Origin: Pseudoruegeria sp. HB172150
Lineage (GTDB): Bacteria > Pseudomonadota > Alphaproteobacteria > Rhodobacterales > Rhodobacteraceae
DNA: 64,000 nt
Assembly (NCBI RefSeq): GCF_013184805.1
Contig: NZ_JAATNG010000004.1
Location: 283,423-347,422 of the forward strand
Reading direction: 5' to 3'
Position 1 is the first letter of the stretch. The number at the start of each line of letters is the position of its first letter. The translations under genes were made by a program, and so were the position numbers. Below the pieces are notes generated by a model, which saw nothing but the letters and a program-made list of their open reading frames with translations, was not told where the DNA came from and made no database searches. Positions 1 through 64,000 of the stretch are shown piece after piece.

Positions 1-500
1 GTATAGTGCTGTACCGCCTCGGTCAGCGAGGCAGGGGCAAGCACCCGGACGGCACCGACCCATGCGGCCTCTGCTCCGCAGGGCTTCGGGCAGAGAAGGG
101 TCCTGTCCTCCTCTCCGGCGGCCATGGCGGCGGGCAGGGCGCCGATGACCGGGACGAGGGTGCCATCGAGCGACAGCTCTCCGAGGGCCACGGTCTGTTC
201 CACCTCGTCCTTCGGCAGGATTTCCAGCGCCGCCAGCAGCGCCAGCGCGATGGGCAGGTCGAAATGCGAACCCTCCTTCGGCAGGTCGGCGGGGGAGAGG
301 TTGATCGTGATCCGCTTCGACGGCAGCGCAATGGACATCGCCGTCAGCGCCGCGCGCACCCGTTCCTTGGCCTCGCTGACCGCCTTGTCGGGCAGGCCGA
401 CCAGTGCGAAGGACGGCAGCCCAGCCGAGACCGCGCATTGCACCTCGACGATGCGCGCCTCGACGCCCTCGAATGCGACCGTATAGGCGCGCGCGACCAT
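1..500 (-). CDS. comM: ComM/YifB-family Mg-chelatase-like AAA+ protein (N-terminal part)
   Basis: The first 166 codons of a gene that runs off the left edge; ATG at 500-498 on the minus strand. The start MVARAYTVAFEGVEARIVEV, followed by a GLPSFALVGLPDKAVSEAKE-type stretch and NLSPADLPKEG, is typical of the YifB/ComM N-terminal Lon-protease-like domain that precedes the Mg-chelatase AAA+ module, which would lie outside the window. ComM is a hexameric helicase that promotes branch migration when imported DNA is integrated during natural transformation; many non-competent bacteria also keep it. The AAA+ motifs are not visible, so the family call rests on the N-terminal domain only. Confidence 0.88.
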   Translation of the reverse strand, partial: MVARAYTVAFEGVEARIVEVQCAVSAGLPSFALVGLPDKAVSEAKERVRAALTAMSIALPSKRITINLSPADLPKEGSHFDLPIALALLAALEILPKDEVEQTVALGELSLDGTLVPVIGALPAAMAAGEEDRTLLCPKPCGAEAAWVGAVRVLAPASLTEAVQHY

Positions 501-545
501 TCCGGACCCTCCGCTGGAATGGTTAACGGGTAGCAGCGCGGGCGT

Positions 546-1418
546 TTACGATTGGTAAATGGCCATGAATTTCGGCCAGGCTTCCGGGTCCTGCACGGTC
601 TTGTCGCGGCAGCCCGGGTTGCAGAAGCCAAAGATCTTGCCGCCGAGCTCCAGGTAGTCCGTGACCGGCTTGCCGGAATAGGGGCAGGCGTCATTAACCG
701 AGGGGCCCGCATCGACGGCGCGGGCGGGCAGTGGTTCCGGGCCAGGCCAGGGGCCGGTGGGCATGTCCTTGGCATAGGGAACGGGGTCGTATTTCACGGT
801 CATCCCCATGGCGCGCCAGCGGCGGAAGGCGGGATCGGACAGCTGCGCATCGACATAGGCCCGCGCCTCTGCACTCACGGGCAGGCCGTAGCCGGCAACA
901 CGCGCGGCAACAGGGGCAAAGAACACGTCGGCCAGTGAATAGGGGCCGAAGAGCCAGGGCGTATCGGTGCCGTGGCGGCTGCGTGCGAGGGACCAGAGCG
1001 TTTCGATCCGGTCCAGATCGGCGAGCACGGCGTCGGAGGGCTGGAAGCCCTGATACTGATAGAGCAACTGCATCGGGCAGTCGCCGCGAAGCGCGGTGAA
1101 GCCGGAATGCATTTCGGCCACCATCCAACGCGCGAAGCCGCGCGCGGCGGGATCGGCAGGCCACAGCCCGGAATCGGGGTGACGCTCGTTCAGTGTTTCG
1201 GCCATGGCCAGCGTGTCGCCGATCACGGTGCCCTCGGGCGTCCGCATGACGGGGACGAGGCGTGCGGGGGCAAGCGGCGCAAGATCCTCGGCGAAAGTGC
1301 CGGAATAAAGCCCGACCATGTGGGTGCGGACGGGCAGGCCGAAGCCCTCGAACATCAACCATCCCCTGAGGGACCAGCTGGAAAAGGCGCGGTCGCCGAT
1401 GAACAGATCGTATGTCAT
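546..1418 (-). CDS. Glutathione S-transferase with C-terminal TRASH/YHS-like metal-binding tail
   Basis: A 290-residue protein. Residues 1-80 form a GST thioredoxin-like N domain (FSSWSLRGWLM, then VPVMRTPEG and a GDTLAMAETL glutathione-binding region), and 90-205 form the helical C domain. After a Pro-rich linker (residues 210-240) comes an extra module of about 45 residues with Cys245 (ACPYSGKPV), Cys266 and Cys270 (FGFCNPGCRD). That spacing resembles TRASH/YHS metal-binding domains (C...C-x3-C). Ordinary GSTs are about 200-230 residues, so the tail is an addition. Substrate unknown; a metal-sensing or metal-dependent role for the tail is inference. It lies between ComM and the cobalamin gene pair and appears monocistronic. 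Confidence 0.85.
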   Translation of the reverse strand: MTYDLFIGDRAFSSWSLRGWLMFEGFGLPVRTHMVGLYSGTFAEDLAPLAPARLVPVMRTPEGTVIGDTLAMAETLNERHPDSGLWPADPAARGFARWMVAEMHSGFTALRGDCPMQLLYQYQGFQPSDAVLADLDRIETLWSLARSRHGTDTPWLFGPYSLADVFFAPVAARVAGYGLPVSAEARAYVDAQLSDPAFRRWRAMGMTVKYDPVPYAKDMPTGPWPGPEPLPARAVDAGPSVNDACPYSGKPVTDYLELGGKIFGFCNPGCRDKTVQDPEAWPKFMAIYQS

Positions 1419-1478
1419 GGGCGCGACCCTAGCCGCGCTGCGGCGAAGTCGGGAAACGCTATTTTGTGGAGAAGGCCA

Positions 1479-2039
1479 TCACGGCCTGTGATTAAGGACT
1501 TCCAGACGCCATACGCCGTCCCAGGAGAGGCAGGTCACCGACAGGTTGTCGATCTTGCGGGCGAAAGTGTCATAGGCCGACAAGCCGAGCGCACGCTGCA
1601 CCTGTGTCAGGATGGTGCCCATATGCGCAACGAGGATGACATCCGGTCCGTTGCGGGAAACACGTTCGACGGCCGCATTCACTCGGTCGCAGAGCTCGTT
1701 CCAGCATTCGCCGCCGGGTGCGCTGACATCGCCCGGGGTTTCGTAGAAGGCGCGGATCAGCGGTTCGTCCTTGATATCGCCGAAGCGGCGGGTCTCCCAG
1801 TCACCGAAGTTCAGTTCCCGCAGGTCGGGGTCGTTGGGCAAGCGCGGGCGAGAGCGTTCGATGGCATCGGCGGTCGTAACGGCGCGCTGCAGGTCGGAGG
1901 AAACGACCGGAGCCTTTGGCAGATAGTCGGAAAGACGAGTAAGCCGAACCTCGTCGGACAGGTCCGCGGGCAGGTCCGTCCACCCGGTCATACCCTTCGC
2001 ATGGGTCGGCCCGTGGCGGACCCACCAGAACCGCGTCAC
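1479..2039 (-). CDS. Histidine phosphatase family protein, coupled to cobU (possible alpha-ribazole phosphatase)
   Basis: 186 residues with the phosphoglycerate-mutase-fold signature RHGPTHAKG near the N-terminus, a second catalytic element ELNFGDWE around residue 75, and the late VAHMGTI histidine around 139. The chosen start is GTG at 2039, which overlaps the cobU stop in a GTGA junction, so translation is probably coupled. Family members include alpha-ribazole-5'-phosphate phosphatase (CobC), which removes a phosphate while the nucleotide loop of cobalamin is assembled. Coupling to cobU makes that the leading hypothesis, but the sequence alone does not exclude another small-molecule phosphatase. 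Confidence 0.8.
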   Translation of the reverse strand: MTRFWWVRHGPTHAKGMTGWTDLPADLSDEVRLTRLSDYLPKAPVVSSDLQRAVTTADAIERSRPRLPNDPDLRELNFGDWETRRFGDIKDEPLIRAFYETPGDVSAPGGECWNELCDRVNAAVERVSRNGPDVILVAHMGTILTQVQRALGLSAYDTFARKIDNLSVTCLSWDGVWRLEVLNHRP

Positions 2040-2569
2040 GTCAGATCTTTCGGCAATTCGCCCTTCAGCACCAGCGGCAGACCTGCCGTGACCAGAACGA
2101 CGAGATCGGCCTGCGCCGCCAGTTGCTGATTTAGCAGACCCTGCGCATCCCGGAACCGTCGCGCCAGCGCGTTTTCCGGAACGATGCCGGAGCCGACCTC
2201 GTTCGACACGGTTACGACGGTGCCCTGATAGCCGTCGATCGCCTGCAAAAGGTGGTCGGTTTCCGCCTCGATATCGGCCCCCGCCAGCATCTGGTTCGAC
2301 AGCCATAGCGTGGCGCAATCGAACAGGATCGTAGCGTGGGGCGGCAATTTGGCCAGTGCCTCGGCGGTTTTTCGCGGAGCCTCGACAGTGCTCCATCCGG
2401 CCCCCCGGCGACCGGCGTGAGCGGCAATTCTGTCTTTCATTTCATCGTCATAGGCTTCGGCCGATGCCAGGTAGATCCAGGGTGCCTTACCGTACGTTAC
2501 GAGCGTTTCAGCGAAACGTGATTTCCCCGACCGGGAACCGCCGAGCACTAATATGCGTTGATAGGTCAT
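2036..2569 (-). CDS. cobU: Bifunctional adenosylcobinamide kinase / adenosylcobinamide-phosphate guanylyltransferase
   Basis: 177 residues, the usual CobU/CobP length. A P-loop GGSRSGKS lies at residues 10-17, followed by ILFDCATLWLSNQ (Walker B-like region) and VVTVSNEVGSGIVPEN, all hallmarks of the family. The enzyme phosphorylates adenosylcobinamide and then adds GMP to give AdoCbi-GDP in late cobalamin assembly or salvage. It is divergent from rpoH2 across only 98 bp, which leaves no room for a full cobalamin riboswitch. The downstream histidine phosphatase overlaps its stop codon. Confidence 0.93.
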   Translation of the reverse strand: MTYQRILVLGGSRSGKSRFAETLVTYGKAPWIYLASAEAYDDEMKDRIAAHAGRRGAGWSTVEAPRKTAEALAKLPPHATILFDCATLWLSNQMLAGADIEAETDHLLQAIDGYQGTVVTVSNEVGSGIVPENALARRFRDAQGLLNQQLAAQADLVVLVTAGLPLVLKGELPKDLT

Positions 2570-2583
2570 CTAATGCCGCCGAT

Positions 2584-2612
2584 TGATCCGGGTCCGGCCC
2601 TGACACGTAACA
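2584..2612 (+). promoter_or_regulatory. Predicted sigma-E (RpoE-ChrR) promoter of rpoH2
   Basis: TGATCC at 2584-2589, exactly 18 bp, then TAACA at 2608-2612. The consensus known from Rhodobacter sphaeroides RpoE is TGATCC-N18/19-TAAGA, so this is a match at the -35 and 4 of 5 at the -10. It lies about 55 bp upstream of the rpoH2 ATG in the correct orientation. R. sphaeroides rpoH-II is an established member of the RpoE singlet-oxygen regulon, which makes the assignment credible. Confidence 0.68.
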
Positions 2613-2667
2613 GGATCAACGGCGAAAGGTAAGCACCCGCCCCGGCGGGCTGACACAGGGATCGACC

Positions 2668-3546
2668 ATGGCACTTGATACATTCAACGACCAGACACTG
2701 CCGCGCCGCGCCATGCAGGCCGAGCTTCTCGACGCCGATACCGAACGCGCGCTGGCCTATGCCTGGCGGGATCGGAGTGACGAGCAGGCCCTGCATCGCC
2801 TGATCACTGCCTACATGCGGTTAGCTATCTCGATGGCGTCGAAGTTCAAGCGTTACGGTGCGCCGATGGGCGATCTGATCCAGGAAGCGTCGCTTGGGCT
2901 GATGAAAGCCGCGGACAAGTTCGATCCCGACCGTGGCGTGCGCTTTTCCACTTATGCGGTCTGGTGGATCAAGGCGTCGATCCAGGATTACGTGATGCGC
3001 AACTGGTCGATGGTGCGCACCGGGTCCACCAGCAGCCAGAAATCGCTGTTCTTCAACATGCGCCGGGTTCAGGCGCGGCTGGAACGCGAGGCCGCCGCTG
3101 CCGGAACGTCGATCGACCAGCACGAGATGCGCGAACTGATCGCGACGGAAGTCGGCGTGCCGATCGCCGATGTCGAAATGATGGAAGGCCGGCTGTCCGG
3201 CTCCGATTTCTCGCTGAACGCCACGCAATCGGTCGAGGACGAGGGCCGCGAGTGGATCGACACGCTGGAGGATGACAGCCAGCAGGCCGCCGAGTCGGTC
3301 GAGCATGACAAGGACATCATCACGCTGCGAGGCTGGCTGGTCTCTGCCCTGGGCGACCTGAACGACCGCGAGCGGTTCATCGTGCGCGAGCGCAAGCTGC
3401 GCGAGGACCCGCGGACGCTGGAATCGCTCGGCAACGAACTGGGCCTGTCGAAAGAGCGGGTGCGCCAGCTGGAATCCGCAGCGTTCGGCAAGATGCGGAA
3501 AAACCTTGAAGCGCGCTCGGGCGACGTGCACGGCTTCTTTGTATGA
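2668..3546 (+). CDS. rpoH2: RNA polymerase heat-shock/photooxidative-stress sigma factor RpoH (RpoH-II type)
   Basis: 292 residues. Region 2 (about 66-115) contains DLIQEASLGLMKAADKFDP and RFSTYAVWWIKASIQDYVMR. The RpoH box appears as QKSLFFNMRR around 124-133, and a region 4 helix-turn-helix as LGNELGLSKERVRQLES around 255-275. RpoH box plus an alphaproteobacterial sigma-E promoter upstream points to the RpoH-II paralog, which in Rhodobacter governs part of the singlet-oxygen response; the split between RpoH-I and RpoH-II is inferred from context. Its stop overlaps the chaN start (ATGA). Confidence 0.9.
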   Translation: MALDTFNDQTLPRRAMQAELLDADTERALAYAWRDRSDEQALHRLITAYMRLAISMASKFKRYGAPMGDLIQEASLGLMKAADKFDPDRGVRFSTYAVWWIKASIQDYVMRNWSMVRTGSTSSQKSLFFNMRRVQARLEREAAAAGTSIDQHEMRELIATEVGVPIADVEMMEGRLSGSDFSLNATQSVEDEGREWIDTLEDDSQQAAESVEHDKDIITLRGWLVSALGDLNDRERFIVRERKLREDPRTLESLGNELGLSKERVRQLESAAFGKMRKNLEARSGDVHGFFV

Positions 3547-4367
3547 AGCACCGGATAGCGATGACAGGGGCCGCCGGAATTCTGGCGGCCTTTTGCTGTG
3601 AAGCCTCGGCAGAGCAGATAACGCCTGAGGAATTGGCCGACCTGCCGCCTGCGGATGTGGTGATCCTCGGCGAGGTCCATGACAACCCGATCCACCACGC
3701 CAACCAGACTGCCGCCGTGGGCGCGATCGGGGCGAAGGCGCTGGTCTTCGAGATGCTGACCGACGCGCAGGCGCTGCAGGTACGGCCGCAGTTTCTGGTG
3801 TCGGAGGAGGCGCTGGAAGGGGCGCTCGGCTGGAGCGAAAGCGGCTGGCCGGATTTCGCGATGTATTACCCGATATTCGTGGCCGCAAAGGACCTGTCCT
3901 ATTTCGGCGGCGCGCTGCCACGCGACGAGGTGCGCCGCGCGGTCGGCGAGGGCGCGGCGGCGGTGTTCGGAGACGGGTCGACGATGTTCGGGCTGGATCT
4001 GCCGCTGCCGGAAGAGGAACAGCTTGTGCGCGAGGCCGGGCAGCTGGAGGCGCATTGCGACGCGCTGCCCGAAGCGATGCTGGGCGGCATGGTCGAGGCG
4101 CAGCGCCTGCGCGATGCGGCGCTGGCGCGCGCGGTGATTGCGGCGTTCCAGGAGACCGGCGGCCCGGTCGCGGTGATCGCCGGGGCGGGGCATGCCCGTA
4201 CCGACTGGGGCGTGCCGGCGGCGCTGGCGCTGGCTGCGCCGGAGCTGACGGTCCTGTCCATCGGGCAGATGGAGGCGCCGCCGGAAGGCGAGCCGCCCTA
4301 TGACCTGTGGCTGGTGACGGAACCGGCAGAGCGCGACGACCCCTGCGCCGGTTTCGCGCAGGAGTGA
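3543..4367 (+). CDS. ChaN family (TIKI superfamily) periplasmic/lipoprotein-like protein
   Basis: 274 residues with a signal peptide at about 1-23 ending in ASAEQ. The ChaN domain is shown by VVILGEVHDNPIHH (residues about 38-51), the metal/haem-site motif of the TIKI superfamily, and by a late GAGHARTD containing the second conserved His. Campylobacter ChaN binds haem, and other members are TIKI-like putative proteases, so the biochemical role here is open. The start codon overlaps the rpoH2 stop, so it is probably cotranscribed with the stress sigma factor and part of the same response. Confidence 0.82.
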   Translation: MKHRIAMTGAAGILAAFCCEASAEQITPEELADLPPADVVILGEVHDNPIHHANQTAAVGAIGAKALVFEMLTDAQALQVRPQFLVSEEALEGALGWSESGWPDFAMYYPIFVAAKDLSYFGGALPRDEVRRAVGEGAAAVFGDGSTMFGLDLPLPEEEQLVREAGQLEAHCDALPEAMLGGMVEAQRLRDAALARAVIAAFQETGGPVAVIAGAGHARTDWGVPAALALAAPELTVLSIGQMEAPPEGEPPYDLWLVTEPAERDDPCAGFAQE

Positions 4368-4438
4368 GCCTGTCCAGTACCATTGCCCCTTGGAACGGCG
4401 CGGCCTAGAACTGTGCCGAAACCGAAAGGGCGCGGCCG

Positions 4439-5635
4439 ATGCTGGCAGGCAAACGCATTCTTCTGATCGTCGGCGGCGGAATCGCGGCCTTCAAGGCGCT
4501 GGACCTGATCCGGCGGCTGCGCGAACGCGGCGCGACGGTGACGCCGGTACTGACCAGGGCGGCGGAGGAATTCGTGACACCGCTTTCGGCTTCGGCCCTG
4601 TCGGCGCAGAAGGTCTATCGCGACCTCTTCAGCCTGACCGACGAACACGAGATGGGGCATATCGAGCTGTCCCGCGCCGCCGACCTCGTGGTGGTGGCGC
4701 CGGCCACCGCCGACCTGATGGCGAAGATGGCGGGCGGGCATGCGAACGACCTTGCCTCGACGCTGCTGATGGCGACCGACAAGCGCGTGCTGATCGCGCC
4801 CGCGATGAACGTGCGGATGTGGGAGCATCCGGCGATGCAGCGCAACCTTGCCACGCTGCAGGGCGACGGCATCCTGACCGTGGGGCCGAACGAGGGTGAC
4901 ATGGCCTGTGGCGAATACGGGCCCGGGCGCATGTCGGAACCGCTGGAGATCGTCGCGGCGGTCGAGGCGGCGCTGGCGGACGGGCCGCTGAAGGGGAAGC
5001 ATATCGTCGTCACCTCCGGGCCGACGCATGAGCCGATAGACCCGGTGCGCTACATCGCCAACCGGTCCTCGGGCGCGCAGGGCACGGCGCTTGCGCGTGC
5101 GCTGGCAGGGATGGGGGCGCAGGTGACCTTCGTCACCGGTCCCGCCTCAGTCCCGCCGCCGGGCGGGGTGAAGGTCGTGAAGGTCGAGACGGCGCAGCAG
5201 ATGCTGGAAGCGGTGACAAGCGCGTTGCCCGCCGACGCCGCGATTTTTGCCGCCGCGGTGGCGGACTGGCGCATGGCCAGCGCGCAGGGCGAGAAGATCA
5301 AGAAGGACGGCTCCGGCAGGCCGCCGGTGCTGGAATTCACCGAGAACCCGGACATCCTTGCCACCGTTTCGCAGATGCCCTCCGGGCGCCCGAAGCTGGT
5401 GGTCGGGTTTGCCGCCGAGACCGAGACCGTGATCGACCACGCCACAGCGAAGCGCGCTCGGAAGGGCTGCGACTGGATCGTGGCGAATGACGTGTCGCCG
5501 GAAACCGGGATCATGGGCGGGACGGAAAACGCGGTGACGCTGATCACCGACACCGGCGCCGACAGCTGGCCCCGGATGTCCAAGGAACAGGTGGCGAACC
5601 GGCTTGCGAACGAAATCGCGGCGGCGCTGGGCTGA
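4439..5635 (+). CDS. coaBC: Bifunctional phosphopantothenoylcysteine decarboxylase / phosphopantothenate-cysteine ligase
   Basis: 398 residues. The N-terminal CoaC flavoprotein half has VGGGIAAFKA, the catalytic His in MGHIELSRAAD (His74), the PAMNVRMW substrate loop (121-128) and active-site Cys157 in ACGEYGPGRM. The CoaB half starts near residue 186 with VTSGPTHEPIDPVRYIANRSSG. The protein performs two consecutive steps of coenzyme A synthesis. It heads a tight plus-strand cluster (coaBC, dut, MoeB-like, GNAT). coaBC next to dut is a widespread arrangement. Confidence 0.96.
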   Translation: MLAGKRILLIVGGGIAAFKALDLIRRLRERGATVTPVLTRAAEEFVTPLSASALSAQKVYRDLFSLTDEHEMGHIELSRAADLVVVAPATADLMAKMAGGHANDLASTLLMATDKRVLIAPAMNVRMWEHPAMQRNLATLQGDGILTVGPNEGDMACGEYGPGRMSEPLEIVAAVEAALADGPLKGKHIVVTSGPTHEPIDPVRYIANRSSGAQGTALARALAGMGAQVTFVTGPASVPPPGGVKVVKVETAQQMLEAVTSALPADAAIFAAAVADWRMASAQGEKIKKDGSGRPPVLEFTENPDILATVSQMPSGRPKLVVGFAAETETVIDHATAKRARKGCDWIVANDVSPETGIMGGTENAVTLITDTGADSWPRMSKEQVANRLANEIAAALG

Positions 5636-5660
5636 TATTCGACACAACGAGAGGTGGGAC

Positions 5661-6131
5661 GTGGGCGCACCGTTGCTGAAAATCCTGTGGGAAGACTGGG
5701 CCGACCGCGAGGTGGAGCTGCCGCATTACGCCACCGAAGGGGCGGCGGGTGCCGATGTGCGCGCCAACCTGCCGCCGGAAATCCGCGAGGCGGGCTTCAC
5801 GCTGCAGCCCGGCGAACGCGCGGTGGTGCCGACAGGTCTGCGCATGGCGATCCCTGACGGGTACGAACTGCAGATCCGCGCCCGTTCCGGGCTGGCAAAG
5901 AACCACGGGCTGGGCCTGCCCAACGCGCCCGGCACCATCGACAGCGACTATCGCGGGCCGGTCGGGGTGCTGCTGATCAACTGGGGCGCCGAGCCCTACA
6001 CGATTTCGCACGGAGAACGCATCGCGCAGATGATCGTGGCGCCTGTGGTGCAGGTGGCCTTCGAGGTGACCGACAGCCTCGACGAGACCGCGCGCGGGAC
6101 TGGCGGCTTCGGGTCCACCGGGCGGCATTGA
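5661..6131 (+). CDS. dut: Deoxyuridine 5'-triphosphate nucleotidohydrolase (dUTPase)
   Basis: 156 residues from a GTG at 5661, preceded at a suitable distance by GAGAGG. Longer in-frame starts would overlap coaBC and add a non-conserved extension. All trimeric dUTPase motifs are visible: GADVRA (motif 1), RSGLAKNHGL (motif 2), GTIDSDYRGPVGV (motif 3, catalytic Asp), GERIAQMIV (motif 4) and the C-terminal RGTGGFGSTG (motif 5). It hydrolyses dUTP to dUMP and PPi, keeping uracil out of DNA. The stop overlaps the next gene's ATG (TGATG). Confidence 0.96.
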   Translation: MGAPLLKILWEDWADREVELPHYATEGAAGADVRANLPPEIREAGFTLQPGERAVVPTGLRMAIPDGYELQIRARSGLAKNHGLGLPNAPGTIDSDYRGPVGVLLINWGAEPYTISHGERIAQMIVAPVVQVAFEVTDSLDETARGTGGFGSTGRH

Positions 6132-7168
6132 TGGTCTGGGTGCTGGCAGCGGCGGCGGGGCTCTGGATCCTCGGGCGCGTGCTGGGTGCCCCGGTAAGCG
6201 CGCGCTGGATGATGGTCGCGCTGCTCTACCTCGCGGTGCTCGCGCTGCTGCTGATCGTGCCGGAAGGCCATCCGCTGCAGCGCAGTCTCGGAGGGTCCTA
6301 CGGCGAATGGCTGGTGCTGGGGCTGCTGGCGCTGGCGGTTTTCGGTTACACGCAGGTGCTTGGCCGGCTGAAGGCGCGAGCGCCGGATCACGCGCCGAAG
6401 GTCGCGCCGGGCAGCTTCGCGCCCGGCGAGATCGACCGCTACGCCCGGCACATCATCCTGCGAGAGATCGGCGGTCCGGGTCAGAAGGCGCTGAAACAGG
6501 CGAAGGTTCTGGTGATCGGGGCCGGAGGGCTCGGGTCTCCGGCGCTGATGTACCTCGCGGCGGCAGGCGTTGGACGGATCGGCGTGATCGATGCCGACGT
6601 GGTGGAATCCACGAACCTGCAGCGCCAGATCATCCATACCGATGCGCGGCTCGGCATGCCCAAGGTTTTCTCGGCCAAGACCGCGATGAAGGCGCTGAAC
6701 CCTTACGTGGACGTGCGGCCCTACAACCGGCGCCTGACAGAGGAGATCGCGGCGGATCTGATCGGCGAGTATGACCTCGTGCTGGACGGGACCGACAATT
6801 TCGACACGCGCTACCTGGTGAACCGCATCTGCGCCGGGGAGGGCAAGCCGCTGATCGCAGCCGCTCTGACGCAGTGGGAAGGGCAGATCAGCCTCTACGA
6901 TCCGGCGAACGGAACGCCCTGCTACCAGTGCATCTTTCCGCAGGCGCCGGCGCCGGAACTGGCACCGTCCTGCGCCGAGGCGGGCGTGCTGGGGCCGCTG
7001 CCGGGTGTCGTCGGGTCGATGATGGCGGTAGAGGCTGTGAAACAGATCACCGGCGCGGGCAGCACGCTGGCGGGCCAGATGCTGATCTACGACGCGCTTT
7101 ACGGCGAGACGCGGACGATTGCGCTGAAAAAGCGCGCCGATTGCCCGGTCTGCGGAGAGCGCGCGTGA
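6131..7168 (+). CDS. Membrane-anchored HesA/MoeB/ThiF-family adenylyltransferase (E1-like)
   Basis: 345 residues. The first about 80 residues carry three hydrophobic segments (about 1-18, 26-44, 58-75), which ordinary MoeB lacks. The E1-like domain follows: YARHIILREIGGPGQ, nucleotide-binding GAGGLGS (131-136), DNFDTRYLVN (223-231), and two zinc CxxC pairs (264/267 and 338/341). The C-terminus stops after the second CxxC, so no rhodanese domain is present. Such enzymes adenylate the C-terminal Gly-Gly of MoaD or ThiS; which partner is used here cannot be read. The start overlaps dut by one base and the end overlaps the GNAT gene. Confidence 0.87.
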   Translation: MVWVLAAAAGLWILGRVLGAPVSARWMMVALLYLAVLALLLIVPEGHPLQRSLGGSYGEWLVLGLLALAVFGYTQVLGRLKARAPDHAPKVAPGSFAPGEIDRYARHIILREIGGPGQKALKQAKVLVIGAGGLGSPALMYLAAAGVGRIGVIDADVVESTNLQRQIIHTDARLGMPKVFSAKTAMKALNPYVDVRPYNRRLTEEIAADLIGEYDLVLDGTDNFDTRYLVNRICAGEGKPLIAAALTQWEGQISLYDPANGTPCYQCIFPQAPAPELAPSCAEAGVLGPLPGVVGSMMAVEAVKQITGAGSTLAGQMLIYDALYGETRTIALKKRADCPVCGERA

Positions 7169-7644
7169 CCGACGATCTGCGCTGGGCCGAGCCCGAAGAA
7201 GCGGGCGCGCTGGCCGAAATGTGGTACGTCGCCTGGCAGGACGGCCATGTCGGCGTCGTGCCCGATGCGCTGGTCCGCGCCCGGTCGCGGGCAGCGTTCG
7301 ATCAGCGGGTGCAGGACAATCTGCCCCGGATACGCGTGGCCGGGCCAGTCGGGAAGCCGCTGGGGCTGTGCATCACGCGGGAGGAGCAGCTTCACCAGCT
7401 GTTCGTGGCGGCGGAGGCGCGGCGAAGCGGGCTGGCGAGCCGCCTGCTCGCGGACGCGGAAGCGCGGTTGAAGGCGGAAGGCGTGCGGCGGTCCTGGCTG
7501 AAATGCGCGGCGGGCAACGAGCGCGCCGCGGCCTTTTACCGGACCCGCGGCTGGACCGTCGCGCGGACCGAGACGTCGCTGTTCGGACAGGAACTGGGCG
7601 AGGGCGTGCCGGTTGTCACCTGGATCTTCGAGAAGGATCTGTGA
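7165..7644 (+). CDS. GNAT family N-acetyltransferase
   Basis: 159 residues from a GTG that overlaps the upstream stop (GTGA). A GNAT core is visible: LHQLFVAAEARRSGLASRLLADAEARLKAEG corresponds to motif A (acetyl-CoA pyrophosphate loop, here RRSGLAS), and NERAAAFYRTRGW corresponds to the B motif. Substrate unknown. It is the last gene of the coaBC-dut-MoeB-like cluster; the overlap suggests cotranscription rather than a shared pathway. Confidence 0.85.
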   Translation: MTDDLRWAEPEEAGALAEMWYVAWQDGHVGVVPDALVRARSRAAFDQRVQDNLPRIRVAGPVGKPLGLCITREEQLHQLFVAAEARRSGLASRLLADAEARLKAEGVRRSWLKCAAGNERAAAFYRTRGWTVARTETSLFGQELGEGVPVVTWIFEKDL

Positions 7645-7720
7645 CCCGCCGCCCCTTGCGCCTTCCGGCCAAGCCGCCATACGCTTTTCACCAAGATAAC
7701 CGCCCAACAGGAGTTCCCCG

Positions 7721-8506
7721 ATGAAACGCATTCTCCTTTCCGCCGCGCTTGCGCTCAGCGCCACCGCCGCCGCCGCGGCCGACCTGCCCGACCTTGGCGG
7801 CCGCACCGTCGTTGTCGTGACCGAGAACGCCTACCCGCCGCTGCAATTCGTCGATCCGTCCTCGGGCGACGCCATCGGCTGGGAATACGATGCCATGGCA
7901 GAGATCGCCGAGCGGCTGAACATGACCGTGGAGTACGAGAACATCAGCTGGGACGCGATGATCCCGGCAGTGTCGGACGGGCAGTACGATATCGGCATGA
8001 CCGGCATCACGATCCGCGACGACCGGGCCGAGGTGGTCGATTTCTCCGATCCCTATATGCGGTCCGAGATGGTGATGATGGTCCGCGGCGACGAAGAGCG
8101 GTTCACCGACGCCGCCAGTTTTGCCGCCGATGACGACCTGCTGATGGCGGCGCAGCCGGGGACGACCCCGTTCTATGTCGGCGTCTACGAGGTTCTGGAC
8201 GGCGACGAGGCCAACCCGCGCATCGTCAAGTTCGAGACCTTCGGCGCCGGGGTACAGGCGCTGAAAGCCGGCGACGTGGATCTGGTGCTGACCGACGGCA
8301 CCGCAGGCGAGGGCTATGTCTCCGCCTCGGACGGCGGGCTGAAGATCGTGGGCGAAAAGCTGGGGACAGAGGATTTCGGCTTCATCTTCCCGAAAGGCTC
8401 GGACCTCGTGGAACCGATCAACGCCGCCATCGCCGACATGCAGGAAGACGGTACGCTGGACGAGCTGAACAAGAAGTGGTTCCTCGACTACAAGCTGGGT
8501 GAGTGA
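7721..8506 (+). CDS. Amino-acid-type ABC transporter substrate-binding protein (family 3)
   Basis: 261 residues with a Sec signal peptide (1-20, cleavage near AAAAADL). The SBP family 3 pattern is clear: [63 protein letters not shown] (the last part near residues 85-117) and a C-terminal [13 protein letters not shown]. The ligand is probably an amino acid or polar amine; the exact ligand cannot be deduced. The matching permease follows at 8652, but no ATPase gene is present nearby. Confidence 0.9.
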
Positions 8507-8525
8507 CACTCGCTTTCGCAACCTG

Positions 8526-8555
8526 TCCCGGCCGGGCGCAAGTGTCTGGCCGGGA
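8526..8555 (+). terminator. Hairpin between binding protein and permease genes (attenuator or mRNA-stability element)
   Basis: Perfect 8-bp stem TCCCGGCC / GGCCGGGA with a 14-nt loop, placed 20 bp after the binding-protein stop codon and about 100 bp before the permease start. There is no clear T-run. Such hairpins commonly let cells make more binding protein than membrane protein from one operon; that role is inferred from position. Confidence 0.5.
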
Positions 8556-8651
8556 CCCGGAAGCCCGGAAACCTCCTGGTCAGATTATCCGGAGTAATCC
8601 GGCGCGTTCTTCTTCAGGAAAACGGCCTTCCGACAGCCCGCAGCCTATCGA

Positions 8652-9446
8652 ATGACCCCAACCCCGAAACCGGAAGAGGATTTCCCCTGGTGGCTCGTGG
8701 CCGCCGGGCTGATTGCCGCATATGCCTTCTACCGGATCCTGACGGACGATCTTTACACCCAGATCCTCGAAACCGTGTCCAGGGGCATCGGCATCACGGT
8801 GATGGTGACGCTGATCGGCTTCGGCTCCGCCTGTGTCGTCGGCCTCGGCCTCGCCACGGCAAGCCTGTCGCGCTTCATCGTGCTGCGGCAGAGCGCGCGG
8901 TTCTATATCGAGATCATCCGCGGCGTCCCGATCATCGTGCTCTTGCTCTACGTCGCCTTCGTCGTCGCCCCGGCGCTCGTCGCCGCCTGGAACTGGGTGG
9001 CCGGAAATCTCGGCCTCGAACCGATCCGCACTCGTGATTTCCCGTTGCTCTGGCGCGCGGTGCTGGCGCTGACCATCGGCTATTCCGCCTTCATCGCCGA
9101 GGTGTTCCGCGCCGGGCTGCAATCGGTAGACGAAGGCCAGATCGAGGCGGCAGAGGCGCTGGGTCTGAACGGGTGGCAGCGGTTCCGGCACATCGTGTTT
9201 CCGCAGGCGTTCCGCACGATCCTGCCGCCGCTGGGCAACGATTTCGTCGCCATGGTCAAGGACAGTTCGCTGGTCTCGGTCCTTGGCGTCGCCGATATCA
9301 CCCAGCTCGGCAAGGTGACGGCCGCCAGCAATTTCCGCTATTTCGAGACCTACAACGTGGTGGCGTTCCTCTACCTATTGATGACGGTTTCACTGTCGCT
9401 CGGCCTGCGAAGGCTCGAACAACGGTTGAGGCGAAAACCCGGCTGA
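8652..9446 (+). CDS. Amino-acid ABC transporter permease (HisM/GlnP family)
   Basis: 264 residues with about five hydrophobic segments. It has a family-typical RFYIEIIRGVPIIVLLLYVAF start of the transport domain and an EAA loop EAAEALGLNGWQRFRHIVFPQAFRTILPP (roughly 158-186), which docks onto the ATPase. The charged N-terminus (TPTPKPEEDFPWW) is slightly extended. It works with the binding protein upstream. Polar amino-acid importers need an ATPase of the GlnQ type; none follows here (the next gene is a DUF4399 protein), so it must borrow one from elsewhere. Confidence 0.92.
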   Translation: MTPTPKPEEDFPWWLVAAGLIAAYAFYRILTDDLYTQILETVSRGIGITVMVTLIGFGSACVVGLGLATASLSRFIVLRQSARFYIEIIRGVPIIVLLLYVAFVVAPALVAAWNWVAGNLGLEPIRTRDFPLLWRAVLALTIGYSAFIAEVFRAGLQSVDEGQIEAAEALGLNGWQRFRHIVFPQAFRTILPPLGNDFVAMVKDSSLVSVLGVADITQLGKVTAASNFRYFETYNVVAFLYLLMTVSLSLGLRRLEQRLRRKPG

Positions 9447-9495
9447 CCTAACGTCGCGTTAAGGCAGAATCACAACTCAACCGGGAGGATTATCC

Positions 9496-9927
9496 ATGCG
9501 CTACTTCGTGGCCGCTCTCTGCCTCGCCGCCGCGCCCGTCTGGGCCGGCGAAACCCCTGCGCCCGAAGGCGCATCCGTCTACTTCATCACGCCCACCGAC
9601 GGCGAAGCCGTCTCCGGTCCCGTGACAGTCCGGTTCGGTCTGACCGGCATGGGCGTCGCGCCCGCCGGAACCGAGAAGGAAAACACCGGTCACCACCACC
9701 TCCTGATCGACCGACCGCCGCTGGGCGAAGGCGAGGACGGGATGGAAGAGCTCGACTACGCCATCCTCAACGATGACCATAACCGCCACTTCGGCGGCGG
9801 CCAGACAGAGGTGGTTCTGGAACTCGAGCCGGGCGAGCACACGCTCCAGCTGGTGCTGGGCGATGCCGGGCACGTGCCCTTCGATCCGCCCGTTGCCTCG
9901 GACGTGATCACCATAACCGTCGAATAG
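9496..9927 (+). CDS. DUF4399 domain-containing periplasmic protein
   Basis: 143 residues with a signal peptide (1-17, WAGET). The body matches DUF4399: SVYFITPTDGEAVSGPVTVRFGLTGMGVAPAG, then a conserved HHHLLID and a DDHNRHFGGGQTEVVLELEPGEHTLQLVLGD section with several histidines. The function is not known; clustered His residues suggest metal binding, which is inference. A good ribosome-binding site (GGGAGG) lies just before the ATG. It stands alone between the permease and the M3 peptidase. Confidence 0.87.
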   Translation: MRYFVAALCLAAAPVWAGETPAPEGASVYFITPTDGEAVSGPVTVRFGLTGMGVAPAGTEKENTGHHHLLIDRPPLGEGEDGMEELDYAILNDDHNRHFGGGQTEVVLELEPGEHTLQLVLGDAGHVPFDPPVASDVITITVE

Positions 9928-9989
9928 CCCTTTCAGCCGCCAACACGGCTGATACGGTGGGGGCGACACCGGAACAGGAGCCGCCCCCG

Positions 9990-12017
9990 ATGACCAATCC
10001 GCTGCTGATCGACTGGGACACCCCGTTCGAGATGCCGCCTTTCGACAAGATCTCCGACGGGGATTTCGAGGAGGCGTTCGAAAAGTCGATGGCCGAGGCG
10101 AAGGCGGAGATCGCCCGCATCGCCGACAACCCCGAGCCGTCGACCTTCGCCAACACGATCGAGGCGCTGGAACGCGCCGACGAGCGGCTCGGCAAGGTGC
10201 TTTCGGTTTTCTATTCGCTCGCCGGGGCCGACTCGAACGAAAAACGCGAGGAGCTGCAGCGCGCTTTCTCGCCGAAGCTGGCGCAATACAGTTCCGAGAT
10301 CACAATGAACGCCGCGCTGTTCGCGCGGATCGACACGCTGTGGAACGAACGCGACAGCCTCGGCCTGACTGACGAGCAGATGCGCGTGCTGTACCTGACC
10401 CGGCGCGGTTTCGTCCGTTCCGGCGCGCAGCTGGAGGGCTTCGCGCGCGACCGGCTGAAGCAGGTCAAGGAACGGCTGGCCGTGCTCGGCACCCAGTTCA
10501 CGCAGAACCTGCTGGCGGATGAACGCGGCTGGTTCATGGAACTGGACGAGGCGGACCTTGAAGGCCTGCCCGAATTCGTCCTCGCATCCGCCCGTGCCGC
10601 CGGCGAGGAAAAGGGCGTGGACGGCCCCGCGATCACCCTGTCGCGGTCGCTGATCGTGCCGTTCCTGCAGTTCTCGCCCCGCCGCGACCTGCGCGAACGG
10701 GCATATCGTGCCTGGACATCTCGCGGCGCCAATGGCGGCGAGACCGACAACCGCGACATCGCGACGGAGATCCTGCAGCTGCGCGAGGAGCGCGCGAACC
10801 TGCTCGGCTACGACAGCTTTGCCGAATACAAGCTGGAAACCGAGATGGCGAAAACGCCCGATGCGGTGCGCGACCTACTGATGCAGGTCTGGGAACCGGC
10901 GCGGACCCGGGCCGAGGAGGACGCGCTGCGCCTTGCCGCCATGATGCACAATGACGGCGTGAACGGAGAGCTGGAGCCTTGGGACTGGCGCTATTACTCG
11001 GAGAAACGGCGCAAGGAAGAGCATGACCTCGATGAAGCCGAACTGAAGCCGTACCTGCAGCTGGAACGGATGACCGAGGCCGCATTCGCCTGCGCGAACC
11101 GGCTGTTCGGGCTGGAGTTCAGGGAAGTCGACCTGCCGAAATACCATCCCGACGTGCGCACCTGGGAGGTGACGCGCGGCGGCAAGCACATGGCGATCTT
11201 CGTCGGCGACTATTTCGCGCGCGGGTCAAAGCGGTCGGGCGCCTGGTGTTCCGCCATGCGGTCGCAGCAGAAGCTGGCGGGCGACATCCGCCCAATCGTC
11301 ATCAACGTCTGCAACTTCGCCAAACCGGAAAAGGGCAAGCCTGCGCTCCTGTCCTACGACGACGCGCGCACCCTGTTCCACGAATTCGGCCACGCGCTGC
11401 ACCAGATGCTGTCGGACCAGACCTACGAGTCGATCTCCGGCACCTCGGTCGCGCGCGATTTCGTGGAGCTGCCCAGCCAGCTTTACGAGCACTGGCTGGA
11501 AGTGCCGGAGGTGCTGTCGGAATTCGCGACCCACGCGGAGACCGGCGAGCCGATGCCGAAGGAGATGCTCGACAAGGTGATCGCCGCGGCGACCTACGAC
11601 ATGGGGCAGCAGACCGTGGAATACGTGGCCTCGGCCCTCGTCGATCTGGAGTTCCATTCCGGCGAGGCGCCGGACGACGCGATGGCGAAGCAGGCGGAGA
11701 TACTGGACAGCATCGGAATTCCCAATGCGATCCGGATGCGTCACGCAACCCCGCATTTCAGCCACGTGTTCTCTGGCGACGGCTATTCGTCGGGCTACTA
11801 CAGCTACATGTGGTCCGAGGTGATGGACGCGGATGCCTTCGAGGCCTTCGAGGAAGCCGGAGGTGCCTTCGACGCCGAGATGGCGAAGAAGCTGGAAACC
11901 TACATCCTGTCGGCGGGCGGGTCGGAAGAGGCTGACGTGCTTTACACCAAGTTCCGCGGCAAGATGCCAGGGGTGGAGGCGCTGCTGAAAGGGCGCGGGC
12001 TGCTCGACGCCGCCTGA
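9990..12017 (+). CDS. M3 family metallopeptidase (oligopeptidase A / peptidyl-dipeptidase Dcp type)
   Basis: 675 residues from the ATG at 9990, preceded by AGGAG at 9974; an upstream in-frame GTG at 9957 is less likely. The thermolysin-like zinc motif HEFGH is at 464-468 (FHEFGHALHQML), with the third ligand Glu in the following helix. The C-terminal YSSGYYSYMWSEVMDADAFEAFEEAG is the characteristic M3 substrate-site region. The enzyme degrades cytosolic oligopeptides, including cleaved signal peptides. No signal peptide is seen, as expected. Confidence 0.94.
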   Translation: MTNPLLIDWDTPFEMPPFDKISDGDFEEAFEKSMAEAKAEIARIADNPEPSTFANTIEALERADERLGKVLSVFYSLAGADSNEKREELQRAFSPKLAQYSSEITMNAALFARIDTLWNERDSLGLTDEQMRVLYLTRRGFVRSGAQLEGFARDRLKQVKERLAVLGTQFTQNLLADERGWFMELDEADLEGLPEFVLASARAAGEEKGVDGPAITLSRSLIVPFLQFSPRRDLRERAYRAWTSRGANGGETDNRDIATEILQLREERANLLGYDSFAEYKLETEMAKTPDAVRDLLMQVWEPARTRAEEDALRLAAMMHNDGVNGELEPWDWRYYSEKRRKEEHDLDEAELKPYLQLERMTEAAFACANRLFGLEFREVDLPKYHPDVRTWEVTRGGKHMAIFVGDYFARGSKRSGAWCSAMRSQQKLAGDIRPIVINVCNFAKPEKGKPALLSYDDARTLFHEFGHALHQMLSDQTYESISGTSVARDFVELPSQLYEHWLEVPEVLSEFATHAETGEPMPKEMLDKVIAAATYDMGQQTVEYVASALVDLEFHSGEAPDDAMAKQAEILDSIGIPNAIRMRHATPHFSHVFSGDGYSSGYYSYMWSEVMDADAFEAFEEAGGAFDAEMAKKLETYILSAGGSEEADVLYTKFRGKMPGVEALLKGRGLLDAA

Positions 12018-12116
12018 CCCCCGCGACGATCTGCGCCTTGCCCGGAGCGGCCGATTGTAATGCACCTGTCACCGAAGCGGCCTAGTGCTGCTTCGGACAC
12101 TGGCGGGAGCCTTGGG

Positions 12117-13700
12117 ATGGAAATCCGCGACATTCTGGATGGCGGCGCCTGCAAGCGCGACCTCGCGGAGGCGCTGCGCGCGCGGCTGACGGTGCTGCGC
12201 GCTCAGGCGCTGGCAGAGGCGGACGGCACGCTTGCCAGTTGGCGGCGCGCGGTGACGCGGCAGGAATTCCTGCCGTCCGTGGAAAACCTCGCGCTGTATC
12301 TCTCGCTGCGAAAGCTCGACCTGACAGTCGAGCAGGAGGCGCTGACCGCGCTCGGCCTGTCCTCGCTCGGCCGGTCGGAGGCGCATGTGCTGGGCTCGCT
12401 AGACGCCGTGATCGCGGCGCTGACCGCGATGGTGTCCGCCGCGCCGGTCGAAGGACCCGTGCATCGCGACAAGGCCGCCGCCCGCGACCGCATCGGCGCC
12501 CGGCGCGACGCGATCTTCGGCACGGACGTGCCGGAACACACGACGCGCATCCTGGTGACGCTGCCGTCAGAGGCGGCGACGGACCCGGACCTTGTGACCC
12601 GGCTGATCGCGGCAGGCGGGTCCACCGTGCGCATCAACTGCGCGCATGACGCGCCGGAGGACTGGGCGAAGATGATCGCCCACACCCGCGCCGCCGCAGA
12701 GGCGGTCGGACGCCGCGTGCCGATCCTCATGGACCTCGCCGGTCCGAAGGTGCGCACGCGGGATATGTCGATCCCGGCGGACCTGCTGGCGCGGGAGAAG
12801 AAGAAAAAACTCAAGCATCTCAAAGAAGAAGGGCTGGAGCTTTCGGATCTCGGGGGCCGGCTGATGCGCGGCGACCGGATGGTTCTGGCCGACACGCTGC
12901 GCGCAGATGAACGCCTGTTCACCGTAACGCTCAGCCATCCGGAACTGCTCGACCAGCTGAAGCCCGGCGCTATGGTCTGGTTCGACGACGGCAAGATCGG
13001 CGCCCATGTCGAGGCGGTGGAAGGCCGCCGCGCCGAGCTGGAGGTGCTGCACGCCCCCGCCAAGGGCGCGCGGCTGAAGGCCGAGAAGGGCGTTAACCTG
13101 CCCGGTGTTGCGGTCGACATTCCGGCGCTGACCGATGCCGACCGCAACGCGCTCGACTTCGTGGTCGGGCGTGCCGACATCATCGGCTATTCCTTCGTCC
13201 AGACCGCGCGCGACGTGCGCGGGCTGCAGGAGGCGATTGCCGCCCGACTGCCCGAAGGCGCCGCGCCGCCCGCGATCATCCTCAAGATCGAGACCGACCT
13301 TGCCGTGCGCAACCTTCCCCGGCTGATCGTGCAGGCGGGCGGCCGGATGCCGGTGGCGGTGATGATCGCGCGCGGCGATCTGGCTGTGGAGATCGGGCTG
13401 GAACGGCTGTCAGAGATCCAGGAAGAGATCCTGTGGCTCTGCGAGGCGGCAGAGGTGCCGGTGGTCTGGGCGACGCAGGTGCTGGAAGGACTGTGCAAGG
13501 ACGGCTTTGCAAGCCGCGCCGAGACGACAGACGCCGCCATGGGCCAGCGCGCCGAATGCGTGATGCTGAACAAGGGGCCCTATGCCGAGGAGGCGGTGGC
13601 GTTCCTCGCGCGGGTGTTGCGGCGGATGAACCGGCACCAGTCGAAAAAGTCGCCGCGTCTGGCGCCGCTGCGCGCCTGGCGGGAGCCGGAGGGGCTTTAA
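12117..13700 (+). CDS. Pyruvate kinase family protein, short form without C-terminal regulatory domain
   Basis: About 527 residues from the ATG at 12117 (GGGAG upstream); an in-frame ATG at 12060 would add 19 residues. After an N-terminal helical extension of about 130 residues comes the PK core: TVRINCAHD (RxNxSH-like), ILMDLAGPKVRT, a B-domain insert, LKIETDLAVRN (catalytic Lys), MIARGDLAVEIG, WATQVLEGL and SRAETTDAAMGQRAECVMLNKGPY. The sequence ends soon after the barrel, so the PK C-terminal allosteric domain is missing and the usual MLSGET reads MLNKGPY. It belongs to an atypical PK branch; phosphoenolpyruvate kinase activity is likely but not certain. Confidence 0.8.
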   Translation: MEIRDILDGGACKRDLAEALRARLTVLRAQALAEADGTLASWRRAVTRQEFLPSVENLALYLSLRKLDLTVEQEALTALGLSSLGRSEAHVLGSLDAVIAALTAMVSAAPVEGPVHRDKAAARDRIGARRDAIFGTDVPEHTTRILVTLPSEAATDPDLVTRLIAAGGSTVRINCAHDAPEDWAKMIAHTRAAAEAVGRRVPILMDLAGPKVRTRDMSIPADLLAREKKKKLKHLKEEGLELSDLGGRLMRGDRMVLADTLRADERLFTVTLSHPELLDQLKPGAMVWFDDGKIGAHVEAVEGRRAELEVLHAPAKGARLKAEKGVNLPGVAVDIPALTDADRNALDFVVGRADIIGYSFVQTARDVRGLQEAIAARLPEGAAPPAIILKIETDLAVRNLPRLIVQAGGRMPVAVMIARGDLAVEIGLERLSEIQEEILWLCEAAEVPVVWATQVLEGLCKDGFASRAETTDAAMGQRAECVMLNKGPYAEEAVAFLARVLRRMNRHQSKKSPRLAPLRAWREPEGL

Positions 13701-13710
13701 ACCGTGTTTC

Positions 13711-13729
13711 GGATCGCCTTCGGCGATCC
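13711..13729 (+). terminator. Hairpin after the pyruvate kinase gene
   Basis: Perfect 8-bp stem GGATCGCC / GGCGATCC with a TTC loop, starting 10 bp after the stop codon. It is followed directly by a second G6/C6 hairpin at 13738-13754 that belongs to the dispersed repeat described next. No long T-run, but the double hairpin probably ends transcription. Confidence 0.6.
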
Positions 13730-13737
13730 GATCCGCC

Positions 13738-13790
13738 GGGGGGCTTTGCCCCCCAGACCCCCCAGGATACTTTTGACCAGAAGAAGCAGG
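13738..13790 (+). repeat. Dispersed hairpin repeat, copy a
   Basis: GGGGGG-CTTTG-CCCCCC hairpin (13738-13754), then GGATAC at 13765-13770, TTTT, and GACCAGAAGAAGCAG at 13775-13789. Four further copies lie at 48159-48216, 56292-56327, 56441-56476 (inverted) and 62711-62766 (inverted). In every case the repeat lies downstream of a gene and reads in the same direction as that gene. Confidence 0.75.
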
Positions 13791-13819
13791 CGGTGATTTG
13801 TCTTGGGCGCAACGCTTGC

Positions 13820-14728
13820 TCAGCGGCTCGGATCGTCCGGGTGCGGCATGACGCCAACGGGATCCTTGTGGATCATCACGTCCGCCTGCGGGTAGGCCTT
13901 GAGGATGGCGCGGCGCAAGCCGGCGCCGATGGCATGAGCCGCGTCGAGGGTCTGCTCGCCATCGAGTTCGATATGCAGGTTGACGAAGACGACCGAGCCG
14001 GCGGTGCGGGTCTTCAGGTCATGAAATCCGCGCACGCCTGGATAATCGCCCGCGATCTGCTCGATCCCGGCCACCATTTCCGGGTCGGCGGCGCGGTCCA
14101 TCAACGCGTCCAGGGCGGATTTGCCGATCCGCAGTGCGCCGAAAACGAGCATGGCCGCGGCGCCGAGGGCGACGATGCTGTCGACCTGTCCGAGGCCGAA
14201 CTGCGATGAAGCGATCAGCGCGAGGATGGCTCCCACCGCGGGAATGAGGTCGCCGAGGTAGTGCAGCTGGTCCGCCGCCACCACCTTGTTGCCGGTGATG
14301 CGGATTACCCGGCGCTGGTACAGCACCAGCGCCGCGGTCAGCGCGATGGAAAGGACCATCACACCGATACCCGCGGCCTCTGCCCCGATGGGCGAAGGCG
14401 GGCCGGAAATCAGCCGCGAAACGGCGCCCCAGGTAATTGCGGCGGCCGAGGCGAGGATCACCGCCGACTGCCCCAGCGCCGCCAGATCCTCGGCCGATGA
14501 ATGGCCGAAGGCGTGATCCTCGTCCGCGGGCTTGGACGCGTAGACGATGGCGGCGAGGCCGCCCAGCGACATCATCAGGTCGAGGCCGCTGTCCACGAGG
14601 CTCGCGGCGACGGCCAGCGAGGAGGTAACGCTGAGCGCCCAGAGCTTCGACAGCACCAGGATAAGGGCGACCGAGGCCGACATCAGCCCCGCCGAAAGGT
14701 TGAGTCCGTGAGCCTTGTTGCGCGCCAC
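13820..14728 (-). CDS. Cation diffusion facilitator family transporter
   Basis: 302 residues from a GTG at 14728 with GGCGGA upstream; the open frame continues further, but the family's usual length is about 300. The first TM segment is LNLSAGLMSASVALILVLSKLWAL. The CDF signature SLAVAASLVDSGLDLMMSLGG carries the transport-site Asp residues (SxxxDSxxD), and a second site is HYLGDLIP. A cytoplasmic C-terminal ferredoxin-like domain ends in histidine-containing sequence. FieF-like exporters move zinc, iron or cadmium out against protons; the metal cannot be told. Confidence 0.92.
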   Translation of the reverse strand: MARNKAHGLNLSAGLMSASVALILVLSKLWALSVTSSLAVAASLVDSGLDLMMSLGGLAAIVYASKPADEDHAFGHSSAEDLAALGQSAVILASAAAITWGAVSRLISGPPSPIGAEAAGIGVMVLSIALTAALVLYQRRVIRITGNKVVAADQLHYLGDLIPAVGAILALIASSQFGLGQVDSIVALGAAAMLVFGALRIGKSALDALMDRAADPEMVAGIEQIAGDYPGVRGFHDLKTRTAGSVVFVNLHIELDGEQTLDAAHAIGAGLRRAILKAYPQADVMIHKDPVGVMPHPDDPSR

Positions 14729-14805
14729 GCCGATCGTTCCGCCAGTTACATTTTTTGATGGCCGTTGAATCGCAGACCCGGCCCGCGAGGCCAAGCCCGA
14801 AATCC

Positions 14806-15792
14806 CTAAAGAAAGACCTTGTCGCGGATGCGGGTCCAGGCGCGGCGGGTGAAATTGTCCTTTGCCGGCTCCAGGCAGGACTGGCCGAGGAACCAGTAAA
14901 GGTACTTTTCGTATGGGAATCCGTTCATTTCCTCGGACCCGTAGAGCAGCGCATCGCGCAGGTCGTTCTCGCGGCGCGGCGTCAAGGTTGCGTGCCAGTA
15001 GTCGGACTTGCCGCAGGTGATCACGCATTTGCGCTGCATCAGCGCCTCGAAGCCGGCAGAGGAGTTCTGCGTCACCACCATCCGGCTGGCAGCGGAAAGG
15101 TCATGGACAGAGGCGACAGTGACGGTGACGTTCCGGTAATCGGCGGCGATCTCGAACAGCGCCTTGCGGTCCTGTTTCGACTGATCGGGATGCGGCTTCA
15201 CATAGATCCGCTCCTCGGCGCAGGTGGTGGCGGCGATCCGGATCATCGCCTCCGCCGTAAGGTAATGGCTGCGCCCCGGCCCCGTCGTTTCCGGCTGGCA
15301 GAAGACTGTGGCGGCAGCCGGCTTGAGGCCGCCGGGCACGCGCGGTTCCTGCGTCCGGTTCGAAACGTTCTCGCGCAGCATGTAGCCGGTGACGCCGTTG
15401 AAGAAGTACTCCGCATTTCCTGCGTCGACCTCCTGTTCGCAGAAGCGGGCAAAGCGCAGCGAGGAGTTCCAGCCGGTGCCCAGTTCGTCGAGATACCAGA
15501 AACCCCAGACATGGGCGGGATGGACATGCAGCTGTCCGGGGCCGTAGCCCGGCGGGCAGCCGACCATCAGGTGGATATGGTCCTGTTCCAGCAGCATGCG
15601 CGAGGCGGTGCCTTCGGCGCTGACAACGCGCGAGGGGATACCCTTGGCGGTGGCATGGCGGAAGGTCTTGACGAAGAATTCGTGGTCGCCGCGCTCTATC
15701 GGGTCGAGCCAGCCCGGGCCGGCGTGCACAACCAGCGCCTTGCCCCGGTCCGCCGACCCGGCGGCGCGAAAGGGGCGGGCGAGCACGTTCAC
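14806..15792 (-). CDS. Capsular polysaccharide synthesis/export-like protein (KpsS/KpsC-type fold)
   Basis: 328 residues, soluble. The middle and C-terminal parts contain YVKPHPDQSKQDRKALFEIA and VVTQNSSAGFEALMQRKCVIT, the pattern of the Capsule_synth (KpsC/KpsS) family, where the HPD and NSSxxFEA motifs form the nucleotide-sugar site of beta-Kdo transferases. The family call is moderately secure. The usual partner kps export genes are absent here, so the acceptor is unknown. It lies 4 bp downstream of an SH3 protein gene on the same strand, so the two may be cotranscribed. Confidence 0.62.
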   Translation of the reverse strand: MNVLARPFRAAGSADRGKALVVHAGPGWLDPIERGDHEFFVKTFRHATAKGIPSRVVSAEGTASRMLLEQDHIHLMVGCPPGYGPGQLHVHPAHVWGFWYLDELGTGWNSSLRFARFCEQEVDAGNAEYFFNGVTGYMLRENVSNRTQEPRVPGGLKPAAATVFCQPETTGPGRSHYLTAEAMIRIAATTCAEERIYVKPHPDQSKQDRKALFEIAADYRNVTVTVASVHDLSAASRMVVTQNSSAGFEALMQRKCVITCGKSDYWHATLTPRRENDLRDALLYGSEEMNGFPYEKYLYWFLGQSCLEPAKDNFTRRAWTRIRDKVFL

Positions 15793-15796
15793 GCGG

Positions 15797-16306
15797 TTAC
15801 TCCGCCGAGGCGGTCATGTCGACCTTGTCGATGCCCCAGACCGCCTTGGCCGGCACCCAGCCGCGGTATCCTGCGGCCTCGACCTTACACCAGTCGAGTC
15901 GGCATTCGTCGAGATTGGCGACGACGCCAGCCTCAAGCGTTGCGTTCACCGGCGCGTTCGGATCGGGCTTCATCAGAAGCGATACCATGTCCTGTTCGAC
16001 CAGCACCGTCCGCACCCCGGACAGCAGGGAATAGTGCACCCACCCGCCCATGCCGTCACGGTCGAGGATTCGGCGCCAGTGGCCGTATTCGCCGACGATC
16101 TTCAGCGGCATGTCGCGGCGCTTGAAAACCCAGTCGATCCGGTGGCTCAGCGACGGCCCGCGCCGCACGTTGGCCTCGCTCGCCTTGAGCGAAACGAAGC
16201 GGGGAATCGGCAGGTTGGTGACCGGCCCGCGTTCCTGTGCCGCGGCACATGCCGCCACCGCCACGGCCAGTACCGCGGCGGTCACACCCGTTCTGATGCG
16301 CCTCAT
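15797..16306 (-). CDS. Secreted bacterial SH3 domain protein
   Basis: 169 residues starting at MRRIRTG (16306); longer in-frame starts precede the signal peptide and are rejected. Signal peptide 1-22 (AACAAAQ). The body has two SH3-like repeats: VRRGPSLSHRIDWVFKRRDMPLKIVGEYGHWRRILDRDGMGGWVHYSLL (about 47-95), then EAGVVANLDECRLDWCKVEAAGYRGWVPAKAVWG. Bacterial SH3 modules often bind peptidoglycan or peptide partners. It is divergent from the 2-hydroxyacid dehydrogenase across 145 bp. Confidence 0.85.
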   Translation of the reverse strand: MRRIRTGVTAAVLAVAVAACAAAQERGPVTNLPIPRFVSLKASEANVRRGPSLSHRIDWVFKRRDMPLKIVGEYGHWRRILDRDGMGGWVHYSLLSGVRTVLVEQDMVSLLMKPDPNAPVNATLEAGVVANLDECRLDWCKVEAAGYRGWVPAKAVWGIDKVDMTASAE

Positions 16307-16451
16307 GGTCGTCCCACTCGAAACCTGCTCTGTCACGGGCATTTTGCCGCCCATCCGGCACGGGGTTTTGCAACGCAATCAGTTGTGCCCCGCGTCCGTA
16401 ATTGCCACTGTGCCAGCGACGGGTTCGAAAGGGAACAGGGGAGAGCCGGGA

Positions 16452-17438
16452 ATGAGCCGTGAGCGTCTGAGTGTTGTCGTTACGCGACGGTTGCCAGAGG
16501 TGGTCGAAACACGGATGACCGAGCTTTTCGACGTGGAACTGCGCGACAGCGACGCTCCGCTGAGCCGCGACGAACTTGCCAGCGCGATGCGGCGGGCCGA
16601 TGTGCTGGTGCCGACGATCACCGACATCATCGACCAGGGCCTGCTGGCGCAGGCGGGCGACAAGCTGAAGCTGATCGCCAATTACGGCGCCGGGATCGAT
16701 CATATCGACGTCGCCACGGCACGGCAGCGCGGGATTCTCGTTTCCAACACGCCCGGCGTGGTGACAGAGGATACCGCGGACATGACCATGGCGCTGATCC
16801 TTGCCGTGACCCGGCGCATCCCCGAAGGGCTGGCGGTGATGCAGGCAGGCGAATGGACCGGCTGGACGCCGACCGCCTTCCTCGGCGGCCGCGTCGGCGG
16901 GCGACGGCTGGGCATTCTGGGCATGGGCCGGATCGGACAGGCGGTTGCGCGCCGGGCGCGCGCTTTCGGCATGCAGATCCACTATCACAACCGGAAAAGG
17001 CTGCGCCCGGAGATCGAGGAAGAGCTGGAGGCGACCTATTGGGATTCGCTCGACCAGATGGTCAGCCGGATGGACGTGATTTCCGTGAATTGCCCGCACA
17101 CGCCCTCGACCTTCCACCTGCTGAACGCGCGGCGGCTGAAGCTGATGAAGCCGTCGGCAGTGATCGTGAACACCTCGCGCGGCGAGGTGATCGACGAGAA
17201 CGCGCTGACCCGGATGCTGCGGGCGGGAGAGATCGCCGGCGCCGGGCTCGACGTGTTCGAGCGCGGGAAAGAGATCAACCCGCGCCTCCGTGAGCTGACC
17301 AATGTGGTCCTGCTGCCCCATATGGGTTCAGCCACCCGCGAGGGACGGGCCGAGATGGGCGAAAAGGTAATCATCAACATCAAGACCTTCGCCGACGGCC
17401 ACCGACCGCCGGACCTGGTCGTACCGAGCATGGTATGA
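16452..17438 (+). CDS. D-isomer-specific 2-hydroxyacid dehydrogenase (glyoxylate/hydroxypyruvate reductase type)
   Basis: 328 residues. The Rossmann motif GILGMGRIGQAVARRARAFGM is near residues 153-173. The substrate-binding NYGAGIDHID is near 76-85, and catalytic Arg (NTSRGEVIDE), Glu and His (LLPHMGSAT) are in the expected order. NTPGVVTEDTADMTMALIL is typical of the GyaR/GHPR group. The enzyme reduces glyoxylate or hydroxypyruvate with NAD(P)H. The stop overlaps the next gene's start (ATGA). Confidence 0.93.
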   Translation: MSRERLSVVVTRRLPEVVETRMTELFDVELRDSDAPLSRDELASAMRRADVLVPTITDIIDQGLLAQAGDKLKLIANYGAGIDHIDVATARQRGILVSNTPGVVTEDTADMTMALILAVTRRIPEGLAVMQAGEWTGWTPTAFLGGRVGGRRLGILGMGRIGQAVARRARAFGMQIHYHNRKRLRPEIEEELEATYWDSLDQMVSRMDVISVNCPHTPSTFHLLNARRLKLMKPSAVIVNTSRGEVIDENALTRMLRAGEIAGAGLDVFERGKEINPRLRELTNVVLLPHMGSATREGRAEMGEKVIINIKTFADGHRPPDLVVPSMV

Positions 17439-18304
17439 GGCGCGGCGCCCGCATCGTTCTGCTTCTGCTGCTCGGCGGGCTTTCCATCGCGCTGGTCTTT
17501 GCGCCGAAATACAATCCCGCCGTCTCGGTCACCGAGCGCTTCAACCGCGATGTCGCGGTGGCCAGCGCCGCGACATATGTGTCGCTGCGCGCGATCAATG
17601 CCGCACTGTCCGCCGTGCAGGAGGTGGAGGTCGGCGCCTCCTTCGGGGCGTCGGGCAGCATCCAGCCTCTGAAATGGCTCGAGCCGGTCGATGACACGGT
17701 CGAGCGCGTGTCGGAGCTGATCTTCGCCGTGGCACTGGTAAACGGTGTGCTGTCCATCGCCATCGGACCGGTTGCGGCGATCGGTTTCTTTCTGCTCGCC
17801 GTGGGGCTGATGGGCCGCTGCGGCTGCGAGGCGCACCGCTCCGGATGGTCCGCGGCGCCGCCGGGGCTGCGGCGCGCCTTCTATGGCTGCGGCGCGTTCG
17901 GATTCGCGCTGGCAATTGGTGTACCGTTCGCCTTTGCACTCGGTTCCTGGGCGGGTGACTTACTGACGGTGGAGCAGTGGAACGAGGCCAATGCGACGCT
18001 GAACGGCATCGCCGAAGAGGCGCGGACGATGATCGGCGACGTCGACGCGTCCGGGGTAGAGCGCGGCTGGCGCGAGTCGCTGTCCGCCTATCTGAGTGCG
18101 GGCGGCCTGTTCTGGGACGAGGCCGACGCGCTGCTCGCGGCTTCGATTGCCATGGGCGGGGTTTTGCTGCTGCGTCTGGTGGTCCTTCCGGCGGTGATCC
18201 TGGTGGCAATCCTGTACCTGATGCGAACCATGCTTGCGGCGCGCCAGACCATCAGGGTCGAGCTCCCACCCACTGGACAGGACAGCGTTCCGCCGCCACT
18301 CTGA
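17435..18304 (+). CDS. Hypothetical multi-pass membrane protein
   Basis: 289 residues, not recognised. There is an N-terminal hydrophobic segment (about 6-22) and further ones around 95-125, 147-172 and 232-268, so probably four transmembrane helices. Between them are extracytoplasmic-looking stretches such as 25-90 and 173-230. The Cys-Gly-Cys at about 129-131 faces a short loop. It overlaps the 2-hydroxyacid dehydrogenase by 4 bp and is therefore probably translated with it; no functional link is evident. Confidence 0.75.
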   Translation: MRRGARIVLLLLLGGLSIALVFAPKYNPAVSVTERFNRDVAVASAATYVSLRAINAALSAVQEVEVGASFGASGSIQPLKWLEPVDDTVERVSELIFAVALVNGVLSIAIGPVAAIGFFLLAVGLMGRCGCEAHRSGWSAAPPGLRRAFYGCGAFGFALAIGVPFAFALGSWAGDLLTVEQWNEANATLNGIAEEARTMIGDVDASGVERGWRESLSAYLSAGGLFWDEADALLAASIAMGGVLLLRLVVLPAVILVAILYLMRTMLAARQTIRVELPPTGQDSVPPPL

Positions 18305-18373
18305 TCCCGTTCAGGCGGAGTACATTCCAGTGACGAATCCCTGTCCGGTCAAAGGATTGCGGAGGACCTAAGC

Positions 18374-19024
18374 ATGATGCGGCGGGTCTTCTTGGTGCTG
18401 CTTCTGGCGCTGGCGGGCTGCAGTTCGCGCCCGATGGCCCCGGGTGAGCGTGCCTTTGCCGAGGACATGTTCGGCGGCACACTGGACGTGGACCGTGTCC
18501 GCGTCACCACTGGGCCCGGCCGCCCGCCACCGAGCGCCGCGCGGATCGCGCCGGAGAGGCTGAAGGAAATCGAGATCCGCCCCGGTCTTTGCGACCGCGT
18601 CGCGCCCGATCCGGGCCGGTCGGAACCGCCGCCGGCCTTTGCCCTATACGACCGCGTGCACCTGATGCCGGATTTCTACCGGCCCGACATGATGGCCGGC
18701 TGGCCCGAAGCGGTGCATGGGCCGCAAACCCTCGTCTTCGCGCATGAACTGGTCCATGTCTGGCAGTGGCAGAACCGGGGCCGCACCGGGTATCACCCGG
18801 TCCGCGCGGCGCTGGAAAGCATCGTCAACGGCGATCCGTATTTCTATGTCCCTGCGCCTGGCGAGGGGTTCCTGAAATATGGCTTCGAGCAGCAGGCAGC
18901 GCTGATCGAGGACTACATGTGCTACCTGATCGTCGATCCGGAGAACCCGAGGCGCGAGGAAATCCGGAAAATCATCTCGCCCTACTTCACCGTCGGCGAG
19001 GTCGCGGCCGCGACGGGTCGCTGA
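18374..19024 (+). CDS. Lipoprotein with HELVHVWQ zinc-peptidase-like motif
   Basis: 216 residues. The lipobox is LLALAGC with Cys16 as predicted lipidation site, so the protein is membrane-anchored in the periplasm. Near residue 122 the sequence FAHELVHVWQWQNRG contains HExxH followed by WQ, as in DUF4157-like and other minimal zincin-type proteins. A downstream EDYMCYLIVDP may supply the third ligand. No classical peptidase family is recognised. It could be an active metallopeptidase acting on envelope material or an inactive scaffold. Confidence 0.78.
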   Translation: MMRRVFLVLLLALAGCSSRPMAPGERAFAEDMFGGTLDVDRVRVTTGPGRPPPSAARIAPERLKEIEIRPGLCDRVAPDPGRSEPPPAFALYDRVHLMPDFYRPDMMAGWPEAVHGPQTLVFAHELVHVWQWQNRGRTGYHPVRAALESIVNGDPYFYVPAPGEGFLKYGFEQQAALIEDYMCYLIVDPENPRREEIRKIISPYFTVGEVAAATGR

Positions 19025-19125
19025 CGCGCATGTCGCTTTTTTCTCACCAGAGGTCGGCTGCCCCTCGCTGCACTCACGCAAATTCTGCAAGGTAGGCGCC
19101 GAAGCAGCTTGCGGAGCCTTGCGCC

Positions 19126-21627
19126 ATGAAGACCCATGTCAAAGCCCTAGTCGTCGGCGGTGGCGCCGTTGGCACCGGGATCGCCTATCACCTCGCCCGT
19201 GCCGGCTGGTCCGACGTGATGCTGCTGGAACGGGACGAACTGACCTCCGGCTCGACATGGCACGCCGCGGGGCTGCTGCCGCTGTTCAACATGAGCTACG
19301 CGACCAGCCACATCCACGACTACTCGGTCAAGTTCTACAAGACGCTGGAGGAAGAGACCGGGCTGAACGCCGGCTTCTACGTCGTCGGCAACCTGCGCAT
19401 GGCGCAGACGCAGGACCGTATGGACGAGTACATGCTTTACGCCTCAACGGCGGAAACGGTCGGCATCCCCTATGAATGGCTGACCCCGGCGCAGATCAAG
19501 GAGCGCTGGCCGCTGGTCCGGACCGAGGACCTCAAAGGCGCGATCTACCACCCCACCGACGGTTACATCAACCCAGCCGACGTGACCCAGGCGATGGCCA
19601 AGGGCGCCCGGCAGCGCGGCGTGACGATCGAGCGCAGGTGGCAGGTCGACGGCTACGAATGGACCGGGTCGGAATGGAAGGTCTCGGTCACCAAGATGGT
19701 CGAGAAGGGCGGCAACCTCGTGCCCTCCGAAGAGACCGCGGTCATCACCGCCGAGCACGTCGTCACCGCCACCGGGAACCACGCACAGCGCACGGCAAAA
19801 CTCCTGGGCATCAAGATCCCTGCGATACCGGTGGAACACCAGTACATCGTCACCGAACCCGACCCCGCGCTGGCCGAATGGCGCGCCGCGGGCAACCCGG
19901 AACACCCGGTGCTGCGCGATGCTGATGCCAAATGGTACGTGCGAGAGGAGCGCAAGGGCTGGATCCTCGGGCCTTACGAGGAAGGGGCACCCGCCCGGTT
20001 CGAATACAGCGTCCCGGACAGTTTCCGAGCCGACCTTTTCCCGCTCGACCTCGAGCGGATCGAAGAGGAATACATGTCGATGATCCACCGGATCCCGACG
20101 ACCGAGGAACTGGGGCTCAAGGACGATTTCAACGGCCCGATCTGCTACACGCCCGACGGCAACCCGCTGGTCGGTCCGGCGCCGGGCCTCCGCAACATGT
20201 GGCTGGCCGAAGGGTTCTCCTTTGGCATCACCGCGGCGGGCGGTACCGGCTATTACCTCGCCCAGATGATGGTCGAGGGCGAGGCAGAGATCGACATGGC
20301 CTCCCTCGATCCTAAGCGCTACGGCAGCTGGATGACGACCGAATACGCGGCGCGGAAGAACGAGGAATGCTATTCCCACGTCTACGTGCTGCACCACCCG
20401 GACGAGGAACGCGAAGCCTGCCGTCCGCTGCGCACCGGCCCCGCCTATGATCGGCAGAAGGCCGAGGGGGCGCAGTTCGGCGTAGTCAACGGGTTCGAGC
20501 GGCCGAACTACTACGGACCGAAAGACGCGCCCTCGAATTTCGACCATGAGTCCAGAAGCTTCCGGCGCGGCGGCTGGTGGCAATACGCGAAAGACGAAGC
20601 GCAGGCGATCCGCGAAACGGCGGGGCTGATCGATGCCACCGCCTTTGCGAAGCATGTGATCACCGGGCCGGGGGCAGAGGCTTTCCTCGACTGGTTCACC
20701 ACCAACAAGCTGCCCAAGCCGGGGCGCATCAACCTGACCTACGCGCTGACCGGGGCCGGAACGACGCGGACCGAGTACACGATCCTGCGCGAGACGCCGG
20801 AGCACTGGGTGCTGATCTCGTCCGGCGCGTGGCACGCCTACGACCGCGACAACCTGCTGAAAGCGGTCGAAGAGAAGGAACCCGAATTCGGCCGCATCAA
20901 CGTCGAGGACTGGACTACGCGCTACGGCGCCTTCGCGCTGGCGGGTCCGAAATCGCGCGACATCCTGAAAGAGCTGATCAAGGATCCCGCCCCGGACACC
21001 GCGCTGTCGAACAAGCGCTTCCCGTGGCTTTCCTGCCGCAACATCGAGCTGGGCATGTGCCCCGTCGTAGCCGTCCGCGTCGCCTATACCGGCGAGCTGG
21101 GATGGGAGCTGCACCACCCGATCGAGTTCCAGAACTACCTGTGGGATCAGCTGGTTGCGGCTGGCGAAAAGCACGGGATGAAACTGGTCGGCGCACGGGC
21201 GCAGAACTGGCTGCGGCAGGAAAAGAGCTACCGCGCCTTCGGCACGGAGCTCGGCCGCGACGCGACACCGCTGGAGGCGGGGCTGGACCGGTTCGTCGAC
21301 CTCGACAAGGACTTCCACGGCAAGCAGGCGATGCTGGACAAGGGCATCCGCTCGAAATGCGTGACGGTCCTGATCGACGGCCCGGCTGATGCCGATCCCT
21401 GGGGCCGCGAGGCGCTTTATGCCGACGGAACCAAGGTCGGGCGGCTGACATCGGGCGGCTATTCGGTGGCCTTCGCTAAGTCGATCGGCATGGGCTACGT
21501 CAAGCCGGAGCTCGCGGTGCCGGGACAGAAGCTGAAGGTGCGGATGTTCGACCAGCTGTGGGACGTCGAAGTGACCGAGGACAGCCCCTACGACCCGACC
21601 AACGCGGTGATCCGCGTCGACGGGTAG
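19126..21627 (+). CDS. FAD-dependent oxidoreductase with C-terminal GcvT (aminomethyltransferase) domains, dimethylglycine/sarcosine dehydrogenase-like
   Basis: 833 residues. The N-terminal DAO fold begins VKALVVGGGAVGTGIAYHLARAGW (dinucleotide-binding), then TSGSTWHAAGLLP, the conserved Trp-His-Ala around the covalent-flavin position in this family. A FAO-type linker follows near 385-445, and GcvT folate-binding domains fill about 445-833, including TYALTGAGTTRTEYTI and YTGELGWELHHP. Such enzymes demethylate dimethylglycine or sarcosine and pass the one-carbon unit to tetrahydrofolate. Roseobacters carry many paralogs with different N-methyl substrates, so the exact substrate is uncertain. 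Confidence 0.9.
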   Translation: MKTHVKALVVGGGAVGTGIAYHLARAGWSDVMLLERDELTSGSTWHAAGLLPLFNMSYATSHIHDYSVKFYKTLEEETGLNAGFYVVGNLRMAQTQDRMDEYMLYASTAETVGIPYEWLTPAQIKERWPLVRTEDLKGAIYHPTDGYINPADVTQAMAKGARQRGVTIERRWQVDGYEWTGSEWKVSVTKMVEKGGNLVPSEETAVITAEHVVTATGNHAQRTAKLLGIKIPAIPVEHQYIVTEPDPALAEWRAAGNPEHPVLRDADAKWYVREERKGWILGPYEEGAPARFEYSVPDSFRADLFPLDLERIEEEYMSMIHRIPTTEELGLKDDFNGPICYTPDGNPLVGPAPGLRNMWLAEGFSFGITAAGGTGYYLAQMMVEGEAEIDMASLDPKRYGSWMTTEYAARKNEECYSHVYVLHHPDEEREACRPLRTGPAYDRQKAEGAQFGVVNGFERPNYYGPKDAPSNFDHESRSFRRGGWWQYAKDEAQAIRETAGLIDATAFAKHVITGPGAEAFLDWFTTNKLPKPGRINLTYALTGAGTTRTEYTILRETPEHWVLISSGAWHAYDRDNLLKAVEEKEPEFGRINVEDWTTRYGAFALAGPKSRDILKELIKDPAPDTALSNKRFPWLSCRNIELGMCPVVAVRVAYTGELGWELHHPIEFQNYLWDQLVAAGEKHGMKLVGARAQNWLRQEKSYRAFGTELGRDATPLEAGLDRFVDLDKDFHGKQAMLDKGIRSKCVTVLIDGPADADPWGREALYADGTKVGRLTSGGYSVAFAKSIGMGYVKPELAVPGQKLKVRMFDQLWDVEVTEDSPYDPTNAVIRVDG

Positions 21628-21714
21628 GACGGTTCATAAGGGGAAATTTGTCCCACGCAGGATACGCTTAAGAATTCCTGACGCTTCCGCAGTGCCGCCT
21701 GTTCGCGACACCAG

Positions 21715-22314
21715 CTACAACAGGTTCGCCGGCGCCCGGATCGTCTTGTTGTCCGCGGGAGAGTCGTCGTAGAAAACGTCCCGTTTCACGCCCGGCAGGT
21801 CATCCCAGGCCTTCATCAGCTTCAGCGGGCTGAAGCCGGAGGGCATGGTCTGAAAACCCGGCAGGCCGCGCAGGACGTCGGCGACGGCAATGGCGCAGTA
21901 GGATTTCTGCACCGGGCCGTGTTCCCGGATGCGTCGCAGGGCCTGTTCCGCCACTTCGGGGGACACCTCGACCTCCTGGATGACGACGTGCCAGGTCTCG
22001 CGGCCGTGGTAATCCTTGTAGAAGTCCACGGCCTTGTCGGACATGCCGAAGATGACGTCGTTGCGTTCGGGCAGGGCCGGGTGCTGGAAGGTGCCCGCGG
22101 GGTCGAAGATCGCCCGTTGCGAGGCGTTCACCATCAGCGCGGAATGGCCGCCGGATCCGGTACTGTTGGAAACGACGGTGAAAAGGGTAAGCGACGGCGG
22201 GCCGTCATCGCGGTAGATGGCCCGCGTGACCTCCTCGTCCGGCGCCCAGCTTGGCTCGGCGCCGCACGCGGCAAGGGCGAGAGGCAGGAAAAGGACAAGC
22301 AGAAACCGCCACAC
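21715..22314 (-). CDS. Lipoprotein, possible circularly permuted NlpC/P60-type amidase fold
   Basis: 199 residues with the lipobox LALAACG (Cys17). A His lies early in SGGHSALMVNAS (about residue 58) and a Cys lies later in KSYCAIAVADVLRGLPGF (about 138). This His-before-Cys order, with YCA followed by a helix, is how permuted NlpC/P60 enzymes arrange their catalytic pair. I do not recognise a named family; the permuted-papain assignment is inference. It sits just upstream, on the minus strand, of nothing coupled: 26 bp separate it from the oxidase subunit IV gene. Confidence 0.72.
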   Translation of the reverse strand: MWRFLLVLFLPLALAACGAEPSWAPDEEVTRAIYRDDGPPSLTLFTVVSNSTGSGGHSALMVNASQRAIFDPAGTFQHPALPERNDVIFGMSDKAVDFYKDYHGRETWHVVIQEVEVSPEVAEQALRRIREHGPVQKSYCAIAVADVLRGLPGFQTMPSGFSPLKLMKAWDDLPGVKRDVFYDDSPADNKTIRAPANLL

Positions 22315-22340
22315 GGTGCTGGTCCCGGCTGACGTCGCGA

Positions 22341-22475
22341 TCAGACGGTGAGCAGGCCGAGGAACAGCAGGAAGACGAGGACAATCGCCGCGCCGTAACC
22401 GACGGTCTTCACGAAGCCCTCGAAGGTCTTTTCCTGAGCGGTGATGTCCATTTCGCCGGGCTTGTAGTCGGCCAT
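22341..22475 (-). CDS. aa3-type cytochrome c oxidase subunit IV
   Basis: A 44-residue protein, short enough to escape most gene callers. It begins MADYKPGEMDITAQEKTFEGF and then has a single transmembrane helix (about 28-44). The N-terminus with the conserved MDITAQEKTFEGF is the signature of the small bacterial aa3 oxidase subunit IV known from Paracoccus and Rhodobacter. It is not essential for turnover in Paracoccus. The large oxidase subunits are not in this window. Confidence 0.9.
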   Translation of the reverse strand: MADYKPGEMDITAQEKTFEGFVKTVGYGAAIVLVFLLFLGLLTV

Positions 22476-22573
22476 ATCGCGTGTCCCCTGGGTCGTAATC
22501 GAAGCGTTGCTGTGGTCTTAGACGATTCCGGGCAGGCTGTCACGGGCCGGTGCCGCGCAAAAACGGCGCAGGA

Positions 22574-23056
22574 TCACTCCGTTTCCGCGCCCGCTTCCGG
22601 CTTTTCCAGATCGGCGGCAAGGCGAAAGCCGATGCGGCGCGGCGCGTCCTCGGCCTGCGGTTTCGGGACCGCCCGCAGCAGCACGTTCAGCTGGCTGACA
22701 TGCTGGATCAGCTGGTTGCGGCCGCCGGACGGGTCAGAGCCGTAAAAGGTCACGATGTCCGGATCGTAATAGCCCACGCCCTCGATCCGGATCACGCCGG
22801 CATCGGCGCCGGTAAAGCCCATCGCGACCTCGTGCTCGTTGTCGAGCTGCGCCTCGAAGTTGCGAATGTACAGGATCAGCCGTTCATAGGCCCAGCGGGC
22901 CGCACTTTTGCGCTCCACCGGCGTCTGCGCGGCAGGAGCGGGCAGCGTGAGGTCGCCACAGCTCGCTTCTTCTTTCGGGTCGGTATGGACGACATGGGCG
23001 CGCGGCATCGCGGCGTCCTCATGTGCTTCGGCGGTTGTACGGATGTCCTGCCCCAT
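22574..23056 (-). CDS. Conserved hypothetical protein (DUF6173-like)
   Basis: 160 residues from the ATG at 23056, which lies 5 bp after the stop of the hydrolase gene upstream. Soluble, no signal peptide. The core ARWAYERLILYIRNFEAQLDNEHEVAMGFTG, then VIRIEGVGYYDPDIVTFYG and QLIQHVSQLNVLLRAVPK, is a conserved pattern in Rhodobacterales that I associate with DUF6173. The function is unknown. It is the last gene of a minus-strand run with the acyl-CoA dehydrogenase and metallo-beta-lactamase-fold genes. Confidence 0.72.
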   Translation of the reverse strand: MGQDIRTTAEAHEDAAMPRAHVVHTDPKEEASCGDLTLPAPAAQTPVERKSAARWAYERLILYIRNFEAQLDNEHEVAMGFTGADAGVIRIEGVGYYDPDIVTFYGSDPSGGRNQLIQHVSQLNVLLRAVPKPQAEDAPRRIGFRLAADLEKPEAGAETE

Positions 23057-23061
23057 GGGGC

Positions 23062-24105
23062 CTAGTCTATCCGCTGCCACAGCCAGGCGCCATCCTGGCG
23101 CCGCCAGCGTGTGACTTCGCCCTGGAACAGCAGGTGGTTCAGGTGCGCCACCGCTTCCACCAGCGCCAGGCCGTAGATCGCCTCGGTGATGTTCGCCTTG
23201 AACAGGACCGGAAAGCAGTCGGCCGCGGTGCGCGGCACCGAAAGATACTCGCGCAGGCGGATCAGGGCCTGGTGGTGGTTGTCGATCAGCTGTTCCATCC
23301 GCGTCGGCAGGCCGGTGAAGGGCAGCTTGTGCCCCGGCAGCACCAGTTGCGCGTCGGTGGCATAGGGGCGCAGCCTTTCGCAGCTTTCCAGCCATTCGGC
23401 GACGGGGTCGGCATCCGGTTCGCTGGCATAGACGCCGAGATTTGGAGAGATCGAGGCCAGAAGCTGATCGCCGCCCAGCACCAGCTCGCCACTGCGGTCC
23501 CAGAGCGTCGCCTGTTCGGGCGCGTGGCCGTCACCGATATGCACGTCCCAGGTGCGGCCGCCCAGCCTCAGTGTGTCGCCTTCCTTGATACGGCGGAAGC
23601 CGAGAGGCAGCGGTTCGACCAGATCGGCGAAATTGAACGGGCGCGATTCGCGCTGGCGCTCGTAAAGATCCGGGTCCATGCCGGCGCTCTTCCAATAGGC
23701 CAGCGTCTCGCTGTCGGGCAGCGCCTGTTCGTCCAGCACCAGCATTCGCGCCACCAGCCAGGAGGTGCGCGTGGTGATCAGCTCAGCGCCCAGTTCCGTC
23801 TGGAACCAGCCGGCCAGGCCGATATGGTCGGGGTGGTGATGCGTGACCAGCAGCCGTTTCACCGGCTTGCCGCCCAGCGGCCAGTCGAGCAGTTTACGCC
23901 AGATCTCGCGGGTCTCGTCCGAGGCGACGCCGGTATCGACCACGGTCCAGCCGTCGTCGTCCTCCAGCGCGTAGCAGTTGACGTGGTTCAGCGCCATCGG
24001 CAGCGGGATGCGGATCCACAGCACGCCCTCGGCCACCTTGATGGCCGCCCCCGGTTCCGGAGGCGCCTCGTAAGGAAAGCTCATAGGGGCGTTGCCGCCA
24101 TCCAT
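23062..24105 (-). CDS. Metallo-beta-lactamase-fold hydrolase
   Basis: 347 residues from the ATG at 24105, which overlaps the acyl-CoA dehydrogenase stop by one base (an alternative ATG is at 24084). The metal motif is THHHPDHIG (HxHxDH), with later ligands in IGDGHAPEQATLW, LGGDQLLA and LPGHKLPF, so both zinc sites look complete. The C-terminal extra segment (about 255-347) is typical of the LACTB2/RNase Z-like hydrolases. Coupling to an acyl-CoA dehydrogenase suggests a thioesterase-like role, which is inference. Confidence 0.88.
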   Translation of the reverse strand: MDGGNAPMSFPYEAPPEPGAAIKVAEGVLWIRIPLPMALNHVNCYALEDDDGWTVVDTGVASDETREIWRKLLDWPLGGKPVKRLLVTHHHPDHIGLAGWFQTELGAELITTRTSWLVARMLVLDEQALPDSETLAYWKSAGMDPDLYERQRESRPFNFADLVEPLPLGFRRIKEGDTLRLGGRTWDVHIGDGHAPEQATLWDRSGELVLGGDQLLASISPNLGVYASEPDADPVAEWLESCERLRPYATDAQLVLPGHKLPFTGLPTRMEQLIDNHHQALIRLREYLSVPRTAADCFPVLFKANITEAIYGLALVEAVAHLNHLLFQGEVTRWRRQDGAWLWQRID

Positions 24106-25814
24106 CACGCCGTCATCGCCTCCGGTTCCATCTCGTAAAGACCGGCCGCGCCCTGGTGGACATGCGCGCAGAGCGCCGCGTGTTCCGGCAGCAGCCGCTT
24201 GATGTGGAACGCGGCCAGGGTGCGGCGGTCGCCGCCGCCGGCCACGGCAGCCGTCAGCAGGTAATGCGCGCCCAGCACACGGGCAAATGCCTTGAGGTAG
24301 GGCACAGCCCCCGCAAACCGGTCGTTCGGGGTCTCGCCGACCAGCCATTCGGTGGTCTCGCGCAGGGTCTCGGCGGCGTCCCAGACCGCCTGAGCAAGCT
24401 CCGGCTCGGTCCCGCGCGCGGCTTCGGCTCCGGCCTCGATCTCGTCGATCAGGCGGGCCGCGGCTTCACCGCCGTCCATCATCTTGCGTCCGACCAGATC
24501 CATTGCCTGAATGCCGTTGGTGCCTTCGTAGATCGCGGTGACCCGCACGTCGCGGGCGAACTGGGCGGCACCGGTTTCTTCGATATAGCCCATGCCGCCG
24601 TGAACCTGCACTCCCAGCTCGGCAACCGCAACCCCGGTATCTGTGCCGTAAGCCTTTGTGATGGGGGTCAAAAGCGCGGCGCGGGCCTGCCATTCGGGAT
24701 CGCCCGTGGCGTTGCCCATGTCGATGGCGACGGCATTGGCCAGCGCGATGGACCGCGCGGCGGCAACCTCGGCCTTCATGGTCATCAGCATCCGGCGGAC
24801 GTCGGCATGGTCGACGATGGTGCCGCGGCCATTTTCTACCAGCGAGCGGCCCTGCTTGCGTTCCAGCGCGAATTCCACCGCCTTCTGCAAGGCAGCTTCG
24901 GCCACCGCGATGCCCTGCACGCCGACGCCGAGCCGGGCATTGTTCATCATGGTGAACATAGCCGCCATGCCACCGTGTTCGCGACCAACGAGCCAGCCGG
25001 TGGCGCCATCATATTCCATGACGCAGGTAGGCGAGCCATGCAGGCCGGTCTTGTGTTCCAGGCTGACGACGCGCAGCGAGTTGGCCTTGCCGGGGTTGCC
25101 GTTGTCGTCCGGCAGATATTTCGGCACCAGGAACAGGCTGATGCCCTTGGTTCCGGGCACGCCGTCCGGCAGCCGCGCCAACACGAGGTGACAGACGTTG
25201 CCGGTAAAATCGTTGTCGCCCCAGGAGATGTAGATCTTCTGCCCGCTGATCGCGAAGGTTCCGTCGCCGTTTGGTTCCGCCTTGCTCCGCAGCGCGCCGA
25301 CATCCGAACCGGCCTGCGGTTCCGTCAGGTTCATGGTGCCGCACCACTCGCCGGTCACCAGCTTGGGCAGGTAGAGCGCCTTCAGCTCGTCGGAGGCATG
25401 GTGTTCCAGCGCCTCGATCTGGCCCTGCGTCATCAGCGGGTTGAGCTGTAGCGCCAGGCAAGCGGAGCCCATCATCTCGTTGACGGCAGTGGTCAGGGTC
25501 AGCGGCAGGCCCATGCCGCCATGGTCCGGGTCGGCGCTGGTGGAAACCCAGCCGCCCTCGGCAATCGCCCGGTAGCCTTCGGCGAAACCGGGCGAGGTGC
25601 GCACGACGCCGTTTTCCAGCCGTGCAGGATGCTGGTCGCCGTTCCGCTGCAGCGGCGCCAGCACTTCTTCGCACATCCTGCCGGCTTCGGTCAGGACCGC
25701 GTCGGCCACGTCCTGCGTCGCCTCGGCAAAACGGTCGGTCTCGGCCAGACGCCCGAACCCCACCACATTTTCCAGCAAAAACTTGAACTCGCCGACCGGC
25801 GCACGATACGGCAT
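24105..25814 (-). CDS. Acyl-CoA dehydrogenase, DmdC-like subfamily with extended C-terminus
   Basis: 569 residues, about 190 longer than classical acyl-CoA dehydrogenases. The start MPYRAPVGEFKFLLENVV and the C-terminal domain after about 470 are as in 3-methylmercaptopropionyl-CoA dehydrogenase (DmdC) and its relatives. Core motifs: MNLTEPQAGSDVGALRSKA (FAD/substrate), SWGDNDFTGNVCHLVLAR, and QVHGGMGYIEETGAAQFARDVRVTAIYEGTNGIQA with the catalytic Glu in YEGTNG. DmdC acts in DMSP breakdown, but Roseobacters have several paralogs, so the substrate here is not settled. Probably transfers electrons via ETF to the ETF-QO encoded at 31655. Confidence 0.9.
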   Translation of the reverse strand: MPYRAPVGEFKFLLENVVGFGRLAETDRFAEATQDVADAVLTEAGRMCEEVLAPLQRNGDQHPARLENGVVRTSPGFAEGYRAIAEGGWVSTSADPDHGGMGLPLTLTTAVNEMMGSACLALQLNPLMTQGQIEALEHHASDELKALYLPKLVTGEWCGTMNLTEPQAGSDVGALRSKAEPNGDGTFAISGQKIYISWGDNDFTGNVCHLVLARLPDGVPGTKGISLFLVPKYLPDDNGNPGKANSLRVVSLEHKTGLHGSPTCVMEYDGATGWLVGREHGGMAAMFTMMNNARLGVGVQGIAVAEAALQKAVEFALERKQGRSLVENGRGTIVDHADVRRMLMTMKAEVAAARSIALANAVAIDMGNATGDPEWQARAALLTPITKAYGTDTGVAVAELGVQVHGGMGYIEETGAAQFARDVRVTAIYEGTNGIQAMDLVGRKMMDGGEAAARLIDEIEAGAEAARGTEPELAQAVWDAAETLRETTEWLVGETPNDRFAGAVPYLKAFARVLGAHYLLTAAVAGGGDRRTLAAFHIKRLLPEHAALCAHVHQGAAGLYEMEPEAMTA

Positions 25815-25915
25815 TTCGCCCCTCCCGGCTTGGCAGCCCGAACCGGGGCCGCTACATCGCCACAGACCTATCACGCAGGATTGCGTTGCCGCAGCAAAGA
25901 CGCCACGTCACGAAC

Positions 25916-26851
25916 ATGTCAGATACCGAGCGCCTTTTTCCCGACAATGCCGGGCTCGACCGTGCCGCCGAACTGCTGCGGTCGGGAGAGCTGGTCGCGT
26001 TTCCGACAGAGACCGTCTATGGCCTCGGCGGCAATGCGACGGATGACCGCGCCGTCGGCGGTATCTTCGCGGCGAAGGGCCGGCCGAGTTTCAACCCGCT
26101 GATCGTCCACGTGCCCGACATTGATGCGGCCCTCGCCATCGCCGAATTCGATGTGGGTGCAGAGCGGCTGGCCGATGCCTTCTGGCCCGGCGCGCTGACG
26201 CTGGTGCTGCCATTGCGCGCAGAGGCGGGGATCGCGCCGTTGGTCACCGCCGGTCTGCCGACGATTGCCCTGCGGGTGCCCGATCACCCGGTCGCGCGGG
26301 CGCTGCTGCAACGCGCCGGATGTCCGGTCGCCGCGCCGTCTGCCAACCCCTCCGGGCGGATCAGCCCGACGACGGCAGATCACGTATTGGCGGGCTTGGG
26401 CGGCCGGATCGCGGCGGTTCTGGACGGTGGCGCCTGCCCGGTGGGGGTCGAGTCCACCATCGTCGGAACGTACCCGCAGCCGACGCTGCTGCGGCCCGGC
26501 GGGCTGCCGGCCGAGGCGATCGAAGCCTGCCTTGGCGCGCCGCTCGCCGCCCATGGCGGCGGGATAAGCGCGCCGGGGCAGATGGCCTCCCACTACGCGC
26601 CCGATAGCCCGATCCGGCTGAACGTGACGGATGCGCGGCCAGGAGAGCGGTTGCTTGGCTTCGGGCCGATGGAAAGCGATCTGAACCTGTCACCGTCCGG
26701 CGACTTGACCGAGGCGGCGGCAAACCTGTTCCGGCACCTGCACGCGCTCGACGCCACGGCGGCGCCCATCGCGGTCGCGCCGATCCCCGAGCACGGGCTT
26801 GGCCGCGCGATCAACGACCGGCTGCGGCGCGCCGCCGCGCCACGGGACTAG
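25916..26851 (+). CDS. tsaC: L-threonylcarbamoyladenylate synthase (Sua5 type)
   Basis: 311 residues from the ATG at 25916. The YrdC domain (about 10-200) has FPTETVYGLGGNA, KGRPSFNPLIVHV, WPGALTLVL and APSANPSGRISPT. The C-terminal Sua5 domain (about 210-311) follows the linker GGGISAPGQMASHYAP, where the conserved GMxxxHYAP loop occludes the active site. The enzyme makes threonylcarbamoyl-AMP for the t6A modification of ANN-decoding tRNAs. Divergent from the acyl-CoA dehydrogenase. Confidence 0.95.
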   Translation: MSDTERLFPDNAGLDRAAELLRSGELVAFPTETVYGLGGNATDDRAVGGIFAAKGRPSFNPLIVHVPDIDAALAIAEFDVGAERLADAFWPGALTLVLPLRAEAGIAPLVTAGLPTIALRVPDHPVARALLQRAGCPVAAPSANPSGRISPTTADHVLAGLGGRIAAVLDGGACPVGVESTIVGTYPQPTLLRPGGLPAEAIEACLGAPLAAHGGGISAPGQMASHYAPDSPIRLNVTDARPGERLLGFGPMESDLNLSPSGDLTEAAANLFRHLHALDATAAPIAVAPIPEHGLGRAINDRLRRAAAPRD

Positions 26852-26866
26852 GCTGTCTTCGAAGGG

Positions 26867-27442
26867 TCAGGCGCGCCCGGCCGCGGCCGAAAGCGTCAAC
26901 GGGTCGATCCCCAGCGACTTCAGCGCCGCCACCCATTTCGAGGAATTGTCGGGCGCGAACACGATCTCGGGTGTCGCGTCGCAGGTCAGCCAGCCGTTCT
27001 GGTGGATCTCGTCCTCCAGCTGGCCCGGCCCCCATCCGGCATAGCCGAGCGCGAGGATGCGCTGGTCGGGGCCGCCGCCCGCCGCCATGTCCTGCAGGAT
27101 GTCCAGCGTCGCGGTCATTCCGAACCGTTCGTCGACCTTCAGCGTCGTCGATGCGGTGGCGTAGTCACCACTGTGCAGGACAAAGCCGCGCCCATGTTCC
27201 ACCGGCCCGCCGAAATAGACGCCAACGTTCCGGCTGCCGGTGCCGCGCGGGATCTCGAGCTGCTCCAGCAGGTCGTCCATCGCCAGTCCCGGCGCGGGCT
27301 TGTTGACGATCAGGCCCATCGAGCCGTCATCGGAATGGGCGCAAAGAAACACCACGCTCTTCTCGAAGTGCGGGTCGCCCATTCCGGGCATGGCGATCAG
27401 GAGCTTGCCGCTCAGATCGGTGAACTCTCCGCCGGGGGTCAT
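26867..27442 (-). CDS. YqgE/AlgH family protein
   Basis: 191 residues from the ATG at 27442; an upstream in-frame TTG at 27478 is less likely. The YqgE core is clear: LSGKLLIAMPGMGDPHFEKSVVFLCAHSDDGSMGLIVNKP, then VYFGGPVEHGRGFVLHS and LALGYAGWGPGQLEDEI. The family is widespread and structurally known, but its activity is not established. Convergent with tsaC (15 bp apart) and divergent from the DsbD-N-like gene. Confidence 0.92.
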   Translation of the reverse strand: MTPGGEFTDLSGKLLIAMPGMGDPHFEKSVVFLCAHSDDGSMGLIVNKPAPGLAMDDLLEQLEIPRGTGSRNVGVYFGGPVEHGRGFVLHSGDYATASTTLKVDERFGMTATLDILQDMAAGGGPDQRILALGYAGWGPGQLEDEIHQNGWLTCDATPEIVFAPDNSSKWVAALKSLGIDPLTLSAAAGRA

Positions 27443-27557
27443 GGGATCATCATCGCGGGATTCGAGGCCGGGCCGCAAGTGGGCGATTTATCACAGATCG
27501 CAGAGTATCGCCGGATTGTGATTTCCGCTTTACGAAGCGGTGCATAAATTAGCGCCG

Positions 27558-28379
27558 ATGCTCAAACGCCTGCTCATATCCGGATTCCTGGCCCTCGGTC
27601 TTGCTCCCGCTCTCGGCGGCGCGGCGCTTGCCGGCAGCGGTTTAACGCCGGCGGCTCCGGCGGATATCAGCGTGCTTCCCGGCTGGCGCACGCCCAACGG
27701 CACGCATATGACGGCGCTGAAAATCACGCTAGCCCCCGGGTGGAAGACCTACTGGCGCGCGCCGGGCGATGCGGGCATCCCGCCGCGCTTCGACTGGCAG
27801 GGGTCCGAGAACCTGCAGCGCGTCCAGTTTCACTGGCCCGTGCCGCATGTGTTCGAGCAGAACGGCATGCGCACGGTCGGCTACAAGAACGAGCTGATAC
27901 TGCCGATCGAACTGACCCCGCAGGCCGACGGCCAGGACATCATCCTGCGCGCTGCGGTGGAGCTTGGCGTATGTCAGGATATCTGCCTGCCGATGAACGT
28001 CCGTGTCTCGGCCGACCTGATGCCGGACGGCCCCGCGGATGCCCGCATCCGCGCGGCGCTGGCAAACCGGCCGTTCACCGCGGTCGAGATCGGGATGGCC
28101 GAAGCGAAATGCGCGGTGGAGCCGATCAAGGACGGTCTGCGCATCACCGCAACGCTGAACCTGCCAAGCCTCGGCGCGGGTGAGGTGGCGGTGTTCGAAC
28201 ATGCGGATCAGACGATCTGGGTCGCCGAGGCCGACGCGCATCGCGCCGGCGGCACATTGACCGCCGTGACAGAGATGGTTCCCCCGTCGAACAAGCCGTT
28301 TTCTCTGGACCGGTCGCAGATCCGTATCACCGTGCTCGGCGGCGATCAGGCGGTGGATATCGAAGGCTGCACCGGCTGA
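27558..28379 (+). CDS. Secreted DsbD N-terminal-like disulfide interchange domain protein
   Basis: 273 residues from the ATG at 27558 (a GTG at 27540 is possible). Signal peptide about 1-25 (GAALAGS). The body matches the DsbD alpha-type domain: GWKTYWRAPGDAGIPPRFDWQGSENL, then the redox pair CQDIC near residue 137 in LGVCQDICLPMN. This is the piece that accepts electrons from the membrane part of DsbD/ScsB in other proteins, but here it stands alone without transmembrane or thioredoxin domains. Possible partners are CcdA-type proteins elsewhere. Confidence 0.83.
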   Translation: MLKRLLISGFLALGLAPALGGAALAGSGLTPAAPADISVLPGWRTPNGTHMTALKITLAPGWKTYWRAPGDAGIPPRFDWQGSENLQRVQFHWPVPHVFEQNGMRTVGYKNELILPIELTPQADGQDIILRAAVELGVCQDICLPMNVRVSADLMPDGPADARIRAALANRPFTAVEIGMAEAKCAVEPIKDGLRITATLNLPSLGAGEVAVFEHADQTIWVAEADAHRAGGTLTAVTEMVPPSNKPFSLDRSQIRITVLGGDQAVDIEGCTG

Positions 28380-28383
28380 GCGG

Positions 28384-28713
28384 TCAGCCCAGCAGGTAAA
28401 GCAGCCCGTAAAGCACCGCCGCCCCGGCGAACACCGCCCATAGCAGGCTTTTCGTGATGTATCCGACAATCAACGTCGCCGCCGCCGCGGCAAGTCGCGC
28501 GGGATCGGTCTGGCCCCCGGTCGCCTGCGGCCAGATCACCAGCGGCGCCACCAGCCCCGGCAGAACCGCGACCGGCGTGTAACGCAGGTGGCGCAGGATC
28601 CACGGCGGCAGCTTGCGGTCGCCGATGATCCCGAGGAACGAGTAGCGGATCAGGAAGGTGCCGATCCCCAGGAGCACGATGATGGTCCAAAGCTCGGCAT
28701 TGCTGACGTTCAT
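28384..28713 (-). CDS. azlD: AzlD family branched-chain amino-acid export subunit
   Basis: 109 residues, small multi-pass protein with about four hydrophobic segments. The conserved LGIGTFLIRYSFL near 15-27, LRHLRYTPVAVLPGLVAPLV and a terminal TKSLLWAVFAGAAVLYGLLYL are AzlD signatures. It forms the exporter together with AzlC, encoded immediately upstream with an ATGA overlap. It ends 4 bp after the DsbD-like gene on the other strand, so the two are convergent. Confidence 0.92.
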   Translation of the reverse strand: MNVSNAELWTIIVLLGIGTFLIRYSFLGIIGDRKLPPWILRHLRYTPVAVLPGLVAPLVIWPQATGGQTDPARLAAAAATLIVGYITKSLLWAVFAGAAVLYGLLYLLG

Positions 28714-29441
28714 TGCATGCGCGCCTCCAGCCAGAGTTCCACCCGCGCGCCGACGATCATCGCGACGACCCCCGCAACCAGCACGCCCAGTCCCGAAGGC
28801 AGCCACGCAAAGGCCAGCGCCACGAGGATCGAGGTCACCGCCGCCGCCACATGGGCCAGCGTGCGCAGCGCCGGGGCGATGATGCCGAGAAACGCGATGG
28901 GCACGATGAAATCCAGCGCGAATTCCGGCGGTATCCGGGTGCCGAAGGCGGCGCCGAGCCAGGTAAAGATGTACCAGGGCGGGCAGATCGGGGTAGCCAC
29001 GCCAAGGAAATAGGCGATCCGGTTCGCCATCGGCATTGCCGGACGGTTCTCGTATTCCGCCTGTGACAGCGCATAGGTCTGGTCGACGTTGAAATAGGCG
29101 ATCACCATCCGCAGCGGCGTCCGCGCGTCGCCCAGATAGGGAACAAGTGCCGCGGAATACATCGCCATGCGCAGGTTCACCGCCAGCGAGGCCGCCAGCA
29201 CGATGTAAACCGGCGCGTGATCCTGCAATAGCTGGATCGCCGTCAGCTGCGCTGCGCCGGCGATCACGAGGACGGAAAAGCCCATGGTCTGCGTGATCGA
29301 CAGCCCGGCTTCGACCGCGACAACACCGAAAAGCATCGCGAAGGGAACGAGGATGACAAGGAACGGCGTGCCGTGCCGCAATCCGCGCCAATAGGATTGC
29401 GCCGGCGTTTCCGCAAACGGCGCCGCCTCAGGCGAAGACAC
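28710..29441 (-). CDS. azlC: AzlC family branched-chain amino-acid export permease
   Basis: 243 residues from a GTG at 29441. The AzlC pattern is clear: RGLRHGTPFLVILVPFAMLFGVVAVEAGLS, GFSVLVIAGAAQLTAIQLL, NLRMAMYSAALVPYL and YFNVDQTYAL. Around seven transmembrane segments. Related pairs export valine or azaleucine. The start lies inside the last codons of the upstream hypothetical gene (14-bp overlap), so translation is probably coupled. Confidence 0.92.
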   Translation of the reverse strand: MSSPEAAPFAETPAQSYWRGLRHGTPFLVILVPFAMLFGVVAVEAGLSITQTMGFSVLVIAGAAQLTAIQLLQDHAPVYIVLAASLAVNLRMAMYSAALVPYLGDARTPLRMVIAYFNVDQTYALSQAEYENRPAMPMANRIAYFLGVATPICPPWYIFTWLGAAFGTRIPPEFALDFIVPIAFLGIIAPALRTLAHVAAAVTSILVALAFAWLPSGLGVLVAGVVAMIVGARVELWLEARMQ

Positions 29442-30432
29442 CGGCCACCCTTCCCAGCAGCATGAAGGCGCGCGCGGTGCGGGTGTCGGAAAGTTCGGCG
29501 AGTTCAGCGTCGGTTGCGGTCGGCTCAAAGGCCACCAGCATGGCGTCGAAGCGGCGCAGGAAATGGTGCACCGCGTCGCGGAATTCCGGGTCCTGCCGCA
29601 TCCGGCCCGCCGACAGGGCCAGCGAGCTGCGGTCGCGCACGCCACCCAGCGCAGCGATGGTACGGCCGCGTTCGCCCGCGGCAAAGCGGCGCCAGATCTC
29701 GGGGCGGGCGCGGTCCGGAGTAAGGTCATCCATGTAGATGCCTTCCTCGGCCAGGCTGGTCAGCACGCCCTGCGCAGCAGTGATCAGCTGCGCGGTCTGC
29801 CGGTCGTGCAGGGCCAGCCGCAGGGCGCGGAAGCCCTCCTTGTCGTCGGCATTCTCGGGGAAATTCAGGGCGCGCAGGAAATCCGCAACGCTGACCGGTT
29901 CCGCCAGCGCCTCTGACGGGGTGCCGAGCGCCAGCGATCCCTGGTCGTCGGCGGTTCCGACCGGCCTTGTGGGCAGGGCATTGGCATCGGGCGGGCGAAC
30001 CTGCGGCGAGTGGCGGATCGAGGTGAAGGTAGTCAGCGCGGTTTCCGCCTTTCGGGCGGTGCGGGCGATCTCTTCCAGTTTCTGTTCGACGGTTGGCTGC
30101 ATCGCGCCCGCCGGCGGTGTCTGGGTCAGCACATAGCTTTCCCGGATCGCGTCGATGGCCGCCTGCAGGCGCGTGGATTCCTCGCGCATGATCCGCGAAG
30201 ACCGGGCAGCCGCCGCGCCGATCCACATCATCGCCACGGGAAGGAACAGCACCAGCAGCATGAAGACGAAGTTCATCCGCTCCAGCGGCTGCCGGCCGTC
30301 CGGTTCGGAAAACAGGTAATAAAGGCCGACCAGCACGATCCAGAGCACCGACACGACGGCGGCGATGATCTCTGCGGCGCTGGATTTGCTGGGGCCTGAA
30401 TTCCGGTAGGTGCGTCGTCTCGGCTTTGCCAT
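29428..30432 (-). CDS. Hypothetical protein with two N-terminal transmembrane helices
   Basis: 334 residues from the ATG at 30432. A basic N-terminus (AKPRRRTYRN) is followed by hydrophobic segments at about 22-43 and 55-76, then a long soluble part with predicted helices (RLQAAIDAIRESYVL, EQKLEEIARTARKAETAL) and a C-terminal half of about 160 residues. No recognised domain. The composition suggests a cytoplasmic helical module hung from the membrane. It precedes azlC with overlapping codons, so it may be expressed with the exporter. Confidence 0.78.
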   Translation of the reverse strand: MAKPRRRTYRNSGPSKSSAAEIIAAVVSVLWIVLVGLYYLFSEPDGRQPLERMNFVFMLLVLFLPVAMMWIGAAAARSSRIMREESTRLQAAIDAIRESYVLTQTPPAGAMQPTVEQKLEEIARTARKAETALTTFTSIRHSPQVRPPDANALPTRPVGTADDQGSLALGTPSEALAEPVSVADFLRALNFPENADDKEGFRALRLALHDRQTAQLITAAQGVLTSLAEEGIYMDDLTPDRARPEIWRRFAAGERGRTIAALGGVRDRSSLALSAGRMRQDPEFRDAVHHFLRRFDAMLVAFEPTATDAELAELSDTRTARAFMLLGRVAGVFA

Positions 30433-30465
30433 CACGTATCTCGATACGGCCGCGCTGCGGGCCGC

Positions 30466-30936
30466 TTATTTGTAAGCGATGCTGAGCACCTCATAGCTCT
30501 TCTCGCCGCCGGGCGTACGCACCTCGACACTGTCGCCTTCATGCTTGCCGATCAGCGCGCGCGCGATCGGAGAGGCGATGTTGAGCTTGCCGCTGGAAAT
30601 ATCCGCCTCCGGCTCGCCGACGATCTGATAGGTCTTTTCCTCGTCCGTATCCTCGTCGACCAGCGTCACCGTGGCGCCGAACTTGATCGCGCCGGACAGC
30701 TTTTCGGGGTCGATCACGTCCGCCCGGCCGATGATCGCCTCAAGCTCCTTGATCCGGGTCTCGATAAAGCCCTGCTTTTCACGCGCGGCGTGGTATTCGG
30801 CGTTTTCCGACAGGTCGCCATGCTCGCGCGCCTCTGCAATGGCACGGATCACGGCCGGCCGTTCGACCGACTTCAGGGTCTTCAATTCGCTGTTCAGCAC
30901 GGTATAGCCCGTGCGGGTCAGTGGTATCTTATCCAT
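30466..30936 (-). CDS. greA: Transcription elongation factor GreA
   Basis: 156 residues, standard length. The N-terminal coiled coil carries the conserved tip acidic region in [28 protein letters not shown] (about 39-66, with DLSENAEY at the tip). The C-terminal FKBP-like domain shows [27 protein letters not shown] and [23 protein letters not shown]. GreA stimulates RNA polymerase to cleave backtracked transcripts. Monocistronic by spacing. Confidence 0.97.
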
Positions 30937-31082
30937 GGGTCCGACGATGTTTCGGAAGACAGGCTTGGCTGTCTACCTCATCGCATGGGACCGGAAAGTC
31001 AAGCGCAAGGCCGTGATTGCCCGCATCGCGCGAGCGGGGAAAAACACGATGCGGGCGATGAGATACGGCGGATCACGCCGGA

Positions 31083-31469
31083 TCAGCCGGGATAGCTGAC
31101 CACCTCGTATTCCACCCCGTCATGGTCGTGGAAATAGAACCGGCGGCCGGGCTCGTAATCGGCATGGCTGTGCGGTGCAAAGCCCTTGGCCTTTACCCGG
31201 TCCTCGATCTCGTCGAGGTCGTCGACGACGATGCCGACATGGTTCAGCCCGCCGACGGTGTAATAGCTGATATCCTTCTTCGGCTGCAGCTTGCCCGGAT
31301 TGTAGATCGCCAGGTAACTGCCGTTGCTGCCGACATGCACGGTTCGGCCGCCATGGATCGCGTCGCCCTGCCAGCGCACGTCCCAGCCGAAGATATCGCA
31401 CAGCCAGGCGGCGGTGGCGTCGGGGTCGGACACGGTGATGTTCGCGTGTTCCAGCGTAGATTGGGTCAT
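31083..31469 (-). CDS. VOC family (glyoxalase/bleomycin-resistance fold) protein
   Basis: 128 residues forming one two-module VOC unit: LEHANITVSDPDATAAWLCDIFGWDVRW (first His near residue 8), GGLNHVGIVVDDLDEIEDRVKAKG, and YFHDHDGVEYEVVSYPG with the C-terminal Glu. The metal ligands H, H and E are in the expected places. The reaction is not identifiable. Divergent from the ETF-QO gene over 185 bp. Confidence 0.88.
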   Translation of the reverse strand: MTQSTLEHANITVSDPDATAAWLCDIFGWDVRWQGDAIHGGRTVHVGSNGSYLAIYNPGKLQPKKDISYYTVGGLNHVGIVVDDLDEIEDRVKAKGFAPHSHADYEPGRRFYFHDHDGVEYEVVSYPG

Positions 31470-31654
31470 GATCTCGTCCTCGAATCTAAGAGATTCGTCT
31501 TGTAATTCCTCAAGTTCACTTCAGGTCAAGACCCGTGTTAGCGCCCGACAGGCGGTTCGCAACGCAGTGTCGCGATTGACCCGCCGGTAAGCCGTCTTTA
31601 CCTGTGTTTCGGACCCAGCGAACCGGGCAGACTTAGGACAGGGGATAGCGAGGC

Positions 31655-33298
31655 ATGGCCGAGATCGAACGCGAGTCGATGGAATATGACGTGGTGATCG
31701 TGGGGGCCGGCCCAGCCGGACTTTCCGCCGCCATCCGTCTGAAACAGCTCGATTCCGACCTCAGCGTTGTGGTGCTGGAAAAGGGCTCCGAGGTCGGCGC
31801 CCACATCCTGTCTGGCGCGGTGCTGGACCCCTGCGGTCTCGACGCGCTGATCCCCGACTGGAAGGAAAAGGGCGCACCGATCACCGTGCCGGTGACCAGG
31901 GACAATTTCTATCTGCTGGGCGAGGGCGGCAAGATCCGCGTCCCCAACTGGCCGATGCCGCCACTGATGTCGAACCACGGCAACTACATCGTCTCGATGG
32001 GCAATGTCTGCCGCTGGGTGGCCGAGCAGGCAGAGGCGCTGGGCGTCGAGATCTTCCCCGGCATGGCCTGTTCCGAGCTGGTCTATGACGGCGACCGCGT
32101 GAAGGGCGTCGTCGCCGGCGTCTTCGGGCTGGAACCCGACGGCTCCTACGGCCCGAACACCGAGCCGGGCATGGAACTGCACGGCAAGTACGTGATGATC
32201 GCCGAGGGCGTGCGCGGATCGCTCGCCAAGGAGCTGATCGCGAAATACGAGCTGTCGAAGGACTCCGAGCCGCAGAAATTCGGCATCGGCATGAAGGAAA
32301 TCTGGGAGGTCGACCCCGCCAAGCACCGCGAGGGCACCGTCACCCACACGATGGGCTGGCCGCTGGGCAAGAACGCGGGCGGCGGATCGTTCATCTACCA
32401 CCTCGACAACAACCAGGTCTATGTCGGCTTCGTCGTGCACCTGAACTACGCCAACCCGTACCTGTCTCCCTACCAGGAATTCCAGCGCTTCAAGCACCAC
32501 CCGGTGGTGAAGGACCTGCTGGAAGGCGGCAAGCGCGTCGCCTACGGCGCCCGCGCCATCACCGAGGGCGGCTATCAGTCGATGCCCAAGGCGGTCTTCC
32601 CCGGCGGCCTGCTGCTGGGCTGTTCCGTCGGGCTGGTCAACGTGCCGCGGATCAAGGGCAACCACAACGCGATGCTCTCGGGCAAGGCGGCGGCGGAACA
32701 TGCCTACGAGGCGATCCAGGCGGGTCGCGAGGGCGACGAACTGACCGGCTACGATGCCGAACTGCGCGAAGGGCCCATCGGCAAGGACCTGAAGAAAGTG
32801 CGCAACGTGAAACCGCTATGGTCGAAGCGTGGCCTGCTGACCTCGCTGACGCTGGGCGGCTTCGACATGTGGACCAACACGCTGGGCTTCTCGCTGCTGG
32901 GCACGGTCAAACACGGCAAGACCGACGCCGCCGCCACCGGCAAGGCGTCGGATTACGCGCCCATCGACTATCCCAAGCCCGACGGCAAGATCAGCTTCGA
33001 CCGGCTGACCAATGTCAGCTTCTCGATGACCAACCACGAGGAATCGCAGCCCTGTCACCTGCACCTCAAGGACCCCTCGATCCCGATCGCGGTGAACCTT
33101 CCGGAATACGCCGAACCCGCGCAGCGCTACTGCCCGGCGGGCGTCTACGAGGTGGTCGAAAAGGACGGCAAGCCGGAATTCGTCATCAACTTCCAGAACT
33201 GCGTCCACTGCAAGACCTGCGACATCAAGGACCCCAGCCAGAACATCAACTGGACCACGCCGCAGGGCGGGGACGGGCCGAACTATCCGAATATGTAA
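31655..33298 (+). CDS. etfD: Electron-transfer flavoprotein:ubiquinone oxidoreductase
   Basis: 547 residues. The FAD motif VVIVGAGPAGLSAAIRLKQ is at about 14-32, and KGSEVGAHILSGAVLDP and GGLLLGCSVGLVNVPRIKGNHNAM are family-typical. A C-terminal 4Fe-4S cluster is ligated by Cys in RYCPAGVYE and NFQNCVHCKTCDIKDPSQN. The enzyme takes electrons from ETF, reduced by acyl-CoA and N-methyl-amine dehydrogenases such as those at 19126 and 24105, and reduces ubiquinone at the inner membrane. The etf genes themselves are not nearby. Confidence 0.96.
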   Translation: MAEIERESMEYDVVIVGAGPAGLSAAIRLKQLDSDLSVVVLEKGSEVGAHILSGAVLDPCGLDALIPDWKEKGAPITVPVTRDNFYLLGEGGKIRVPNWPMPPLMSNHGNYIVSMGNVCRWVAEQAEALGVEIFPGMACSELVYDGDRVKGVVAGVFGLEPDGSYGPNTEPGMELHGKYVMIAEGVRGSLAKELIAKYELSKDSEPQKFGIGMKEIWEVDPAKHREGTVTHTMGWPLGKNAGGGSFIYHLDNNQVYVGFVVHLNYANPYLSPYQEFQRFKHHPVVKDLLEGGKRVAYGARAITEGGYQSMPKAVFPGGLLLGCSVGLVNVPRIKGNHNAMLSGKAAAEHAYEAIQAGREGDELTGYDAELREGPIGKDLKKVRNVKPLWSKRGLLTSLTLGGFDMWTNTLGFSLLGTVKHGKTDAAATGKASDYAPIDYPKPDGKISFDRLTNVSFSMTNHEESQPCHLHLKDPSIPIAVNLPEYAEPAQRYCPAGVYEVVEKDGKPEFVINFQNCVHCKTCDIKDPSQNINWTTPQGGDGPNYPNM

Positions 33299-33346
33299 GG
33301 CGAGCGCCGAGTAACTGTCGGGGCGGCAGCAACCGCCCCAACCCGC

Positions 33347-33964
33347 TCAGTTCCCCGCCCGCTGCATCATCATCTCGTGGACCGCCTGCATGCCCCGGTC
33401 CGCCATCGCCGAGACCTCGGCGGCGTGGGTGTGCATCGCTTCCACCAGCTCCGGGTCTTCCGAGGTCTGAACCACGACGATCCCCTCGTCGGTGACGTCG
33501 ATCTCGGTGTCGATCAGGTCGCCGCGTTCGAAGAAGATGTCGAGCGTGGGGCTCTGGATGAAGATCTGGGGGTCGTCGCCGGATTCGACGCGGCCGATCA
33601 TGCCGGTGACATGGTTGACCAGCACTTCCATCACCGCCTCGTCGGAAGACCGGGTCACCGTGCGGATCCCGTTCGGCAGGTTGGTGACCTGGCGCGAAAT
33701 CGTCGGGAAGTTGCGGAACATGACCGCCAGATCCGCGCTTTCCTCCGGGGTCGCGTTGAGGCCGCGAAGCCCCGGCATGGTGACCTCGTCATGGCCGGTG
33801 CCATCCGCGCCGTGCCCATGCATGCCGCCGCCCATGCCATGCCCGAACATCTGCGCCTCCGAGGCGGCCGGACCCAACAGGCAGGCGGCGGACAGTGCCA
33901 TGATGGAAAATAGGCGGATGCCGGACAGGACGGAACGGAAACGCGGGCTACTCGGGAACGACAT
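33347..33964 (-). CDS. Hypothetical periplasmic protein with His/Gly-rich N-terminal segment
   Basis: 205 residues from the ATG at 33964, preceded by a strong AAGGAGAG site. Signal sequence about 1-37. Directly after it comes a His/Gly/Met stretch, FGHGMGGGMHGHGADGTGHD, which could bind soft metals. The rest (LRGLNATPEESADLAVMFRNFPTISRQVTNLPNGIRTVTRSSD...) is a helical-beta domain I do not recognise by name. The C-terminal MHTHAAEVSAMADRGMQAVHEMMMQ again has spaced His and Met. A metal-related role is inference only. Confidence 0.72.
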   Translation of the reverse strand: MSFPSSPRFRSVLSGIRLFSIMALSAACLLGPAASEAQMFGHGMGGGMHGHGADGTGHDEVTMPGLRGLNATPEESADLAVMFRNFPTISRQVTNLPNGIRTVTRSSDEAVMEVLVNHVTGMIGRVESGDDPQIFIQSPTLDIFFERGDLIDTEIDVTDEGIVVVQTSEDPELVEAMHTHAAEVSAMADRGMQAVHEMMMQRAGN

Positions 33965-34082
33965 GCAAACTCTCCTTAGGGCAGGTCCGGGATCTGGATA
34001 CCGCCCCGCCGCGGTGAATCCAAATGTTATATGCAAAACCACGAATTTGTTACAGGACGACCCGGTCCCTGCGCCTGGACCT

Positions 34083-34832
34083 TCACCATGGCATCGCCCC
34101 GCTGTTGGCGGAAAAGCTGCCCGTCGGGGTGCCGGGGTCCAACAGTGCCAGCCGGACGGGCTGCCGCGCGCCTTCCGCGACCGTCTGGGTGCCGAGGAAG
34201 GTATTGAGATCCGTCTTGGTAAAGCCGGGACAGACGGCATTGACCCTGATATTGGTGTCCTCGAGGTCGATGGCAAAAGCCAGCGTTACCGCGTTCAGAG
34301 CGGTCTTCGAGGCCGAATAGGTGCCGAATTTATCGCGGCTGGGATTGTCGGGCCGGGAATGTAGCGTCAGCGATCCGGCGCCGCTGGACACGTTCACGAT
34401 GCGCGCATCGGGTGCTTCGCGAAGCAGCGGCAGCATCGCCTGCGTGACAGAGACGACGCCGAACACGTTGGTTTCGAAGACCGTACACAGTTCGTCCATC
34501 GCAACCGCACTCATCCGGGTCGCGGCGATGATATCGTCAAAGCTCCGCTCCGGGCCCCCGGCATGCGAGATGCCGGCATTGTTGACCAGCACGTCGAGGC
34601 GGCCGAACTCGCGTCGCACACGATCCGCCGCGGCGGCGACGGACACCTCATCGGTGACGTCGAGCTGGATCGCATGGGCATCGCCCTCGACCCCGGCGGC
34701 TGCGGTGTCGCCTTTTTCCAGGTCGCGCGATCCCAAAAGCACGGTGAAGCCGCGCGCCGCGAGTTCCCTTGCGATCTGGAACCCTATCCCCTTGTTGGCT
34801 CCGGTGACGAGGGCGACGGGTTTGTCCTGCAT
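34083..34832 (-). CDS. Short-chain dehydrogenase/reductase
   Basis: 249 residues. Cofactor motif TGANKGIGFQIA (residues about 10-21), structural NNAG, catalytic Ser in VNVSSGAGSLT, and YSASKTAL (YxxxK). The start KPVALVTGANKGIGF resembles the carbonyl-reductase-like classical SDRs. Substrate unknown. It is divergent from the TetR regulator at 34952, with the two operator-like palindromes in between, so it is very likely the regulator's target. Confidence 0.92.
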   Translation of the reverse strand: MQDKPVALVTGANKGIGFQIARELAARGFTVLLGSRDLEKGDTAAAGVEGDAHAIQLDVTDEVSVAAAADRVRREFGRLDVLVNNAGISHAGGPERSFDDIIAATRMSAVAMDELCTVFETNVFGVVSVTQAMLPLLREAPDARIVNVSSGAGSLTLHSRPDNPSRDKFGTYSASKTALNAVTLAFAIDLEDTNIRVNAVCPGFTKTDLNTFLGTQTVAEGARQPVRLALLDPGTPTGSFSANSGAMPW

Positions 34833-34894
34833 GGTGGCATCCCTTCATGGTTTGGCTTGGAAATGTCGCCGTTCCGGATTAGGTATCGGATAAA

Positions 34895-34909
34895 CGGAAC
34901 GTTGCTCCG
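34895..34909. promoter_or_regulatory. Putative TetR operator, site 1
   Basis: CGGAAC-N3-GCTCCG, one mismatch away from a perfect inverted repeat; with flanking bases the arms extend to AAACGGA and TCCGTTT (34892-34912). It lies between the divergent SDR and TetR genes, its centre exactly 23 bp from that of site 2. Confidence 0.6.
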
Positions 34910-34916
34910 TTTAAAT

Positions 34917-34933
34917 ACGGAACACTGTTCCGT
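34917..34933. promoter_or_regulatory. Putative TetR operator, site 2
   Basis: A perfect 17-bp inverted repeat ACGGAAC-ACT-GTTCCGT, about 20 bp upstream of the TetR GTG start. Same core CGGAAC-N3-GTTCCG as site 1. Its position would let the bound regulator block its own gene and the divergent dehydrogenase. Confidence 0.68.
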
Positions 34934-34951
34934 TTTGCAAGAGGCGTATTC

Positions 34952-35551
34952 GTGAAGCCGGAAGATACAGGCGAAGACGGCGGCAAAGCGCGCGTGCTGC
35001 GCGCCGATGCGCAGCGCAGCACCGACGCGCTGCTGCAGGCAGCGAAGGAGGTTTTTGCCGAGTCAGGCGTGGACGCGCCCGTGCGCGAGATCGCAAAGCG
35101 GGCGGGCGTCGGCATCGGCACGGTGTACCGCAATTTCCCTAAACGGTCCGACCTGATCGCCGGGGTGTTCAGGCGCGAGGTCGATGTCTTCGCCGAGGCC
35201 GGGCAGGCGCTGGCCGGCAGCGATGCGCCATTCGAGGCGCTCGCGCGCTGGTCCGGACTCTACGTCGATTTCCTTGCCACCAAGCGCGGGCTTGGCGCGG
35301 CGCTCTATTCCGGAGACCCGGCTTACGAGGCGCTGCCCGGCTATTTCCGCGCGCGGCTGGAACCGGTGGTGCGTGACCTTCTGGAAAACGCCGCTGCCGC
35401 CGGCGAGGTGCGCAAGGATGTCGATCCCTACGAACTGCTGCGCGCTATCGGCAGCCTGTCGGCGACTGCGGAAACCGGAGGGGCAGAGACCGCGCGGCGC
35501 ATGGTCGGGCTGTTGCTGGACGGGCTGCGCTATGGGGTCGAAAGGGGCTGA
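34952..35551 (+). CDS. TetR/AcrR family transcriptional regulator
   Basis: 199 residues from a GTG with AAGAGG upstream. The N-terminal helix-turn-helix is RSTDALLQAAKEVFAESGVDAPVREIAKRAGVGIGTVYRNFPKRSDLIAGV (about 22-72), with the recognition helix in GVGIGTVYRNF. The ligand-binding helical domain follows. Divergent orientation to a short-chain dehydrogenase and two matched palindromes between them point to autoregulation plus control of that enzyme. Ligand unknown. Confidence 0.92.
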   Translation: MKPEDTGEDGGKARVLRADAQRSTDALLQAAKEVFAESGVDAPVREIAKRAGVGIGTVYRNFPKRSDLIAGVFRREVDVFAEAGQALAGSDAPFEALARWSGLYVDFLATKRGLGAALYSGDPAYEALPGYFRARLEPVVRDLLENAAAAGEVRKDVDPYELLRAIGSLSATAETGGAETARRMVGLLLDGLRYGVERG

Positions 35552-35684
35552 CCGTGCCGCTCGAATCCACAGCCGAAATGCCGCCAGACGCCAATTGATG
35601 CACGCGCAGATTGCGTGCGGACTGCGCATTTGCCCAACTTTACCACACACCCGCGTGATGGGGGTGCAAAACCCCTTGCGCTCA

Positions 35685-35713
35685 TTGCGTCGTAACCCCT
35701 GCCGGGATAGGCT
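35685..35713 (+). promoter_or_regulatory. Possible housekeeping sigma promoter of the TPR-ispE genes
   Basis: TTGCGT (35685-35690), 17-bp spacer, TAGGCT (35708-35713), about 30 bp upstream of the TPR gene's GTG start. Both hexamers are only partial matches to the sigma-70 consensus, so this is a tentative call based on correct spacing and position. Confidence 0.38.
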
Positions 35714-35742
35714 TTCCGGAACCAGAAGAGAGGCGCATTTAC

Positions 35743-37452
35743 GTGGCAGACCGTGTTTCCGCAAAAGCTCTGGCCCTGGCCATCGCAGGTCTGGGTGTGA
35801 CCCTTCCGGCCGCCGCGCCCGCACAGGGTGTGGCCGGGTCCTACCTGGCAGGCCGTCACGCTTCGATATACAGTGATTTCCGCGCAGCAGCCGATTACTA
35901 CGGTCGCGCCGTCATGGCGGATCCGTCGAACCCCTCGATCCTGGAAAGCGCCGCGATGTCCTACATGGCGCTGGGCGAGATCGACAAGGCCGCGAGCGTC
36001 GCGCGTCGTCTGTCGTTCCTTGAGGTCAAGAGCCAGATCGCCAACATGGCGCTGATCGCCGACGAGTTGAAGAACGAGGAATTCGACAGGGTCCTGACCG
36101 AGATGGAAGGCGGGCTTTCCATCGGCGAGGCGATGGACCCGCTGATCGTCGCCTGGGCGCAGATCGGCGCGGGCCGCATGTCGGACGCGCTCGACACGTT
36201 CGACACTCTGGCGGACAAGGAAGGGGTGGAGCTGTTCGGGCTCTACCACAAGGCGCTGGCGCTGGCGACGGTCGGCGATTTCGAGGGCGCGGCAGAGATC
36301 CTTTCCGGCGACACGGCTGGGCCGCTGAACCTGACACGGCGCGGCATCGTCGCCTATGCCGAAGTGCTGAGCCAGCTGGAGCGTAACCAGGAGGCCATCG
36401 ACCTGATCGACAAGGCCTTCGGCGACGGTCTCGATCCCGAGCTGCAGGACATGCGCGACGACCTTGCCGCGGGCGAGGCGCTGCCGTTCACCGCGATCCG
36501 CAACGCCAAGGACGGCGCGGCCGAGGTCTTTCTTGTCGTCGCCGGCGCGCTGCAGGGCGAAACCGCCGATGGCTACACCCTGCTTTACAGCCGCGCCGCC
36601 GAATACCTGCGCCCCGGTTTCGTCGATGCGATCCTTTTGTCGGCGAACCTGCTGGAAAGTCTGGAACGCTACGAACTGGCGACCGAAGCCTACAGCCGCA
36701 TCCCGCGCGATCACCCGGCCTTTGCCGCGGCAGAGCTGGGCCGTGCCGAGGCGCTGCACAAGTCCGGCAAGACCGAGGCCGCGATCGAGGTCATGGAGCA
36801 GCTGACGCGGCTGCAGCCCGAGAACCCGGCGATCTACGTGAATCTCGGCGACACCCTGCGCGGGCTGGAACGCTACGAGGAAGCCTCCAAAGCCTACGAC
36901 TCCGCCGTCGCCCTGTTCGAAGAACCGGCCACGGGCCAGTGGCTGGTCTACTTCGCGCGCGGCATCACCCATGAACGCGAGGGCCGCTGGGAACAGGCGG
37001 AAAACGATTTCCGCAAGGCGCTGGAACTCAATCCCGGCCAGCCGCAGGTGCTCAACTATCTCGGCTATTCCTTCGTCGAGATGGGCGAGAACCTCGACGA
37101 GGCGCTGGACATGATCGAGCAGGCCGTCGCCGCCTCGCCGAATTCCGGCTACATCATCGACTCGCTGGGCTGGGTGCAGTTCCAGATGGGCCGCTACGAC
37201 GATGCCGTGGTGAACCTGGAACGCGCGGCGGAACTGATGGCCGTCGACGCGGTGGTCAACGACCACCTCGGCGATGCCTACTGGGCCGTCGGCCGTCTGG
37301 TCGAGGCGCGGTTCCAGTGGAAACGCGCGCTGTCCTTCGAGCCGGAAGATGACGAGGCCGAACGTATCCGCCGCAAGCTGGAGGTCGGGCTGGACGCCGT
37401 CCTGCAGCAGGAAGGGCTGGAGCCGATCCGGATTTCCAACACGGATGGTTGA
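35743..37452 (+). CDS. Secreted tetratricopeptide-repeat protein
   Basis: 569 residues from a GTG with AGAGAGG upstream. Signal peptide about 1-28 (AAPAQG). TPR units run through the whole protein; clear ones are DFRAAADYYGRAVMADPSNPSILESAAM, IYVNLGDTLRGLERYEEASKAYDSAVALF, ARGITHEREGRWEQAENDFRKALELNPGQP and NYLGYSFVEMGENLDEALDMIEQAVAASP. Homologs in Rhodobacteraceae are periplasmic or outer-membrane-associated scaffolds of unknown role. It overlaps ispE by 8 bp; TPR-ispE pairing suggests cotranscription. Confidence 0.88.
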   Translation: MADRVSAKALALAIAGLGVTLPAAAPAQGVAGSYLAGRHASIYSDFRAAADYYGRAVMADPSNPSILESAAMSYMALGEIDKAASVARRLSFLEVKSQIANMALIADELKNEEFDRVLTEMEGGLSIGEAMDPLIVAWAQIGAGRMSDALDTFDTLADKEGVELFGLYHKALALATVGDFEGAAEILSGDTAGPLNLTRRGIVAYAEVLSQLERNQEAIDLIDKAFGDGLDPELQDMRDDLAAGEALPFTAIRNAKDGAAEVFLVVAGALQGETADGYTLLYSRAAEYLRPGFVDAILLSANLLESLERYELATEAYSRIPRDHPAFAAAELGRAEALHKSGKTEAAIEVMEQLTRLQPENPAIYVNLGDTLRGLERYEEASKAYDSAVALFEEPATGQWLVYFARGITHEREGRWEQAENDFRKALELNPGQPQVLNYLGYSFVEMGENLDEALDMIEQAVAASPNSGYIIDSLGWVQFQMGRYDDAVVNLERAAELMAVDAVVNDHLGDAYWAVGRLVEARFQWKRALSFEPEDDEAERIRRKLEVGLDAVLQQEGLEPIRISNTDG

Positions 37453-38290
37453 GGTCTTCGCTCCGGCGAAGATCAACCTGACCCTCCACGTCACCGGCCA
37501 GCGGGCGGACGGCTATCACCTGCTCGATTCCCTCGTGGTCTTTGCCGATATCGGCGACACGATCCGCGCCGAACCCGCCGGCGGGCTCAGCCTGTCCATC
37601 GACGGGCCGCAGGCGGCGGGGCTGTCGGCGGGAGCGGACAACCTTGTCCTGCGTGCCGCGCGGCTGCTGGACCCCGAAGGCACCGCCGCGCTGACACTGA
37701 CAAAGCGATTGCCGGTGGCCTCCGGCATCGGCGGCGGGTCCACCGATGCGGCGGCCACGCTAAGGGCGCTGTCACAGCTGTGGGACAGGGCACTGCCCGA
37801 CACCGGCACCACCGCCGCGCTGGGCGCCGACATTCCCGTCTGCCTCGCCGCGCACCCGGTCCGGATGCGCGGTACCGGAGAGCTGCTGACGCCCTGCCCG
37901 GCGCTGCCCGCGCTCGACGTCTTGCTGGTCAATCCCCGGGTCGAGGTCTCCACGCCGGCGGTCTTCCGGGGACTCGCCAGCAAGACCAACCCGCCGATGC
38001 CCGAAAATCTGCCGCACTGGCCCGACGCCGCCGCGTTCACCGGATGGCTGCGCGGGATGCGGAACGACCTGCTGCCTTCGGCCAGGGCGGTGTGCCCGGA
38101 GATCGACGAAGCATTGTCGCTGATCGCTGATACCGGTAGCGCCTTCGCGGGCATGTCCGGATCGGGTGCCACCTGTTTCGGTCTTTACCCGCCGGACGGG
38201 CGCAGTGCCGCCTCCGCAGCGGCAAAAATGACAAAGCGGCGCCCCGGCTGGTGGATCGCCGCCGGCAGCCTTCTGACAGACAAGTCCTAG
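37445..38290 (+). CDS. ispE: 4-diphosphocytidyl-2-C-methyl-D-erythritol kinase
   Basis: 281 residues. GHMP-kinase fold: start APAKINLTLHVTGQRADGYHLLDSLVVF, ATP loop PVASGIGGGSTDAAATLRAL (about 95-114), and third motif GMSGSGATCFGL. Catalyses the ATP-dependent step of the non-mevalonate isoprenoid route. Directly convergent with a polyprenyl diphosphate synthase; the two share the tetranucleotide CTAG at 38287-38290 as stop codons on both strands. IspE supplies precursors that the neighbouring enzyme polymerises. Confidence 0.96.
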   Translation: MVEVFAPAKINLTLHVTGQRADGYHLLDSLVVFADIGDTIRAEPAGGLSLSIDGPQAAGLSAGADNLVLRAARLLDPEGTAALTLTKRLPVASGIGGGSTDAAATLRALSQLWDRALPDTGTTAALGADIPVCLAAHPVRMRGTGELLTPCPALPALDVLLVNPRVEVSTPAVFRGLASKTNPPMPENLPHWPDAAAFTGWLRGMRNDLLPSARAVCPEIDEALSLIADTGSAFAGMSGSGATCFGLYPPDGRSAASAAAKMTKRRPGWWIAAGSLLTDKS

Positions 38291-39282
38291 CTGATCCGCT
38301 CCACCACGAAATCGGCGAGGTCGTGCAGCATGTCGCGGATCGCGCTTTGCGGCAGCTCCATCACTGCCGATTTCGCCTTCGCCGCCCAGTCGAGCGCCTC
38401 GGCGCGGGTCGCTTCCATCGTCCCGTGCTTGGCGAGCAGAGACAGCGCGCGGTCGAGGTCGCCGTCGCGCTGGTCGCCCTTCTCGATCACCCGCCGCCAG
38501 AAGGCGCGCTCTTCGTCATCCGCCAGGGCGACCGCCTTGATCACCGGCATCGTCAGCTTGCGCTCACGGAAATCGTCGCCGACATTCTTGCCCGTCGCCG
38601 CGCTGTTGCCGCCGTAATCCAGCAGGTCGTCGACGATCTGGAACGCGATGCCCAGAGCGTCGCCATAGGTATAAAGCGCGCGAATCTGCGCCTCCGGCGC
38701 GCCGGCGATCACGCCGCCGACCTCGGTCGCGGCAGAGAACAGCGCTGCCGTCTTGCCCCGGATCACTTGCAGGTACACGGCCTCGTCGGTCGACAGGTCC
38801 TGCGCCGCCGTCATCTGCAGCACCTCGCCCTCGGCGATCACTGCAGCGGCGTTCGACAGGATATCCAGCACGCGTAGGTTCCCGGTCTCGACCATCAGCT
38901 GGAACGACCGTGCGAAAAGATAATCGCCGACCAGCACGCTGGACTTGTTGTCCCACAGCAGGTTCGCCGTCGGCCGTCCGCGCCGCTGGCTGCTTTCGTC
39001 GACCACGTCGTCATGCAGCAGCGTGGCAGTGTGGATGAATTCAACGGTGGCGGCGAGGTTCAGGTGAAAGCGGCCGTCATAACCGCACATACGCGCGGCG
39101 GCGAGGGTCAGCATCGGGCGCAGCCGCTTGCCACCGGCCTCGACCAGATGCGCGGTAACTTCCGGAATCCGCGGCGCATGTTCCGATGCCATGCGTTCGC
39201 GGATCAGGCCGTTTACTTCGGCCAGATCGCCTGCCAGCGCTTCGGCCAGCCGTTCGTGCGGTTTCACAATTGCGTCCGTCAT
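38287..39282 (-). CDS. Trans-polyprenyl diphosphate synthase (octa-/decaprenyl type)
   Basis: 331 residues. The two aspartate-rich motifs are LLHDDVVDESSQRRG (about 89-103) and FQIVDDLLDYGG (about 214-225), with the KRLRPML start of the fold. It elongates farnesyl diphosphate with isopentenyl diphosphate to the ubiquinone side chain; in this group ubiquinone-10 is usual, so solanesyl or decaprenyl length is likely but not readable. Divergent from DUF2007 gene. Confidence 0.94.
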   Translation of the reverse strand: MTDAIVKPHERLAEALAGDLAEVNGLIRERMASEHAPRIPEVTAHLVEAGGKRLRPMLTLAAARMCGYDGRFHLNLAATVEFIHTATLLHDDVVDESSQRRGRPTANLLWDNKSSVLVGDYLFARSFQLMVETGNLRVLDILSNAAAVIAEGEVLQMTAAQDLSTDEAVYLQVIRGKTAALFSAATEVGGVIAGAPEAQIRALYTYGDALGIAFQIVDDLLDYGGNSAATGKNVGDDFRERKLTMPVIKAVALADDEERAFWRRVIEKGDQRDGDLDRALSLLAKHGTMEATRAEALDWAAKAKSAVMELPQSAIRDMLHDLADFVVERIS

Positions 39283-39340
39283 CCCTGCCGCAACCCATCC
39301 CTACTCGACATCGCGCCATACATATCTTTTCATTCCGGGG

Positions 39341-39559
39341 ATGAAAGAACTTTTGCGCAGCACCGACCCGACCGTTATCGCCTATGCCACCGCCCTGCTT
39401 GAGGGCGAGGGGATTGAACCGTTCCAAATGGACGTTCACATGAGCGTGTTGGAAGGGTCAATCGGTGTTTTGCCCCGGCGCCTGATGGTTCGGGATCAGG
39501 ATCTGACCGATGCGCGCCGGGTGATGCGTGACAATGATATCCCGCATGACGACCGATGA
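39341..39559 (+). CDS. DUF2007 (putative signal-transducing) small protein
   Basis: 72 residues: MKELLRSTDPTVIAYATALLEGEGIEPFQMD, GVLPRRLMVRDQDLTDARRVM. The short alpha/beta sandwich with an internal IVTGI-like stretch is the DUF2007 pattern. The function is unknown; in Rhodobacterales it precedes a TrmN6-type methyltransferase. Here it overlaps that gene by 14 bp, which indicates cotranslation. Confidence 0.86.
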   Translation: MKELLRSTDPTVIAYATALLEGEGIEPFQMDVHMSVLEGSIGVLPRRLMVRDQDLTDARRVMRDNDIPHDDR

Positions 39560-40316
39560 AGCGGCGCTGACGCGCGACCGGTTCCTGGGCGGCCGACTGT
39601 CTGTCTGGCAGCCGAAGCGCGGGCAGGGGTATCGCGCGGGCGTCGATCCGGTGCTGCTGGCGGCGGCGGTTACCGCATCTCCCGGCGACTCGGTGCTGGA
39701 ACTTGGATGCGGTGCGGGGGTCGCCGCGCTGTGCCTTCAGGCCCGGGTCGGCGGGTTGGCGCTGACCGGGCTGGAGCTGCAGCCGGACTACGCGGAACTT
39801 GCCCGCCGCAACGCGGACGAAGCCGGGCTGCCGCTGCGGGTCGTGACCGGCGACCTGTCGCGGATGCCGCCGGAACTGCGTGCCGAAACCTTCGACCACG
39901 TGCTTGCGAACCCGCCCTATTTCCGGCGCGAGCGCGGAACCGCCTCGGCGGGCGGGCGCGAGACTGCGCTGGGAGAGTCGACGCCGCTGTCCGCGTGGAT
40001 CGACGCAGCGGCGCGGCGGCTGAAACCCAGGGGAACGTTAACGGTGATCCAGAAGGCGGAAAGGCTGCCCGACCTGCTGGCGGCTTGCGATGACAGGCTT
40101 GGCGACCTTCGGTTGCTGCCACTCGCGCCACGCGCGAATCGCGAATCGGAGTTAATCCTCCTGCGTGCGCGAAAGGGCGCCCGCGGAGCGTTCCGGCTGC
40201 TGCCTCCCGTGATTCTGCACAAAGGCAACATTCACGAGAAGGATGGCGACAGTTACCGCGATGAAATTGGCGCCGTTTTGCGAGACAGTGCCGCGCTGCC
40301 GGTGGATTGGCGCTGA
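39546..40316 (+). CDS. TrmN6-like N6-adenine tRNA/DNA methyltransferase
   Basis: 256 residues from the ATG at 39546. SAM-binding motif I is VLELGCGAGVAALCLQARV (about 50-68), and the catalytic NPPYF is in VLANPPYFRRERGTAS (about 121-136). The order and the terminal HKGNIHEKDGDSY are as in COG4123 TrmN6, which methylates A37 of tRNA1(Val). Cytosolic. Confidence 0.88.
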   Translation: MTTDEAALTRDRFLGGRLSVWQPKRGQGYRAGVDPVLLAAAVTASPGDSVLELGCGAGVAALCLQARVGGLALTGLELQPDYAELARRNADEAGLPLRVVTGDLSRMPPELRAETFDHVLANPPYFRRERGTASAGGRETALGESTPLSAWIDAAARRLKPRGTLTVIQKAERLPDLLAACDDRLGDLRLLPLAPRANRESELILLRARKGARGAFRLLPPVILHKGNIHEKDGDSYRDEIGAVLRDSAALPVDWR

Positions 40317-40350
40317 CGAATCCGGCGATTAACGACCCGTTGACGCAATC

Positions 40351-40369
40351 ACGTGACAGCTACGTGACA
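40351..40369 (+). repeat. Tandem octamer ACGTGACA, 11-bp period, upstream of the YdcH gene
   Basis: Two ACGTGACA units at 40351-40358 and 40362-40369, same face of the helix, about 52 bp before the YdcH start. A TTGACG hexamer lies just upstream at 40340. This looks like a direct-repeat activator or repressor site; no regulator can be named. Confidence 0.4.
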
Positions 40370-40420
40370 AGAATCGCGTTCTGTGCTGCAATCGGAATAC
40401 CAGAACAAAGGAGGACGGCG

Positions 40421-40591
40421 ATGAGCTTGAGTTCGCATCTCGAGGAACTCCGGAAGAAGCACGAAACATTGTCCGATCAGGTTGAGGATGCACTGCAGCA
40501 TCCGAGCATGGACGCTCTTTCAATCACCGAACTCAAAAAGCAAAAGCTCCGCTTAAAAGAAGAGATCCAACGCCTTAGCGCTACGGCCTAG
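40421..40591 (+). CDS. YdcH family (DUF465) small helical protein
   Basis: 56 residues: MSLSSHLEELRKKHETLSDQVEDALQHPSMDALSITELKKQKLRLKEEIQRL. A two-helix coiled-coil hairpin with the LKKQKLRLKEEI segment, typical of DUF465. An ideal AAAGGAGG site precedes the ATG. Function unknown. Followed by a strong hairpin terminator. Confidence 0.92.
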   Translation: MSLSSHLEELRKKHETLSDQVEDALQHPSMDALSITELKKQKLRLKEEIQRLSATA

Positions 40592-40604
40592 GGCGCCAGA
40601 GCCC

Positions 40605-40629
40605 CGGCCGATCCTGCCGGGATCGGCCG
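40605..40629. terminator. Bidirectional hairpin terminator between YdcH and the LysR gene
   Basis: Perfect 10-bp stem CGGCCGATCC / GGATCGGCCG with loop TGCCG, 13 bp after the YdcH stop; the + strand continues into ACATTTT. The LysR gene converges from the other side, so it may serve both. Confidence 0.72.
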
Positions 40630-40657
40630 TGAAACCACATTTTCGTAGCCACCTGCG

Positions 40658-41602
40658 TCACGGGGAAGGCCCGGCGGCAGCCACGAACTTTCGTCCGCGG
40701 CCAAGGGCCTCGTCTGTCTGCGCCTCGGTGCGAAGCCAGTCGATGAACGCCTTCACGCGTGGCAGGGTCTCCGTCCCTTTCGGGCAGAGTACCCGAACCT
40801 GCGCCTCAGTCGTCAGGGCGACGGGGAAGGGGGCCACAAGCCGCCCGTCCTGCAGCGCGTCCGACGTCAGCGCAACGCGCCCCATCAGCACGCCAGCGCC
40901 GCTGAGTGCCGCGTCGATGGCGTGGTCACCCTGGTTGAAATGCGATCCGCCCAGCGGCCCGGCCTCGAACCCGTTCGCCCGGAACCATTCGGGCCAGTCG
41001 CAGCGCGGATTGAAATGCGCGATGGAGTCGTCGTGCAGCAGCGGCGCGGCAAGCAGGGACTCCGGCGTCTTGTAAGCCTCAGCCAGCGCCGGCGTCATCA
41101 TCGGCGTGAACCAGTCTTCCAGTATCGGCATCGAGAACAGCCCCTCGTCGGGGCCGTATCCGTGGCGTATGGCCACGTCGACGCCGTCGCGCTCGAAATC
41201 CAGCACGCGGGCGGTGGCCGCAAACCGCAGCTCGATGTCCGGATGTGCACGCGCAAAGCCGAACATGCGCGGCGCCAGCCATTTCGCCGTAAACGCCGGC
41301 CCCGCCGTGACCGTCAGCGTCTGCGTGTCCAGAACCCGCCGCGCCGCCGCCCACGCCCCCTGCAGCGCCGCGAACCCGTCCTGCACGCCGGGATAAAGCG
41401 CCTTCCCCGCCTCCGTCAGCTCCACCGCGCGGTTCAGCCGGTGAAACACCGGCGCGCCCAGATGATCCTCCAGCGACTTGATCTGGAACGACATCGCCGC
41501 CGGCGTGACATGCAACTCCTCCGCCGCCTTGGAAAACGACATGTGCCGCGCCGCCGCTTCGAAGGCGCGCAGACTGGTCAGCGGAGGCAGGCGATCCGGC
41601 AT
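40658..41602 (-). CDS. LysR family transcriptional regulator (GcvA type)
   Basis: 314 residues. Winged helix PPLTSLRAFEAAARHMSFSKAAEELHVTPAAMSFQIKSLEDHLGAPVFHRLNRAVELTEAG (about 6-66), with wording close to GcvA regulators. The effector domain includes GPAFTAKWLAPRMFGFARAHPDIELRF and the GcvA-typical HYRHGYGP-like AIRHGYGPDEGL. Divergent from a 38-residue ORF at 41710. The target cannot be named. Confidence 0.93.
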   Translation of the reverse strand: MPDRLPPLTSLRAFEAAARHMSFSKAAEELHVTPAAMSFQIKSLEDHLGAPVFHRLNRAVELTEAGKALYPGVQDGFAALQGAWAAARRVLDTQTLTVTAGPAFTAKWLAPRMFGFARAHPDIELRFAATARVLDFERDGVDVAIRHGYGPDEGLFSMPILEDWFTPMMTPALAEAYKTPESLLAAPLLHDDSIAHFNPRCDWPEWFRANGFEAGPLGGSHFNQGDHAIDAALSGAGVLMGRVALTSDALQDGRLVAPFPVALTTEAQVRVLCPKGTETLPRVKAFIDWLRTEAQTDEALGRGRKFVAAAGPSP

Positions 41603-41709
41603 TTCAGTAAAGTATACCTAAACCGAAACGCTGAAAACTCTCGTTTGTGCCTTTCTGGCAAAAAGCCCACATTCCACCCAGACAGAAATTCTTAAATGGA
41701 GAGCCTGTC

Positions 41710-41826
41710 ATGATCGAACCGAACAGCAGCCTCCGCGCCCGCAAAGCCTATCGCGCCGCACATGTCGAGCGCAGCCGGGCGTGGTCGCAGATCGTCCGCC
41801 GCATCTTCAACCGCGACACGGACTGA
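41710..41826 (+). CDS. Unannotated 38-residue basic protein opposite the LysR gene
   Basis: Reading frame MIEPNSSLRARKAYRAAHVERS then AWSQIVRRIFNRDTD. A GGAGAG site starts 12 bp before the ATG. It is rich in Arg and Ala and likely helical, with a weak resemblance in spacing (R-AW--I---RR) to small DUF1127-like proteins, not strong enough to assign. It starts 107 bp upstream of the LysR start, in the position of a LysR target, and ends at a strong hairpin terminator. Confidence 0.55.
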   Translation: MIEPNSSLRARKAYRAAHVERSRAWSQIVRRIFNRDTD

Positions 41827-41838
41827 ACCGGAAACGCC

Positions 41839-41864
41839 AAGGGCCGGCCCGAAAGCCGGCCCTT
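41839..41864. terminator. Hairpin terminator between the 38-residue ORF and phaB
   Basis: Perfect 10-bp stem AAGGGCCGGC / GCCGGCCCTT with a 6-nt CCGAAA loop, 13 bp after the small ORF's stop and 17 bp after phaB's stop on the other strand. Symmetric A and T at the ends let it act in both directions. Confidence 0.72.
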
Positions 41865-41880
41865 ACCGCATCAGAACACC

Positions 41881-42606
41881 TTACGAGAAGAACTGCGCCC
41901 CGTTCGGCGACAGCGTCGAGCCCGAGAAGAACCCGGCATCGTCCGATGCAAGGAACACCACCGTCCTCGCGATTTCCTCCGGTTCGCCAAGACGCCCCAC
42001 CGGAATCTGCGGGATGATCCGCTCGTTCAGCACCTTCTCGTCGATCGCCTTCACCATCTCGGTCGCGATATAGCCCGGGCAGATCGCGTTCACGGTGATC
42101 CCCGCGCGCGCGCCTTCCTGCGCCAGCGCCCGCGTGAACCCGATATCCCCCGCCTTCGCCGCGGAATAGTTCGCCTGGCCCGCCTGGCCCTTCTGTCCGT
42201 TCACCGACGAGATGTTGATCACCCGCCCGAACTTGCGGTCGCGCATGCCGCCCCAGACATTGTGGGTCATGTTGAACATGCCGGTCAGGTTTGTGTCGAT
42301 CACCTCCCGCCACTGTTCCGGCGTCATCCGGTGGAACATCGCGTCACGGGTGATCCCGGCATTGTTCACAAGCACTTCGACCGGGCCAAGCTCCTCCTCG
42401 ACCTCGGCGATGCCGGCCTTGCAGGCCTCGTAATCGCTCACGTCCCACTTGTAGGTCTTGATGCCGGTTGCCTTGGTAAAGGCGGCTGCCTTCTCGTCAT
42501 TGCCGGCGTAGGTGGCGGCGACCTCGTAACCATCGTCCTTCAATGCTTTCGAGATAGCTTCTCCGATGCCCCGGCTGCCACCGGTGACCAATGCGACGCG
42601 TCCCAT
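41881..42606 (-). CDS. phaB: Acetoacetyl-CoA reductase (PHB synthesis)
   Basis: 241 residues, the usual PhaB size. SDR motif VTGGSRGIGEAISKALKDDGY (8-28), NNAG, the catalytic region INISSVNGQKGQAGQANYSAAKAGDIGFTRALAQEGA, and the C-terminal FFSGSTLSPNGAQFFS typical of PhaB. Reduces acetoacetyl-CoA to (R)-3-hydroxybutyryl-CoA with NADPH. Downstream of phaA on the minus strand, with a strong hairpin between them. The synthase phaC is not in this window. Confidence 0.95.
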   Translation of the reverse strand: MGRVALVTGGSRGIGEAISKALKDDGYEVAATYAGNDEKAAAFTKATGIKTYKWDVSDYEACKAGIAEVEEELGPVEVLVNNAGITRDAMFHRMTPEQWREVIDTNLTGMFNMTHNVWGGMRDRKFGRVINISSVNGQKGQAGQANYSAAKAGDIGFTRALAQEGARAGITVNAICPGYIATEMVKAIDEKVLNERIIPQIPVGRLGEPEEIARTVVFLASDDAGFFSGSTLSPNGAQFFS

Positions 42607-42660
42607 AATTTCCTCCCGTTATTCTGAATGGGTGCAGGGAACATGATTAAGAATTGAAGT

Positions 42661-42689
42661 GCCTATGCGCAATAAAATTGCGCATAGGC
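42661..42689. terminator. Perfect 13-bp hairpin between phaA and phaB
   Basis: GCCTATGCGCAAT, AAA loop, ATTGCGCATAGGC; 29 bp with no mismatch, 8 bp after the phaA stop and 54 bp before the phaB start. On the minus strand no long T-run follows, so partial termination or mRNA protection is more likely than complete termination. It also has AT-rich composition near the loop. Confidence 0.62.
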
Positions 42690-42696
42690 CTTCGGA

Positions 42697-43872
42697 TCAG
42701 GGGCGCTCCACGCACATGGCAACGCCCATGCCGCCGCCGATGCACAGCGTGGCAAGGCCCTTCTTGGCGTCGCGCCGCTTCATCTCGAACAGCAGCGTGT
42801 TCAGCACCCGGCAGCCCGACGCGCCGATCGGATGGCCGATGGCAATGGCGCCGCCGTTCACGTTCACGATCGACGGGTCCCAGCCCATGTCCTTGTTCAC
42901 CGCGCAGGCCTGCGCGGCAAAGGCTTCGTTGGCTTCCACCAGGTCGAGGTCGTCGACCTTCCAGCCGGCCTTTTCCAGCGCCTTGCGCGACGCATGGATC
43001 GGACCCACGCCCATGATCGACGGGTCCAGCCCGGCGGTGGCGTAGGAAACGATGCGCGCCAGCGGGTCGATGCCGCGCTTTTCGGCCTCGTCGGCGGACA
43101 TAAGCAGCACGACCGCCGCACCGTCATTGATGCCGGAGGCGTTCGCCGCGGTGACAGAGCCGTCCTTGGCAAAGGCGGGGCGCAGTTTCTGCATGCCTTC
43201 GATGGTGGCGCCGTGGCGGATGTATTCGTCCTTGTCGACGACGATATCGCCCTTGCGGGTCTTGATCGTGTAGGCGATCACCTCGTCGTCGAATTTACCG
43301 GCCTTCTGCGCGGCTTCGGCCTTGTTCTGGCTGGCCAGCGCGAATTCGTCCTGCTGGTCGCGCGAAATCTGCCATTTCTCTGCGACGTTCTCGGCGGTCT
43401 GCCCCATGTGATAGCCGTTGAAGGCATCCCACAGACCGTCCTTGATCATCGTGTCGATGAACGAAAGGTCGCCCATCTTCTGGCCCTGACGGATGTTCTG
43501 CGCATGGGGTGACATCGACATGTTTTCCTGACCGCCCGCGGCGACGATGCCCGCATCGCCAAGCTGGATGTGCTGGGCGCCAAGTGCCACGGCGCGCAGG
43601 CCGGACCCGCAGACCTGATTGATGCCCCAGGCGGCCGATTCGATGGGAAGGCCGGCGTTGACATGCGCCTGGCGGGCCGGGTTCTGGCCCTGTGCGGCGG
43701 TCAGCACCTGGCCCAGGATGGTCTCGGAAACCTCGGATTTGTCGATCCCGGCACGTTCCACGACGGCTTCCAGCACGGCCGCGCCAAGGTCATGGGCGGG
43801 GGTGTTGGCAAAGGAACCGTTAAAACTGCCGACGGCGGTGCGTGCGGCAGAAGCAATTACAACATTGGTCAT
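42697..43872 (-). CDS. phaA: Acetyl-CoA C-acetyltransferase (beta-ketothiolase)
   Basis: 391 residues from the ATG at 43872. The nucleophilic Cys is in [18 protein letters not shown] (about 89), and the other catalytic pair is [19 protein letters not shown] with His near 347 and the Cys in [10 protein letters not shown] (about 377). Condenses two acetyl-CoA to acetoacetyl-CoA for PHB. The 180-bp region upstream probably holds the pha promoter; no classical PhaR site was identified with certainty. Confidence 0.96.
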
Positions 43873-44052
43873 GGCAGTCCTCTCCATCAGGTTGCCGGGC
43901 GAACCACGATCCCCGGTCAGAGAGACTGGGTTCCTCCACCCGTGATTGCCTTAGGGGTAGGGCCTGCACTTGGTTAATGCAAGGGAGTTGCCGGGCCGGA
44001 GAGCGCGACAGAGCGCAGCATCGAACCGCGCCCGCCGGTGCGGCAAAGCCCG

Positions 44053-44883
44053 TCAGCTTGCGGCGCGCGCCTGCGAGAACATTGCCCAGTTGGGATGCCG
44101 GGTCGGCGCCGCGAAGTAGAAGCCCTGCATGCAGTCTATGCCGATCTCGGCCAGCATTTCTGCATCCTCGGCATTCTCGACATTCTCCGCGACTGTGAAC
44201 GCCTCGAAGTGATGGGCGACAGAGATGAAAGCCTGCACAAGCACCTGGTTGTCGGTGTCCAGGTGGATGTTGTGGGTGAACTGGCGGTCGATCTTCATGA
44301 CGTCGAAGAACAGCTGGCGCAGATGCCGCGGCGCGTGGAACCCGGCGCCGAAATTATCCAAAGCGAAACTCACGCCGAAATGGTGCATGTCGTTCATGAA
44401 GTAATGCACGATCTCGGGCATCGTCATCGCCGAGGATTCGGTGATTTCCAGGATCAGGCGTTCGCCTGCTGTCGCTTCCTCGTCCAGTCCCTGGTGCAGC
44501 GCGGCGTGCCAGCGCGGATAGGCGATGGACCGGGCCGACATGTTGATCGACAGGCGGATCTCGGGGTGTTCGCAAAGCGCGTTCATCCCAAGCTCCATCG
44601 CGATTGTATCGATCTGACGGCCAAGCTCGTAATTCTCGGCCAGGTGGATGAAGTCGTCCGGCGGAATGATGCGGCCATTGGCATCCTCGATCCGGATCAG
44701 CCCTTCCCAGAAGGCCGGGCGGCCCGCATCGGAGGTCTGCATCACGGGCTGGAACGCCAGGGACACGCGGCGCTTGGCGACCGCCTCCTGCACGATCTCC
44801 AGGACGTCGCGCTGCCGTTCGGTCACGGCATAGGACAGCGGGCTGTCGGCCCCGTGCGGCGGAAGAAAAACGGTATTTGGCAT
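44053..44883 (-). CDS. EAL domain protein with altered DD motif
   Basis: 276 residues, single EAL domain without other modules or membrane segments. Catalytic elements: Glu60 in FWEGLIRI (EGL in place of EAL), Asn114 (INMSARS), Glu146 (EITES), Lys197 (MKIDRQ), Glu233 (VAENVEN) and Gln253 (MQGFYF). The usual DDFGTG is LDNFGAGF: Asp176 is kept but the second Asp is Asn177. That residue helps bind metal, so c-di-GMP hydrolysis may be weak and the protein could act as a sensor. No GGDEF partner nearby. Confidence 0.88.
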   Translation of the reverse strand: MPNTVFLPPHGADSPLSYAVTERQRDVLEIVQEAVAKRRVSLAFQPVMQTSDAGRPAFWEGLIRIEDANGRIIPPDDFIHLAENYELGRQIDTIAMELGMNALCEHPEIRLSINMSARSIAYPRWHAALHQGLDEEATAGERLILEITESSAMTMPEIVHYFMNDMHHFGVSFALDNFGAGFHAPRHLRQLFFDVMKIDRQFTHNIHLDTDNQVLVQAFISVAHHFEAFTVAENVENAEDAEMLAEIGIDCMQGFYFAAPTRHPNWAMFSQARAAS

Positions 44884-45016
44884 GGCGTGTCGTCGTCCTT
44901 TTCGGAACGCTGCGCAGAATGCGCGTCAGCGGTTTACATTACGTGAAGATTCGCGTTTTGTTCGGTTTCTACTAAAACTTGAGTCAACTTCACATCGCTT
45001 TGAGGAATCACGGTAA

Positions 45017-45586
45017 ATGGGCGAGCGGTGCAGCTGGTGCGGCGAAGATCCGCTTTACGTGGCCTATCACGATACCGAGTGGGGCGTGCCCGAATACGAT
45101 AGCCGGGCGCTATGGGAGAAGCTGATTCTGGATGGTTTTCAGGCGGGCCTTGCCTGGATCACGATCCTGCGGAAGCGCGAGAATTTCCGGCAGGCTTTCG
45201 GCGGCTTCGACCCCGCCGTGATCGCGGATTGGGACGAGACCGAGGTGCTGCGGCTTCTGGCCGACGAGGGGATCGTGCGCCACCGCGGCAAGATCGAGGC
45301 GACCATCGGCAATGCCCGCGCCTTTCAGGAGATCGAGGCGCGCGAGGGGTTCTCAAGCTTTCTGTGGGACAGGGTCGGCGGCGCGCCGATCCAGAACCGG
45401 TTCACCGGAATGGATCAGGTCCCGGCGGAAACGCCATTGTCAAAGCAGATATCCAAGGATCTCAAGGCCGCGGGTTTCAGGTTCTGCGGGCCGACCATCG
45501 TCTACGCCTGGATGCAGGCCTGCGGCATGGTGAACGACCACATGGTCACCTGCCCGCGCCACGACGCGGTGGCTGCGATGGCGTGA
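45017..45586 (+). CDS. tag: DNA-3-methyladenine glycosylase I
   Basis: 189 residues. Typical Tag features: zinc ligands Cys5 (ERCSWCGEDP) and C-terminal CPRH, with WGVPEYDSRALWEKLILDGFQAGLAWITILRKRENFR in the middle and PTIVYAWMQACGMVNDHMVTCPRH at the end. Excises 3-methyladenine from alkylated DNA in the base-excision pathway. Divergent from the EAL gene. Confidence 0.95.
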   Translation: MGERCSWCGEDPLYVAYHDTEWGVPEYDSRALWEKLILDGFQAGLAWITILRKRENFRQAFGGFDPAVIADWDETEVLRLLADEGIVRHRGKIEATIGNARAFQEIEAREGFSSFLWDRVGGAPIQNRFTGMDQVPAETPLSKQISKDLKAAGFRFCGPTIVYAWMQACGMVNDHMVTCPRHDAVAAMA

Positions 45587-45617
45587 CGGCTGGTCGGGAT
45601 ATGGACTGTCCCCACCC

Positions 45618-45677
45618 TAGGTTAGCGCTAACGCGCCTGAAATCAATGACTTGACCCCCCGTCCCCATGGGGACGCC
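45618..45677 (+). repeat. 60-bp double-palindrome repeat, copy 1
   Basis: Starts TAG, GTTAGCGCTAAC (perfect 12-bp palindrome, 45621-45632), 7 variable bases, AAATCAATG, 2 variable bases, TTGACCCCCC, then GTCCCCATGGGGAC (perfect 14-bp palindrome, 45661-45674) and GCC. It lies between the tag stop and the stop codon of the TlpA-like gene. Copy 2 is the inverted equivalent at 49026-49085: 51 of 60 positions identical without a gap. The 12-bp palindrome resembles LacI-family operators. Confidence 0.85.
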
Positions 45678-46240
45678 TACCTTCCGGCCCCTTCCAGCAT
45701 CGCCTCGAACAGCTTGAAGGCCTCCTCGCTCGCCCAGTCCGCATCCCCCCGCAGCCGGGCGATCTCGTTCCCCTCCGGATCCACCACGATACTGATCGGC
45801 AGGGCCAGCACCGCCATCTGCCGCGCCAGCTGCTGCTTCGGATCGCGATAGAGCGGCAGGTTCTCGACCCCCACCTCCTCGAAGAACCGCTTCATCGCCG
45901 GCACCGGGTTCCGCCCCGTCGCGATGGTCACCACCTGGAAGTCATCCCCGCCGAATTTCTCCTGCAGCGCCGCCAGTGACGGCATCTCCAGCCGGCACGG
46001 CGCGCACCACGTGGCCCAGAAATTCACCAGCAGGTACTTCCCCTCGAACTGGCCGAAATCCACCGGGCTGTCGGCCTCGTCCACGAACCCCACCTCCGGC
46101 AGCGCCTCCGCTTCCGCGAAGACCAGCTTCCGCATGTCGCCTTCCCGCATCTCCTCCAGCGCCGAGATATCCGCCGCCCCGGCGGCGTTTGCAGTGAGAC
46201 CAAGGCAGGTGTAGAGGACGGCGAACCGGAACCAGCGCAT
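45677..46240 (-). CDS. TlpA-like thiol:disulfide oxidoreductase (periplasmic)
   Basis: 187 residues from the ATG at 46240. Signal peptide about 1-22 (ANAAGAAD), then a thioredoxin fold with the redox pair WCAPC at about 78-82 ([20 protein letters not shown]) and a cis-Pro region LPISIVVD. Likely reduces periplasmic cysteines, for example in cytochrome c assembly. Divergent from argH with only 28 bp between start codons. Divergence of TlpA and ArgH is a common alphaproteobacterial arrangement. Confidence 0.88.
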
Positions 46241-46268
46241 GAATATTTTCCCTCCGAAGGGCAGCCAG

Positions 46269-47660
46269 ATGAACGACAAGAGCTCGAACGCCATGTGGGG
46301 CGGACGCTTCGCCGCCGGACCAGACGCGATCATGGAGGCGATCAACGCCTCGATCGGGTTCGACAAGCGGCTCGCCGCCCAGGACATTCAGGGCTCCCGC
46401 GCCCACGCCGCCATGCTGGCCGCGCAGGGCATCCTCACCGATAAAGATGCCGAGGCGATCCGGGAAGGGCTTCTCACGGTCTTGTCAGAAATCGAGGCCG
46501 GGACGTTCGAATTTTCGACCGCGCTGGAAGACATCCACATGAACGTCGAGGCCCGGCTGAAAGAGCTGATCGGCGAACCCGCCGGCCGCCTGCACACAGC
46601 CCGGTCGCGGAACGACCAGGTAGCCCTGGATTTCCGCATGTGGGTCCGCGACCAGTGCGACGCGGCGATGGAGGGGCTGCGGGCGCTGATGCAGGCGCTG
46701 CTGGCGCAGGCCGAGGCGGGCGCGGACTGGGTGATGCCCGGCTTCACCCACCTCCAGACGGCGCAGCCGGTGACCTGGGGCCATCACATGATGGCCTATG
46801 TCGAGATGTTCGGCCGCGACCTGTCGCGGTTCCGCGACGCCCGCGTCCGGATGAACGAAAGCCCGCTGGGCGCCGCGGCTCTGGCCGGCACATCCTTCCC
46901 GATCGACCGGCACATGACGGCTGAGACGCTGAAGTTCGACCGGCCGTCGGCCAATTCCCTCGACGCGGTGGCGGACCGGGATTTTGCGCTGGAATTCCTG
47001 GCGGCCTCTTCTATCTGCGCCATGCATCTCAGCCGCTTCGCCGAGGAACTGGTGATCTGGTCTTCCGCGCAGTTCCGGTTCGTGGCGCTGTCGGACCGGT
47101 TTTCTACCGGCTCCTCTATCATGCCGCAGAAGAAAAACCCCGACGCCGCCGAGCTGATCCGCGCCAAGATCGGGCGGATCCTCGGGACGATGGTGGCGCT
47201 GTTCACCGTGATGAAGGGGTTGCCGCTGACCTATTCCAAGGACATGCAGGAGGACAAGGAGCAGGTCTTCGACGCCGCCGACAACCTGATGCTGGCGCTG
47301 GCTGCAATGGAAGGGATGGTGCGCGACATGACGGCCAACCGTGCGAACCTGGAGGCGGCGGCGTCCTCCGGCTTCTCCACCGCGACGGATCTCGCCGACT
47401 GGCTGGTGCGGGAGCTGGACCTGCCGTTCCGCGAGGCGCATCATGTCACCGGGGCGCTGGTCGCGCTGGCCGAGACCAAAGGCTGCGACCTGCCAGATCT
47501 ATCGCTGGAGGAGATGCAGGGCGTGCATGAGGCGATCACCGACGGGGTCTATGATGTGCTTGGCGTGCACAACTCCGTCGCCAGCCGGGTGAGCTATGGC
47601 GGCACGGCGCCCGATGAGGTGCGCAAGCAGGTCGCTCGCTGGAAGGAGCTTCTGGGATGA
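46269..47660 (+). CDS. argH: Argininosuccinate lyase
   Basis: 463 residues from [14 protein letters not shown] (46269); an in-frame ATG at 46239 adds ten non-conserved residues. Signature [12 protein letters not shown] (about 287-298), SNDQVA-like [17 protein letters not shown], and [15 protein letters not shown]. Last step of arginine synthesis, releasing fumarate. The next small gene overlaps its stop (ATGA). Confidence 0.97.
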
Positions 47661-47794
47661 GATGGCTTTGGCTGCTGACCGCCGCGCTGCTGATGACCGC
47701 CTGCGGTGTCGACGGGCCGCCGGCGCCGCCGGGATCTGAAATCGATCCGCGCACCAGCAGCGCCGACGATGTCGATCCGGACGGGTTCTTCTGA
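47657..47794 (+). CDS. Small LptM/YifL-like lipoprotein
   Basis: 45 residues too short for many gene callers: [20 protein letters not shown], with a lipobox LMTAC and predicted lipidated Cys16, then [25 protein letters not shown]. Size, lipobox and location directly after argH match the YifL/LptM family, whose E. coli member helps mature the LptDE complex and lies near the lysA/dapF genes. The start overlaps the argH stop. LysA is absent here, since the next gene is a membrane protein. Confidence 0.72.
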
Positions 47795-47798
47795 GGTG

Positions 47799-48116
47799 AT
47801 GTCGGGGCTGCGCGTTCTGTACCTGGCGCTGGCGATCTGGGGCGCGGTGCATCCGATGCTCTGGTTCGTGCGCTTCTGGAGTGCGGAGGGGTTCTCGCTG
47901 TCCGGGCTGATCGCGGCCTGGCATGTGAACGCGGCCAGCACCGGGCTGGTCTGGGACCTGACGATCGCGGCGATTGCCCTGACCGTGTGGATTCTGGCGG
48001 AGACCTGGGTGCGGAAGAACTGGTCGGCGCTCTGGGCGATCCCGGCGACATTCTGTATCGGGGTGAGCTGCGGGCTGCCGTTGTATCTTTTCCTGCGGGC
48101 CCGGCCGGTGACCTGA
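47799..48116 (+). CDS. DUF2834-like small membrane protein
   Basis: 105 residues with three hydrophobic segments (about 5-22, 50-70, 78-98) separated by short loops: SGLRVLYLALAIWGAVHPMLWFVRFW, GLVWDLTIAAIALTVWILAE, SALWAIPATFCIGVSCGLPLYLFLRARP. The pattern corresponds to DUF2834, function unknown. An AGGTG site directly precedes the ATG, 5 bp after the lipoprotein stop, so it belongs to the argH operon. Confidence 0.8.
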   Translation: MSGLRVLYLALAIWGAVHPMLWFVRFWSAEGFSLSGLIAAWHVNAASTGLVWDLTIAAIALTVWILAETWVRKNWSALWAIPATFCIGVSCGLPLYLFLRARPVT

Positions 48117-48158
48117 TCGGGCGCCTGCGGCGCAAGCTTTCTGGCACTTCGTGCGGGT

Positions 48159-48216
48159 GGGGGCTCTGCCCCCGTCGCTTCGCGACTCCCCCGGGATATT
48201 TCCGGCCAGGAGAAGG
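48159..48216 (+). repeat. Dispersed hairpin repeat, copy b (double hairpin terminator)
   Basis: Hairpin GGGGGC-TCT-GCCCCC (48159-48173), then GTCGC-TTC-GCGAC (48174-48186), then the repeat core GGGATATTTCC (48193-48203) and GGCCAGGAGAAGG (48204-48216). It follows the last gene of the argH operon; the minus-strand amidotransferase gene ends just beyond, at 48219. Confidence 0.75.
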
Positions 48217-48218
48217 GG

Positions 48219-48953
48219 TCAGCCGTAGCGCGCGACGAAGTTCTTCAGGATCTTCTCGGGCGCGTGGACGTCGGCGGCGTCGACCATGGCGTGGAGGCTG
48301 TCGGCCTCTTCGGGGGCGAAGTAGCCACGGTGCCTGTAGATGTCGATGCGGATGTGGAAGACCGAGGCGTCTGCCTCGGGGTGGAACTGCGTGGCGTAGA
48401 CGTTGCTGCCGTGGCGGATCATCTGGAACGGGCAGGGACCGGAGGCGAGGAGGTGGGCGGCGCCGGGCGGCAGGTCCTGGGCCGCTTCCTTGTGGCCGAC
48501 GAAGGCGTCGAATCTGGCGGGGAGGCCGGCCAGGAGCGGGTCGGTCCCGCCGGCGTCCGTGACCTCGCAGCGGGAGGTGCCGACGGGCTCGCCGTAGCGG
48601 GCCTTGGAGACGGTGCCGCCGAGGTGGTGGGCGAGGATGCCGATGCCGTAGCAGCAGCCGAGGAAGGGCAGGTCGCGGGCGGTGATCTCGGGCATCAGCG
48701 AGAGGATCGCGGCTTCGATGCGGGCCTCGGCGGGGTCCTTGGTCTCGGGCGGGTCGGAGACGCAGCCGGGGCCGCCGCCGACGATGGTGCCGGCGTAGTC
48801 GTCGAGGTTCAGGTCGGCGGGGAGGGGACCGGCGTCGAGGCGGATGCGGCGGGTCTGTGCCTCGGTCAGGCCGCCCTTGTCGAGGAAGGCCTGGTATTCG
48901 TTGTCGGAGGCCTCGGTCTCGGGGCGGAGCTGGAGGATCAGGAAGGGCTTCAT
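48219..48953 (-). CDS. Class I glutamine amidotransferase domain protein
   Basis: 244 residues. The nucleophile elbow is FLGCCYGIGILAHHLGG (Cys near 100), where the usual G-C-x-G is GCCYG. The catalytic His is in YATQFHPEADA (about 191) with Glu two residues later. The N-terminal GGGPGCVSDPPET forms the oxyanion region. It belongs to the stand-alone GATase1 group whose members act on gamma-glutamyl or related amides; no synthetase partner is next to it. Copy 2 of the 60-bp repeat lies 73 bp before its start. Confidence 0.86.
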   Translation of the reverse strand: MKPFLILQLRPETEASDNEYQAFLDKGGLTEAQTRRIRLDAGPLPADLNLDDYAGTIVGGGPGCVSDPPETKDPAEARIEAAILSLMPEITARDLPFLGCCYGIGILAHHLGGTVSKARYGEPVGTSRCEVTDAGGTDPLLAGLPARFDAFVGHKEAAQDLPPGAAHLLASGPCPFQMIRHGSNVYATQFHPEADASVFHIRIDIYRHRGYFAPEEADSLHAMVDAADVHAPEKILKNFVARYG

Positions 48954-49025
48954 CAGGCGGGTCCGGGCGGCGGCGGCGTCGGGACCTGATGGCGGATGGG
49001 GGCGGGTTGGTCAATGGGCTGGCGG

Positions 49026-49085
49026 GGCGTCCCCATGGGGACGGGGGGTCAACCCATTGATTTTGTTCATGTTAGCGCAAACCTA
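49026..49085 (-). repeat. 60-bp double-palindrome repeat, copy 2 (inverted)
   Basis: Reverse complement of copy 1, in the same order of elements: GTTTGCGCTAAC, spacer, AAATCAATG, TTGACCCCCC, GTCCCCATGGGGAC, GCC. The 12-bp palindrome has one mismatch here; the 14-bp one is perfect (49029-49042). The two copies bracket 3.35 kb containing the TlpA-like, argH, lipoprotein, DUF2834 and amidotransferase genes. Confidence 0.85.
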
Positions 49086-49111
49086 TGGCTGCGGACGGCC
49101 AGCCGGTCGGG

Positions 49112-51205
49112 TCAGGCCGACCTGCGCGCTGCTTCGTCCCAGTCGTCGTCTTCGGCGTCGTCGCCGCCGAGGGTGAACTGCTCGGTGCTGGCGGACAGGT
49201 TTTCCACCTCGCGCTTGAGCGACTGCGTGGCGGCGGTGGTTTCCTGGAACATAGCTGCGTTCTGCTGGGTGACCTGATCGAGCTGGCTGGCGGCGGAGTT
49301 GATGTCGTCGAGCCCCTGAGACTGTTCCTGCGCGGCGCTGGCGAGGCCGGCGACCTTGCCGCGGATATCCTCGACATATTGGGCGATCTGTTCCAGCGCG
49401 CTGCCGGAAGCGTCGACCAGGCCGACGCCATTCTGGATCAGGCCGGAGGTGGTGCGGATCAGGTCGGCGATCTCCTGCGAGGCCTCGGAGGAGCGCTGTG
49501 CGAGCTGCCGGACCTCGGAGGCGACAACGGCGAAGCCGCGGCCGGTCTCGCCGGCGCGGGCAGCCTCGACCCCGGCATTCAGGGCCAGGAGATTGGTCTG
49601 GAAAGCCAGCGAGTCGATCACGTCGGTAATGTTCGACACCTTCTTGGAGCTTTCCTCGATCTCGTTCATCGCGGCGACGGCCTTGCGGACGGTGTCGAGC
49701 CCGGACCGGGTGCTTTCTTCGGCCGAATTGGCGGTATTGGCGGCGGATTCCGCGCTTTGCGCCGCGGTGCGGACGGATTCGGCCATCTGGTCGAGGGCGG
49801 CGGCGGTTTCCTCCAACGTCGCGGCCTGTCGTTCGGTGCGCATGCTCAGGTCGTCGGCACCGGCCTCGATCTGCGAGGCGTCAGAGAGGATGCGGCCTGT
49901 GCGCTCGGCGATGCCGGCGATGACGCCGCAGAGCAGGGTCAGCGAATGGTTGAACTCGGATTTCAGCCCTTCGAATTCCGGGGGAACATCCTTGGAGATC
50001 CGGATCGAGAGATCGCTGGCCGCCAGCCGGGACATCGCCTGGCGGAAGGCAAGGATGGCATGCTTGGCGCCGGTGATGTCGGTCGCGAATTTCTCGACCC
50101 GCGTGACATAGCCGTCGGCATCGACGATCGGGTTGTAGGATGCCTGAATCCAGACTTCGCGCCCGCCCTTGCCGATGCGGCGATACTCTGCCGCCTGGTA
50201 TTCGCCGTCTCTGAGCTTGTCCCAGAACGCCGCGTATTCGGGGCTGGCCGCCTCTTCCGGGTCGATGAAGATGCTATGATGCTTGCCGATGATCTCGTCC
50301 AGCTCATAGCCCATTGCATCGAGGAAGTTCCGGTTCGCCCGCAGGATCGTGCCGTCGGGCTCGAACGCGATGGTTGCCTGCGAGCGGTTCAGCGCCTCGA
50401 GCCGGGCGCCGTCGTCGAGGGACTGCTGCTTTGCTTCTGTCACGTCGTTGGCGAATTTGACCACACCCACGACATTTCCCTTTGAATCCGAGATCGGGTT
50501 GTAGGTGGCGCGCAGCCAGATCGTGGTGCCGGACTTGCTGTAGCGGCGATAGGCGCCGGACTGGTATTCGCCGCGCGCCAGCGCCTGCCAGAAATCCGCG
50601 TATTCCGGAGTGCCCGCCGTCTTCTCGCCGACGAAGATGCTGTGATGCTTTCCCCGGACCTCTTCCAGAGAATAGCCGACCGTATCGAGGAAATTCCTGT
50701 TCGCGGTGACGATGGTGCCGTCGGTCCTGAACTCGATCACCGCCTGCGAGCGGTTGATCGCTTCCAGCCGGCTTTTGGAATCGGCGGCATCCTCTGCCTG
50801 CTGGGTGACGTCGCGGGCGAATTTCACCACCTTGCGGGTCTGGCCCGCCGCGTCGAGGATCGGCACATAGGAGGCGCGGATCCAGACGGTTCGGCCGGTT
50901 TTCGACACGCGGGGATAGACATCGGTGAAGGATTCGCCGGCTTTCAGGCGCGTCCAGAACTCGCGGTAATCCTCGCCTTCGGCGAAGTCCTTTTCGACGA
51001 AAATGGCATGTCGCTTGCCGACAATCTCCTGCCGGTCATATCCCATGACCCTGCAGAAATTCTCGTTCGCTTCGAGGATCTCGCCCTCCGGCGTGAACCA
51101 GATGACGGCCATATGCGCATTTACCGCGGCGGAAAGATCGTCATTGTCGCTGTTACGCTTGGCATCGGTCCTGAAGGCCATGGGCAGTTGTCCAACCAGG
51201 TTCAT
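49112..51205 (-). CDS. Soluble methyl-accepting chemotaxis protein with three tandem PAS domains
   Basis: 697 residues without transmembrane helices. Three PAS units at about 30-145, 145-268 and 268-390: [48 protein letters not shown] and [25 protein letters not shown] short HAMP-like region (about 400-445) leads to a receptor signalling domain with the tip [43 protein letters not shown]. The C-terminal DDWDEAA resembles CheR tethers. It would relay cytosolic redox or ligand cues to CheA; ligand unknown. PAS 2 and 3 are near duplicates. Confidence 0.93.
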
Positions 51206-51265
51206 AGGGTTGGACGCCGTTAGACGTCGATTCGGGTTAAGGATGGCTTTCCGGGGCCGGGGAAC

Positions 51266-52432
51266 CTACAGGCCGAGCTTCTTCCAGTTGCCGTTGGCCT
51301 TGCCCGATTTCACGCAGGCCTCGACGAAGGCGACGCCTTCGAGACCGTCGGCGATGCCGGGGAAGGTGACCTCGGGCGGGACCGGTGCGCCGGTGCGGCG
51401 CGCCTCGATCGCCGTCGCGGCCTCGGAATAGATGTTGGCGAAGCCTTCGAGATAGCCCTCGGGGTGGCCGCCGGGGGTGCGGGTCAGGCGGTTCGCGGCA
51501 TCCGTCGATCCGGCGCCGGCGCGGGTGAGCAGGCGCGGCGGTTCGCCCAGCGGGGTGTGCCACAGGCGATTGGGGTTTTCCTGTTCCCACGACAGGCCGC
51601 ACTTGGTGCCGTAGATTCGCAGGCGCAGGGCATTCTCGTTGCCCGGCGCGACCTGGCTGCACCAGAGCATGCCCTTGGCGCCGCCCTTCCAGCGCAGCAT
51701 CACGTGGGCGTTGTCGTCGAGCGTGCGGCCTTTGCCGAAGCTGTCGAGATCGGCGGCGAGTTCGTCGAGTTCGAGGCCGGAGACGAAGCGGGCGAGCTGG
51801 AACGCGTGGGTGCCGATATCGCCGGTGGCGCCGCCCGCGCCGGAGCGGGCGGGATCGGTGCGCCATTCGGCCTGCTTGTTGCCGGTGGTTTCCAGATCGG
51901 TGCTCAGCCAGTCCTGCACGTACTCCACCTGCACCAGCCGGATGTCACCCAGGTCGCCGTTCGCCACCATTTCCCGCGCCTGCCGGATCAGGGGATAGCC
52001 GGAATAGTTGTGGGTCAGCACAAACAGCGCGTCGGATTTTTCGCAGACGCGGGCGAGGCGGCGGGCATCGCCCAGCTTTGGCGCCAGCGGCTTGTCGCAG
52101 ATCACGTGGATGCCGCGGCGGAGGAATTCGATGGCCGGGTCCACATGCATGTGGTTCGGGGTGACGATCGCGACCGCCTCTATCCCGTCCTTCAGCCGGG
52201 CCTCGCGGATCGCCATCTGTTTGAAGTCGTCATAGATGCGCTTGGGGTCGAGGCCGAGTTCCGCGCCGGAGGCCTGCGATTTCTCGGGCGTCGAGGAAAG
52301 GGCGCCTGCGACCAGCTGATAGCGGCCGTCGAGGCGCGCGGCGATGCGGTGGACGGCGCCGATGAAGGCGCCCTGTCCGCCGCCGACCATGCCGAGGCGG
52401 ATGGGGCCGGTGCGCGGTGTGTCGTTCGGCAT
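51266..52432 (-). CDS. Gfo/Idh/MocA family oxidoreductase
   Basis: 388 residues. NAD(P) motif GMVGGGQGAFIGAVHRIAA (about 14-32), then VTPNHMHVDPAIEFLRRGIHVICDKPLA containing the CDKP (EKP-type) Lys, and GDIGTHAFQLARF in the C domain. A sugar or polyol dehydrogenase by family; the substrate is not identifiable. 45 bp downstream of pxpA on the same strand; a functional link to 5-oxoproline use is not obvious. Confidence 0.9.
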   Translation of the reverse strand: MPNDTPRTGPIRLGMVGGGQGAFIGAVHRIAARLDGRYQLVAGALSSTPEKSQASGAELGLDPKRIYDDFKQMAIREARLKDGIEAVAIVTPNHMHVDPAIEFLRRGIHVICDKPLAPKLGDARRLARVCEKSDALFVLTHNYSGYPLIRQAREMVANGDLGDIRLVQVEYVQDWLSTDLETTGNKQAEWRTDPARSGAGGATGDIGTHAFQLARFVSGLELDELAADLDSFGKGRTLDDNAHVMLRWKGGAKGMLWCSQVAPGNENALRLRIYGTKCGLSWEQENPNRLWHTPLGEPPRLLTRAGAGSTDAANRLTRTPGGHPEGYLEGFANIYSEAATAIEARRTGAPVPPEVTFPGIADGLEGVAFVEACVKSGKANGNWKKLGL

Positions 52433-52477
52433 GGTGGTTCCTCCCTGTTCGTATGCCGGGGCCGTTGCCCGGCCTGT

Positions 52478-53242
52478 CTAATCCCCGAAGGGTTTCACGG
52501 CGATGCCGGCGGCTTCAAGGCCGTCGCGGACGGCGCGGGCGAGATCGACCGCTTCGGGGGTGTCGCCGTGGACGCAGATCGTGTCGATGCGGTTTTCGAT
52601 GCGGTTACCGGTTTCGGTGAGGATCGCGCCCTCGCTGACCATCTTCACGATGCGTTGGGCGGCGTGTTCGGGATCGTGGATCACCGCGCCGGGTTTGGAG
52701 CGGTCGACCAGCGTGGCGTCGTCATTATAGGCGCGGTCGGCGAAAATCTCGGCGGCGAACCTGCAGCCGAGCGCCTCGGCGGCGCGCTGCTGGGCGGTGG
52801 CGGCGATGACCATGATGGTGATGTCGGGATCGACGGAGAGCGCGGCCTCGTAACAGGCTTTCGCCAGCGCTTCGTCCTCCGAGGTCATGTTGCCGAGGGC
52901 GCCGTGGAGTTTCAGGTGGCGGACCTTGGCGCCCGCCGTTGCCGCCATCGCCTGCGCGGCGCCCAGCTGGTAGCGGACCCAGTTGCCGAGGGTGGCGTGG
53001 GGCACCTGCATGCGGCGGCGGCCGAAGCCCTGCAGGTCGAGGAAGCCGGGATGGGCGCCGATGCCGACATCGTTCTTCACCGCGAGCGCCACGGTCTTTG
53101 CCATCGTGTCGGGGTCGCCGGCGTGGAAGCCGCAGGCGATGTTGGCGGAGCTGATGATCTCCAGCAACGCGGCGTCGTTGCCCATCGGCCAGGGGCCGAA
53201 GCTTTCGCCCATGTCGGCGTTGAGGTCGACGGATGCGGTCAT
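52478..53242 (-). CDS. pxpA: 5-oxoprolinase subunit PxpA (LamB/YcsF family)
   Basis: 254 residues. Start VDLNADMGESFGPW, then SANIACGFHAGDPDTMAKTVALAV, GAHPGFLDLQGFGRR and VRHLKLHGALGNM, with IDTICVHGDTPEAV near the end, all conserved in PxpA. Together with PxpB and PxpC it opens 5-oxoproline, a damage product of glutamine and gamma-glutamyl compounds, using ATP. Overlaps pxpC by 4 bp. Confidence 0.95.
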   Translation of the reverse strand: MTASVDLNADMGESFGPWPMGNDAALLEIISSANIACGFHAGDPDTMAKTVALAVKNDVGIGAHPGFLDLQGFGRRRMQVPHATLGNWVRYQLGAAQAMAATAGAKVRHLKLHGALGNMTSEDEALAKACYEAALSVDPDITIMVIAATAQQRAAEALGCRFAAEIFADRAYNDDATLVDRSKPGAVIHDPEHAAQRIVKMVSEGAILTETGNRIENRIDTICVHGDTPEAVDLARAVRDGLEAAGIAVKPFGD

Positions 53243-54249
53243 TGGTGATCCTCCCCGGCGGTGACGCCGCTGATCAGTTGATAGCCCAGAAGGTCGGGAA
53301 TGTCGTGCGGGTTGCGGATGAGCGGCCTTGGCGCTTTCGGCAGCTTCGCGAGGTGGTCCCCGTAGCTGCGGAGCGCGGCGAGGGCGTCCTGTCGGGTGAT
53401 GAACGTAAAGCGGATCGGGTCGCCGGCGCGGGCCTGCGCGACCTTGGGCAGATCGGGGGGGATGACGGTGGCGATGCGGGGATAGCCGCCGGTGGTCTGG
53501 CATTCGCTCAGCAGGACGAAGGGCGCGCCATCGCCGGTGGCCTGGATGTCGCCGGGGACGATGATTTCGGACAGGATGTTCAGCTGGTCCTGCGCGGCGA
53601 AAGGCGCGCCGTCGAAGCGCATCTTGACGCCCATGCGGTTGCCGCGCGGGTCGCGGGCGAACTCGGTCGCCTCGAAGCGGTCGAGGTCTTCCTTCGAAAA
53701 GCGGTCGGTCTGCATCGAGGGGATGACACGGATGGTGCCGCCGGAGAAGCGGTCGTCGATATCCAGCGTCAGGCCGGTTTCGCCGGCGCGGTCCTTGCCG
53801 AGCGGCAGGCTGTCGCCGTCCTTCAAAGGATGGCCGAGGCCGGCGGCGAGATGGGCGGACCGGGCGTTCAGCAGCGGCTCGGTGGCGATGCCGCCGCCGA
53901 GATGCAGGTAGCCGTAGCTGCCCTTGCGCGCGCCGCCGATGGCCAGGTGCTGACCCGCGCGCAGGCGGTGGCTGGCGTTCCATGTCAGCGCCTCGCCCTC
54001 CAGCGTCGCCTGCATCGGCGCGCCGGTCAGGGCGATGCGGGTGTCGGTGTCGACGGTGAAGGTGCCGCCAATGCCGGCCATCTCTATTGCGGCGGTGCCG
54101 GGGTCCTGGCCCAGCAGCGCCGCGCCTTCGGCCAGCGCCAGCGTGTCGGCCGCGCCGCCGCGCGAGACGCCATAGCCGAGGAGACCGGGGCGGCCCATGT
54201 CCTGCACGGTCACGCCGGGACCGGCGGAAAGAACGGTTAGCGCGGTCAT
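53239..54249 (-). CDS. pxpC: 5-oxoprolinase subunit PxpC (biotin-dependent carboxyltransferase-type)
   Basis: 336 residues. Conserved GPGVTVQDMGRPGLLGYGVSRGGAADTLALAEGAALLG, then GARKGSYGYLHLGGGIAT and FVLLSECQTTGGYPRIATVIPPDL. This is the AHS2-type half of the allophanate-hydrolase-like pair, here one subunit of 5-oxoprolinase. Overlaps pxpB by 4 bp upstream and pxpA by 4 bp downstream. Confidence 0.93.
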   Translation of the reverse strand: MTALTVLSAGPGVTVQDMGRPGLLGYGVSRGGAADTLALAEGAALLGQDPGTAAIEMAGIGGTFTVDTDTRIALTGAPMQATLEGEALTWNASHRLRAGQHLAIGGARKGSYGYLHLGGGIATEPLLNARSAHLAAGLGHPLKDGDSLPLGKDRAGETGLTLDIDDRFSGGTIRVIPSMQTDRFSKEDLDRFEATEFARDPRGNRMGVKMRFDGAPFAAQDQLNILSEIIVPGDIQATGDGAPFVLLSECQTTGGYPRIATVIPPDLPKVAQARAGDPIRFTFITRQDALAALRSYGDHLAKLPKAPRPLIRNPHDIPDLLGYQLISGVTAGEDHQ

Positions 54250-54980
54250 CCTATCGCCTCCGCCGTGGCGCCGCCCTCGGAATCGTCGCGCAGCGTCGGC
54301 AGGTCGGCAGCAGGGACGGGGGTGAAGGACACCTCGTCGCCGGGGGTCAGGGGAAACGCGGTCTCTGCCTCGGGCCGGTAGGAGCGGAACGCGGTCTGGC
54401 CGATATGGCGCCAGCCGGTCTGGGTAGTCCGGGTGAAGACGATGAGCTGGCGGATCGCGGCAACAAGCGCGCCTTCGGGGACGTTGGGCGACAGTTCCCG
54501 GAGGCGGGGGATGTTCCAGTGTTGCGGCAGCTCGCCGAGATAGGCCTGGCCCGGGGCGAATCCGATGGTCAGGACGCGGATGCGGGACGCCGCGATATCC
54601 TCGGTGGCCTGTTCGGGGCTGCGCCCGGCGGCCTCGGCGGCCTCCTCGAATTGCGGTCCATGCTCGCCGCCAAGGACGACCGGAATGCGCCAGTGCCTGC
54701 GCCCCGGGGGGAGCGGTTCCTGTTTCCAGTCCTTCGCCGCCGCCATTTCCGACAGCCGCGCGGAAAGATCGTCATGCTCCAGCCGCAGCGGGTCGAACCG
54801 TAAAAAGGCCGAGGTGAGCGAGGTCGCGGTTTCCTCGACCCCGTCCCAGCCCTGCGCCTCCACCGCGGCGCGGAAGGCGAGCGCGGCGCGGTTCGCTTCC
54901 TCGCTCATCCGCTCGCCGAAGGTGACGAGCAGGCCGGTCAGGCCGACATCGCGGATCAGGGGCAGGGAGGTGTCGCTCAT
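54246..54980 (-). CDS. pxpB: 5-oxoprolinase subunit PxpB (AHS1-type)
   Basis: 244 residues. AHS1 motifs RRHWRIPVVLGGEHGPQFEEAAEAAG, IGFAPGQAYLGEL and a C-terminal RTTQTGWRHIGQTAFRSYRPEAETAFPLTPGDEVSF. Start at MSDTSLPLIRDVG (54980). First gene of pxpB-pxpC-pxpA, divergent from mtnA over 136 bp. Confidence 0.92.
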   Translation of the reverse strand: MSDTSLPLIRDVGLTGLLVTFGERMSEEANRAALAFRAAVEAQGWDGVEETATSLTSAFLRFDPLRLEHDDLSARLSEMAAAKDWKQEPLPPGRRHWRIPVVLGGEHGPQFEEAAEAAGRSPEQATEDIAASRIRVLTIGFAPGQAYLGELPQHWNIPRLRELSPNVPEGALVAAIRQLIVFTRTTQTGWRHIGQTAFRSYRPEAETAFPLTPGDEVSFTPVPAADLPTLRDDSEGGATAEAIG

Positions 54981-55116
54981 GGCGACAGGTTGGCGATGCG
55001 AAGGGGCGAGCGCAACCGGGAAGCACGCGCAACACCTTTGCCCTTGAGACGATTGTCCGGTCGGGCGACACTCTTACATGAAGGCCCGAGGACGAACGCC
55101 ACGAGGAGGGTACGCG

Positions 55117-56199
55117 ATGAAGGTCGGAGACAGGCATTACCGCTCGATCTGGGTCGAGGACGGCGCGGTGAAGATCATCGACCAGCGCTGGCTGCCGCAT
55201 GAGTTCCGGGTGGTCACGGTGGAAACGCTGGACGAATTCGCCGCCGCGATCCGCGACATGTGGGTGCGGGGCGCGCCGCTGATCGGGGCGACGGCGGGAT
55301 ACGGCGTGGCCTGCGCGATGGCGCGCGACGCGTCCGACGCCAGCCTTGCCGGGACCTGCGAGGTGCTGAACGCGACTCGGCCGACGGCGGTGAACCTGCG
55401 CTGGGCGCTGGACGCGATGCGCAACGCGCTGGCGCCGCTGCCGGTGGCGGATCGCGCCAGCGCCGCCTTCGCCAAGGCGGCGGCGATCTGCGACGAGGAT
55501 GTGGAAATCAACCGGCAGATCGGGCTGCACGGGCTGGAAATCATCAGGGAGATCGCGGCGAAGAAGGACGGTCCGGTGAACGTGCTGACCCATTGCAACG
55601 CCGGCTGGATCGCGACGGTGGACTGGGGCACCGCGACCTCGCCGATCTACCAGGCGCACGAGGCGGGGATCCCGGTGCATGTCTTCGTCGACGAGACCCG
55701 GCCGCGGAACCAGGGCGCGCAGCTGACCGCGTGGGAGCTGTCGGAACACGGCGTGCCGCATGACCTGATCGTGGACAACGCGGGCGGCCACCTGATGCAG
55801 CGCGGCGAGGTGGACCTTGTGATTGTGGGCACTGACCGGACCACCGCGCGCGGAGACGTGTGCAACAAGATCGGCACCTACCTGAAGGCGCTGGCGGCGC
55901 ATGACAACGGCGTGCCGTTCTACGTGGCGCTGCCCTCGCCGACAATCGACTGGACGATCTCTGACGGGTTCGAGATTCCGATCGAGGAGCGGTCGCCGCT
56001 GGAGGTGACGAAGGTGCAGGGCAAGCTGGAGGGCGGCGATACCGGCTGGGTGCAGATCTCTCCCGATGCCAGCCCGGCGCGCAACCCGGCCTTCGACGTC
56101 ACCCCGGCGCGGCTGGTGACCGGGCTGATCACCGAGCGCGGCGTAGCTGCCGCTTCGCCCGAGGGGCTGGCGGCGCTGTTCCCGGATCTCGCGGCGTAG
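55117..56199 (+). CDS. mtnA: S-methyl-5-thioribose-1-phosphate isomerase
   Basis: 360 residues from the ATG at 55117, preceded by GAGGAGGG; an upstream in-frame ATG at 55078 is less likely. Conserved [43 protein letters not shown] with the catalytic Cys (about 162), and [17 protein letters not shown], then [18 protein letters not shown] with the Asp. Converts methylthioribose-1-P to methylthioribulose-1-P in methionine salvage. Other salvage genes are not next to it. Confidence 0.94.
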
Positions 56200-56291
56200 G
56201 CCGGTTCAAAAGCGCGCTGCCGCGCACAGTTATTGTCTCTTGTGGCGGTGCAATACGCTGTCCCGGCCTTCCGCAGGTTGCTGTTGCGGGA

Positions 56292-56327
56292 GCCTCCGGC
56301 GGGGATATTTGCGACCAGAAGAAGCAG
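56292..56327 (+). repeat. Dispersed hairpin repeat, copy c
   Basis: GCCTCCGGCGGGGATATTT, then GCGACCAGAAGAAGCAG. 33 of 36 positions match the inverted copy d. It reads in the direction of mtnA. Confidence 0.75.
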
Positions 56328-56440
56328 GGGATCCGGCCCCCCGCTCCGCTCCCGGTAACAGAGGGCTTTCTCCTGGTGCGGTCATCGGCGTCCCCGCCTG
56401 TACCGCAACGCAAACCTCTCAGATCGTGATTAACGATCCG

Positions 56441-56476
56441 TTGCTTCTTCTGGTCAGAAATATCCCCGCCGGAGGC
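56441..56476 (-). repeat. Dispersed hairpin repeat, copy d (inverted)
   Basis: On the minus strand GCCTCCGGCGGGGATATTT, then CTGACCAGAAGAAGCAA, following the CoxG-like gene's direction. Copies c and d face each other, so each convergent gene has its own copy. Confidence 0.75.
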
Positions 56477-56520
56477 AATAAGTACTTCTGGCGAAGCGCC
56501 GAAGCCGGCGCGCCGGCGGC

Positions 56521-57033
56521 TCAGCCGCGCAGGCGGGCGAACCAGCCTTTCTTGTTGCCGGCATCGTCGGCGGCTTCGGGTTCCGCCTCTGACGGACCCT
56601 CGATGGCATTCTGGAAGCGTTCGAAGAACTGGTCGGCCATCTTCTTGGCGAAGCCGTCGATGACGCGGCTGCCGAGCTGGGCGAGCTTGCCGCCGACCTT
56701 GGCCTCGACGTCATAGGTCAGTTTCGTGCCGGTCTCGGTCGGTTCCAGCACCACGTTGGCGCCGCCCTTGGCAAAGCCGGCGGGGCCGCCCTTGCCTTCG
56801 CCGGTCAGCGTCAGTTTCTCGGGTTCGACCATTTCCGAGAAGGTGACGGCGCCCTTGAAGGTGGCCTTCACCGGGCCGACCTTCTGCACCACCACGGCCT
56901 CGAACCCGTCCGCGGGATTGCCGGTCATTTCCTCGCAGCCGGGGACGCAGGCCTTCAGCACTTCGGGGTCGATCAGCGCGGCCCAGACGGTTTCCGGCGG
57001 CGCGGCGATCTCTCGTTCCGAACTCATCTGCAT
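56521..57033 (-). CDS. CoxG/SRPBCC-family protein (carbon monoxide dehydrogenase subunit G-like)
   Basis: 170 residues, START-like fold. Typical start SSEREIAAPPETVWAALIDPEVLKACVPGCEEM, then FKGAVTFSEM and KLTYDVEAKVGGKLAQLGSRVIDGFAKKMADQFF. CoxG of Oligotropha anchors CO dehydrogenase to the membrane, but many relatives have unrelated roles and no cox genes are here. C-terminal KKGWFARLRG is basic. Confidence 0.84.
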   Translation of the reverse strand: MQMSSEREIAAPPETVWAALIDPEVLKACVPGCEEMTGNPADGFEAVVVQKVGPVKATFKGAVTFSEMVEPEKLTLTGEGKGGPAGFAKGGANVVLEPTETGTKLTYDVEAKVGGKLAQLGSRVIDGFAKKMADQFFERFQNAIEGPSEAEPEAADDAGNKKGWFARLRG

Positions 57034-57094
57034 GGGGCTGTCTCCTCTCCGGGGTTGGTGTGCGAGGATATCGCGCCGCGCGGCGGCGGCAAGG

Positions 57095-57841
57095 TCAGAA
57101 CACGACGTCGAACAGAAGTTTCAGCGAGATCAGGAACAGCGCGGTCTCGACGAAGGCGAAGAAGATCTTCTCTGGCAGGATCTCGGTCAGCCGGTAGCCG
57201 GCCCAGGCGCCGAAGATCGCCGCCGGCGCCAGCCACGCGGTGGCGGAGAGGCTGTGCCAGGTGATCTGGTCGTTGAGGACGTAGGGCGGCACCTTCATCA
57301 GGTTGATGATCGCGAAGAGGATCGTGGCGGTGCCGGCAAAGACCATCTTGGGCAGCTTCTGCGGCAGGGTGTAGGCCTGGAACGGCGGGCCACCGGCGTG
57401 GGAGATGTAGCTGGTGAACCCGGCGAGCGCGCCCCAGAACAGCCCGCGCGGCACGTCCGCGGGGCGCGGCGGCAGGTGCGGGTTGCGGCGGCGGCGCATC
57501 TTGTCGGCGAGGTAGTAGAAGCCGACCAGCGCGACCGCCAGCTTCACCGCGTCGCCGGGCACCACCGCGACGGTGAGATAGCCGAACAGGATGCCGATGG
57601 CGGCGGCGGGGATCAGGATATTGAGGTTCCGCGCCGAGTATTCGCGACGGTAGAGCCAGACGCCGTAGACGTCGGAGATGATGTAGACCGGCAGCAGCAG
57701 CCCGGCAGCGGCGGCGGGCGGCATGACGAAGGACAGCATCGGCACCGCGAGCAGCGCGACGATCGGCAGCCCGCCCTTCGACATGCCGACGAAGAGCGAT
57801 CCGAAGGCCGCGAGGATCCAGAAGGTGGTCGTGAATTCCAT
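57095..57841 (-). CDS. TauE/SafE family sulfite/sulfonate exporter
   Basis: 248 residues with about eight hydrophobic segments. Family motifs FGSLFVGMSKGGLPIVALLAVPML (first half) and GFTSYISHAGGPPFQAYTLPQKLPKMVFAGTATILFAIIN (second half, with the GGPP repeat). Predicted exporter of an organosulfur anion; substrate unknown. Lies between CoxG-like and SRAP genes on the same strand without overlaps. Confidence 0.9.
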   Translation of the reverse strand: MEFTTTFWILAAFGSLFVGMSKGGLPIVALLAVPMLSFVMPPAAAAGLLLPVYIISDVYGVWLYRREYSARNLNILIPAAAIGILFGYLTVAVVPGDAVKLAVALVGFYYLADKMRRRRNPHLPPRPADVPRGLFWGALAGFTSYISHAGGPPFQAYTLPQKLPKMVFAGTATILFAIINLMKVPPYVLNDQITWHSLSATAWLAPAAIFGAWAGYRLTEILPEKIFFAFVETALFLISLKLLFDVVF

Positions 57842-57891
57842 CCCTGTCCCAATGCCTTGGCGGCGCGGGAAAGGGAAGCGGCTATCGCCGG

Positions 57892-58512
57892 TCAGGCCCC
57901 GGACCAGTCGACGCCTGTGGCTTCGGTGACGGTGAGGGAGCCGTCGGGGTAGGGCTGCATCAGCGTTTTCACCGCCTCGGTGTCGCCGGTCAGCCAGTTT
58001 TCGAACTGGTCCGGCTTCAGCAGCACGCCCATGCGGTCGTGGATGTCCTTCACGTCGCCCGAGGGTTCGCAGGTGACGGTGGCGATCTGCGGCAGTTCGA
58101 TGCCGCCGGGGCCTTTCCAGATGTCGAAGATCGCGGCGAAGGCGAGAAGGCCGCCATCGGCGGGGGCGATGCGCCAGGCGGTCTTGCGGCGTTTCTCGCC
58201 GGTCCATTCGTACCAGCCGCTGGCGGGGACGAGGGCGCGGGTGACGCCCTCGAAGGCGGATTTGGAGAACACAGTCTCGGACCGGGCGTTGACGATGGTT
58301 TCCATCACCGGGCGGCCACGGGCATTGACGCGGCCGACGGGGATCATGCCCCAGCGCATCGTCGTCAGGGTGCGGTCGGGGCGGCAGACATAGACCTGCT
58401 GGCCGGGGGCGATGTTGTAGCGGGGCGGATCGGGCGTGACGGCGCCGGCATCGGCGCCGAAGAAGGCGGCGACGTCATCCAGCGAAGCGGTCAGGAAAAG
58501 GCGGCCCGGCAT
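57892..58512 (-). CDS. SRAP (HMCES/YedK) domain protein lacking the catalytic Cys2
   Basis: 206 residues. Conserved elements: NIAPGQQVYVCRP, RWGMIPVGRVNARGRPVMETIVNARSETV (Asn75), GWYEWTGEKRRKTAWRI (Glu102) and DIHDRMGVLLKPDQFENWL (His158). HMCES/YedK proteins normally start Met-Cys-Gly-Arg, and the Cys forms a thiazolidine crosslink to abasic DNA. Here the start is MPGRLFLT: Pro at position 2. All other active-site residues are present. Either a non-crosslinking paralog or a divergent role. Start chosen at the ATG that keeps the GR motif. Confidence 0.86.
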   Translation of the reverse strand: MPGRLFLTASLDDVAAFFGADAGAVTPDPPRYNIAPGQQVYVCRPDRTLTTMRWGMIPVGRVNARGRPVMETIVNARSETVFSKSAFEGVTRALVPASGWYEWTGEKRRKTAWRIAPADGGLLAFAAIFDIWKGPGGIELPQIATVTCEPSGDVKDIHDRMGVLLKPDQFENWLTGDTEAVKTLMQPYPDGSLTVTEATGVDWSGA

Positions 58513-58574
58513 GGCGTGACTGTGCGGCGGCGCGGGTGATGGGCCAAGTGAAAATCACGAACCCCGGCAGAATG

Positions 58575-58599
58575 GCGCCCGGCCGCGAAGGCCGGGCGC
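58575..58599 (-). terminator. Hairpin terminator of the SHOCT membrane protein gene
   Basis: Perfect 10-bp stem GCGCCCGGCC / GGCCGGGCGC with loop GCGAA, 8 bp after the stop codon. Followed on the minus strand by a short CATTCTGCC stretch without a T-run. Confidence 0.62.
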
Positions 58600-58606
58600 G
58601 CATAGA

Positions 58607-59008
58607 TCATTCGGCGAGAATCTTGGCTTTCTGCGCCGCGAATTCGGCGTCGGTGATCACGCCTTTTTCCTTCAGTTCGACCAGCTTTTCGAGCTCGGCC
58701 GCCGGAGAAGTGCCCGCAATGTTGCGGATGTAACTGCGCTGCGCGTCTTCCATCGCCTGCATCTGGCGCGCGCTGTTTTCCTGCATCTTGCCACCACGGA
58801 TGATGATGTAGCAGAGCACGCCGAGCCACGGGATGATGATGACGAAGGCGATCCAGAGTGCCTTGGCGAAGCCGCCGATGTCCTTGGAGCGGAACACGTC
58901 CGCCAGGACAGAAATTAGGACCCAGAACCAGGCAACCAGCAGGAACAGCCAGAATATCAGCCAGAACCCGGACCAGATAACGTCAAAAAATCCGACGGTT
59001 TCTTCCAT
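58607..59008 (-). CDS. Membrane protein with PLDc_N-type helices and C-terminal SHOCT domain
   Basis: 133 residues. Two transmembrane helices: about 12-35 (SGFWLIFWLFLLVAWFWVLISV) and 46-70 (AKALWIAFVIIIPWLGVLCYIII), in the layout of phospholipase D nuclease N-terminal-type proteins. The C-terminal SHOCT motif is ELEKLVELKEKGVITDAEFAAQKAKIL (about 105-131). SHOCT modules mediate oligomerisation. Function unknown. The preceding AT-rich 188-bp stretch probably holds its promoter. Confidence 0.84.
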   Translation of the reverse strand: MEETVGFFDVIWSGFWLIFWLFLLVAWFWVLISVLADVFRSKDIGGFAKALWIAFVIIIPWLGVLCYIIIRGGKMQENSARQMQAMEDAQRSYIRNIAGTSPAAELEKLVELKEKGVITDAEFAAQKAKILAE

Positions 59009-59196
59009 TACTTTCTCCCTTCACAAAAGACCCGGCGCTCGAAATTGATTCGCCATTAACTCATCGTTAACCGTAAATTTTGACGTATTCATCAACTTTT
59101 CCGCGTCTTTGCCTGCTGCCGTAACGCCCGAATGGGATTAGTTGCCAACGCAATTCTCTCGAACGGAATCGTTGGCGGGCTGCATGGGAACCGGGC
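59009..59196. other. AT-rich intergenic stretch upstream of the SHOCT gene
   Basis: The most AT-rich stretch of this part of the window: several TTAAC and CATTAACTCATCGTTAACCG-type runs near 59050-59085. I see no ORF. It probably contains the promoter of the leftward SHOCT gene and the 3' end of the ABC operon, but no clear terminator was found. Confidence 0.45.
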
Positions 59197-60249
59197 TCAG
59201 CGCGCGACGGCGAGCCCCCGGTCGTCGAAGAAATGCAGCCTGTCCTCGCGGAACTTCAGCCCGATCTTCTGGCCCGGCTCCACGTCCTCGTCGCCGTGAC
59301 TGCGGATCGTCATCTGGCCCAGCGGACCGGCATCGACGATGACGTAGCTGTCGGCACCGAGGTATTCCAGAACGTCGACCGTGGCGTCGGCCTGCCCTTC
59401 TCCGGGTGCGCCGATGTCGATGTGCTCGGGGCGGATGCCGAGCTTCACAGCACCTTCGCCGCGAGTGTACGCCCCGCCCCGCCCGCCTTCGAGCGTGTAG
59501 GATCCGGCGGAGGTGGTGCAGGGGACGATATTCATCGACGGAGAGCCGATGAACTGCGCCACGAACAGGTTCGCCGGGTTTTCGTACAGCTCCTTGGGGG
59601 TGCCGACCTGCGCGATGGTGCCGAACTCCAGCACAACGATACGGTCGGCGAGCGTCATCGCCTCGACCTGGTCGTGGGTGACGTAGATCATCGTCGCCTT
59701 GAGCTTCTGGTGCAGCTTGGCGATCTCGTAGCGCATCTCGACCCGCAGGGCGGCGTCGAGGTTCGACAGCGGTTCGTCGAACAGGAACGCCGTGGGGTCG
59801 CGCACGATGGAGCGGCCGATGGCGACGCGCTGGCGCTGCCCGCCCGACAGCGCCTTGGGCCGGCGGTCGAGGTAAGGCTCCAGCTTCAGCACCTCGGCGG
59901 CGCGGTTCACCTTTTCCTCGATCTCTGCCTTAGGCGCGCCGGAGGTCTTCAGAGAGAAGCCCATGTTGTCGCGCACCGACATGTGCGGGTAAAGCGCGTA
60001 GGACTGGAACACCATAGTCAGGCCACGCTGATAGGGCGGCTGGTCGGTCACGTCCTTTCCGTCCAGCACGATGGCGCCGCGCGAGGTTTCCTCGAGCCCG
60101 CCGATCATCCGCAGCAGGGTCGACTTGCCGCAGCCGGAAGGGCCGACGAAGACAATGAATTCGCCATCGCTGATATCAAGGTCGATGCCCTTGATGACCT
60201 GCAGATCGCCGAACCATTTCTCGACCGATTTCAGCTCTATGCTGCCCAT
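59197..60249 (-). CDS. Sugar ABC transporter ATP-binding protein (UgpC/MalK type)
   Basis: 350 residues. Walker A GPSGCGKST (about 36-44), Q-loop VFQSYALYPHM, signature LSGGQRQR, Walker B AFLFDEPLSNLD, H-loop VTHDQVEAM, and a C-terminal TOBE domain (about 235-350, RPEHIDIG). Supplies energy to the two permeases encoded upstream. The start overlaps the glycoside hydrolase's stop by 13 bp. It is the last gene of this operon in the window. Confidence 0.93.
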   Translation of the reverse strand: MGSIELKSVEKWFGDLQVIKGIDLDISDGEFIVFVGPSGCGKSTLLRMIGGLEETSRGAIVLDGKDVTDQPPYQRGLTMVFQSYALYPHMSVRDNMGFSLKTSGAPKAEIEEKVNRAAEVLKLEPYLDRRPKALSGGQRQRVAIGRSIVRDPTAFLFDEPLSNLDAALRVEMRYEIAKLHQKLKATMIYVTHDQVEAMTLADRIVVLEFGTIAQVGTPKELYENPANLFVAQFIGSPSMNIVPCTTSAGSYTLEGGRGGAYTRGEGAVKLGIRPEHIDIGAPGEGQADATVDVLEYLGADSYVIVDAGPLGQMTIRSHGDEDVEPGQKIGLKFREDRLHFFDDRGLAVAR

Positions 60250-61496
60250 GCGGTCCTCCCTGTTTCCGGTGACGCCCAGGCCAGCCAGACGGCGGCCGTC
60301 CAGGTAAAGTTGCGCCCGCCCGCGGGTGCGCCGTCACGCGGGTCGAAATATTCGGCAAAGCCGTTCGTGCCGATCATGTCGCGGGTCTTTTCGGTGAGCG
60401 CCTGCGCGTGGGCGGCGTGCCCCGCTTCGCCCAGCCCGGTGGCGATCAGCATGTTCAGCATCGCCCAGACCGGCCCGCGCCAGTAACGTTTCGGTTCGTA
60501 TTTCGGATGCGCCGGGTCGGTCGACGGCACCTGATAGCGGGTCAGCCCGGCGATGCGGTCGAGATGCGTCAGCATCCGGTCGCCGCCGACGCCGGCATAC
60601 CAGGTGAGGAAGGAGGCGTTCGAGATGACGCCGGTATGCGTGCCCGCCCGTTCGTCATAGCAGTCGTAGGCTTCAATGTCCGGGTTCCACAACCGTTCGG
60701 ATCCGGCCTCCATCGCGGCGATCCAGTTGCGGATTTCGGAGGTGTCCTCGCCCCATCGCTCCGCCATGGCGAGAAGGTCGCGGGTGGAGCGCAGCAGAGT
60801 GAAGGTCATCGTCGGATCGGCGACGCGGAACGGCGTGTTGTCGCGCAGCCAGGCTTCGTCCCAGCCGCATTCGGCGCCCAGCTTCACCAGATAAAGGTAA
60901 CGGTCGTATTCCCACTGGTTCGGGCGTTCGGCGGCCTCGACCTCGCTGGTGTCGCGGCGCTTGTAGGCCGCGATGCCGGTGGGTTCGAAGGCGGCCAGCG
61001 CCCCGTCCCAGTCGGGGCAGTTGTCGCGACCGGTTTCCCACGGGTGGGTGACGACGATAGCGCCGCCTTCGCAGCGCCAGGTCATGAACCAGCGGTGCCA
61101 GTTCTTCAGCGGTTCGAACAGCGCCCTGGCGCGGGCTTCCTGTGTGGGGTCGTGGTCCAGCAGCCAGCGGATGAAGGTGGCGGCGATGGGTGGCTGCGAG
61201 ATACCGGAGGACTGTATCGGCCCGGTGCCGCCCCAGATGTCGGGGTTCGGGAAATAGCCGGGATCGACCTTGTGGAACAGGATATGCGGCACCATGCCGT
61301 TCGGCCACTGGCCGGAGAACAGGGTCTCGATCTCGGTCCAGGCGCGGTTCATGTCATGCTCGGCAAAGCCGAGAGCGGCAAAGACGCTGTCCCAGTTCCA
61401 CTGGTAGGGATAAAGGCCGTCGGTCGGCACGGTATAGCCGCCGCGGTCGTTCTGCGCGAGGATGGCGCGGGCTTCTTCGTCTCTTGTCATCGTCAT
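60237..61496 (-). CDS. Glycoside hydrolase of the MGH/GH63 type
   Basis: 419 residues, an alpha/alpha toroid protein without signal peptide, so cytosolic. Key motifs: LYPYQWNWDSVFAALGFAEHD (with a catalytic-region Asp), VTHPWETGRDNCPDWD, RYWRGPVWAMLNML and the C-terminal AEYFDPRDGAPAGGRNFTWTAAVWLAWA with the Glu/Asp cluster. This pattern is that of mannosylglycerate/glucosylglycerate hydrolases. It lies inside the ABC operon, so it probably hydrolyses the imported glycoside. The start overlaps the upstream permease stop by 4 bp. Trehalose-like substrates cannot be excluded. Confidence 0.84.
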   Translation of the reverse strand: MTMTRDEEARAILAQNDRGGYTVPTDGLYPYQWNWDSVFAALGFAEHDMNRAWTEIETLFSGQWPNGMVPHILFHKVDPGYFPNPDIWGGTGPIQSSGISQPPIAATFIRWLLDHDPTQEARARALFEPLKNWHRWFMTWRCEGGAIVVTHPWETGRDNCPDWDGALAAFEPTGIAAYKRRDTSEVEAAERPNQWEYDRYLYLVKLGAECGWDEAWLRDNTPFRVADPTMTFTLLRSTRDLLAMAERWGEDTSEIRNWIAAMEAGSERLWNPDIEAYDCYDERAGTHTGVISNASFLTWYAGVGGDRMLTHLDRIAGLTRYQVPSTDPAHPKYEPKRYWRGPVWAMLNMLIATGLGEAGHAAHAQALTEKTRDMIGTNGFAEYFDPRDGAPAGGRNFTWTAAVWLAWASPETGRTAWAA

Positions 61497-62704
61497 CCCT
61501 TGACCGCCCCGGCGGTCAGGCCCCGCGTCATGAATTTCTCCAGCCCCAGGAACAGGACCATGATCGGCACCGTCGCGATCACCGCGCCCGCCATCAGGTG
61601 CTGGCGCGGGATTTCCGACGAGTTCAGCATCGCGACCCCGCGCGTCAGTGTGAATTTCGACGGATCGTCCAGCAGCATGAAGGCCAGCAGGAACTCGTTC
61701 CAGGCGATCATGAAGACATAGAGCGAGACCGAGGCGAGCGCCGGCAGCGACAGTGGCAGCGTGATCTTCCAGATCACCCTGAGCCGGGTCAGGCCGTCCA
61801 TCAGTCCGGCTTCTTCCACCTCGGCCGGGAGCCCCCGGAAATAGCCCTGCAGCATGTAAAGCGCGACGGGGATCGTGGTGACCGGGTAGATCACGATGAT
61901 GCCGAAGATCGTGTTGCGAAGGCCCAGCATCGAGAAGGCGATGTAGATCGGCAGCGCCAGCACGATCATCGGCACCATGTAGATCAGGAGGATCGAGCGC
62001 GAGAAGGCGGTGCGGCCCGAGAAGCGCAGGCGCGCCACGGCATAGGCGCCGGGGACCGAGAAGAGCAGGGTGATCAGCACCGTCAGGACCGAGACATAAG
62101 TGGAGGTCCAGAGGTAGGAGCCGAAGTTGAACTGGGCGAAAAGCTCGACGTAGCTGGAGAAGAGGTCCAGCCCGCGGCTGAGGTCGATGGAGAAATCCAG
62201 CGGGTTCTGCACCAGCTGCTGCTGGTTCTTCAGGCTGGTCATCACCATCACGTAGAACGGGATCGCGACGATGGCGGTGAAGATCACGTAGCCGGTACCG
62301 GTCAGGAAGCGGATCACGGCATGTTCGAAGATATGCCGCGTCAGGGCGCCGGGCGGCATGTCCTGCAGCATCAGGCGCACCGGCCAGATCGTGCCCGCCG
62401 CCAGCAGCAGGCCGCAGATGACCGCCGTGACGGTGCTGGTGCCGGCGCCGACGATGAGCGGGCCGACCCCGATCAGCGTGGCCCCGACGAGGAGCAGCGC
62501 TGCCAGCGCCGGTCCGGCGATCCCGGCGGCGCGCATCGTGGCGGGCCAGAGCAGCGCGCCCCAGACGAGGCTGAGCAGAAGGTTGGGGCGGAACGCCTGA
62601 CCGGTCGCGAAGGACATCGCGACGGCGATGGTGAAGCCTGCGACGATCATCCAGAGCGCGCCGATGACGGGGCCGGTGATGTAGCCGTAGCGGAGGAACT
62701 TCAT
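61493..62704 (-). CDS. Carbohydrate ABC transporter permease (MalG type) with extra N-terminal helices
   Basis: 403 residues, about 120 more than normal MalG-type permeases. The extra N-terminal part (about 1-110) holds four hydrophobic segments such as GPVIGALWMIVAGFTIAVAMSF and ALAALLLVGATLIGVGPLIVG. The regular domain begins at about 130 (FLTGTGYVIFTAIVAIPFYVMVMTSLKNQQQL). The EAA loop is EVEEAGLMDGLTRLRVIWKITLPLSLPALA. Downstream of a repeat that contributes its ribosome-binding sequence. Confidence 0.9.
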   Translation of the reverse strand: MKFLRYGYITGPVIGALWMIVAGFTIAVAMSFATGQAFRPNLLLSLVWGALLWPATMRAAGIAGPALAALLLVGATLIGVGPLIVGAGTSTVTAVICGLLLAAGTIWPVRLMLQDMPPGALTRHIFEHAVIRFLTGTGYVIFTAIVAIPFYVMVMTSLKNQQQLVQNPLDFSIDLSRGLDLFSSYVELFAQFNFGSYLWTSTYVSVLTVLITLLFSVPGAYAVARLRFSGRTAFSRSILLIYMVPMIVLALPIYIAFSMLGLRNTIFGIIVIYPVTTIPVALYMLQGYFRGLPAEVEEAGLMDGLTRLRVIWKITLPLSLPALASVSLYVFMIAWNEFLLAFMLLDDPSKFTLTRGVAMLNSSEIPRQHLMAGAVIATVPIMVLFLGLEKFMTRGLTAGAVKG

Positions 62705-62710
62705 GCCGGT

Positions 62711-62766
62711 CCCCTGCTTCTTCTGGTCAAAAATATCCCGGGGTGCGCGAGGGGCTGGCCCCTCGC
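62711..62766 (-). repeat. Dispersed hairpin repeat, copy e, inside the ABC operon
   Basis: On the minus strand: hairpin GCGAGGGGC-CA-GCCCCTCGC (62766-62747), then CCCCGGGATATTTTT, then GACCAGAAGAAGCAGGGG. It separates the MalF-type and MalG-type genes; the AGGGG end lies about 8 bp before the MalG-type ATG and may serve as its Shine-Dalgarno sequence. Confidence 0.75.
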
Positions 62767-62792
62767 TCCCGCACGTGCCGTTTGCACCGCGC

Positions 62793-64000
62793 TCACAGCC
62801 CTTCCTCCCGGCTGACGTATTTCAGGAAGAAGATCGAGAATACCAGCAGCACGCAGAAGATCACCACCGCCACTGCGGCACCGGCGCCGATATTGCCCAC
62901 GGCGAAGGCCTGCTCGTAGACGCTGACGGTCAGCGTCCGGGTTCCGGCGCTGCCGCCGGTCAGCAGGAAGATGTCGTCGAACTTGTTGAAGGTCCAGATG
63001 AAGCGCAGCAGGAACAGCACCGACAGGATACCCAGAAGCTGCGGCAGCGACAGGAACCAGAACTGCTGGAAGGGCGAGGCGCCGTCCATGTCGGCGGCCT
63101 CGTACATGTCGGTGTCGATCGACTGCATTCGCGCGAGGATGAACAGGAAGGACAGCGGAAAGTAGCGCCAGACCTCGAACACTGTCACCATGATCAGCGC
63201 CAGCGGGCGCTGGCCGAAGAAGTTTATCGGCTGGTCGATGATCCCCATCTGCACCAGAAGCGCGTTGGCAGAGCCCGAGAACGGGTCGAACAGCGTCACC
63301 CAGGTGAAGGCCACCGCGATCACCGGCGCCACGTAGGGGAACAGGTACAGGCCACGCAGAAAGCCCTGGCCCTTGAACGACTTGTTCAGCAGCATCGCCG
63401 CAAAGAGGCCCACGACCAGAGCGCCGACGGTGCCGAAGACGGTGTAGAACACCGTCGCCCAGAGCACGGTAAAGAACTCGTCGCTGTCGAAGATGCGGAC
63501 AAAGTTGTCGAGGGTGAACTGGCCGTTGATCAGGATGTTGTCGGAACTGCCGGTCATCACCGGCTCGCTTTCGTCGGCATCGATGCCGTTTTCGAAATAG
63601 GCCGCTTCCACGGTCGCCGGGATCTCGACCTCCTCGCGCTGGCCGCCTTCGAGATCGCCGAAATCGCAGGTCAGCGTGGCGTCGTCGAGGCTGCAGCGCG
63701 GGTCCAGTTCGCCCAGAACCAGCCCTTCGGGAATGGTATCTGTAAGCGTCACGCCGAGGATTGGCTTGTCCTGCGATGAATTGCGCAGGCGGTATTGCAG
63801 GTCCGCCGGGTCGCCGGGCGCTTCCGGGCGGCCGCGCAGCGATTCTCGCACCACCGGCGCGGGCGGGCGCAGGTCGGCCAGACCGATGGGTTTAAAGCTG
63901 ATCCAGAAGATCGACAGGAGCGGCAGGACGACCACCAGCGAGACGCTGAGGATCGTCGGCAGCAGTAGGCCCCAGGCAAGCCGGGCCTCGCGCCGGGCAA
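62793..64000 (-). CDS. Carbohydrate ABC transporter permease (MalF type) with DUF11-like insertion, 5' part outside the window
   Basis: The 3' 402 codons of a gene that starts beyond the right edge; its first visible residues are ARREARLAWGLLLPTILSVSLVVVL (TM1). Between TM1 and TM2 is an inserted module (63537-63875) with YRLRNSSQDKPILGVTLTD, TIPEGLVLGELDPRCSLDD and LTCDFGDLEGGQREEVEIPA, the Ig-like DUF11 pattern with its pair of Cys. The remaining helices are normal, with EAADMDGASPFQQFWFLSLPQLLG as the EAA loop. Partner of the MalG-type permease downstream. Confidence 0.9.
   Translation of the reverse strand, partial: ARREARLAWGLLLPTILSVSLVVVLPLLSIFWISFKPIGLADLRPPAPVVRESLRGRPEAPGDPADLQYRLRNSSQDKPILGVTLTDTIPEGLVLGELDPRCSLDDATLTCDFGDLEGGQREEVEIPATVEAAYFENGIDADESEPVMTGSSDNILINGQFTLDNFVRIFDSDEFFTVLWATVFYTVFGTVGALVVGLFAAMLLNKSFKGQGFLRGLYLFPYVAPVIAVAFTWVTLFDPFSGSANALLVQMGIIDQPINFFGQRPLALIMVTVFEVWRYFPLSFLFILARMQSIDTDMYEAADMDGASPFQQFWFLSLPQLLGILSVLFLLRFIWTFNKFDDIFLLTGGSAGTRTLTVSVYEQAFAVGNIGAGAAVAVVIFCVLLVFSIFFLKYVSREEGL

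Follow-up and report, generated by a model that had tools for sequence, protein, structure and literature searches.

The inverted repeats on either side of argH in the window (the whole analysed stretch of 64,000 nt) are two copies of a dispersed element of about 65 bp, which consists, in this order, of a distal GTCC box, the motif GTTWGCGCTAAC, a stretch that agrees with the IHF consensus and a terminal palindrome. As our best reading, judged from sequence patterns and given about an even chance, the element may be a nucleoprotein site at transcription-unit ends, working like the RIB/RIP elements (BIME-1) of E. coli yet not a member of them, as it has no REP consensus and no RAYT. The two copies and their neighbouring genes are arranged as follows.

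45017-45586, plus strand: methyladenine glycosylase gene (tag), convergent with the tlpA-like gene
45608-45614, plus strand: copy 1 distal half-site box GTCCCCA, by sequence
45621-45632, plus strand: copy 1 site A, GTTAGCGCTAAC, by sequence
45641-45653, plus strand: copy 1 IHF consensus match, AATCAATGACTTG, by consensus register
45661-45674, plus strand: copy 1 terminal palindrome, GTCCCCATGGGGAC; the tlpA-like stop codon begins 2 nt further
45677-46387, minus strand: thioredoxin/TlpA-like host gene of copy 1, 3' end towards the palindrome
48219-48953, minus strand: GATase gene, its start faced by the copy 2 palindrome
49029-49042, minus strand: copy 2 terminal palindrome, GTCCCCATGGGGAC, towards the GATase start, 75 nt off
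49050-49062, minus strand: copy 2 IHF consensus match, AATCAATGGGTTG, by sequence
49071-49082, minus strand: copy 2 site A, GTTTGCGCTAAC, by sequence
49090-49096, minus strand: copy 2 distal box GTCCGCA, by sequence
49112-51205, minus strand: MCP gene with PAS domains, upstream of copy 2, stop on the distal-box side of copy 2

Copies 1 (45618-45677, plus) and 2 (49026-49085, minus) agree at 51 of 60 positions without a gap, just as the first-pass annotation of this DNA had described, and they have an identical 24-mer, TTGACCCCCCGTCCCCATGGGGAC, that found no match in 100 shuffles of the window. With up to three mismatches, this 24-mer occurs at 60 places in the genome of the window (28 forward, 32 reverse; reversed control, 0), so that the further copies predicted by that annotation were found genome-wide. 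The terminal palindrome GTCCCCATGGGGAC has 74 sites there; palindrome counts for this genome cover the 71 fetched sites, with three lying outside the fetched set. In the congener G001 we found 90 copies with the same frame and a different palindrome, GTCCAACCTYGGAC.

The pair had been taken to bracket argH, an idea that gave way to two of 60 dispersed copies. That it marks the boundary of an inversion or of a mobile block carrying argH, as five genes between two inverted copies might suggest, we hold to be practically excluded. The 60 copies lie in both orientations, and tlpA-argH-DUF2834-GATase has identical order and orientation in G001, G002, G003 and G004, none of which has copy 1 at the argH locus; tag is in place in G001, G002 and G004, and was not found beside tlpA in G003. 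Gene order unchanged in congeners without copy 1 therefore speaks against an inversion boundary. Absence from relatives with intact synteny, named in advance by the first-pass annotation as counter-evidence, applies to copy 1 and leaves the repeat family untouched. A counterpart of copy 2, with GTCCAACCTTGGAC, lies in G001 (L278) between the counterparts of the genes that flank copy 2 here, and because G001 has this counterpart and none of copy 1, the two copies are independent of each other.

The element starts further left than originally delimited, with the GTCCCCA or GTCCGCA box, and the palindrome half-word GTCC/GGAC thereby recurs distally. GTCC or GGAC is present in the distal part of 58 of the 60 type-a copies of the window's genome (shuffled mean 13.6) and the box GTCCNCA in 56, of which 52 have it 5-7 bp ahead of GTTWGCGCTAAC. 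An exact GTCCCCA stands opposite the terminal TGGGGAC in 34/60, one at unusual spacing. The full distal GTCC-N6-GGAC occurs in 1/60 of these and in 8 of the 84 copies of the G001 profile (built without 5 of the 89 distinct windows, which were degenerate or out of register), the distal palindrome being mostly a half-site. Also in fixed register, at -40, is the motif GTT(A/T)NCGNTANC. Site A reads GTTASCGSTANC in the G001 profile and GTTTGCGCTAAC in copy 2, and is a perfect palindrome in 17/60 type-a and 1/84 in-register G001 copies; its sequence is conserved and not its symmetry, contrary to the earlier view that the left motif is kept as a palindrome. A dispersed operator of a LacI-type regulator at GTTAGCGCTAAC, whose core resembles LacI-family operators, is thus very improbable: the would-be operator is mostly asymmetric, has a fixed spacing within a larger element and lies chiefly at 3' ends, beside stop codons.

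The central sequence fits the IHF consensus WATCAANNNNTTR, as given in PMC3281130 and PMC5896051, at a fixed register 8-20 bp from the terminal palindrome. The AAATCAATG of the first-pass annotation, extended by TTG, includes the full match. Strict WATCARNNNNTTR stands at the fixed register in 59/60 type-a copies, which were collected with a pattern that included TTR and not WATCAR, and the IHF core CA and TT is in register (one-base shift allowed) at all 71 fetched palindrome sites, a set filtered on this core with 0/71 removed. Among the 89 full windows of G001, whose copies were gathered by palindrome alone, 78 have CARNNNNTTR and 25 the strict WATCARNNNNTTR at the fixed register (per-position background 0.0005 and 0.00004, respectively). 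AT content 5' of the core reaches 73% in G001 vs 27% in the flank, and 57% vs 34% in the window's genome; an AT-rich side 5' of the core is seen at many IHF sites. Integron attC, dif and CtrA sites were dropped as candidates, as the fixed frame with an IHF core is unlike any of them; DNA uptake sequences do not fit the frame either, and the copy number of the element is far lower than theirs. The top 40 column pairs held no strong covariation beyond near neighbours, for which reason we favour a site bound by protein as DNA over a folded RNA, and an Rfam search of window positions 45000-50000 gave only weak, unrelated matches under gathering scores.

Location at 3' ends is a bias and not a rule for each copy. 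The palindrome faces the 3' end of a gene in 51/71 cases in the window's genome and 66/90 in G001, and in 45 and 56 of these sets, respectively, it lies within 23 nt of the faced stop codon. It faces a gene start in 20/71 (including copy 2) and 23/90, with one further G001 copy unassigned; four and ten copies, respectively, lie between divergent genes. Between tandem genes, it points towards the 3' end in 48 vs 24 cases (p = 0.006). An RNA hairpin just past the stop, serving as terminator, mRNA stabiliser or ribosome-stalling structure, roles reported for E. coli REPs, would agree with the palindrome following the stop codon by 1-23 nt in the majority of host genes and with some copies of the window's genome that read GGCGTCCCCATGGGGACGCC-TTT in the sense of the gene. 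We nevertheless judge it improbable: the main class lacks a U-run, no terminator-like site was scored at copy 1 or copy 2, and the certain stem of the G001 palindrome is just 4 bp. Moreover, constraint is equally strict at the IHF and site A columns, beyond any hairpin, long-range covariation was not seen, copies 1 and 2 fold differently, and about a quarter of the copies have no gene end on the palindrome side.

Several observations are what one would expect of a miniature mobile element that is selfish, resembles a MITE or a REPIN and is moved in trans by a putative IHF-requiring recombinase, with the palindrome and the distal box as its ends and the 3'-end bias reflecting where insertions are tolerated. 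Copies within the window's genome are on average 93% alike, suggesting recent copying, and the distribution is patchy: the 24-mer is present in 4 of 394 family genomes, with no match in the searches run on G002-G004. From this rarity it follows that the element is dispensable. Copy 1 sits in a 90-bp gap where the convergent stops are 4 bp apart in G001, G002 and G004, some other element sites are near-gapless in congeners, and the two ends of copy 1 pair in an end-to-end fold, GTCCCCA to TGGGGAC (z -2.2 for one strand, -2.8 for the other). Bacterial transposable elements, according to PMC5896051, commonly have IHF sites. We still consider this explanation unlikely, if less so than the hairpin. 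Copy 2 has no end-to-end fold, the RAYT/Y1 transposase (PF01797) was found in none of G000-G004, G367 and G402 (77% complete) and once in G108, the matches listed included no split or longer parent (39 of 57 places in one search), and comparison with empty sites by eye revealed no target duplication. The G001 copies are 43% identical at free columns while their motifs are invariant, which therefore calls for continuing constraint, in line with the earlier argument from varying spacers between conserved blocks. Plasmid and phage collections gave no match to the consensus copy; viral contigs contained three matches to the palindrome-side pattern, the left motif in none and the full frame in none.

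The RIB/RIP elements (BIME-1) of E. coli, reportedly described by Boccard and Prentki in 1993, number tens of copies there. According to PMC2817692, they are dispersed, have palindromic ends with an IHF-binding sequence between and lie at transcription-unit 3' ends; our element shares dispersal, palindromic ends, an internal IHF consensus and the 3'-end bias (51/71; 66/90), the IHF site being alike by consensus match alone (59/60 strict; in G001 78/89 loose, 25/89 strict). Unlike RIB/RIP, it has one strict 14-bp palindrome and a degenerate distal box in place of two REPs, adds the fixed motif GTTASCGSTANC, has a palindrome that varies between congeners, and no RAYT was found. Both GTCCCCATGGGGAC and GTCCAACCTYGGAC are unlike the enterobacterial REP consensus. 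With REPINs/RAYTs, as portrayed in PMC3116915, it has in common short, extragenic palindromic repeats, and its lineage-tied palindrome recalls RAYT-REP co-evolution; it differs in having no GTAG/GGAG tag and a single strict palindrome with no doublet, and a Y1/RAYT gene was not found in the carrier genomes tested, G108 excepted. Alphaproteobacterial CGTC-REPs, which according to PMC3733652 have an unpaired CGTC tag, an 8-9 bp stem starting with A and T, a loop of 4-5 bases and, in most cases, a CCA tail, are similar in lying mainly downstream of genes and in that a dedicated transposase was not found, whereas by sequence our element has neither their tag nor their stem and CCA tail. QMITE1 of Coxiella, a MITE, is a repeat that likewise lies dispersed and has its IHF consensus conserved, yet, according to PMC5896051, it is about 400 bp long and carries direct repeats as well as a terminal inverted repeat of 21 bp.

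In the RIB/RIP-like reading, IHF would bind the centre of the element and bend the DNA sharply, so that site A and the GTCC box at the distal end fold back onto the palindrome, where a hypothetical palindrome-binding protein would secure the loop. Such a complex could mark the 3' end of the transcription unit and aid RNA polymerase in stopping, or contain transcription-driven supercoils. IHF binding, the partner of the palindrome and the spreading mechanism are inferred. IHF genes are presumably present in this genome; a motif search within the fetched loci found none. Counting against this reading are the low share of strict IHF consensus in G001, the palindromes that face gene starts in both genomes, copy 2 among them, the copies between divergent genes, the negative terminator scoring at copies 1 and 2, and the rarity of the family. 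Of the earlier interpretations, dispersal, constraint and the option of a nucleoid or chromosome-organisation element, the one nearest to our reading, stand, while the boundary and the LacI operator fall. Enterobacteria are known to have palindromic repeats that bind IHF where transcription units end; the alphaproteobacterial element is independent in design, strict in its frame and present in about 70-90 copies. Congeners seemingly without the element, and the swap of one palindrome for another between two congeners, make function and spread testable.

Within a genome the palindrome is uniform, and in the related species it is an entirely different one. In DNA fetched around the elements, matches to the left half lead into GTCCAACCTYGGAC in 75/75 cases in G001, three out of register, and into GTCCCCATGGGGAC in 49/49 cases in the window's genome, five with 1-2 changes; GTCCAACCTYGGAC was not found in the other four genomes of the genus. 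The sequence of the palindrome may be dictated by its partner while the IHF frame is constant, and for this reason would be uniform within a genome and different between lineages. Tentatively, and at clearly less than even chance, the palindrome serves a putative reader protein as an address word specific to the lineage, about 90 G001 sites having switched together from GTCCCCATGGGGAC to GTCCAACCTYGGAC; some switched sites would then lie at gene ends common with the window's species, IHF site and site A would be kept, and the remaining bases would drift on. If true, this would amount to a bacterial case of concerted evolution in a nucleoprotein code that spans the genome, with either a binding protein that co-evolves or copying limited to the palindrome as the driver, and it poses the puzzle of how dispersed DNA sites change in step. 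Palindrome-facing 3' ends common to both genomes number 16 vs 0.69 expected (p ~1e-18, assuming 4,900 genes), and elements at these shared sites are no more similar than random pairs. The gatB gene of Frigidibacter was dropped as a carrier, its 3' end lying 1.8 kb from the element. The 3' end of hslU bears the element in the window's genome, G001, G402 and G108.

Copies 1 and 2 (window 45618–45677, plus strand, beside the tlpA-like gene, and 49026–49085, minus strand) share the 24-mer TTGACCCCCCGTCCCCATGGGGAC, and a whole-genome search for further copies returned 60 places for it at ≤3 mismatches (28 forward, 32 reverse). Its reversed control gave 0 matches in the whole genome at the same threshold, and the 24-mer itself was absent from shuffled versions of the window. 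The 14-base palindrome alone matched 74 genome sites at ≤1 mismatch (reversed control: 1), and in a BLAST search with copy 1, in which 40 of the 77 first-look candidates were scored, all 40 aligned over about 59 bases or more. Because the 24-mer, palindrome and BLAST matches spread over the genome, copies 1 and 2 are members of a dispersed family, not a pair. The near-identity reported in the first-pass annotation was borne out (51 of 60 positions equal).

Among the 71 sites fetched from this genome, 60 belong to the main class (type-a), which is built in the following order:

Distal box GTCCNCA, farthest from the palindrome; present in 56 of 60 type-a copies
Site A, after the distal box; GTTTGCGCTAAC in 33 and GTTAGCGCTAAC in 17 type-a copies
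Linker, then WATCAANNNNTTR, then a run of C; between site A and the palindrome
GTCCCCATGGGGAC, then GC(C/T); palindrome end of the element

The box lies 5–7 bases from site A in 52 of the 56 box-bearing copies. Seven of the 71 sites carry a TTGAAAGGC-type linker, and in another four (L238, L240, L242, L244) the usual palindrome is joined to a different, AT-rich upstream part that lacks site A yet retains CAR-N4-TTR. This upstream part includes GGTTAA or GTTAA; read in the sense of the host gene, some of the four show GGCGTCCCCATGGGGACGCC and then TTT, an arrangement reminiscent of an intrinsic terminator.

In the congener G001, the same architecture with a different palindrome was found at ispG, gatB and one more gene. 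A search with GTCCAACCTYGGAC returned 90 sites from G001 but none from the own genome or the congeners G002, G003 and G004. All 90 were fetched, yielding 89 distinct full windows, 84 of which have GTTA at −40, the other five being out of register or degenerate. In the 84-copy profile, GTTASCGSTANC occupies −40 to −29 and is followed by A at −25, RA at −22, CAR at −17, CTTR at −11, the palindrome at 0–13 and then RCY. Since identity at chosen free columns is 43% and the motif columns are nearly invariant, the G001 copies have diverged under strong constraint, and the 87% likeness of own type-a copies at the same columns suggests recent homogenisation or expansion.

The kept CAR-N4-TTR with its AT-rich 5′ side corresponds to the IHF consensus WATCAANNNNTTR, given as such in parts of PMC3281130 and PMC5896051; Table 2 of PMC6907758 places it in the H-NS row, which we take for a slip. 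The strict consensus was matched by 59 of 60 own type-a copies, TTR having been part of the search pattern. The G001 copies, picked by palindrome only with no IHF core in the search, contain predicted sites matching the loose consensus in 78/89 and the strict one in 25/89 cases (background 0.0005 and 0.00004 per position, respectively).

Relative to genes, called with a simple codon-usage gene caller, the palindrome side points towards a gene 3′ end in 51/71 own and 66/90 G001 copies, lying ≤23 nt from the stop in 45 and 56 of them, respectively. No such closeness was seen on the opposite side: a gene came within 23 nt of site A in 2/40 own and 3/41 G001 cases, and within 23 nt of the distal-box edge in 7/35 cases among the 60 24-mer copies. 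Between tandem genes the palindrome pointed to the 3′ end in 48 vs 24 cases (p = 0.006). When the palindrome instead points to a gene start, the distance is 48–149 nt in 17/19 cases; divergent gene pairs flank 4 own and 10 G001 copies. At L106, in MAG Ww612, a reading frame enters the element by eye, with its stop inside.

PMC2817692 describes BIME-1/RIB as a pair of REPs in opposite orientation, with IHF interacting with the sequence between them. The present plan of half-site, site A, IHF match and palindrome at 3′ ends resembles this, and by analogy the element appears to work like BIME-1/RIB, but is not a member, because REP consensus and RAYT are absent. Going beyond the anatomy, IHF would bend the element, and a looped complex with a partner protein would form and act as a boundary or in termination. 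No description of it was found in a search of open-licence papers.

A flanking gene in common (>60% identity) was found for 21 own and 22 G001 elements, and 16 pairs share a palindrome-facing 3′ end, where 0.69 would be expected if the gene number is taken as 4,900. The place of copy 2 is shared, with the palindrome towards a gene start in both genomes; that of copy 1 is not. At 16 comparable shared places the elements are 61.7% alike vs 60.0% for random own–G001 pairs (permutation p 0.35), mean likeness being 92.8% within the own genome and 73.3% within G001, and the spacing from the stop agrees to within 2 nt at 7 of 13 shared 3′ ends. The hslU 3′ end bears an element in the own genome, G001, MAG Ww612 (G402) and G108, another genome of the bacterial family (gene named there by eye from its last residues); G108 and G402 share one more 3′ end. 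An element lies upstream of a dinB-like gene (DNA polymerase IV, named by eye) in three genera: the own genome, G108 and Frigidibacter (L077, L139, L118). The own palindrome also occurs in Frigidibacter sp. ROC022 and MAG Ww612, which correspond to G367 and G402 by their identical coordinates, and in G108; by parsimony that of G001 would be the derived one. In Frigidibacter the left part differs: in 15/18 rows positions −42 to −45 carry a GTCCNCA box in place of site A; one of the remaining 3 ends at a contig end.

Some places are empty in congeners. The convergent gap between tag (methyladenine glycosylase) and the tlpA-like gene measures 4 bp in G001, G002 and G004 vs 90 bp including copy 1 in the own genome; in G003 no tag gene adjoins tlpA. 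The order tlpA–argH–DUF2834–GATase is identical in all four congeners. The L063 site is near-gapless (0 bp in both G002 and G004, 2 bp in G001), as are some further own sites in some congeners; elsewhere the congeners have long gaps with different sequence in them. Downstream of gatB, L172 (G004) and L176 (G002) contain several copies of a GTGCGCATTCATGCGCAC-type palindrome, possibly a dispersed repeat of their own at the same gene end, both congeners seemingly lacking the present family.

Across 394 genomes of the bacterial family, the 24-mer was found in 4, and the left half with TTGACCCC (≤2 mismatches) had some match in 39, exceeding 2 only in the own genome (59), G402 (20) and G108 (5); its reversed control gave scattered matches, up to 3 per genome. 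Both surveys are lower bounds, since the TTGRCCCC form fits just 9/90 G001 copies. Six places with the left half were retrieved from G402 and G108, and each terminates in GTCCCC(A/G)TGGGGAC; three of them (L326, L330, L331) were not among the palindrome matches listed. No full frame was found in viral contigs. By eye, mutually similar stretches of CTTCTCCTGGCCGGAAATATCCCGGGG and variants follow gene ends at window 13760–13819, 48159–48218 and 62733–62792, probably representing another extragenic repeat.
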